Virus record (IMG/VR): IMGVR_UViG_3300020214_000087
Coordinates: 1 to 28,357 of that record
Length of the DNA stretch: 28,357 nucleotides
From: a virus
Strand: one strand, 5' to 3'
Both the position numbers and the translations under genes were made by a program. The notes below the pieces were generated by a model. It did not search any database, was not told the origin of the DNA, and worked only from the letters and a program-made list of their open reading frames with translations. Every line of letters starts with the position of its first letter. Within the stretch, counting starts at the first letter, position 1. Below, piece after piece: positions 1-28,357 of this stretch.

Positions 1-1
1 C

Positions 2-1645
2 TACCGCGTGCCACCCGGCGCCGACGTGCGGTCCAGCGTCAATCGGCTTGGCCAGGGAATCGACGTGCGGGGCTACCACGGCTATGTGGCGGGCGTCGGC
101 TCGATCGTGCCGGAGGGCGAATATGATTGGAGCGAAGCCGGGGCGGTGATCGCGGACCCCCCGGACTGGCTGATTCGCCTGTGCGGCCCAAAGCATAAGG
201 GCGGCGATCTCGACCCCGCCGCGCCGCTCGATCTCGACGAGGCCGACGCCGCACGGCGGGCGCGAGAGTGGCTGGAAACCGCGGCGCCCGAAGCGGTGGA
301 AGGCCAAGGCGGCAACGAGACGACCTACCGCGTCGCCTGCCGCGTCAAGGATTTCGGGGTGCCGGAACCCATCGCCCTCGACCTGCTGCTCGACCACTGG
401 AATACGGCCAAGGCCGTACCGCCGTGGTCGCCCGAGGAACTGGAACGGCTGGTCAGCAACGCCTACCGTTACGGCACTGCGCCGGTAGGCGCGGCGAGCG
501 CGCAGGCGGAATTCAGCGCGATCGACCTGCCAAGCAACGTGCTGGAAACTGACCCAAATCGGGGCAAAACCGAACATGCTGCGCGCAAGCGGCTGTTCAT
601 CGTCCGGCCCGAGGAATCGGTCGACCTGGCGCTGCGCCAGCAAGTCGACCCTCTTATCAAGGGGCTGCTCGACCGCGGCGCGCTGAGCTCGATCTACGGC
701 GACAGCAACACCGGCAAGACGTTCGTCGCGCTCGACATGGCGCTGCACGTCGCCGCAGGCAAGCCTTGGAACGGCCGCAAGACGGCGCACGGGCTGGTCG
801 CTTATGTGGCGGCGGAGGGCGGCGGCGGGGCGCACAAGCGCATCAGGGCGTGGCACGACCGCCACAAGGCGGACCCAGGACAGAGCCGGTTCGCGCTGAT
901 CCCCTGCCCGATCGACCTGCGCTCTGCCGAGGGCGATGCAAAAGCCCTGCTCGACCTGATCCGCGAGGAGGAGCGGCGCCGGGGCGAATCGACCACGCTC
1001 TTGGTGATCGACACCTTGAGCCGGGCGCTGGCCGGCGGCGACGAGAACAGCTCGGTCGACATGGGCGGGTTCGTCAAGAACATCGACCGGCTCAGGGCGG
1101 CGCTCTCGGCGCACGTGTTGCTGGTTCACCACACCGGCAAGGACGCGGCCCGCGGGATGCGGGGCTGGTCGGGGATGCGGGCGGCGATCGACACCGAGAT
1201 GGAAGTGGCCGACCGGACGCTCAGCGTCACCAAGCAACGCGACTTGGAGCCGATCGCGGGCATCAAGTTCCGCTTGGAGCCATGTCGGGTCGGGGCCGAC
1301 GCGGATGGCGAACCCATCACGACCTGTACGGTGCGTCTGCTGGCCGCCGACGAGTTCGACGCCGTGCCGCTGACACCCGCAGAGGAGGCGCTTTTAGGGT
1401 GCATTCGAGAGACGGTCGGGCGCTTGGCCGAGGCGGCGGGTATTGAATTGGATACGTACGTTTTCGGTCAGCAGGCCGTTTCCGAGGCGGCAAGTTTGTC
1501 GGCTTTTTCATCCCGACATTCGTCCGCGAGGCAGACGGTGCTCGGACATTTGTCGGCTTTGTCGGAAAAGGGAGCCGTCAAAAAAGTACAGCGGGGGCAA
1601 TGGGTTATGGCCAATGTCGGGATTGTCGGAAATTGTCGGAATTGA
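2..1645 (+). CDS. Replicative primase-helicase (prim-pol C-terminal part plus RecA-like helicase), 5' partial
   Basis: The reading frame is open from the first complete codon, so the true start lies left of the window; the GTG at position 8 is internal. The first 60 residues (GIDVRG, then GYVAGVGS and YDW) look like the end of a bifunctional primase-polymerase domain. About residues 75-155 form a helical primase-C-terminal-like segment. A RecA-type ATPase of the AAA_25/RepA kind follows: Walker A GDSNTGKT (nt 698-721), YVAAEGGGG, Walker B LLVIDTLSR (near nt 1000), and a VHHTGKD segment with RGMRGWSGMRAAID. Such proteins prime and unwind DNA at phage origins. The last 60 residues are unlike the rest in composition because their codons contain the TGTCGG repeats that continue past the stop. 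The prim-pol assignment rests on a short remnant; the ATPase is clear. Confidence 0.9.
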   Translation, partial: YRVPPGADVRSSVNRLGQGIDVRGYHGYVAGVGSIVPEGEYDWSEAGAVIADPPDWLIRLCGPKHKGGDLDPAAPLDLDEADAARRAREWLETAAPEAVEGQGGNETTYRVACRVKDFGVPEPIALDLLLDHWNTAKAVPPWSPEELERLVSNAYRYGTAPVGAASAQAEFSAIDLPSNVLETDPNRGKTEHAARKRLFIVRPEESVDLALRQQVDPLIKGLLDRGALSSIYGDSNTGKTFVALDMALHVAAGKPWNGRKTAHGLVAYVAAEGGGGAHKRIRAWHDRHKADPGQSRFALIPCPIDLRSAEGDAKALLDLIREEERRRGESTTLLVIDTLSRALAGGDENSSVDMGGFVKNIDRLRAALSAHVLLVHHTGKDAARGMRGWSGMRAAIDTEMEVADRTLSVTKQRDLEPIAGIKFRLEPCRVGADADGEPITTCTVRLLAADEFDAVPLTPAEEALLGCIRETVGRLAEAAGIELDTYVFGQQAVSEAASLSAFSSRHSSARQTVLGHLSALSEKGAVKKVQRGQWVMANVGIVGNCRN

Positions 1646-1700
1646 CACGCCGTAATTGTCGGAATGTCGGCACCACTATATAGTGCCGACATTCCGACAA
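1497..1700. repeat. Cluster of TGTCGG iteron-like repeats (candidate replication origin)
   Basis: TGTCGG occurs on the + strand at 1497, 1551, 1560, 1615, 1624, 1634, 1657 and 1665, and its complement CCGACA at 1513, 1686 and 1694. Several neighbours are 8-10 bp apart, about one helical turn, as in iterons bound by a replication initiator. The cluster covers the 3' end of the primase-helicase gene and the following gap, a usual place for a phage origin. Origin function is inferred from position and pattern only. Confidence 0.6.
1656..1700. repeat. 18-bp perfect inverted repeat around a TATATA centre
   Basis: The left arm TTGTCGGAATGTCGGCAC (1656-1673) and right arm GTGCCGACATTCCGACAA (1683-1700) are perfect complements separated by nine bases (CACTATATA). 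Each arm holds two of the TGTCGG hexamers. No T-run follows on either strand, so a simple intrinsic terminator is unlikely. An AT-rich centre between initiator-type sites suggests an origin or a strong operator. Confidence 0.75.
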
Positions 1701-1775
1701 ACGGTTGGGTTCCGAGGCAAGAACCGGGCGCCTTGAACGGCCTGAAATTGAGATTGGAAATGCGGAACCCGGATT

Positions 1776-2438
1776 TTGGCAAAGCGATTTAAAAACCGCT
1801 GGCTGAAGTTCCTCTCGACGCCGGCGCCGTGGGATTACGACCCGGTGCGCGAGGCCGAGCGCGAGCAGGCGGCGATCGACTTGGCGGCGGTCAAGGAAGC
1901 GGCTCGGCGGCGACGGGGGCGGCATGGCCAGCCAGGCGGATGGAGCAGGGACAAGCAAAAGAGGTCCCGGCATTGGAACAAGGGGCTGCCGCCGGGCGGC
2001 GCGCGGGCAAAGCGATTGAGCCGGCGGCTGAACGAGCGGCAAGCGACATCTCGCAAGGCTAAGATGCGAGCCGCATGGCTTAGGCGCCAGGCGGTCGACA
2101 AGGCGGCGCGATCGAGCAGGGCCGTGTTGCGTCGAGATCCTGAGACCGGCCGGACGGCTAGATTGCGGTATCCGTGGCCGGCGGGACCGAATGCCGCGCT
2201 GGCGCTTGCGTTCCGGCAGGGCGAGTGGATTGACGCGCCGGAGCTCGGCCGGCGATCGGGGCTTGGGAAAACGACCTGGCCGATGTTGTATCAGCGGTTT
2301 GAACCGCTGGGGCTGGTCGAGAAGGGCCGGAACGCGGATTGGCGCTCGGGGACGATCGGGCGCGGCGTGCCGCGCTATCTATGGCGCTTGACGGCCGCCG
2401 GGCAGGAATACCGGGCGGCCGTCGAGATTATAGGTTAG
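1776..2438 (+). CDS. Hypothetical basic protein with possible C-terminal winged helix
   Basis: The protein has 220 residues with a TTG start. No ATG in this frame would give a longer product, and the ribosome binding site is only a loose GGAACCCGGA. Residues 1-130 are extremely rich in Arg and Lys and low in hydrophobics, so probably bind nucleic acid. Residues 145-215 (ALAFRQGEWIDAPELGRRSG, then LEKGR-type basic turn, RYLWRLTAAGQEYR) read like a winged-helix DNA-binding domain. It follows the putative origin, so a replication or regulatory role is plausible. I do not recognise the family. Its stop codon overlaps that of the convergent gene at 2435-2644. Confidence 0.6.
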   Translation: MAKRFKNRWLKFLSTPAPWDYDPVREAEREQAAIDLAAVKEAARRRRGRHGQPGGWSRDKQKRSRHWNKGLPPGGARAKRLSRRLNERQATSRKAKMRAAWLRRQAVDKAARSSRAVLRRDPETGRTARLRYPWPAGPNAALALAFRQGEWIDAPELGRRSGLGKTTWPMLYQRFEPLGLVEKGRNADWRSGTIGRGVPRYLWRLTAAGQEYRAAVEIIG

Positions 2439-2644
2439 GCGGCGTAAGCGTATCGAGGCCACGTGCCTGCGACGCGGGCGCCGTGAGTGTTTTCCGCAAG
2501 GAACTGTTCGAATCTCGCGCGCTCTTGTTTGGCGATGCGGTAGGTGAATATGTAGCCGTCATATGCGACCTGACAGAAACCATGACGGGGGCGGGAGGGG
2601 GCGGTAGCGGCCTTTTGGATTGAGACGATTCGCGTGTCGAGCAT
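2435..2644 (-). CDS. Hypothetical small protein (69 aa), last gene of leftward array
   Basis: The chosen ATG at 2644 has a good ribosome binding site, AAAGGAACC, nine bases upstream; a longer frame to 2737 lacks one and crosses the hairpin region at 2695-2740. The product contains GFCQVAYDGYIFTYRIAKQERARFEQFLAEN, shown here only as its gist: an aromatic beta-like stretch and a charged helix. No family is recognised. It ends tail-to-tail with the rightward gene, the two stop codons overlapping, and is the distal end of the leftward operon. Confidence 0.6.
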   Translation of the reverse strand: MLDTRIVSIQKAATAPSRPRHGFCQVAYDGYIFTYRIAKQERARFEQFLAENTHGARVAGTWPRYAYAA

Positions 2645-2694
2645 AATCGCGGTTCCTTTGTTGCTTGCTACAGGACAGCATGTTTTTAGACAAT

Positions 2695-2740
2695 ACGCAA
2701 GCGATTTAGTTTGCGTCCGGTCATGGCGTTTTGCCATGAC
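2695..2740. other. Two adjacent hairpins between leftward genes
   Basis: GTCATGGC (2720-2727) and GCCATGAC (2733-2740) form a perfect 8-bp stem with a 5-base loop, starting a few bases beyond the stop codon of the 2745-3005 gene. ACGCAA (2695-2700) and TTGCGT (2711-2716) form a second 6-bp stem. No U-tract follows in the leftward direction, so this may be an RNA-processing or stability element rather than a classical terminator. Confidence 0.45.
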
Positions 2741-2744
2741 GCAC

Positions 2745-3005
2745 CTAATCGAAATAGCGGGTTTGCGGATCGAAATGCCCAGGCCAGCACGGGCACGGGC
2801 GAATCTCGAATTGCGGATCGTCGCCCCAAATCTGGCGGATCGTGTCGCGGCTGTTGTTCTGTGTTACTGCCTCAAGCCACTCTTGCGCGGCCATCGGGCC
2901 GTCGAAAGTGTTGCGGCCTTGGGCCGGGCGCATAAGCACGCGCTCGCCATGGGCGTTGACGTAGGTTGCGACGTAGCGGGTAACGCTTGCGGGTTTGTCG
3001 TTCAT
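2745..3005 (-). CDS. Hypothetical small phage protein (86 aa)
   Basis: The ATG at 3005 is chosen because the AGGT of an AAAGGT ribosome binding site lies eight bases before it, inside the shared ACCT-AGAA-AGGT hairpin (3014-3025). An upstream in-frame start at 3053 has no such site. The product has a small beta-like N-terminal part (RYVATYVNAHGERVL), the helix MAAQEWLEAVTQ, and a C-terminal CPCWPGHFD segment with two cysteines and a histidine. The function is unknown; small accessory phage proteins of this type often act early in infection, which is inference here. Confidence 0.65.
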   Translation of the reverse strand: MNDKPASVTRYVATYVNAHGERVLMRPAQGRNTFDGPMAAQEWLEAVTQNNSRDTIRQIWGDDPQFEIRPCPCWPGHFDPQTRYFD

Positions 3006-3049
3006 GGCGTTTGACCTTTCTAGGTTCCGAGTGGATAGTTTTGTGAAAG

Positions 3050-3268
3050 TCAACTCTCAGGATAAGCCTTTGCCGTATCCCATGCGACATGCGGCCAGTT
3101 CTGCGGCTCTCCGGTATCCCGCGCTCGCCCCAGGCGAAAGCGGTTTTCATGGTTGAAGCACGCGCGGCAAAGAATCAGATTGCCGCCGCCGCCAAGCGGA
3201 TAGAGCTTCACGGGCGCGCTTGCCGATGTGCAATGCGAGCCGTCGCAGGAGGGGTTAAGGTTGCTCAT
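3050..3268 (-). CDS. Hypothetical Cys-rich small protein, possible zinc binder (72 aa)
   Basis: The start at 3268 lies four bases after the stop of the gene before it, and a GGACG just before that stop is the only ribosome-binding-like sequence, so translational coupling is likely. Cysteines at about 8, 13, 35 and 38 (CDGSHC and LILCRACF) could hold one zinc ion, and the LYPLGGGGNL turn between them is distinctive. I recall similar short proteins in other phages but know no function for them. Confidence 0.65.
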   Translation of the reverse strand: MSNLNPSCDGSHCTSASAPVKLYPLGGGGNLILCRACFNHENRFRLGRARDTGEPQNWPHVAWDTAKAYPES

Positions 3269-3272
3269 GGCG

Positions 3273-3488
3273 TCACGTCCATTCTGCGCTGTAACGCGGC
3301 GTGTCAATCTGGCCTTTGCGGTTGAGCATCCGCACAATATGGCTAGGCGGCATCCGCAACAGCGGCGCGGCTTCGTCCGGCGTAAACCAGCCAATAGCGT
3401 CCTTAGGTGCGCCGCCGTGTGTGTATGGTTGTTTCCAGATAACAAGCAGCGGTTCGCCGTTCTCATATTCCGTCGGAACGAAAGTCAT
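3273..3488 (-). CDS. Small putative helix-turn-helix protein (71 aa)
   Basis: GAGGAGGAAGAAC just before the ATG at 3488 is one of the strongest ribosome binding sites of the array. The C-terminal half, WFTPDEAAPLLRMPPSHIVR followed by MLNRKGQIDTPRY, has the pattern of MerR/excisionase-type helix-turn-helix proteins (T-P-D-E-A-A-x-L-L, turn, recognition helix, then a wing). It may therefore bind DNA as a regulator or an excisionase-like factor, although no integrase is present in the window. The N-terminal 30 residues are a short beta-rich extension. Confidence 0.65.
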   Translation of the reverse strand: MTFVPTEYENGEPLLVIWKQPYTHGGAPKDAIGWFTPDEAAPLLRMPPSHIVRMLNRKGQIDTPRYSAEWT

Positions 3489-3501
3489 GGTTCTTCCTCC
3501 T

Positions 3502-4125
3502 CTACTTGTAAACCGCAATGCCGCGGGAATAGTAAGCCGACACGTCGCCGTGTTCCATCCAAATCTCCGGCGAGCGTGACGCTGCTACGGTTGCGGCATA
3601 GGCTTCAGATTCGGCGCGGGTAGCAAATTTCCTGCTAGTGGCGCGCTCCATCCCGCCGCCGCCTTGGCCGTTTTCGTCGCTCTTGCACCAAACGCCGAAA
3701 GCGTTTGGCACGTCGCCGGGACGCAGTATGTACAGCGCGCACCCGCGCGGATCGGTTTGCACGTAGGCTTGTAAGCCGGGATAGCGCGCGAGGATAGCGG
3801 CCAGGCGCTTGCGGGCGCCGGCTTCGCGGTCGGGAATCGCGGACCATGCCCGCGGATCGCTTGCCGCCAAGTAGCGGGATCGCGCGTCGAAATAGCGCGG
3901 GCGTCCGGTCTTTTCGTCGCGTTCGATGTGTCCGTCGCCGTCGCCGCATTCGAGCTCGTGCCAGCGATGCAGCGTCATTGAGATCCGGCGCAAGGCTTCC
4001 GCGTCGGCGCGAGCTTCGTTGTAGTTTGCGCCGGTTTGCTGATTTGGCGTGGCTTGGAGCAATGCGAGCGTAAGCCGCGAAAGCATTGATTCGGTGTCCT
4101 GGATATCGCGTTTCGACCTTGCCAT
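3502..4125 (-). CDS. Hypothetical phage protein (207 aa)
   Basis: The ATG at 4125 follows AAAGGAAACATC, a clear ribosome binding site; an ATG five codons earlier lies inside that site and is rejected. Features in order are a helical N-terminal region (residues 10-60) ending in LHRWHELECGDGDG, a segment RPRYFDARSRYLA with a charged surroundings, and a C-terminal alpha/beta part with LYILRPGDVPNAFGVWC and a FATRAESEAYA helix. Proteins with the RWHELECGDG signature occur in many tailed phages as uncharacterised proteins; that is from memory. No catalytic motif is evident. Confidence 0.7.
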   Translation of the reverse strand: MARSKRDIQDTESMLSRLTLALLQATPNQQTGANYNEARADAEALRRISMTLHRWHELECGDGDGHIERDEKTGRPRYFDARSRYLAASDPRAWSAIPDREAGARKRLAAILARYPGLQAYVQTDPRGCALYILRPGDVPNAFGVWCKSDENGQGGGGMERATSRKFATRAESEAYAATVAASRSPEIWMEHGDVSAYYSRGIAVYK

Positions 4126-4162
4126 GATGTTTCCTTTCATGTCCTATGTTTCGACAATGCGA

Positions 4163-4179
4163 GCGCACTTAGAGTGCGC
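4163..4179. other. Hairpin spanning the stop codon of the 29-aa gene
   Basis: GCGCACT (4163-4169) and AGTGCGC (4173-4179) are perfect complements with a 3-base loop. On the - strand the TAA stop of the tiny upstream gene falls in the loop and the adjoining stem base. No U-tract follows. It resembles a 3'-end protecting hairpin more than a terminator. Confidence 0.45.
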
Positions 4180-4258
4180 CGCAGATGACCAGCGCGACTA
4201 GGTAGCCGGTTAGCAGCATGGTCGCGCCGTAGCGGGCGAGGAGTCGGGCGAGTATCAT
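4169..4258 (-). CDS. Tiny putative membrane protein (29 aa)
   Basis: The ATG overlaps the TGA stop of the preceding gene as ATGA, a typical translational-coupling arrangement. The peptide starts MILARLLARYGA and continues TMLLTGYLVALVICGAL: a short basic N-terminus followed by about 17 uncharged hydrophobic residues, enough for one transmembrane helix. Such single-helix phage peptides can act in lysis, superinfection exclusion or host-envelope interference, none of which can be assigned here. Its brevity keeps confidence moderate. Confidence 0.5.
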   Translation of the reverse strand: MILARLLARYGATMLLTGYLVALVICGAL

Positions 4259-4380
4259 GCGGCCCGGACTCGCATCGGCATGAGAACATGCGTCGCGTGG
4301 CCGGTTTCTTCGCGGCTCATGGCGTCGTAGAGATCGCCAGCGGGGACGTGAACGGTCGCGGTTTGAGTTTTGTCTAGCAT
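4255..4380 (-). CDS. Hypothetical small protein (41 aa)
   Basis: GAAAGGAAAGCACATC directly before the ATG at 4380 is a strong ribosome binding site. The product contains VHVPAGDLYDAMSREETGHA and ends in MRVRAA; no domain is recognised. Its stop overlaps the start of the 29-aa membrane peptide, so the two are probably translated together. The leader contains TCGAAACA 24 bases before the ATG, a motif shared with two other genes of the array. Confidence 0.55.
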   Translation of the reverse strand: MLDKTQTATVHVPAGDLYDAMSREETGHATHVLMPMRVRAA

Positions 4381-4439
4381 GATGTGCTTTCCTTTCGTTC
4401 GGTTGTTTCGAGCATGCTTATCCGGGGGGCCATCATGGC

Positions 4440-4655
4440 TCACACCTCCTCGATCCACACGCCGTCCCGGCCGGTTTCGCGGCCCGACAATTCCATCGTT
4501 CCGCCGGAAAATACGCGATCCTTGGCGCGACCGCGCATGGTGCGCAGAGACACGCCGCAAAGTTCCGCCGCGTAGGCCAGCGCGGCGTCAAAATCGCCAA
4601 ATTCCCGTTCGCGGAACCGGCCGCCGTCACGATTGCGGTGCACGATGTAGGTCAT
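4440..4655 (-). CDS. Hypothetical small protein (71 aa)
   Basis: The start at 4655 is supported by AGGGAGAGACAG immediately upstream; the stop of the preceding 36-aa frame forms part of this site (TAGGGAGAG). The protein begins MTYIVHRNRDGGRF, has a helix FDAALAYAAELCGVS, and ends with a beta-like WIEEV. The pattern suggests a small alpha/beta fold. No function is recognised. Confidence 0.6.
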   Translation of the reverse strand: MTYIVHRNRDGGRFREREFGDFDAALAYAAELCGVSLRTMRGRAKDRVFSGGTMELSGRETGRDGVWIEEV

Positions 4656-4665
4656 CTGTCTCTCC

Positions 4666-4776
4666 CTAGCGGGCTTGCTCGCGCGTCGCGTCATAGCGTA
4701 GGGGCTTGTAGCACTCGACCGCTGGCATCCAGATCGGGCCGACCAGATAGCCGGATATTTCGATTTGCAGGTTCAT
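4666..4776 (-). CDS. Very small hypothetical protein (36 aa)
   Basis: A complete frame starts at the ATG at 4776, with AGAGGG eight bases upstream, and ends 10 bases before the next start. The peptide begins MNLQIEISGYLVGPIWMPAV and ends in a charged tail with DATREQAR. The good ribosome binding site, tight packing between neighbours and the shared TCGAAACA leader motif at 4800-4807 argue that it is real. Function unknown. Confidence 0.5.
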   Translation of the reverse strand: MNLQIEISGYLVGPIWMPAVECYKPLRYDATREQAR

Positions 4777-4821
4777 GGATATATCCCTCTTGTGTCCGTT
4801 GTTTCGATGTTGTGGGCGCGG

Positions 4822-5340
4822 TTACGCTTTCATGCGGCGGCACCGAATGATTTGCGTGTTGCCGCCATACTGTACGCCATGCCATGGTTTGCCGTCCGGG
4901 CCGGTAAACCATGCGTCATAGCGATAGCGCGCGATGTTGTGCGCGCCGCGCTTGACGCGGCACTTGATCGAAAGCGTGCCGGGCCAATTGGTCACGTGAC
5001 CATCGGCGAAGGGATAGCTTCGATCCTTGATCGGGTCATGCGTGAGGTAGAGAACGGCGCGACCATCGGTCAGCATGTCGGCGCGGTCGGTCTCGCCAGC
5101 GCAATCATAGCAGACCATTTCGCCGGCCCGCGCGACATGGCCGCGATCGACCATGTGTTGAGTCGTTACGCCATAGCCCGTGCCGCCGCCATCGAATTTG
5201 AGCGGCTTATGCCCGCCGCAGCGATGGCACATAAACGTGGCCGGCGCGAATTGCTTGGCGAAGCGAAAGGCGCCCGGCATAAGCGGCGCCAAGTCAAGCG
5301 CGGCTTGCAGCGCGACGTAGGAGTCGAAATTGCGAGACAT
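4822..5340 (-). CDS. Hypothetical phage protein with two CxxC pairs (172 aa)
   Basis: The ATG at 5340 is preceded seven bases earlier by the shared SD hairpin ACCT-TGAA-AGGT (5348-5359); an earlier GTG at 5349 is too close to it. The N-terminal half has MCHRCGG (near residue 38) and MVCYDCAG (near residue 76), a likely zinc ribbon. The C-terminal half has FADGHVTNWPGTL, HNIARYRYDAWFTGPDG and WHGVQYGGNTQIIRCRR. The latter signature occurs in uncharacterised proteins of many tailed phages, as far as I recall. It is probably a conserved accessory phage protein; its activity is unknown. Confidence 0.75.
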   Translation of the reverse strand: MSRNFDSYVALQAALDLAPLMPGAFRFAKQFAPATFMCHRCGGHKPLKFDGGGTGYGVTTQHMVDRGHVARAGEMVCYDCAGETDRADMLTDGRAVLYLTHDPIKDRSYPFADGHVTNWPGTLSIKCRVKRGAHNIARYRYDAWFTGPDGKPWHGVQYGGNTQIIRCRRMKA

Positions 5341-5405
5341 GATGTTCACCTTTCAAGGTTGCGATTGTTAGAGTGTAAAGCGTGAGAGGGTAGAGGAGCC
5401 AAGCC

Positions 5406-5906
5406 CTAGGTCAAGAGCTCGCTTGCGTATCCGGCAAAATACTTGCCACGAATGCAACCTAGCATGTCGGGCAAGTCGCGAAAGTCGAATTGCTCGGAAT
5501 GCCGGCGCACATAGGCGATACGCTCGCGCCATGAATAGCAGTCGCGCCATACTTGCGCCGCGGCCGCATGTTCGCGTTCGGACCAATCGGATTCGTCAAG
5601 CACAGGATAATCCGCTAGGCGTGCGCATGCTTCGTCTGCGATCTGTAGCGCGCGATCGGACTCGGCGGTGCCATCGGCTTCGAGCGCAATCCATTCCACC
5701 CATCCACAGGCCCAATGATTTTCGCGCACCACGGTCACAAGATCCGACTCGCCACCTAGCAGCGCCAGCATGGCGTCAAAATTGGATTCTTCAAGGCAAT
5801 CGGAATCGCGAGACTGTCCAACGCCGGCGCTATAATGATTGGGCCAAACGGCGCCGAAATAGTCGCGCGGCATTGACCATTTTTTGAGGAGTCGGGGCTC
5901 ATACAT
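5406..5906 (-). CDS. Hypothetical conserved phage protein downstream of ribozyme A (166 aa)
   Basis: The start at 5906 lies six bases after the AGGT of an SD hairpin (5913-5924) and exactly 50 bases after the predicted cleavage site of the hammerhead at 5929-5983. The protein includes DYFGAVWPNHYSAG, SRDSDCLEESNFDAML, ENHWACGWVEWIAL and a helical C-terminus with VWRDCYSWRERIAYVRR. Proteins with the HWACGWVEWIA and LEESNF signatures recur in phages as unknowns. No enzymatic motif is evident. Its mRNA would be released by ribozyme cleavage with a 5' hairpin. Confidence 0.75.
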   Translation of the reverse strand: MYEPRLLKKWSMPRDYFGAVWPNHYSAGVGQSRDSDCLEESNFDAMLALLGGESDLVTVVRENHWACGWVEWIALEADGTAESDRALQIADEACARLADYPVLDESDWSEREHAAAAQVWRDCYSWRERIAYVRRHSEQFDFRDLPDMLGCIRGKYFAGYASELLT

Positions 5907-6010
5907 GGCATAACCTTTCCAGGTTGGTGGACTCGTCAGGCGCCGCGTGACGGCGCGACACGGGCTTAGCCCGTGTTTCGTCCTAGGGATTCACAATCTC
6001 GCCAGTCTCG
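5904..6010. repeat. 107-bp direct repeat, copy A
   Basis: This segment is repeated at 6427-6533 with a single difference (position 5926). It runs from the start codon of one leftward gene through the SD hairpin and the ribozyme into the last eight codons of the upstream gene, so both upstream genes end in ETGEIVNP. The 523-bp spacing equals one gene plus one ribozyme. Confidence 0.97.
5929..5983 (-). ncRNA. Type II hammerhead self-cleaving ribozyme, copy A
   Basis: Read on the - strand from 5983: GGAC (stem II strand), GAA, stem III ACACGGGC-UAA-GCCCGUGU (8 bp), C (cleavage residue, 5957), stem I GCGCCG-UCACG-CGGCGC (6 bp), the invariant CUGACGA (CUGANGA), then GUCC closing stem II. Every catalytic-core base of the hammerhead consensus is present and all stems pair perfectly. 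Stem II is the open one, which defines type II. Cleavage is predicted between 5957 and 5956. The first G is also the last base of the TAG of the gene at 5983-6429. Self-cleavage has not been shown here, but the match is hard to explain otherwise. Confidence 0.93.
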
Positions 6011-6429
6011 CCTCTTTTTGCGAACATTTCGACCGTAGCGGCCGCGTGCGAAACATAGCGATTCGTCGTCGTGCCGTATTCCATCAAGCGCCGCATGGTT
6101 TGCGCGTCATAGGGCAATGTGGGCGCAAAGAAAAACGCGGCCAGTGCCGCAGGCGAATCGGCATAGGCTTCCACAATCTCAGCTGGGTTAACCCAGCGCT
6201 CGAATGCGAGCGTAGCAGACGCATGTAGCACCATAGCTAGAACGTACCCTGCACAATCGTCGCCGTCGGAATCGCAAGAAGCAATGCGGCCAAGCGAACG
6301 GCATTGCCGGAGTTGGCCGGCGTCATTCCAAATGAAAAAGGTCCCGGCTTTGATTGTGCGGGTCGCAGAACCTAGCAACGTGGCATTGGGCGCGATAACC
6401 TTGCGGTTGTCAATTTGGATCGTTCGCAT
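5983..6429 (-). CDS. Hypothetical protein between ribozymes B and A (148 aa)
   Basis: The ATG at 6429 follows the SD hairpin (6436-6447) by six bases and lies 50 bases after the predicted cut of ribozyme B. The product starts MRTIQIDNRKVIAPNATLLG, contains CDSDGDDCAGYVLAMVLHAS and a run rich in Ala and Phe (ALAAFFFAPTLPYDAQTMRRL), and ends ETGEIVNP, a tail shared with the next gene upstream because the repeat covers it. No domain is recognised. The TAG stop contributes its G to ribozyme A, so this mRNA would end in the stem III hairpin after cleavage. Confidence 0.7.
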   Translation of the reverse strand: MRTIQIDNRKVIAPNATLLGSATRTIKAGTFFIWNDAGQLRQCRSLGRIASCDSDGDDCAGYVLAMVLHASATLAFERWVNPAEIVEAYADSPAALAAFFFAPTLPYDAQTMRRLMEYGTTTNRYVSHAAATVEMFAKRGETGEIVNP

Positions 6430-6533
6430 GGCATAACCTTTCCAGGTTTGTGGACTCGTCAGGCGCCGCGTGACGGCGCGACACGGGCTTAGCCCGTGTT
6501 TCGTCCTAGGGATTCACAATCTCGCCAGTCTCG
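6427..6533. repeat. 107-bp direct repeat, copy B
   Basis: This is nearly identical (one mismatch) to 5904-6010 and contains ribozyme B, the SD hairpin, a start codon and the last codons of the gene at 6506-7042. The inner 66 bases (6444-6509) are also identical to 7057-7122. Confidence 0.97.
6452..6506 (-). ncRNA. Type II hammerhead self-cleaving ribozyme, copy B
   Basis: The 55 bases are identical to copy A: GGAC/GUCC stem II, GAAA, stem III with UAA loop, GUC cleavage triplet, stem I with UCACG loop and CUGACGA. Predicted cleavage is between 6480 and 6479. It separates the genes at 6506-7042 and 5983-6429, and its first base is the last base of the upstream TAG. Confidence 0.93.
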
Positions 6534-7042
6534 ACGCTATAGACCAGATAGGGTGCCTTGCCTTCCTCGAACCAATCATGTCCAAGGCAATAGGTTTTTG
6601 CGCCGTCGTCGATCGACGAGTCGAGATTGCCGGCGCCAGGGACGCATGGCGAACAGAATTCCGCGAATGTATAGAACGGACTCGCCAGCACCATGATATC
6701 CGAGTCAAGGCAATCGACGAGATTGTATCCATCGCCATCGTATGCCCCGGCTTGCGGCTCGTCGCCGAAGCAATCGCCAGAGTCGAGAATGTGCTGACAC
6801 GACTCGCACACATAGTCGGCGCAACCGCGGCCATACTGTTCCCATGCGTCCATTTCGTCGGTAGCGTTCTCATACGCCACGACCGCGTTTCCGCACTTCG
6901 GGCATGTCGGCTCGCCATAGTCCGGTTCGGCGCTATCGAACCAAGCCTGCGAAACGGAATGCTTCGAAATGACGCCATAGCGAATGCCGGTTTTAACGTC
7001 GACATTCGTTCGACCTAGGCCATAATCGATTCCTGCGGGCAT
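6506..7042 (-). CDS. Hypothetical conserved phage protein with CxxC pairs (178 aa)
   Basis: The ATG at 7042 is preceded by AGGTGACACA within the SD hairpin ACCT-AGAT-AGGT (7049-7060) and lies 50 bases after the cleavage site of ribozyme C. The N-terminus MPAGIDYGLGRTNVDVKTGI and then RYGVISKHSVSQAW are typical of a phage protein I have seen only as uncharacterised. CPKCGN (near residue 47) and CESCQH (near residue 79) suggest a zinc ribbon; a further FCSPCVPGAGNL lies near residue 130. It shares the ETGEIVNP end with the following gene through the 107-bp repeat. Confidence 0.75.
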   Translation of the reverse strand: MPAGIDYGLGRTNVDVKTGIRYGVISKHSVSQAWFDSAEPDYGEPTCPKCGNAVVAYENATDEMDAWEQYGRGCADYVCESCQHILDSGDCFGDEPQAGAYDGDGYNLVDCLDSDIMVLASPFYTFAEFCSPCVPGAGNLDSSIDDGAKTYCLGHDWFEEGKAPYLVYSVETGEIVNP

Positions 7043-7056
7043 TGTGTCACCTATCT

Positions 7057-7122
7057 AGGTTTGTGGACTCGTCAGGCGCCGCGTGACGGCGCGACACGGG
7101 CTTAGCCCGTGTTTCGTCCTAG
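7057..7122. repeat. 66-bp repeat core, copy C
   Basis: These bases are identical to 6444-6509 and include the whole ribozyme plus part of the leader. The sequence on either side (start codon region and upstream gene 3' end) is different from copies A and B, so this copy marks the ribozyme as the conserved core of the repeat. Confidence 0.97.
7065..7119 (-). ncRNA. Type II hammerhead self-cleaving ribozyme, copy C
   Basis: The 55 bases are identical to copies A and B, in different flanks. Predicted cleavage is between 7093 and 7092, which would leave a 50-base leader before the ATG at 7042. The first base is the G of the TAG that ends the gene at 7119-7412. Conservation of exactly the ribozyme in diverged flanks supports selection on the RNA. 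Confidence 0.93.
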
Positions 7123-7412
7123 CGTGTGATGGGCTGCCCGCCAAAATGGCACAAGCCAGTGAAAGGCTTGCCGAAATAGTTATAGGCCATGTAATAGCCC
7201 TTGGTGCCATTATCATAGCGACCAAATACGCGGCCAGACACCATAAGCCAGAATGTGCCAGTTTCAACCGAAATTGCGCCACGGCCCAAGTCGTCTGCGA
7301 TACATAGCGTGTATTGCAGCCCGTTGATAGCCTGCACGCAGACCAGCACGCCACGCGTATAGCGAGTCGCTGGGATAGCGAAGGAGATGCATTTAGAGGC
7401 GTGGTCGTACAT
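7119..7412 (-). CDS. Hypothetical small protein upstream of ribozyme C (97 aa)
   Basis: The ATG at 7412 lies seven bases after AGGT of the SD hairpin ACCT-GGAA-AGGT (7420-7431), which itself sits in the last codons of the preceding gene. The protein is rich in aromatic and glycine residues (FWLMVSGRVFGRYDNGTKGY, then YMAYNYFGKPFTGLCHFGG), suggesting a beta-rich fold. No family is recognised. After cleavage its mRNA would end in the stem III hairpin of ribozyme C. Confidence 0.65.
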   Translation of the reverse strand: MYDHASKCISFAIPATRYTRGVLVCVQAINGLQYTLCIADDLGRGAISVETGTFWLMVSGRVFGRYDNGTKGYYMAYNYFGKPFTGLCHFGGQPITR

Positions 7413-7417
7413 TTTAG

Positions 7418-7657
7418 CTACCTTTCCAGGTTTGCGGCGGTGCGTTCGAAGCCGACGTAATGCGGACACTCGACGACGGAGGTGCTCAGGCGCTGCGCCT
7501 CGTGCGCTGCGATGGCGCGCGCACTCTCAATCCGACCAACACTGATGAAGCACGCGCCGAGCCGCGAAGCCGGATCGGCAGTCGGATTGGATGGTTCGTG
7601 GCCGACGTAGAACCGCGTCTCGCCAGCCCAAGTCATCGGCTTGATATAGATCGCCAT
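7418..7657 (-). CDS. Hypothetical small protein, first gene of leftward array (79 aa)
   Basis: The ATG at 7657 follows GGGAGGGAAGGGAT, a strong ribosome binding site. The protein begins MAIYIKPMTWAGETRFYVGH, has an alanine-rich helix ESARAIAAHEAQRLS and ends FERTAANLER. Function unknown. It is the promoter-proximal gene of the leftward unit; the divergent region to its right carries a perfect dyad (7722-7741). Confidence 0.65.
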   Translation of the reverse strand: MAIYIKPMTWAGETRFYVGHEPSNPTADPASRLGACFISVGRIESARAIAAHEAQRLSTSVVECPHYVGFERTAANLER

Positions 7658-7721
7658 ATCCCTTCCCTCCCGTGATTGGCGGGATCGCTCCCGCGACCAT
7701 GGTAGAATGCGCGTCGAATAG

Positions 7722-7741
7722 ATAAATGTCTACTCATTTAT
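7722..7741. promoter_or_regulatory. Perfect dyad in divergent intergenic region (candidate operator)
   Basis: ATAAATG and CATTTAT are perfect 7-bp inverted repeats around TCTACT, lying in the only AT-rich spot between the leftward array and the rightward terminase gene. A dimeric repressor or activator could bind here to control both directions. A second inverted repeat, GCGGGA-TCGC-TCCCGC, lies near 7680. I saw no promoter with convincing -35 and -10 boxes, so the promoter positions stay open. Confidence 0.5.
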
Positions 7742-7787
7742 TTCGCGCTATCTTGCGACAAAGCGCGCGATGTGGCATGAGTCTTGC

Positions 7788-8294
7788 ATGGCGAAGGAAT
7801 TGTCAGCGCGCGGCGCTTTGACTGCACAGCAGCGTGCATTCATTAAAGCATACGTAGAAACCGGCGACGAAAAGGTCAGCATTGTTGACGCAAAATACAC
7901 AGGTAACGCGGCCGTGATAGCTTGGGAGCTCCTCCACAATGCGCAGATTGTGGCGGGTATTCAGGCCGAAATATCGCTGCGGATCCGCACGAAAGGCGCG
8001 CGGCTGGCGCAATCCGTCTTGATGGCCGCGGCCGAAGCGAAAGACGCGCCATGGTCAACGCGCGTCGACGCGGCCAAGGCCCTCCTGGATCGCGCCGGCA
8101 TGGCCGCGCAGCGTGCCCGAGACCCCGAGAAACCGCCTGAACGGCCGCTATCCGAGTACTCGATAGACGAGCTCCGCGGCGTCGTGGATCGGCTTGAGCG
8201 TGAAGCCGCGGACCATGCGAAGCCCGTCGCCGCGCGCCGAATAAACGCCAATCCTGATTCAATCGAAGCGCAAGCCGTTGACCTGATTGAATAG
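7788..8294 (+). CDS. terS: Terminase small subunit
   Basis: The small terminase recognises the packaging site and hands DNA to the large subunit. The sequence LTAQQRAFIKAYVETGD (residues 12-28), followed by a divergent helix-turn-helix (DAKYTG to WELLHNAQIVAGIQAEI) and the helical region ARLAQSVLMAAAEAKDAPWS to AKALLDRAGM, follows the Terminase_2-type layout. The predicted 168-aa length fits. I use the ATG at 7788; an ATG at 7770 adds six residues, and neither has a good ribosome binding site. It lies unusually far from the large subunit, about 5.5 kb, with the fibre genes in between. Confidence 0.75.
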   Translation: MAKELSARGALTAQQRAFIKAYVETGDEKVSIVDAKYTGNAAVIAWELLHNAQIVAGIQAEISLRIRTKGARLAQSVLMAAAEAKDAPWSTRVDAAKALLDRAGMAAQRARDPEKPPERPLSEYSIDELRGVVDRLEREAADHAKPVAARRINANPDSIEAQAVDLIE

Positions 8295-8459
8295 TCGCCG
8301 CCCTGCCAAGGCCGCGACGCGACCGGGCGCCCGTCTTTCTCGCCGGCGCGCGGCGTCCCGACCCCTGGGGCGGGGGCCGGCGCGGTTCGGCCAGAGATCG
8401 CGCAGGCTCCCGCAGTAATTTTCGCACTCAGAACCGTTTTTCACCGATTGCATACTGTG

Positions 8460-8488
8460 TTGACCAATGTCCAGAAACGTGCCATAGA
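8460..8488 (+). promoter_or_regulatory. Putative sigma70-type promoter
   Basis: TTGACC (8460-8465) and CATAGA (8483-8488) are separated by 17 bases. The -35 box is good and the -10 box is weak (three of six). Transcription would begin near 8495, at the base of a foldable sequence ending in the terminator at 8572-8614. Confidence 0.4.
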
Positions 8489-8493
8489 CAAAC

Positions 8494-8614
8494 CTGCGTT
8501 CGGGACGGCCGCACCCTCCTGTCCCCTGTCCCGAGAGGCCGACTGAACGCGGGGACGCAGAGCCCCAAGCGCAGACCCGGCGGTTCTCCATTTCCGCCGG
8601 GTCTGTTGCTTTTT
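8494..8614 (+). ncRNA. Candidate structured small RNA (about 120 nt)
   Basis: CTGCGT (8494-8499) pairs with ACGCAG (8555-8560), and TCGGGAC (8500-8506) pairs with GTCCCGA (8528-8534), so the stretch between the promoter-like site and the terminator folds on itself. The transcript would end at the strong terminator. There is no open frame with a ribosome binding site inside. A packaging RNA, a regulatory RNA or merely an untranslated leader of the terminase transcript are all possible. The existence of a discrete RNA is inferred. Confidence 0.4.
8572..8614 (+). terminator. Strong Rho-independent terminator
   Basis: CAGACCCGGCGG (8572-8583) and CCGCCGGGTCTG (8594-8605) form a 12-bp perfect stem with a 10-base loop, followed by TTGC and five T residues (8610-8614). 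Confidence 0.85.
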
Positions 8615-8694
8615 GTCGGCTGACACAGTACAACAGAAATAGACAGGCGCTTGGAGCCGCTTCGCCTTCGGCCTCGCAGACTCGGCACCCCGCA

Positions 8695-11600
8695 ATGGCG
8701 CAGCCCACGCAGTACGACCGCCAGTTTAATTTCCAAAACCAGCAAGCTCTGACGCCGGACGAGCCGCTTCCAGCCGACAAGGTCGATCTGGAATTCAATT
8801 CTGCGAAAATCACGCTCGATGAAGTTCTGGCCAATCTCGCGTTGATCCAGCGCGACGACGGCCGGCTGGCGAACGAGAGCGTCGGCCGCGATCAGCTCGA
8901 CGCCAGTATCTCGCTCGGGTTCAATACGCCGCAGGCATGGGAGACCGGCGTCAACTATACGACGCTCGACGCGGTGTTCGCTGAGGGCGGGTTCTACCGT
9001 TGCGAAGTATCGCACCTTAGCGGCACGTTCGCGACCGACCTCGCGGCCGAGAAGTGGTCGCTGATCGTCGACCTCACCGAATTTGCAGTTCCCGGCCCCG
9101 CGGGCGACGACGGCGACGACGGAGTCACCCCCGCGACCACGCTGACCTTCGACAGCGGCACGACCGACGCCGATCCCGGCGCAGGCAAGTGGCGGTTCAA
9201 CCACGCGACCCTGTCGAGCGTCACGGCCGCGTACGTAGACAACCTCGACGCGCTCGGCGCGACGATCACCGGCTGGCTGGACAGCTTCGACGACAACAAC
9301 GCCACGGCAAGCCGCGGCATCGCGGAGTGGCGCGACATTTCCAACCCGGAAGTTTTCGCGAAGTTCCGCGTCACCGGGACCGTGGTCGACGGGACGGGTT
9401 ACCGCAAACTGACGCTGACGCATCTGGCGTCGAGCGGGGCCTTCGCCGGCACGGCGACCATGTCGTTCGCGCCCGCCGGGGATAAAGGCGCCGATGGAGC
9501 GGGCTCCGGCGACGTGATTAGCGACGACGATCCGACCGTTGTCGATGAAGTTGTCGGATTTTCCACCACCGACAAGCACGTCCAAGGCGCCGCCCTGGCC
9601 GCTTTGCTCGCGGGGTCGGGATTTACCGCCGTGCAGAAAGCGTTCGGCCCGTGGTCCGGCGTGGCGCTCGCGGGCACTTGCAACATCTCGGCGAGCAACA
9701 CGCTTTTCGTCAAGATCACGGCCGGCACCGGGCCGATCACTTCGTTCGGCACCACGCGCGACGGCTGGCTGCGCATCGTTCGCGCCGACGTGGCTTTTAC
9801 GATCACGCGCGACGCAACCAATTTGGAGACGCCGAACGGCGCGGATGTGGACGTGGCGGCCGGCGATGTCCTGTTGGTGGCGCGTGAGAGCACGGAATCG
9901 GCGGCGAAAACTCATGTTCTCGCCGTTTTGAAGACCGATGGCCGCGCCTACCGCGGGCCGAACACCATTCCGCAGAATATCGCGCTGTCGGGCGTGATTT
10001 CGCCGTCACAGATCACTTCGAATCAGAACAACTACGCGCCGACCGGGCACGCAACGGCTTCGACGTTCCGGCTTTCGAGCGACGCGAGTCGCAATATCAC
10101 CGGAATCTCCGGCGGCGCGGCCGGGCGCGTGCTCATTCTACACAACATCGACACCAATCCGATCGTGCTGGCCGATGCGGATGCCAATTCGGACGCCGCC
10201 AACAGGTTTTTGTTCGGTCAGAACGTCACGCTGGCCGCGAGCAACGCGGCGGTGCTGAATTACGACGGCACGTCGTCGCGTTGGCGGCTGGCGGGACTTT
10301 TCCTGTCGTTCGGTTCCCTCGCGCTGCTCAATCGCATCACCACGATCGACCAGAACATCTCGTTCACGGGTGTTATTTCGCCGTCGCAACTCACGTCGAA
10401 CACGAACAACTGGGCGCCGACCGGGTTTTCGACCTGTTCGGCGATTCGCGTCTCGACCGACGCCTCGCGCGACCTGACCGGCATAGATGCCGGCTCGACT
10501 GGTCGTAAAATCAACCTCTACAACATCGGGACTAACGATCTAGTCCTGAAAAACGAGGACGCCAATTCGAGCGCGGCCAATCGGTTCGCGATCGGCGCCG
10601 ACCGCACGGTCGCAGGAGGTGACGGTGTCGAGTTGGCCTACGACGGCACGTCGTCGCGCTGGCGGATCGCGCAGATCGCGGACGTGGGCGGCGGCGGTGG
10701 CGGCGGCACGGACGTTTGGGCCACGTTCAACGCGCGCCTGACGCCATCGACCGGCGTTCCCATCGTCGTCGCGGCTGTGACCGGCGCCACATCGGTATTC
10801 CTGACCCGGCATTTGGGCGGGCAGATCGGCCTCTACGACGGGGCGGATTGGGCCGTCGTCGCGGTCGGGTCCGACAAGTCGTTGAAACTGACCGACGCGC
10901 AGACCGGCACCACGTCGTCGAGCGCGGCGACGATCACCGGCCTGACCGACGCATCGCAACTGATGGTCGGTATGCAGGTCACCGGGACTGGCGTTCCGGG
11001 CAGCCGCACCATCGCGTCGATCGACAGCGACACGCAAATCACGATGAACGGCAACGGCGACGCCAACGGCACGAACACGATCACGTTCAAGTCGCCCGCG
11101 AACACCGGCATCGACGTTTACGTGAAAAATGTCAGCGGTGCGCCCAAGTTGTTCGGCGTGGCGCGCGGGACGCTCCACACGCCGCCGACGTTCGGCGCGC
11201 AGGACGGCGTGGTCACGAAGAACGGCGACACGACGCAGCGTCACGCCGGCGTTATCATGACTGCCAATACCGCGGGCACGCTCGACTACACGTTCAGCGG
11301 CCGATACCGCTTCTCGATCTGGAACCGCTACAACGCGATTTACGAGCCGCATGTCGAACCGTTCGCTTCCACCGGCACGTGGTACCGCTCGCTCGCGACG
11401 CAGAAACTGCAAAGCCGCATCATGGCGCAAGGCGGCGCGGGCGGTTCGGCCAACGGCGTGGGCGACACTATTGCCTGCGGCGGTCACGGCGGCCATGGTG
11501 GATACAGTTTGAAAACAATTCTCCCAGCCGCCATGAATGCGTCAGAGGCCATCACAATCTCTACTGCATCGGGAGGGGCCTGTTCGTTCGGGTCGCAGCA

Positions 11601-11826
11601 CAGCGCGAACAACGGCACCAATGGCGGCAACGGTTCCGGGCATGAATGCGGGACGACTGGCGCGCACGGCACGGCGACAGGTGGCGACATAAACCTTACC
11701 GGCGGCGGGCGGCCAGGGGGCGCCGGAGGCGGGATTGGCAATGATGGCGCAGGTACCTCCTCAACGAATTCGGCGATGTCATCTGCCCCTGCGCTGATCG
11801 AAGTTACTGAGATAATGGAGAGGTAG
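8695..11826 (+). CDS. Tail fibre / adhesin with duplicated domain and glycine-rich tip
   Basis: This 1043-residue protein probably binds the host surface. The N-terminus (YDRQFNFQNQQALTPDEPLP, then KVDLEFNSAKITLDEVL) is typical of the tail-attachment part of podovirus fibres. A segment NTPQAWETGVNYTTLDAVF lies near residue 82. Short collagen-like stretches GPAGDDGDDG and GDKGADGAG follow. Two tandem copies of a unit of about 110 residues start at about 425 and 551; each begins xxQNIxxxGVISPSQ and ends YDGTSSRWR. The C-terminal 130 residues are glycine-rich (GGHGGHGG, GGRPGGAGGG), as in polyglycine fibre tips. The start has no good ribosome binding site. Confidence 0.85.
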   Translation: MAQPTQYDRQFNFQNQQALTPDEPLPADKVDLEFNSAKITLDEVLANLALIQRDDGRLANESVGRDQLDASISLGFNTPQAWETGVNYTTLDAVFAEGGFYRCEVSHLSGTFATDLAAEKWSLIVDLTEFAVPGPAGDDGDDGVTPATTLTFDSGTTDADPGAGKWRFNHATLSSVTAAYVDNLDALGATITGWLDSFDDNNATASRGIAEWRDISNPEVFAKFRVTGTVVDGTGYRKLTLTHLASSGAFAGTATMSFAPAGDKGADGAGSGDVISDDDPTVVDEVVGFSTTDKHVQGAALAALLAGSGFTAVQKAFGPWSGVALAGTCNISASNTLFVKITAGTGPITSFGTTRDGWLRIVRADVAFTITRDATNLETPNGADVDVAAGDVLLVARESTESAAKTHVLAVLKTDGRAYRGPNTIPQNIALSGVISPSQITSNQNNYAPTGHATASTFRLSSDASRNITGISGGAAGRVLILHNIDTNPIVLADADANSDAANRFLFGQNVTLAASNAAVLNYDGTSSRWRLAGLFLSFGSLALLNRITTIDQNISFTGVISPSQLTSNTNNWAPTGFSTCSAIRVSTDASRDLTGIDAGSTGRKINLYNIGTNDLVLKNEDANSSAANRFAIGADRTVAGGDGVELAYDGTSSRWRIAQIADVGGGGGGGTDVWATFNARLTPSTGVPIVVAAVTGATSVFLTRHLGGQIGLYDGADWAVVAVGSDKSLKLTDAQTGTTSSSAATITGLTDASQLMVGMQVTGTGVPGSRTIASIDSDTQITMNGNGDANGTNTITFKSPANTGIDVYVKNVSGAPKLFGVARGTLHTPPTFGAQDGVVTKNGDTTQRHAGVIMTANTAGTLDYTFSGRYRFSIWNRYNAIYEPHVEPFASTGTWYRSLATQKLQSRIMAQGGAGGSANGVGDTIACGGHGGHGGYSLKTILPAAMNASEAITISTASGGACSFGSQHSANNGTNGGNGSGHECGTTGAHGTATGGDINLTGGGRPGGAGGGIGNDGAGTSSTNSAMSSAPALIEVTEIMER

Positions 11827-11827
11827 T

Positions 11828-12289
11828 ATGCCGGACTGCATTCTCATTCAGGGCGGACGGGCGCACGCGGTTTATCCGGGCGCGACCAAGGCCGCGCTGT
11901 GCTTCAAGGTGCATGACGGCGATCCAATTCCGCCGGGGCACGACGCACCACTGCCGCGCCCGATATTTCCGCCCGCGACGGTCAACGCCATCGTCGAGGT
12001 CGAAAGCGGCAGCGTCGTGGTCGGTCAAGTGTGGAATGGCACAAGCTTCGATCCGCTGCCGGTGCCGCCGACGCCGCGCCGCAGGGTGCCGAAGTCAGTC
12101 ATCGTCGCACGGCTCCACGCCGCCGGCAAGCTCGAAGCCGCCCGCGCCGCGCTCGACGCGCAGCCGTTGATCGTGCGCGAGCGGTGGAACGCCGCGGCCG
12201 CGATTTACGCCGACGACGAAACCGCGCTGGCGCTGTTCGCGGCGATCGGCGCCGACGCCGCGGCGATCATGGCCGCGGGGGAGGCGTAA
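11828..12289 (+). CDS. Tail-fibre-associated protein (153 aa), possibly an assembly chaperone
   Basis: GAGAGGTAGT, which includes the fibre gene's stop, is the ribosome binding site for the ATG at 11828. Residues 1-80 are beta-like, with NAIVEVESGSVVVGQVWNGT and then SFDPLPVPP. The C-terminal part, RRVPKSVIVARLHAAGKLEA followed by RAALDAQPLIVRERWNAAAA, is helical and resembles proteins encoded right after tail fibres in other phages. A role in fibre assembly is inferred from position. No other function is recognised. Confidence 0.6.
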   Translation: MPDCILIQGGRAHAVYPGATKAALCFKVHDGDPIPPGHDAPLPRPIFPPATVNAIVEVESGSVVVGQVWNGTSFDPLPVPPTPRRRVPKSVIVARLHAAGKLEAARAALDAQPLIVRERWNAAAAIYADDETALALFAAIGADAAAIMAAGEA

Positions 12290-12290
12290 C

Positions 12291-12311
12291 ATGGCGACGT
12301 TGCGGCTATGA
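12291..12311 (+). other. Six-codon leader frame with strong ribosome binding site
   Basis: GGGGGAGG (12277-12284) precedes ATG at 12291, which opens the frame MATLRL and stops at TGA overlapping the ATG (12308) of the next gene as ATGA. The next gene lacks its own ribosome binding site, so ribosomes may reach it by stop-restart. Confidence 0.4.
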
Positions 12312-12619
12312 ATCCGCGCCAGCCCGCCTACGTGGCCAAGCTGTTCGAGCAGCACGCGGTCCTGACGACCCGGCTCGACGCCATCGTGGACGACATCAAG
12401 GACGGCCGCATGGCGTACGACCGGATGGACGCCAAGCTTGACGCGATGCGCGAGGACTTGGCCGGGCTGCGCGACGTGCCGAAGCGGCTGACCGACGCCG
12501 AGGACGGCGTAACCGATTGGCGGCGCGCGAAACAGCGCGGCATCGGCATGTGGCTGGTCGCACTGCTCGGCGGTTCCGCGTTCGGCGGGGCGGTGTTGCG
12601 TAAACTCGGATGGGGGTAG
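12308..12619 (+). CDS. Small coiled-coil protein with C-terminal membrane helix
   Basis: The 103 residues comprise a charged heptad-like helix (DAIVDDIKDGRMAYDRMDAK to LRDVPKRLTDAE) and one hydrophobic segment near the C-terminus (GMWLVALLGGSAFGGAVL), followed by RKLGWG. This is the layout of DUF1515-like phage proteins; such proteins are sometimes linked to lysis or membrane anchoring, but no holin has been shown in this set. The start overlaps a six-codon leader frame. The stop is followed by the next ATG after one base. Confidence 0.6.
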   Translation: MNPRQPAYVAKLFEQHAVLTTRLDAIVDDIKDGRMAYDRMDAKLDAMREDLAGLRDVPKRLTDAEDGVTDWRRAKQRGIGMWLVALLGGSAFGGAVLRKLGWG

Positions 12620-12620
12620 G

Positions 12621-13868
12621 ATGTCGGCAGCGACACTAAGCGACGAAGTTCTGCGGCAGACGGCGGATTTGGTTCGGGAACACGGCTCGGTCAGTGCCGC
12701 CGCCAAGAATTCAGGCATGGCGTACGAGACTTTTCGTAGCCGGGCGCGAAGCGCGGCTGCGAAAGGCTTTCTCGGCACCAAGCCGGTACTGCCCGGCTTC
12801 GAGATCGCAGGCACGTCGGCGCAACTCGGCCCGAACGGGGAATTACAGCGCGAATGGGTGCAGCAGCGCCCTGAGCGCGGCGAGCTGTTCGCGGCGCCCG
12901 CCGGCCATCTGGTCAAGGGCGTCTCAGCCCTGGTCGACGCGCAGGGCAACACCGTCCAGCAGTGGGTGAAGACCGCGGCCGATGACGCGGCGCGTGACGC
13001 GGCGATGCGCGCCGTCGTCGAGGGGCTTAAAGAGGAAATCCCGCGCGCCGCGCCGCTGCCCGCGCCGCCGGCCTGCAACGCCGACCTGCTTAATCAGTTC
13101 ACCGTGACCGACCTGCACTTCGGAATGCTGTCGTGGCACGAGGAGACCGGCGCCGATTACGACTTGCGTATCGCCGAGAAGCTGCTGCTCGACTGGTTCG
13201 GCGCGGCGATCGCCATGTCGCCAAACGCGCGCGTCGCCGTGCTGGCACAGCTCGGCGACTTGCTGCACCACGATTCGCATCTGAGCGTGACGCCGACCAA
13301 CGCGCACGTTCTCGACGCCGACAGCCGGTTGCAGAAGATCATCCGCGTGGTGATCCGCGCGATGCGGTGCGTCATCGACATGCTGCTCGTCAAGCACGAG
13401 CGCGTCCGCGTCATCATGGCCGACGCCAATCACGACCCGGCGTCCGGCGCGTGGCTGCGCGAGATGTTTGCGGCGTTCTACGACAACGAGCCGCGCGTCA
13501 CGGTCGACAGCAGCGCGAGCACCTACTACGTGGTCGAGCACGGCGACACGTCGCTGTTCTACCATCACGGCCACAAGCGCAAGATCGGCGACGTGGACAG
13601 CGTGTTCGCCGGCCAGTTCCGCGCCGCGTACGGCCGCACCCGGCACAGCTACGCGCATGTCGGGCACAAGCACTGCGACGAGCTCAAGTCGACCAATCTG
13701 ATGAAGGTCGAGCAGCACGAGACGCTGGCCGCGCCCGACGCCTACGCGGCGAGCAGCGGATGGCTGTCGCCGCGCTCGGCGAAGGTCATCACCTACCACA
13801 AGAAGTTCGGCGAAGTGTCGCGGATCACGTTGTCGCCGCAGATGGTCGAACGCGCGGAGGCGGCGTGA
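12621..13868 (+). CDS. Metallophosphoesterase with N-terminal helix-turn-helix
   Basis: GGGGGTAGG just upstream supports the ATG at 12621. Residues 15-50 (VSAAAKNSGMAYETFRSRAR) look like a helix-turn-helix. The calcineurin-like phosphoesterase motifs follow in order: DLH (164-166), GD (212-213), NHD (270-272, in the form DANHD where GNHD is usual), HHGH (315-318) and GHKH (348-351). These residues bind two metal ions in the family. Phage members lie next to the terminase; the substrate is unknown and may be DNA ends. The stop overlaps the GTG start of the large terminase. Confidence 0.8.
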   Translation: MSAATLSDEVLRQTADLVREHGSVSAAAKNSGMAYETFRSRARSAAAKGFLGTKPVLPGFEIAGTSAQLGPNGELQREWVQQRPERGELFAAPAGHLVKGVSALVDAQGNTVQQWVKTAADDAARDAAMRAVVEGLKEEIPRAAPLPAPPACNADLLNQFTVTDLHFGMLSWHEETGADYDLRIAEKLLLDWFGAAIAMSPNARVAVLAQLGDLLHHDSHLSVTPTNAHVLDADSRLQKIIRVVIRAMRCVIDMLLVKHERVRVIMADANHDPASGAWLREMFAAFYDNEPRVTVDSSASTYYVVEHGDTSLFYHHGHKRKIGDVDSVFAGQFRAAYGRTRHSYAHVGHKHCDELKSTNLMKVEQHETLAAPDAYAASSGWLSPRSAKVITYHKKFGEVSRITLSPQMVERAEAA

Positions 13869-15487
13869 CCGACCTTCGCCTCAAAGCCGCCAAACGGATG
13901 CTCGCCGTCCGCGAAGCCGCGGATAGCCTGCTCGTATTCAACAAGCTGCGGATGCCCGACCCGCAGGATGTCGACGACGTGACGCGCTCACGCTTCGAGG
14001 AAACCCCGCTGGCGCGGATGCTGTGCCAGATCATCGAGAAGGCGGTCGACGGCCGCGGCAAGAAGCGCATCGCGGTCTCGGTCGGCCCGCAGTTCGGCAA
14101 GAGCGACGTGCTGTCGCGCTCCGGCCCGGCGTTCGTGCAGGGCAAAATCCCGCACGCCAACCAGATTCTCGGCACCTACAACCAGCCGTTCGCCAACGAG
14201 TTCGGCGACGCAGTGCGCGAGATCATGCAGTCGCCGATGTACGCGCAGGTGTTCCCGCAGACGCAGCTCCGCAAGTCGCAGGTCGATCTTCTGATTACGA
14301 CCGCGGCGGGGCGGCTGGCGTTCGTCGGCCGCGGCGGCTCGGGCACCGGCAAGCCGGCCGACTTCTTTTGGGTCGACGACCCGATCAAGGACGACGTTGA
14401 AGCGCAGTCCGACACGATCCGCGAGGAGACGTGGCGCTGGTTCAACAAGGTCGCGATGACGCGCTGCCATTCCAAGTCGATCATCGTCGTGGTGCATACC
14501 CGCTGGCACCAGGACGATTTGATCGGCCGGCTGTGCGACCCCGACCACCCCGAGCGCAACAAGCAGTACAAGAATATCGCGCAGTATTGGGACTACCTGA
14601 ACCTCCCGGCCGTGGTCGACGATCCGAAGCTGGCGAAGGCGCTCGGGCTGACGCTCGAACCGCCGACCAACCCCGACGTGATCTCGATGTTCGGCACGCG
14701 GCCGTTGTCGTCGCTGTGGCCGGGCCGCAAGTCGCTGGAATTTCTCGCCGAGGCGAAGGTCATGGACCCGGCGGGGTTCACGGCGCTTTACATGGGCAAG
14801 CCGACCCCCGACGAGGGCGACTACTTCAAGGCCGACTGGCTGGTCGAGTACGACCACGGCGAACTGCCCGAGAACCTGACTTACTACGGCGCGTCGGACC
14901 ACGCCGTCTCGACCAAGACCGGCAAGGACTACAACGTCATCGGCAAGGTCGGTGTCGACGAGAAGGACAACATTTGGGTTTTGCCGAGCCTGGTGTGGGA
15001 TCGGATGGACGCCGAGCGCATCGTCGAGACGCTGCTGGCGCAGATGCGCGATCCCGACACGCCGCCGATCTACTGGTGGCTCGAAGGCGAACTGATCTCG
15101 AAGTCGTTCGGCCCGTTCCTCGACAAGCGGATGCGCGAGGAGAAGGTCTACATTCCGGTCGACACGATCACGCCGTCCAAGGACAAGCGCACGATGGCGC
15201 GCTCGATTCAGGGCTGGATGGCGATGAAGAAGGTCCGGTTTCCGCGCTCCGCGCACTGGTGGCCGGACGCCAAGCGCCAGCTCTTGAAGTTCGACAACGA
15301 CGTTCACGACGACTTCGTGACGTTCCTGTCGCTGGTCGGCCTCGGGCTGACCAAGCAGCGGCGGCCGGACGCGCAGCCGGCGCAGGACGACAACGTGGTG
15401 CATGTCGGCTCGATCGAGTGGGTGCTGCGGCGGACGAAAATTCAAGCCGAACGTGAACAACGGAAGAAGGCCGTAGCCGGGTGGTGA
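13865..15487 (+). CDS. terL: Terminase large subunit
   Basis: This 540-residue ATPase/nuclease pumps DNA into the procapsid. I choose the GTG at 13865, overlapping the preceding stop as GTGA, with GCGGAGG eight bases earlier. An in-frame extension back to 13133 merely overlaps the phosphoesterase and is a shadow. Walker A is GPQFGKSD (74-81), and Walker B is FFWVDD (167-172). VVHTRWHQDDL (209-219) is the coupling-type motif. The RNase-H-like nuclease has GASDHAVS (D345) and NDVHDDFVTFL (D482, D483). It resembles headful-packaging large subunits. The portal starts one base after its stop. Confidence 0.95.
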   Translation: MTDLRLKAAKRMLAVREAADSLLVFNKLRMPDPQDVDDVTRSRFEETPLARMLCQIIEKAVDGRGKKRIAVSVGPQFGKSDVLSRSGPAFVQGKIPHANQILGTYNQPFANEFGDAVREIMQSPMYAQVFPQTQLRKSQVDLLITTAAGRLAFVGRGGSGTGKPADFFWVDDPIKDDVEAQSDTIREETWRWFNKVAMTRCHSKSIIVVVHTRWHQDDLIGRLCDPDHPERNKQYKNIAQYWDYLNLPAVVDDPKLAKALGLTLEPPTNPDVISMFGTRPLSSLWPGRKSLEFLAEAKVMDPAGFTALYMGKPTPDEGDYFKADWLVEYDHGELPENLTYYGASDHAVSTKTGKDYNVIGKVGVDEKDNIWVLPSLVWDRMDAERIVETLLAQMRDPDTPPIYWWLEGELISKSFGPFLDKRMREEKVYIPVDTITPSKDKRTMARSIQGWMAMKKVRFPRSAHWWPDAKRQLLKFDNDVHDDFVTFLSLVGLGLTKQRRPDAQPAQDDNVVHVGSIEWVLRRTKIQAEREQRKKAVAGW

Positions 15488-15488
15488 G

Positions 15489-17633
15489 ATGCTGACCGAG
15501 ATGAATCCTGCGCCGGCCGAGGAGCCGGCCGTCAAGACTGAATCGTCCGAAGCCGCGACGGCGCTCGTCGTGCCGCCGGCCCGCGCCGCCCTGGTCGAGC
15601 AATGGCAGAAGAAAGTCCGCGGCGCCCGCAAGTATTGGGGCGATGCCTTCAAGCGCATGGAGAAGTGCCAGCACATCGCCGCCGAAGGCGCGGACGAGGA
15701 ATGGACAAAAGACGAGGACCGCTACGTCGTGCCCGTGGTCGCGCGGCACATCAACCTCGCGGTGGCGCAACTCTACGCCCGCGATCCGAAGGCGCTCGCC
15801 AAGCGCCGCAAGCGGCTGATGTTCAAGCTGTGGGACGGCGATCCGCAATCCTACCAAGCCGCGCTGATGATGGTTCAGCCGCCGCCCACCGTCATCCAGA
15901 CGCCGATGGGCGGGATCGACGCGATCTCGGGGATGCCGTGGGAGCCGAACCCGAACGCCGTCGCACTGGTCGAGGAAGTGCAGGCTGCGCAGATGGAAGC
16001 GCAGATGCTCGACAAGCTCGGCAAGACGCTTGAAATCCTGTGGAACCACTACACGGGCGAGCAGGCCAACGGCTTCAAGCAGCAGATGAAGGCGCTGGTC
16101 CGCCGCACCAAAGTCAACGGCATCGCCTACGTGAAGCTGCTGTTCCAGCGCGAGTTGCAGCGGCACCCAGAGATCGGCGCGCAGATCGACGACGCGACCG
16201 AGCAGTTGTCGGTGCTGCAACAGCGGCAACGCCAGTTGTCCGAGGGCGAGATTGAGGAGTCCGACGCCAAGGCCGAGGAACTGCGGCTGCTGGTCAAGAA
16301 GCTTCAGGCCGACGAGTACGTGATCGCCCGCGAAGGGCCGGTGTTCGACTTCCCTGAATCGACCGCGATCCTGGTCGAGCCGAAGGTCAAGCACATCAAG
16401 ACGCTGACTGGCGCCGGCTGGACCGCGCACGAGTTCGAGTTCACGCCGGAGGAAATCGAGCAGACCTACAAAGTCAAGGTCTCAGGCGCGTTCAAGGAAT
16501 ACGCGCCGGAGACTGACAAGACCTGTGACGACGGCGAGAAGCCGAAGCACGTCGCCCGTGTCTACGAGGTCGAGCACAAGAAGAACTGCGAGACGTTCGC
16601 GATCTGCGACGGCTACCCGGACTTCCTGCGCGAGCCCGGCAGCCCGGACGTGAAGATCGAGCGGTTCTGGACGCTGTTTCCGCTGGTGTTCAACGAAATC
16701 GAGCACAAGAGCAAGAAAATCCCGCCGTCCGACGTGTGGCTGCTGCGGCACCCGCAGTCGGAGACCAACCGTTCGCGCGAGGCGCTGCGCGAGCACCGGA
16801 TTTCGGCGCGGCCGAAGTACGCGGCGACGAAGGGCGCGCTGAGCGAGACTGACCGTACGCTGCTGTCGAGCGGCGCGGCGCATACTGTGGTCGAACTGCA
16901 AGGGCTCAAGCCCGGCCAGGATGTCAACCAGCTCGTGCAGGCGATCAAGCCGGCACCGATCGACCCGAACATCTATTCGGTGCAGGAGCACTTCGTCGAC
17001 ATCCAGCGCACGGTCGGCACGCAGGAGGCCAACCTTGGCGGTACATCGCGCGGCTCGGCCACCGAGGCGTCGATTTCCGAGCAGAGCCGCAGCACGTCGC
17101 TGAGCGACAACATCGACGACCTCGACGACCTGCTGACCGAACTGGCGCGGGCCTTCGCGCAACTCTGCCTGATGGAACTGTCGCGCGAGACCGTCGAGGA
17201 GATCGTCGGACCCGGCGCGGTGTGGCCGGACACGCCGCAGCGCCGCGAGGAGATCGTCAAGGACTTGTACCTCGACATCAAGGCGGGCTCGTCCGGGCGG
17301 CCGAACGCCGCCGCCGATCTGGCCAAGATGGAACGCGGTATGCCGTTCCTGCTTCAGTTGCCGGGCATCCCGCCGAAGCCGCTGGCCGAGAAGTACATCC
17401 AGCTTCTCGACATGGGCTTCGACATCGACGACGTGTACATGGAGGGCCTGCCGTCGATCCAGGCGATCAACGCGATGGCGGCGAAGGCCGCAGCGCAGCC
17501 CTCGACCGGCGATCCTGCGACCGACCCCGGCGCGCAAGGGGCCGAAGGCGGGCAGAACGCGCCGCGGTCGGCCGAGAACGAGCCGCAGGGGCAGCCGGCC
17601 TATCCGGCGGCGGAGCAGCCGGTCGGGGCTTGA
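15489..17633 (+). CDS. Portal protein
   Basis: The 714 residues fit the large portal class of P22-like podoviruses. The gene lies directly after terL. Recognisable parts are an N-terminal helix with LYARDPKALAKRRKRL, a body with RTKVNGIAYVKLLFQREL and FPESTAILVEPKVKHIKTL, and ANLGGTSRGSATEASISEQS in the helix-rich clip and stem part. The C-terminal 70 residues are low-complexity and acidic. Twelve copies would form the ring through which DNA enters. The ATG at 15489 is used; ATG at 15501 is a second possible start. A strong terminator follows. Confidence 0.92.
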   Translation: MLTEMNPAPAEEPAVKTESSEAATALVVPPARAALVEQWQKKVRGARKYWGDAFKRMEKCQHIAAEGADEEWTKDEDRYVVPVVARHINLAVAQLYARDPKALAKRRKRLMFKLWDGDPQSYQAALMMVQPPPTVIQTPMGGIDAISGMPWEPNPNAVALVEEVQAAQMEAQMLDKLGKTLEILWNHYTGEQANGFKQQMKALVRRTKVNGIAYVKLLFQRELQRHPEIGAQIDDATEQLSVLQQRQRQLSEGEIEESDAKAEELRLLVKKLQADEYVIAREGPVFDFPESTAILVEPKVKHIKTLTGAGWTAHEFEFTPEEIEQTYKVKVSGAFKEYAPETDKTCDDGEKPKHVARVYEVEHKKNCETFAICDGYPDFLREPGSPDVKIERFWTLFPLVFNEIEHKSKKIPPSDVWLLRHPQSETNRSREALREHRISARPKYAATKGALSETDRTLLSSGAAHTVVELQGLKPGQDVNQLVQAIKPAPIDPNIYSVQEHFVDIQRTVGTQEANLGGTSRGSATEASISEQSRSTSLSDNIDDLDDLLTELARAFAQLCLMELSRETVEEIVGPGAVWPDTPQRREEIVKDLYLDIKAGSSGRPNAAADLAKMERGMPFLLQLPGIPPKPLAEKYIQLLDMGFDIDDVYMEGLPSIQAINAMAAKAAAQPSTGDPATDPGAQGAEGGQNAPRSAENEPQGQPAYPAAEQPVGA

Positions 17634-17649
17634 CCGCGGCGTAGAACAG

Positions 17650-17679
17650 CCCGCCTAGGAGCAATCCTAGGCGGGTTTT
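17650..17679 (+). terminator. Rho-independent terminator after portal
   Basis: CCCGCCTAGGA (17650-17660) and TCCTAGGCGGG (17665-17675) pair perfectly with a GCAA tetraloop, followed by TTTT (17676-17679). It ends the terL-portal transcript just before a new promoter. Confidence 0.9.
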
Positions 17680-17689
17680 CTGCGTCCTA

Positions 17690-17718
17690 TTGACTCCGCG
17701 TCGAAAAGTGTCTAAAAG
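17690..17718 (+). promoter_or_regulatory. Putative promoter for capsid genes
   Basis: TTGACT (17690-17695) and TAAAAG (17713-17718) are 17 bases apart, matching sigma70 consensus at five and four positions. It lies just after the portal terminator and about 60 bases before the scaffold ATG, so would drive high expression of scaffold and capsid. Confidence 0.65.
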
Positions 17719-17781
17719 CGTCTTATCGACAACTGGCACGCTTCTTGCAATAGCAGGCGGCGGGCCAATTACGGAGACGCA

Positions 17782-18807
17782 ATGCCCCCGGATTCGTCAC
17801 CGGAGGTTGCGGGCTTGATCGAGGCCGACCCGGCCGAAATCGGCACGCAGCCGGACGCCAAAGCAACTTCGTCCACTGCATCCACCAGCGACCAGGGCGG
17901 CGACTCGCTCCTCGACTCCGTGCAAGCGGCGTTGAAAGACGGGTCCGAACCGGAGAAATCGCCCGCCTCAGAACAGGGTTCGGCCAAGTCAGCCGAAACC
18001 CAATCGGATGCCGACCCGGCGAAAGCCGGGGCCGCCGAAGACCCCCTCGAAGAAATCTCCGAGGAGGAACTGAAGCGGTACGGGCCGAAGACGCAACGGC
18101 GCATCCGGCAGTTGCTCGGTCAGCGCGCCGAAGCGAACAGCGAGATCGAAAAGCTCCGGCCGAAAGCCGCGGGCTACGACCAGATCGAGCAGTTCGCCAA
18201 GGCCAACCGTCTCTCGAACGACGACCTCGCGGTCGGGTACGAGTTGATGGCGCTGACCAGGAACGATCCGTTCAAGGCGTGGGATCGGATTCAACCGATC
18301 TACGCGCAGTTGGCCGAGATCGTCGGGCACACGCTGCCGAAGGACGTTCAGGAACGAGTCAACCTCGGATACCTGAGCGCCGAAGATGCCCGCCAGCTGG
18401 TGCAATCGCAGCGCCGCGCAGACCTGGCGGAAGGCCGGGCGCGCGAGCAGGGCGAGAGCCAGCAGCGCGAGCAAGAAGCCGGCAGGCTTCGCGCTCACGT
18501 CGATGCGTGTCGGACCACGGCGAACGAGTGGGAATCGGCGAAACGCGGCGCGGACCCGGATTGGTCCGAGAAGCAAGCCAGGATCGGCGAGCTGATCGAG
18601 TTGGAGGTACGCCGGAACGGATATCCGCCGACGCAGGCCGAAGTCGTCAAGATGCTCGACGGCTTTCTCGCCCGCGTCAACAAGGATTTCGCCCGGTTCA
18701 AGCCTCCGGTTCGCGCAGTAACCCCTGTCCGCGGCGGCGCTTCGAGCGATGCGAAGGCCGAGCCACAGACGCTTCAGGAAGCGGTGGACATGGCCCTCGC
18801 TCAGTAA
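17782..18807 (+). CDS. Scaffolding protein (putative)
   Basis: The 341 residues lie between portal and major capsid genes. An acidic, disordered N-terminal third (PDSSPEVAGLIEADPAEIG onward) is followed by helical, charged regions (KRYGPKTQRRIRQLLGQRAE, EDARQLVQSQRRADLAEGRA) and a basic C-terminus with FARFKPPVRAVTPVRGG. Low complexity, high charge, coiled-coil potential and position all fit a procapsid scaffold that is expelled at maturation. No sequence motif proves it. TTACGGAGACGCA provides the ribosome binding site. Confidence 0.75.
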   Translation: MPPDSSPEVAGLIEADPAEIGTQPDAKATSSTASTSDQGGDSLLDSVQAALKDGSEPEKSPASEQGSAKSAETQSDADPAKAGAAEDPLEEISEEELKRYGPKTQRRIRQLLGQRAEANSEIEKLRPKAAGYDQIEQFAKANRLSNDDLAVGYELMALTRNDPFKAWDRIQPIYAQLAEIVGHTLPKDVQERVNLGYLSAEDARQLVQSQRRADLAEGRAREQGESQQREQEAGRLRAHVDACRTTANEWESAKRGADPDWSEKQARIGELIELEVRRNGYPPTQAEVVKMLDGFLARVNKDFARFKPPVRAVTPVRGGASSDAKAEPQTLQEAVDMALAQ

Positions 18808-18827
18808 CGAGACGAGGAACGAAGGCA

Positions 18828-19871
18828 ATGCCGTTCACGATGGAACAGGTTCAGAACGTCGCCAACGCGGCGCTGGACTTCCACATGAAGAAGGGGACTC
18901 CCAAGGATCAGCACATCCAGGACAAGCCGTTGCTGTCCCGGTTGCGCAAGAAGCAGAAGTCGATTCCCGGCGGCAAGGGCCGCGTCGAGCTGCCGATCGT
19001 GCTCGACAACGACAGCAATTTCCAGGGCTTCGAGTACGACGACCCGGTGACGTACGGCTCGCCGGCGAAAATCCGGCGCGTGTCCGCCCCGTGGCGCCTG
19101 TTCCACGACGGCATCCAGGTCACGATGCACGAGCTCATCCACGACGGCATCGACATCACCGATTCGACGGACGGCAAGGGCAAGTCCGAGAACACGCAGC
19201 GCGAGCGCACCATGCTCGCGAACATCATGGACCACAAGGTCAAGCAGATGCAGGAGAGCTACGACCGCGGGCTCAACACGCTGTTCTGGCGTGACGGCAC
19301 GCAGTCGGCGCTTGCCTTCCCCGGCGTGCAGGGGTGGGTGGTCGATACCCCGACTGCGGCGACTGTGGTCGGCGGCATCGACCAGGCCGCGAACGCGCGC
19401 TGGCGCAACCGCGCGTCGCTCAGCATCTCGCTCGGCGATACGACCGGCGCCAGCCAGGCGGTGATCCGTACCCTCGACTACGAACTGCCGCAGCTTCGGC
19501 GCTACGGCGGCAAGCCTTCGGTCGGCTTCATGGGGTCCGATTTCATGGATCGCCTGAAGGCCGAGCGTCGCAACAAGGGCGACTACTCGCAGACCGGGTT
19601 CGAAAAGAGCCAGGACGTTGCGGTGGGTGAAATCCGGTTCGACGGCATCTCGTTCTTCTACGACCCGACGCTGGACGATCTCGGCTACGCGAAGCGGCTC
19701 TATCTGCTCGACGAGAGCGCGATTTGCCCGTTCGTGGTCGAAGGCCAGGACGGCAAGAAGCACAACCCGGCTCGGCCCGAGAACAAGTACGTCTTCTATA
19801 TGGCGAAGACGTGGGTGGGCGGCATGATCGCAGACCGGCGCAACGGCTGCGGCGTGTACGCCTTCACGTAA
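18828..19871 (+). CDS. Major capsid protein
   Basis: The 347-residue frame starts at the ATG at 18828 with GAGGAACGAAGG upstream. An in-frame extension to 18279 overlaps the scaffold and is discarded. Position after the scaffold, size, and the family-like sequence support the call: FEYDDPVTYGSPAKIRRV near residue 64, VTMHELIHDGIDIT near residue 98, a long helix with DHKVKQMQESYDRGLNTLFW, and a C-terminal GGMIADRRNGCGVY. Hundreds of copies would form the HK97-fold shell. The fold is inferred, not read directly. Confidence 0.9.
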   Translation: MPFTMEQVQNVANAALDFHMKKGTPKDQHIQDKPLLSRLRKKQKSIPGGKGRVELPIVLDNDSNFQGFEYDDPVTYGSPAKIRRVSAPWRLFHDGIQVTMHELIHDGIDITDSTDGKGKSENTQRERTMLANIMDHKVKQMQESYDRGLNTLFWRDGTQSALAFPGVQGWVVDTPTAATVVGGIDQAANARWRNRASLSISLGDTTGASQAVIRTLDYELPQLRRYGGKPSVGFMGSDFMDRLKAERRNKGDYSQTGFEKSQDVAVGEIRFDGISFFYDPTLDDLGYAKRLYLLDESAICPFVVEGQDGKKHNPARPENKYVFYMAKTWVGGMIADRRNGCGVYAFT

Positions 19872-19899
19872 TCGCAGTGTAGAAAGAAGGGAAACGACG

Positions 19900-21153
19900 A
19901 TGTTCGACAAGATCAACCATACGCTCAGCGCCGCGGTTGCCGACAACGGCACGTTCACCGTGTCCTACCCGACCGGCCGCAGCGCCGGCTCGTATGTCGG
20001 CGGTCACGCGCACAAGATGTTCGTCAACCAGTCGCTCTACTCGGCGCCTGGCGACTTCACCCTGTCCTTCGGCGCGTCCAGCATCACCGTGACGTGGAAG
20101 GCCGACACGACCCTGTTGGCCGGTGTTGCTGTCGCGTTGCAGGTCGACCGGCTCGGCGAGGACAGCAACCAGCCGGGCGGCGTGATCCTCCCTGATTCGA
20201 TCAAGCGGGCCGACCTGCATCTGATCGACCTCGGTTCGCCGGCGGCGACGGACGCAGACGGCATTCTGAACGATGCGTCGGCGACCGATTCAGCGCAGTC
20301 CTACGACTCCGGCGACTTCGTGGCGACGTTCACCGGGACACTCGACGTTCCGCGGAACTTGACGGCCACAGGTACGGCCGGCTCCAACCACGTCATCACC
20401 GTGACGGGAACGGACGTTTTCGGCGCTACGCTGAAGGAAAGCCTGACGCTCAACGGCACCAACGTCATCGCAGGCAAGAAAGCGTTCAAGACCTTGACCG
20501 GAATCGCGGTCGCGGCCGGCGCTGCCGGCGACACGTTCGACCTCGGTTGGGGCGACGTGCTCGGCCTGCCGGCGTACCTGCCCCACACGTCGCACATCTT
20601 CGGTGAACTGGTCGACGGTGTGAACGTGGTCAAGCCGACCAAGGTCTACGTGCAAGACCACATGCTCGAAGCCGCGGTCGACGCCGGCACTTCGCTTGAA
20701 TTGTTCTCGCCGGTTGCGGGCAACATCACGCGGGTCTCGACTGTCGCACGCGGCACGATCACGACCGGCGGCGCGATCACGGTGGAAGTGAACACCGTTG
20801 CGGTCGACGGGCTGTCCGTGGTCGTCGCGGACGGCGCGGCGGCTGGCGACTACGACACCGACACGCCAACGGCGGGTCACGCGACGACCGCCGTCGCGGT
20901 TGGCGATCGGATCGAGATCATCCCGGCTGCCGGGTTCAACGCCTCGGCGGACATCTTCGTCATCGTCGAGATCGAAGTGGCGAGCGCATCGGGCACGGCC
21001 GTTGCCGGTGTCACCAGCGCCGCCACGGCGACCACGGGCGACGTGCGCGGCACCTACGACCCCGCCGACGCCTGCGACGGGGCCAAGGCGTTCAACCTCC
21101 TGGTCACGCTGCCCGATCCGGGCAACCGCGGCGTGGCGCAGTACGCCGGCTGA
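19900..21153 (+). CDS. Capsid-associated structural protein (possible decoration protein)
   Basis: AAGAAGGGAAACGACG precedes the ATG at 19900. The 417 residues are almost entirely beta-type and rich in Thr, Val, Gly and Ala. An N-terminal domain (residues 1-95) has GTFTVSYPTGRSAGSYVGGH and ends with TLLAGVAVALQVDRLGED. A middle segment reads like an Ig-like repeat (NLTATGTAGSNHVITVTGTD). The C-terminal domain has ITRVSTVARGTITTGGAI and IIPAAGFNASADIFV. Position after the capsid gene and composition suggest a surface decoration or head protein. The family is not known to me. Confidence 0.65.
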   Translation: MFDKINHTLSAAVADNGTFTVSYPTGRSAGSYVGGHAHKMFVNQSLYSAPGDFTLSFGASSITVTWKADTTLLAGVAVALQVDRLGEDSNQPGGVILPDSIKRADLHLIDLGSPAATDADGILNDASATDSAQSYDSGDFVATFTGTLDVPRNLTATGTAGSNHVITVTGTDVFGATLKESLTLNGTNVIAGKKAFKTLTGIAVAAGAAGDTFDLGWGDVLGLPAYLPHTSHIFGELVDGVNVVKPTKVYVQDHMLEAAVDAGTSLELFSPVAGNITRVSTVARGTITTGGAITVEVNTVAVDGLSVVVADGAAAGDYDTDTPTAGHATTAVAVGDRIEIIPAAGFNASADIFVIVEIEVASASGTAVAGVTSAATATTGDVRGTYDPADACDGAKAFNLLVTLPDPGNRGVAQYAG

Positions 21154-21167
21154 CCCTGATTTGCTAC

Positions 21168-21196
21168 CCGGCGGGGCGCTAGGCCCCGCCGGTTTT
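21168..21196 (+). terminator. Rho-independent terminator after capsid genes
   Basis: CCGGCGGGGC (21168-21177) and GCCCCGCCGG (21183-21192) form a 10-bp perfect stem with a 5-base loop, followed by TTTT (21193-21196). It would separate the highly expressed capsid transcript from the tail genes, probably as a partial terminator since no promoter is evident after it. Confidence 0.9.
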
Positions 21197-21230
21197 CCTT
21201 CCAGCGCAAACCGGAGGCTCGCTACTTCCA

Positions 21231-21581
21231 ATGAAACTCTACGACTGCAAGGTCCGCCTGCACGGCGACGTTCGCGACGAGGTTCGCAAGCGCAACGTCA
21301 CGATGGGCGAGATTCGTATGCTTCAGCAAATCCACGGCGAGGACGCCGTGTCCGAAGTGACCCCGCTCAAGACAGACGCCCTAAGCCTGCACCCGGATCG
21401 CAAGGACGACCTGCGCACCGAGGCCGAGGAGCGCGACCGGCTGGCCGCCGCCTATGGCGAGAAGGCGGTTGCGCAACTGTTCGGCGTCAAGCAGGTCAGC
21501 ATCGTCGAAGACCCCGCCGACAAGCCGCTGCCCGTGGTCAAGAAGGGCAAGGCCGGCGACGCCGAATCGCTCGTCGCCTGA
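21231..21581 (+). CDS. Hypothetical small virion-region protein (116 aa)
   Basis: The ATG at 21231 has GGAGG about 14 bases upstream, a rather long spacing. The product starts MKLYDCKVRLHGDVRDEVRK, followed by a helix MGEIRMLQQIHGEDAV and charged helices (DLRTEAEERDRLAAAYGEKA, then QLFGVKQVSIVE). The position between capsid and connector genes suggests a head or head-tail joining role, which the sequence alone does not show. Confidence 0.6.
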   Translation: MKLYDCKVRLHGDVRDEVRKRNVTMGEIRMLQQIHGEDAVSEVTPLKTDALSLHPDRKDDLRTEAEERDRLAAAYGEKAVAQLFGVKQVSIVEDPADKPLPVVKKGKAGDAESLVA

Positions 21582-21591
21582 GTAGCCGCCG

Positions 21592-22293
21592 ATGGCTCGC
21601 GGCACGCAGTTCCTCGCGCTGGTGCAGATGCTCCGCAACGAACTCGGCCGCGCGCCGAGCGTCGCGGTCGGCGTCGAGGACGTGACGCGGCTCAAGCACC
21701 ACATCAATCGCGCTTATGAGACCCGTTACGACGAGTACGAGTGGCCGCATCTGCGGCGCACGTTCGATCCGGTCACGCTGTCGGCGGGTCAGCGGTATTA
21801 CGACTTTCCGTCCGAGCTGAACTACGAGCGTGTTGAGAAGGCGTGGACGTGGTGGACCGACCGGCCGGTCAGGATCGACCGCGGCATCACGGTTGACCAC
21901 TACGCTTCGTACGATTCGACGGACGACGAGCGGTCGGACCCGGCGATGCGGTGGGACGTGCGCTCGATCGGCAACGCGACGCAGATGGAAATCTGGCCGG
22001 TGCCGGCGAGCAACGACCAGCGCGTCACGTTCTCCGGCTTCCGCACGATCGCGAAGCTGGTCAACGACACCGACGTGTGCCTGCTTGACGACCTGCTGGT
22101 GGTGCTGGACGCCGCCGCGGCGATCGAGAAGGACGCCGACAAGCGTCGAGTGCGCGCCGCCGAGGCCGAACGCAGGTTCGTCCAGATCGGCGCCAACGCC
22201 GCGACCGGCGCCGAGCCTGCACGGCTCAATCTCGGCGCCGCCGACCCCGACATATTCAAAGGCGTCAAGGTCATCGCCGCTCGGAGCGAATAA
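21592..22293 (+). CDS. Head-tail connector / adaptor protein (putative)
   Basis: The 233 residues have the look of a podovirus adaptor that sits under the portal: an N-terminal helix FLALVQMLRNELGRAP, then RLKHHINRAYETRYDEYEWP, a beta part with LSAGQRYYDFPSELNYERV, and IWPVPASNDQRVTFSGFR near residue 140. A C-terminal helical tail follows. Connector proteins of other phages show this helical-beta arrangement with an IWP-type turn. The start has a weak ribosome binding site. The stop overlaps the next ATG as TAATG. Confidence 0.7.
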   Translation: MARGTQFLALVQMLRNELGRAPSVAVGVEDVTRLKHHINRAYETRYDEYEWPHLRRTFDPVTLSAGQRYYDFPSELNYERVEKAWTWWTDRPVRIDRGITVDHYASYDSTDDERSDPAMRWDVRSIGNATQMEIWPVPASNDQRVTFSGFRTIAKLVNDTDVCLLDDLLVVLDAAAAIEKDADKRRVRAAEAERRFVQIGANAATGAEPARLNLGAADPDIFKGVKVIAARSE

Positions 22294-24368
22294 TGCCGAG
22301 TATCCAGATCGCGGACTTCAAGTATGGCGTTGACCGCCGCCGCGAGCGCGCGGCTGGCGTGCCCGGCACGCTCTGGTCAGGCGTGAACTGCCACATCACG
22401 CGCGGCGGCGATATCGAGCGCGCCAAGAAATTTGTCCCGGTCTACGAAGACCTTGAAGACACCTACGGCTTGGAGCAGGTCGGCGGTCAACTATTCGTGT
22501 TCGGCTCGGCCGACCTCGCGGCCTCGGTGCCGAACGGAGTGCAGTATCAGCGGCTCCAGGCCCCGAGCACTCCGGCCATGGAGCACATCCATTGGTCGAC
22601 GGTGTTCGACGGCAAGACCTACGTCATCGCCGATTACCTTGACGGCAGCGTGTACCACTTCTACGACGGGGCGCGGGTCAGCGACCTCGACAGTGTTGTC
22701 GATGCCGCCGCGAGCTATGTCACGCTGGCTTCCTACCTCGCGCAAAAGCTGAACTCCTCGGCCGCGGTGGATGCCGTGGCTTTCGGCAACGCCATCCTGG
22801 TCACGGCCCGGACGCCCGGCACCGCCTTCACGCTGACCTCGGCGACGGTCGATGGCGGCGGCAACAACGACCAGACCGCAGCCGTGACCGCCGTGCAGGC
22901 GAACGTCTCGGCGGTGGCCGAGGTCCGCGCCACGGGAACCGTGACGATTACCGGCGGCACCCGCGACCCCGGCGTCAATTACGTCGGCCAGATAACGGTC
23001 GACGGCGTCGAGCTGATGGACGTTGCGGTAAATTGGGTGACATCGCACAGCGCGACCGCGACAGCGGTTGCAGCCGAGATCAATAACCGCACGTCGACGC
23101 ACGGTTTTTCGGCTTCGGCAGCGGGCGCCGTCATCACGATCCAAGCCGAGCCGGGGACCGGCGCGGCTCCGAACGGGGATGCCGTAGCCGTGACGGTTGC
23201 CGGCGACGCGACGGCGATCAAGACCGACATGGCCGGCGGCGTTACCGCCGTCGCGGCTGTCGCGCAGGTTTCGAAAGTCACTTTCGGAGGTACGTTTCAG
23301 GCCGCCGACCGATTCACATTGACGCTGAACGGCACGGCCTATGTCGCGACAGGGCGGGCGTCGGCGACGCCGACCAGCGCCTTCGTCTACAAAGGCCGCA
23401 TCTACGCGACCGGCGGTTCGTTTTATCGGTACTGCAAGCTGAACGACCCGACCGACTGGACCGACGCCGATCCGGCGACCGGCGCCGGGTTCATCAACGT
23501 GTCGAGCGATTCGGAGGGCAATCAGCGGCTTGTCGGATCGGCGGTCTATCAGACCTCCGTTGCGGTGTTCGCGACCGAGGCGATCCGGGTCTACGACCTG
23601 TTCGCCGACAAGGCGGACCACGTGCTGCGCCAGGTGATCGAGAACGCCGGCACGCGGGCGCCGCGTTCGGCAAAAGGACTGGCCGGGACCGACCTGCTCT
23701 ACTTGGGCGAGCCGGGCGTGCGCTCGGTGCAGGTCCGCGACATCAACGGCAATGCCTATGTCGACGACACCGGCACGCAAATCGACCCGCTGGTGCAGGA
23801 ATGGATAGCAAGCTTGCCGCCGGCCACGGTCGAGCGCGCCGTCGCCGTGGTCGAGCCGGTGGACGGGCGCTATCTGCTCGCGGTCGGCGAGCGGGTGTTT
23901 GTGCTGTCGTACTTCCCCCGCGGCAAAATTACGGCATGGACTTACTACGACCTCGACTTCGAAATTACAGATTTTCAGCGCGTCGGCCGCAAGTTCTACG
24001 CCCGCGACGCCAGTACGATATACCTCTACGGCGGGACGAACGGCGACACCTACCCGGACGACGACGAGCAAGACGTGCTGGTAGAACTGCCGTTCGTCGC
24101 CGCTAAGTCGCCGGCCGCGTTCAAGAACTGGACCGGGTTCGACGCGATCTGCTCCGGGACGTGGTACGCCGCAGCCTTGGTCGACCCTCGCGACGAGGAC
24201 AAGACCGTGCCGCTTGGCCGGTTCGTCGGGACGACTCTAAACGAAGGCTCGCTCGCCGCGGTCGGAGAATCCCCGCTTGTGGCGCTGCGGCTGACCTGCG
24301 ACCGCGGGGGCCGCGCGACGCTGTCGAGCGTGCTGATGCACTACGAAGGCGGAGACAGCGAGGAATGA
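22293..24368 (+). CDS. Tail/nozzle structural protein (putative)
   Basis: The 691 residues follow the connector with a TAATG overlap and a GGAG ribosome binding site. The N-terminus (IQIADFKYGVDRRRERAAGV, then LWSGVNCHITRGGDIERAKK) is typical of podovirus tail-tube or stabilisation proteins. A beta-rich body with repeated Ala/Thr/Val segments lies at about 125-355. FVYKGRIYATGGSFYRYCKL and NQRLVGSAVYQTSVAVFATE form propeller-like blades, and DVLVELPFVAAKSPAAFKNW precedes the C-terminal region. This fits the nozzle (gp12/gp10-like) that prolongs the tail below the adaptor. The assignment rests on position and general pattern. Confidence 0.7.
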   Translation: MPSIQIADFKYGVDRRRERAAGVPGTLWSGVNCHITRGGDIERAKKFVPVYEDLEDTYGLEQVGGQLFVFGSADLAASVPNGVQYQRLQAPSTPAMEHIHWSTVFDGKTYVIADYLDGSVYHFYDGARVSDLDSVVDAAASYVTLASYLAQKLNSSAAVDAVAFGNAILVTARTPGTAFTLTSATVDGGGNNDQTAAVTAVQANVSAVAEVRATGTVTITGGTRDPGVNYVGQITVDGVELMDVAVNWVTSHSATATAVAAEINNRTSTHGFSASAAGAVITIQAEPGTGAAPNGDAVAVTVAGDATAIKTDMAGGVTAVAAVAQVSKVTFGGTFQAADRFTLTLNGTAYVATGRASATPTSAFVYKGRIYATGGSFYRYCKLNDPTDWTDADPATGAGFINVSSDSEGNQRLVGSAVYQTSVAVFATEAIRVYDLFADKADHVLRQVIENAGTRAPRSAKGLAGTDLLYLGEPGVRSVQVRDINGNAYVDDTGTQIDPLVQEWIASLPPATVERAVAVVEPVDGRYLLAVGERVFVLSYFPRGKITAWTYYDLDFEITDFQRVGRKFYARDASTIYLYGGTNGDTYPDDDEQDVLVELPFVAAKSPAAFKNWTGFDAICSGTWYAAALVDPRDEDKTVPLGRFVGTTLNEGSLAAVGESPLVALRLTCDRGGRATLSSVLMHYEGGDSEE

Positions 24369-24796
24369 ACGCCGTCGAGCGGCGACCCACCACCGCCGAG
24401 GATGTGCGCGCCGTCCTCGGTAACCTTTCTCTTATCAGCGCCGAGGAATTAAATAAGGCAGGTGTTATCGACCGCGAAGCGGTGGTGCTGGCGCTGCTCA
24501 GCGGCGGCGAGGCCGAGACGTTCTGCGAAGCGGGAGCGCCGGTCTGTATTCTCGGCTGCACGGTCAGCGACCGGCGGCTCGGGACGTGGTTCATCGCGAC
24601 CGAGCGGTTCTTCAACCTCAAAGCGGCGACGGTGTTCCCGTCCAGGCGGGTGCTGCGCGAGATTCGTGAGCGCCACCCTGGCATCCCGATCGAAGCCTGC
24701 TCGTGGTCGAAACACCCGCAAGCCCGCCGCTGGTTCGAGTTGCTAGGCTTTAAGTTACTGGAAGCAAACGGGTATTTGCGTTTCCGGCTTGTCTAG
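24365..24796 (+). CDS. GNAT-like acetyltransferase fold protein (possible virion protein)
   Basis: The ATG at 24365 overlaps the preceding stop as ATGA, with GGAGACAGCGAGGA upstream. The 143 residues show a GNAT-type layout: helix DREAVVLALLSGG, strands APVCILGCTVS and GTWFIATERFF, helix RRVLREIRERHPG and the C-terminal EACSWSKHPQARRWFELLGF with KLLEANGYLRFRL. GNAT-like proteins are encoded next to internal virion proteins in several podoviruses, where their role is structural or unknown. The acetyl-CoA loop is not clear. Its last 47 bases overlap the convergent endonuclease gene. Confidence 0.65.
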   Translation: MNAVERRPTTAEDVRAVLGNLSLISAEELNKAGVIDREAVVLALLSGGEAETFCEAGAPVCILGCTVSDRRLGTWFIATERFFNLKAATVFPSRRVLREIRERHPGIPIEACSWSKHPQARRWFELLGFKLLEANGYLRFRLV

Positions 24797-25358
24797 CGGG
24801 CGGGTTTTCGAGGTAGTCTGCGGCTGCGCGGAGAACGTAAGGGTCGTCGCGGAACGACCCCACTCCTGTATTGCAAAGGAGGCAGAGGAGGCCCCGGACT
24901 ACGCCGGTACGGTGGCAGTGATCTATGTTCGAGGGTTCTATCAGAAACAACTCGTGACATATGGCACATGAGAAGTTCTGCGCCGCGAGCAGGTCTTTAT
25001 GCGCCGATTCAGTAATCCCGTACTTCTTTAGCTTCTGCGCCCATCTCCCTTTTTTTATCTTTTCCTTGTTTGCCGGGCTGTTCTTCCACGCGCGGCTCCG
25101 CGCTTTTATCTTGATTTTGTGCTCGGGTACGGCATACCGCGCTCGGCCCCACGCTCTTATTTTTTCCTTGTTTTCAGGGGCGTCGCGCCATGCTCGGTCC
25201 CGCGCGACTCTCTTTTTCCTGTACTCGGGGGTGGCGCGTTGCTCGGCTCTGCACGAGCGGCATGTATAGCCTCGGCCGCTCGGACTCGACCTGTCCGCGG
25301 GGAATTCCTTGAAAGGCTTGACCGCCCCGCATCTGCTACACCGTTTTACGCCGTCCAT
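24750..25358 (-). CDS. Recombination endonuclease VII-type HNH nuclease (homing-like)
   Basis: The ATG at 25358 gives 202 residues and puts a zinc ribbon at the N-terminus (CSRC at 7-10, CRSC at 33-36); a TTG at 25424 is also in frame but lies on the promoter. Charged helical repeats follow (RAWRDAPENKEKIRAW, RAWKNSPANKEKIKK). The C-terminal domain has the endonuclease VII signature: CAIC (131-134), IDHCH (D146, H147, H149), RGLLC and LCN. Such enzymes cut branched or target DNA, and stand-alone copies in phages often act as homing endonucleases. It is antisense in the late operon and visibly more AT-rich than its neighbours, signs of insertion. Confidence 0.88.
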   Translation of the reverse strand: MDGVKRCSRCGAVKPFKEFPADRSSPSGRGYTCRSCRAEQRATPEYRKKRVARDRAWRDAPENKEKIRAWGRARYAVPEHKIKIKARSRAWKNSPANKEKIKKGRWAQKLKKYGITESAHKDLLAAQNFSCAICHELFLIEPSNIDHCHRTGVVRGLLCLLCNTGVGSFRDDPYVLRAAADYLENPPARQAGNANTRLLPVT

Positions 25359-25415
25359 CCCGATCCGTAGCCGCCTGCAAGGGTCTGTAGCCGTCTTTTT
25401 AGCCGAATTCTGTAG

Positions 25416-25444
25416 ATTATACAAGGGTAGACAACCGGCAACAG
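25416..25444 (-). promoter_or_regulatory. Putative promoter of the endonuclease gene
   Basis: On the - strand a perfect TATAAT lies at 25421-25416. At 17 bases upstream the -35 region reads CTGTTG, a poor match. Transcription would start near 25409, about 50 bases before the chosen ATG, independent of the late operon. Confidence 0.5.
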
Positions 25445-25522
25445 GTGTGCTAGGTTGCGGGATTAAGCGGGCGTAATCCGCCGGTCTCGCCGTGCCGGTC
25501 CTCTTGTCGACGCGCCCCGCCG

Positions 25523-26191
25523 ATGTGCTTTCCGAAGCAGCCGAACTACGGCGCTCACCAAGCCGAACAACTTCGTTTCCAGCAAGAGCAGGCCCGCATC
25601 GCCGAGGAGCAGCGGCAGAAGATGCTTGCCGACGAACAGAAGCGGCAAGACAACATCCGCGCCGGCAACAGCGCCATCGAAAACGCTTTCACGCAGTTCA
25701 ACCAGCCGTATTTCGACAAGGCGAAGACCGACTATCTCGGCTTCTACCTGCCGCAAGTCGACGAGCAGTACGGAGACGCACGCGGCAAGGCGGTCGCCAA
25801 GCTGTTCGAGCGCGGGGTGCTGGAATCGACGGCCGGGGCCGACACGCTTTCGAAGCTGGACAAGCGCGCGGCCGACGAAAGAGGCAAGATCGGCGGCGCG
25901 GCAACCGACTTCGCCGGCGGCCTGAAGCAGCAGGTCGACGCCTCGAAGAACAACCTGTTCGACCTGTCGCGCTCGGCCGCCGATCCGAATGCCGTCGCGG
26001 CGCGAGCGGCCGGCGAGGCGGCGACGCTCGCCGCCGTGCCGGGCGGGTACAAGAACCAGCCGATCGGCAACGTGTTCGCCGATCTGCTCGAACCGCTTTC
26101 CTACGCTGCGGTAGGCCGCGTCAATGCGCTGCCGCGCGGCTCGCGCAACGTCGCGCCGATCGGCGGCAGCGGATCCTTGAGGTTGTTCTGA
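25523..26191 (+). CDS. Putative internal virion protein starting MCFP (222 aa)
   Basis: The protein begins MCFPKQPN. A coiled-coil rich in Gln, Glu and Arg spans residues 15-45 (QAEQLRFQQEQARIAEEQRQ), and further amphipathic helices follow (YFDKAKTDYLGFYLPQVDEQ, LSKLDKRAADERGKIGGAAT). The helical, charged composition and position fit a protein injected or packed inside the virion. The start lacks a good ribosome binding site. An imperfect hairpin with arms GGATTA and TAATCC (25460-25479) lies upstream. Its stop overlaps the next gene's start as TGATG. Confidence 0.65.
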   Translation: MCFPKQPNYGAHQAEQLRFQQEQARIAEEQRQKMLADEQKRQDNIRAGNSAIENAFTQFNQPYFDKAKTDYLGFYLPQVDEQYGDARGKAVAKLFERGVLESTAGADTLSKLDKRAADERGKIGGAATDFAGGLKQQVDASKNNLFDLSRSAADPNAVAARAAGEAATLAAVPGGYKNQPIGNVFADLLEPLSYAAVGRVNALPRGSRNVAPIGGSGSLRLF

Positions 26192-26367
26192 TGTGCCTGC
26201 CGACCCAAGCGCAGAACCAGAACGCGACCTTCGACCGGCGGTTCTCGAACGGCCACAAGCCTGGCATGTTCGACATGGCTGGACGGGACGCTGCGCTGAA
26301 CCTGAACGACGGACTTGAGCGCGAGGCCGCGTACCGGCGGCTGTGGCTGCCGCAGGAGCCGCGCTGA
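26191..26367 (+). CDS. Small protein starting MCLP (58 aa)
   Basis: The start overlaps the preceding stop as TGATG. The product begins MCLPTQAQNQNATFDRRFSN and then contains FDMAGRDAALNLNDGLEREA. It is part of the series of four consecutive genes with Met-Cys starts. Probably a small virion component translated by coupling; function unknown. Confidence 0.55.
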   Translation: MCLPTQAQNQNATFDRRFSNGHKPGMFDMAGRDAALNLNDGLEREAAYRRLWLPQEPR

Positions 26368-26591
26368 TGTGCTTGCCTCAAAACCTAGGCAGTTCGAGCG
26401 GCGGGATGCCGGGAGGGCTGTTGAACCTCTTGCAGCAACCGCAGCAGCCGCGCGTGTCCGACTACGACGTAGGAATGGCCCGTCAAGTTCTTGGCGGGGC
26501 GCAAGGGAAGGCGTCGCTCAGCGACTTCTCCCCGGCGTACAGTTTGTTCAAGAAGCGTAAACCGATGGGGCTGCTCGGCGATGTGTTTTGA
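26367..26591 (+). CDS. Small protein starting MCLP (74 aa)
   Basis: The start again overlaps the preceding stop as TGATG. The product begins MCLPQNLGSSSGGMPGGLLN, is rich in Gln, Gly and Ser, and ends KKRKPMGLLGDVF. No domain is recognised. Its stop lies 11 bases inside the next gene. Its place in the series suggests a small virion protein. Confidence 0.55.
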   Translation: MCLPQNLGSSSGGMPGGLLNLLQQPQQPRVSDYDVGMARQVLGGAQGKASLSDFSPAYSLFKKRKPMGLLGDVF

Positions 26592-27378
26592 CCCCGTGTC
26601 CTTGACCTTGCTGGCCGCCAGCACCGCGGCGAGCGCCGGCGGCAGCATACTCGAAGGCAACGCGCAGTCCGACTTCGTGCGGCAGAACCTCGACGCCGAC
26701 ATGACCGAGATGCGGCAGTCGGTCGAGGAAGCGCGGCTGCGCAACGAGGTCGCCGACCGCTACCGCGAGACCGCGCGAAAGTTCGGCGAGGAGAACCAGA
26801 CCAATTTCAATGCGGGCCTCGGCTCGTTCATGCCGGATGCGCAAGCCGCACGCATGGACGCAGCAACCGCAGATCGCGGCGGCACGGTCGCCTCGGCCAT
26901 CGGTCAGCCGCCGAGCGCCGAAGCGACGCCGTTTCGCGCCGGCACGCCGGATGCCGTCAAGGCGACGCACGCGCAGCGGGTCGGCGACGCATTCGCCCGC
27001 GCGCAGACGCAGGGCGCGGCCGGAGCCAAGGTCGGTGCCTACGGCGACACGATGGCTGAGAACCAGCGCACGGTCGGCGGCACCGGCCAGAAGATCGAGA
27101 CCGTCAACACGCTGGCGAAAGGCAACGCGGCGCTGCTGCCGCACGAGCAGGACCTGGTCGGCTATCAGGCGCGCAAGCCGATATTCCGGCCCGCCGCGCC
27201 GCAGGTCTCGCCGTGGGCTCCCGTGCTGAAAGGCGCCGGCCGGATCGGCGGCGCGATGGCAGGCGGCGGAATGTTCGGCGGCAGCCCGACGCTCGGCAGC
27301 TATTTCCCCGGCAGTATCGACCCGTTGGTCGGCGGGATCACGCCGACCGGGTTGCACGGCTATCAAGGTCCGTTCTGA
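26581..27378 (+). CDS. Putative internal virion protein starting MCFDP (265 aa)
   Basis: The N-terminus MCFDPVSLTLLAASTAASAG is like that of gp14-type internal virion proteins of podoviruses, which start MC-D/E-P-V and then a small-residue hydrophobic helix. A long charged helix follows (NLDADMTEMRQSVEEARLRN, then DRYRETARKFGEENQTNF). The C-terminal part is Gly/Ala/Pro-rich, ending GGMFGGSPTLGSYFPGS. Such proteins enter the host envelope during DNA ejection and help form a channel. The start at 26581 overlaps the upstream gene by 11 bases; longer in-frame starts are inside that gene. Confidence 0.7.
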   Translation: MCFDPVSLTLLAASTAASAGGSILEGNAQSDFVRQNLDADMTEMRQSVEEARLRNEVADRYRETARKFGEENQTNFNAGLGSFMPDAQAARMDAATADRGGTVASAIGQPPSAEATPFRAGTPDAVKATHAQRVGDAFARAQTQGAAGAKVGAYGDTMAENQRTVGGTGQKIETVNTLAKGNAALLPHEQDLVGYQARKPIFRPAAPQVSPWAPVLKGAGRIGGAMAGGGMFGGSPTLGSYFPGSIDPLVGGITPTGLHGYQGPF

Positions 27379-27379
27379 C

Positions 27380-28357
27380 ATGGTCGCAATTATCGGACGT
27401 AAAATCCCAACTACCGGCGTGACCGGCGCACAGGCCGGCGGGCTTGGCGATTCGTTTTCGCGCATCGCTGCCGCGCTTGCGAACCCCCTCATTCCGGCGC
27501 TGAGGCGTGAGAAACTGATCGAGGCCGAGCGGCAGAACGTCGGAACGTCGGCGGTTGCTGCGCGGGATTTTACGGACCCGAACCTCGACGTAGCGAGCGT
27601 CATCAGCGACTCGATCCGCGCCGGTTTAGACCCAAAATACGTCAGCGGTATGCGGCAGTTCGGAGTGGTGCAGCGCGAGGGGCCTGAAACCGCCAACGCG
27701 ACCAAGGCGATCTTGTCGGTTCCTGGTTCGCAGCCGGGGCAGACGTTCCAAGGATTCCGCGAAGACCTCGCCAACAGGCGCAACATCGAGAACCTGCGTA
27801 CGCAGCGCATGTTCGACATCGAGAAGTACAAGGCCGACACGACGCCGGTCAACGTGATCGAAGACGGCCAGGTGGTCATGCGCCCGCGTTCCGAGCATTC
27901 GGGCGCACGCCCGGTGCTGTCGCTCGGTCAGGAGCAAGGTGCGGTCCTGGCCGCCGTGCGGCAGCAGCCGGGTGGTATCGCCGGGGCCGACGCAGCGACG
28001 CAACGGGTGTTCGGCGGGGGCGCACAGCAGCGCACGCCCTACGACTACGAAACGCCTGGCGGACGGACGGGCACGGCCACCGTCACTGACGAGGGCGTGA
28101 GGGATGCGAACACGAAAGAACCGCTGCCGCAAGGTACGCGACTTATAAAGCTGGAAGGTCCGAATGCAGAAGGGTTGACGCCTCCAGCAAGGAAACAGCT
28201 TCTCGACGCGCGCGTCGGCACCGGGCAAGCGATCGAGGCGATCAAGCGGCTCGATGCGTTGTTGACGCACCCCAATGCCGATCAGGCGATCGGCTTTATC
28301 GGGCGCTCCGCTAACCTATTGAATAACGTCCGCGCTCAAATCGAAGCTGCGGTGCGC
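27380..28357 (+). CDS. Large virion/internal protein, 3' partial
   Basis: The ATG at 27380 starts one base after the preceding stop. The frame stays open for 326 codons to the window edge, so the gene is longer. The N-terminal part has IGRKIPTTGVTGAQAGGLGD and a helix IPALRREKLIEAERQNVG. Charged helices such as RNIENLRTQRMFDIEKYKAD follow, with DARVGTGQAIEAIKRLDALL near the cut end. Its position after a gp14-like protein suggests another ejected internal virion protein. The identity cannot be settled without the rest of the gene. Confidence 0.65.
   Translation, partial: MVAIIGRKIPTTGVTGAQAGGLGDSFSRIAAALANPLIPALRREKLIEAERQNVGTSAVAARDFTDPNLDVASVISDSIRAGLDPKYVSGMRQFGVVQREGPETANATKAILSVPGSQPGQTFQGFREDLANRRNIENLRTQRMFDIEKYKADTTPVNVIEDGQVVMRPRSEHSGARPVLSLGQEQGAVLAAVRQQPGGIAGADAATQRVFGGGAQQRTPYDYETPGGRTGTATVTDEGVRDANTKEPLPQGTRLIKLEGPNAEGLTPPARKQLLDARVGTGQAIEAIKRLDALLTHPNADQAIGFIGRSANLLNNVRAQIEAAVR

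Follow-up and report, generated by a model that had tools for sequence, protein, structure and literature searches.

The DNA analysed here, hereafter the window, spans 28,357 bp and is the record of an uncultivated virus; it encodes a large terminase, a small terminase and a primase/AAA protein. It also contains a counter-oriented accessory operon with about nine gene junctions, whose products are small orphan proteins, almost none of which match PHROGs or Pfam (Table 1). Three of these junctions carry an identical 55-nt sequence, which a preliminary description of the window presented as three identical and complete type II hammerhead ribozymes.

Table 1. Features of the accessory operon and of its repeated junctions, in the order of transcription.
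Feature	Position	Strand	Remarks
Counter-oriented accessory operon holding the array	2435..7657	-	between primase/AAA region and small terminase gene
Duplicated 112-nt junction unit (gene 3' end, ribozyme, leader)	5904..6015; 6427-6538; 7040-7151	-	
Orphan gene before copy 1	7119..7412	-	no PHROGs or Pfam match
TAG stop overlapping stem II, copy 1	7119..7121	-	predicted contact A 7120, partner U 7086
Putative type II hammerhead copy 1 (upstream-most in transcription)	7065..7119	-	predicted cut 7093/7092
Gene between copies 1 and 2	6506..7042	-	178 aa, Cys pairs CPKC/CESC
TAG stop overlapping stem II, copy 2	6506..6508	-	predicted contact A 6507, partner U 6473
Putative type II hammerhead copy 2	6452..6506	-	predicted cut 6480/6479
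Orphan gene between copies 2 and 3	5983..6429	-	C-terminal TGEIVNP
TAG stop overlapping stem II, copy 3	5983..5985	-	predicted contact A 5984, partner U 5950
Putative type II hammerhead copy 3	5929..5983	-	predicted cut 5957/5956
Gene after copy 3	5406..5906	-	weak PHROG 4313 / 3906 match

The repeated sequence is part of a larger, 112-nt junction unit, which is 97% identical between 5904-6015 and 6427-6538 and 75% identical for 7040-7151. Because this unit takes in the final codons of the gene upstream, the C-terminus TGEIVNP is common to two unrelated proteins, those encoded at 6506-7042 and 5983-6429. The 6506-7042 protein terminates exactly at the TAG of the ribozyme, and its relatives in loci L238 and L239, which have no ribozyme, are three residues longer (NPKAD and LPKEE). 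In L238, L239 and L360, related genes have plain hairpins, not ribozymes, at their junctions. Provisionally, the two relatives suggest, in the simplest reading, that the ribozyme unit brought a stop codon of its own when it arrived, and that a copy later reached the next junction. No diverged ribozyme was found at the same junction in homologues of the neighbouring genes. The leader that follows the ribozyme, AACCTNGAAAGGT, recurs without a ribozyme before operon genes at 7420-7437, ~5340-5360 and ~3010-3025 (- strand), indicating that leader and ribozyme are separate modules.

The motif was not found in any of 80 loci of the terminase lineage, most of them partial genomes, or in any of 23 whole records, and linkage of the motif to the phage lineage was rejected on these counts. 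Being absent from the terminase lineage, the array appears to be dispensable. In L126, a related phage, other accessory genes are found at the same genome position. A repeated leader without a ribozyme, TTGTCGAATCATCAGAACACAACGGAGAGACA, occurs in L126 at ~2935, 4185 and 5208 (- strand) and resembles the tails that follow ribozymes elsewhere; the same phage has a gene at ~2020-2260 (- strand) with tandem repeats of the kind GGCACCGCGACGGCTGGC, encoding a repetitive protein. In the window, a near-perfect hairpin (TTGTCGGAATGTCGGCAC...GTGCCGACATTCCGACAA, 1655-1701) lies just past the end of the primase/AAA gene, and the Rfam microRNA matches at this position reflect hairpin shape only.

Identity of the repeated element

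The three copies share the layout GGAC-GAA-[ACACGGGC-UAA-GCCCGUGU]-C^-[GCGCCG-UCACG-CGGCGC]-CUGACGA-GUCC, where the caret marks the predicted cut. Both folding and alignment to a covariance model recovered three helices in every copy, namely stem III (8 bp) and stem I (6 bp), closed by UAA and UCACG loops respectively, and an open stem II. The catalytic core of hammerheads (CUGANGA, GAAA and an NUH triplet) is present in all three as CUGACGA, GAAA and GUC, with C17 at 7093, 6480 and 5957, a placement that bears out the cut sites predicted in the preliminary description. In each copy, the hammerhead fold is the minimum-energy fold (-30.5 kcal/mol, z -3.2 to -3.3), and the core pattern, with three occurrences in the window, did not occur in 100 dinucleotide shuffles. 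A covariance model built from 49 ribozymes of other phages, with the window excluded, matched exactly the three copies (59.6 bits, E 5e-12) and nothing in the rest of the window, and produced no match in 85 comparison loci. Coordinates, core and stems are therefore as first described, and the window copies can be assigned to type II hammerhead ribozymes as firmly as sequence allows.

A search with the Rfam Hammerhead_II family had been put forward as a check on this assignment, with the lack of a match as disproof. Formally, that outcome was obtained: even with E relaxed to 10, RF02276 matched nothing in the window, and the copies did not reach its gathering cut-off (37 bits). The miss is, however, uninformative, because this family is too narrow and also misses most of the obvious relatives; in 17 phage records, the phage-trained model recovered 98 copies, and RF02276 recovered 61 at E 0.001 and only 4 above the gathering score. 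A large and common group of phage ribozymes thus escapes RF02276, and their abundance is underestimated as a result.

In the published type II consensus (Perreault et al. 2011, PMC3088659), loop I and the 3' tail form a pseudoknot. A pairing of at least 4 bp between these regions was possible in 22% of the relatives, compared with 23% for permuted tails, and the pseudoknot was rejected for this subset of ribozymes. It is also absent from the window copies (2 bp), whose cleavage rate would consequently depend on the A-U contact examined below.

Relatives in other phages and their gene junctions

Using only the core letters and the GGAC/GUCC stem, and leaving stems I and III unconstrained, we retrieved at least 119 viral contigs, against three with the reversed pattern. 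Among the matches listed, 137 of the 149 distinct pairing-blind matches form both stems (at least 5 pairs), a figure that drops to 0.6 when the intervening letters are shuffled. The complete descriptor identified 199 motifs in the listed loci and the window, and none in reversed sequences. Overall, the motif occurs on at least 113 viral contigs other than the window, with up to 11 copies per phage in whole records, and is far commoner there than in bacterial genomes (32 motif stretches in 257 billion bases), the viral scans being an unsystematic sample in which related sequences are not independent. Identical ribozyme junctions were observed in L211, L213 and L235, assemblies named Phycicoccus, Streptomyces iakyrus and an Eggerthellaceae MAG; the likely cause is a phage common to them or sequencing libraries that contaminated one another.

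In alignments of these sequences, which were chosen beforehand for pairing, we counted 183 two-sided changes compared with 55 after shuffling, and the signal was lost when the partners were slid. Likewise, the junctions that could be aligned across phages, also chosen for pairing, contained 13 compensatory and 6 one-sided pair-keeping changes, and a single breaking change. These compensatory changes show selection on the predicted RNA fold. The invariance of the core in the between-phage junction alignment was imposed by the descriptor and was not used as evidence, the pairing-blind test being used instead.

The pairing-blind result also bears on whether these elements could be simple double hairpins, serving as RNA-end stabilisers or nuclease sites and non-catalytic in vivo. 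The plain hairpins at the related junctions of L238, L239 and L360 are compatible with such a role, which would nevertheless need no core letters, yet these very letters retrieve folded ribozymes. Moreover, the coupled tertiary contact is kept (see below), and no intrinsic terminator (GC hairpin followed by a U run) was found at the three ribozyme sites. We consider this the least probable of the explanations. In the comparison with RNase III sites, the longest helix in the window copies was 8 bp.

Copies are more alike within a contig than between contigs. This, together with the 112-nt duplication, through which one gene has received the 3' end of another's coding region, would fit a mobile or recombining gene cassette, in which identical repeats aid the exchange of accessory genes at the DNA level and catalysis is secondary. 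Homology between phages was continuous across 12% of the ribozyme junctions and across 36% of other junctions, as a cassette would predict, but nearby ribozyme-free junctions break homology just as often (18% continuous, p 0.57). The effect belongs, therefore, to the accessory region, and a role of the ribozyme as a recombination joint was rejected on this comparison. Given also the selection on the RNA fold, exchange of cassettes is quite an improbable purpose for the array.

The ribozymes occupy a precise position between genes. In the window, all three are co-oriented and lie between a stop codon and a ribosome-binding site with its start codon; co-orientation was also general in contigs with several copies (38 of 38, among the matches listed). 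For the listed relatives, with genes of unannotated loci taken from our own simple predictions, a stop codon was found within -4 to +5 nt of the first base of the ribozyme in 69% of cases (4% at random places); 83% (against 19% at random places) had a ribosome-binding site with its start no more than 60 nt downstream. Reading frames abut the ribozyme in 67% of these relatives and end inside it in 4%, compared with 16% at random. The cultured Streptomyces phages Yara and ShakeNBake contain eight copies each, according to the model, in the stretches examined; the ten of these copies located by the descriptor are in gene gaps, without overlapping any CDS, and the next start is 13-17 nt downstream. 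A hairpin enclosing the ribosome-binding site (ACCU-NGAA-AGGU in the window) was considered as a further part of the system and rejected, because it follows 18% of the ribozymes against 25% in the comparison.

The tandem array at successive junctions was initially considered unusual, a view that did not hold up: more than 110 further viral contigs bear the motif, 38 of them in arrays, and passages of Perreault et al. 2011 (PMC3088659) had earlier described clustered prophage hammerheads that flank single genes or small blocks. Hammerheads of types I and III, too, are frequent at the gene junctions of phages (L240-L359, e.g. L249 and L261); in type I the stop codon is in or beside stem I, and in type III the ribozyme begins ~25-36 nt after the stop. 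The presence of these types at phage junctions weakens the idea that type II is favoured because no other type caps both ends, and two capped ends cannot be the whole reason for its use.

Stop codon and predicted tertiary contact

At the three window junctions, the TAG that overlaps stem II is in frame with the upstream gene. Among the relatives listed, 95% of the copies have A as the base directly 5' of the four-pair stem II. The share is still 89% where no stop codon abuts, indicating that the ribozyme itself favours this A. The A is coupled with the first base of loop I (next to position 1.6), a U: we counted 184 A-U, 11 U-A, 2 C-A and 1 G-G combinations, and no mixed ones. The coupling is thus exceptionless among the matches listed; the nominal p overstates independence, because many of the U-A cases belong to one related, actinobacterial subgroup whose loop is different.

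In the crystal structure of the sTRSV hammerhead, the one tertiary base pair that both hammerhead classes have in common joins the last loop-II A to the U adjacent to 1.6 (PMC2553840). The coupled bases probably correspond to this conserved A-U Hoogsteen contact of natural hammerheads, and all three window copies have both the A and the U that it would take. The window copies resemble the sTRSV and Schistosoma hammerheads (PMC2553840) in the core, the three stems and this contact, but their stem II is open, as it is in type II, and the contact A consequently falls outside the ribozyme, in the upstream stop codon. We did not find an earlier description of the coupling between the A and the loop-I U, or of the stop-codon adenosine, and passages of Perreault et al. 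2011 (PMC3088659) say nothing of a stop codon within a ribozyme.

Of 186 distinct copies, 97 have the contact A within the upstream stop codon (overlapping TAG in 55, TAA in 30 and TGA in 12), a count made by sequence in which the frame was not confirmed for every copy. TAG accounts for 34% of the stops at ribozymes, compared with 21% at other genes.

Given the known size of its footprint, a ribosome terminating there would shield the A together with the GAA of the core and the 5' strand of stem II. Folding should then have to wait for ribosome release, which would make the end of translation and the folding of the ribozyme mutually exclusive. It is thus conceivable, if doubtful, that dicing of the transcript is gated by ribosomes, with the ribozyme folding only in the absence of a terminating ribosome, so that cutting would await, and report, translation of the upstream gene.

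Probable transcript dicing and its alternatives

The preliminary description interpreted the array as an RNA-processing system that dices one transcript into separate mRNAs without a host nuclease. The co-oriented succession of stop codon, ribozyme, ribosome-binding site and start codon fits dicing well, which is a published hypothesis, plausible but unproven here; both the separate mRNAs and the independence from a host nuclease are presumed. With a probability of about 0.66, the best-supported outcome is that the ribozymes dice the accessory mRNA into separate, end-protected gene messages. This reading builds on ribozyme identity, placement and orientation, the overlap with the stop codon, the A-U coupling of the relatives and the hairpins at both product ends, all supported by the sequence.

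The three ribozymes would be transcribed within one accessory-gene mRNA and, once the upstream stop is cleared of ribosomes, each would fold and cut itself after C17. This would release two single-gene RNAs (7092-6480 and 6479-5957, - strand) and, as only three of the junctions have a ribozyme, one leader RNA and one multi-gene RNA. After the cut, the upstream RNA would end in the stem III hairpin and a 2',3'-cyclic phosphate, and the downstream RNA would begin with a 5'-OH and the stem I hairpin, right ahead of the next ribosome-binding site. Accordingly placed hairpins were obtained when both predicted product ends were folded. We infer that cleavage takes place in the window phage, that it is timed relative to ribosomes and that it affects RNA stability and expression; the likely benefit would be to give each accessory gene its own lifetime and translation, whatever its neighbour.

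A comparable arrangement is found in the early mRNA of phage T7, where RNase III sites divide a polycistronic message and leave hairpin-bearing ends, a process that needs a host protein. The window copies likewise appear as junction elements that would divide a phage message and leave hairpin ends, but in their case the RNA would do the cutting on its own, in cis.

The ribozymes could, instead, be control elements whose cleavage opens an entry for decay and lowers downstream expression, perhaps under regulation by translation or a ligand. A precedent is glmS, also a self-cleaving element in a bacterial mRNA just before a gene, whose cleavage leaves a 5'-OH end that leads to mRNA decay by RNase J1 in B. 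subtilis (PMC3997798). Its fold is different from that of the window copies, and it is ligand-dependent (PMC3997798). A ribozyme right before the ribosome-binding site, overlapped by a stop codon, could indeed sense ribosomes; nevertheless, the downstream product would open with a strong hairpin of 6-7 bp, usually protective of 5' ends, and three identical copies with short, simple loops offer no space for a ligand domain. We therefore regard a control function as unlikely.

The end chemistry of hammerhead products (5'-OH and cyclic phosphate) suits ligases of the RtcB type. As the genes at 6506-7042 and 5983-6429 are each between two copies, two flanking cuts followed by closure by such a host ligase could generate circular single-gene mRNAs. 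Tight hairpins on both ends argue against closure, as do the many contigs with a single ribozyme, contigs often being fragments; also, circular or spliced products were sought, and none obtained, according to passages of Perreault et al. 2011 (PMC3088659). Circularization is accordingly very improbable.

Dicing into linear, end-protected messages is thus our preferred reading, and both this hypothesis and its first evidence are due to Perreault et al. 2011 (PMC3088659), passages of which report that three tandem arrangements cleaved themselves in vitro and one did so in E. coli, and that 4 of 18 consensus hammerheads were inactive. The array type was therefore already known. The window, with several same-strand copies flanking single genes in one phage genome, resembles those prophage arrays, in which several hammerheads, type II included, flank single phage genes; it differs from what these passages describe in that its copies are identical to each other and lack the pseudoknot between loop I and the tail. 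We found no later paper on phage hammerhead arrays in the literature searched, most subscription journals being outside it.

These results bear on the purpose of phage hammerhead arrays, a question since 2011, and offer three handles on it: the precise geometry of stop codon, ribozyme and ribosome-binding site; the A-U coupling, which can be mutated separately from the core; and the similar arrays of Yara and ShakeNBake, cultured phages of soil Streptomyces in which the question is testable. If ribosome-gated dicing were true, the stop-codon contact would tie self-cleavage to the termination of translation, a built-in link exploited by many phages.
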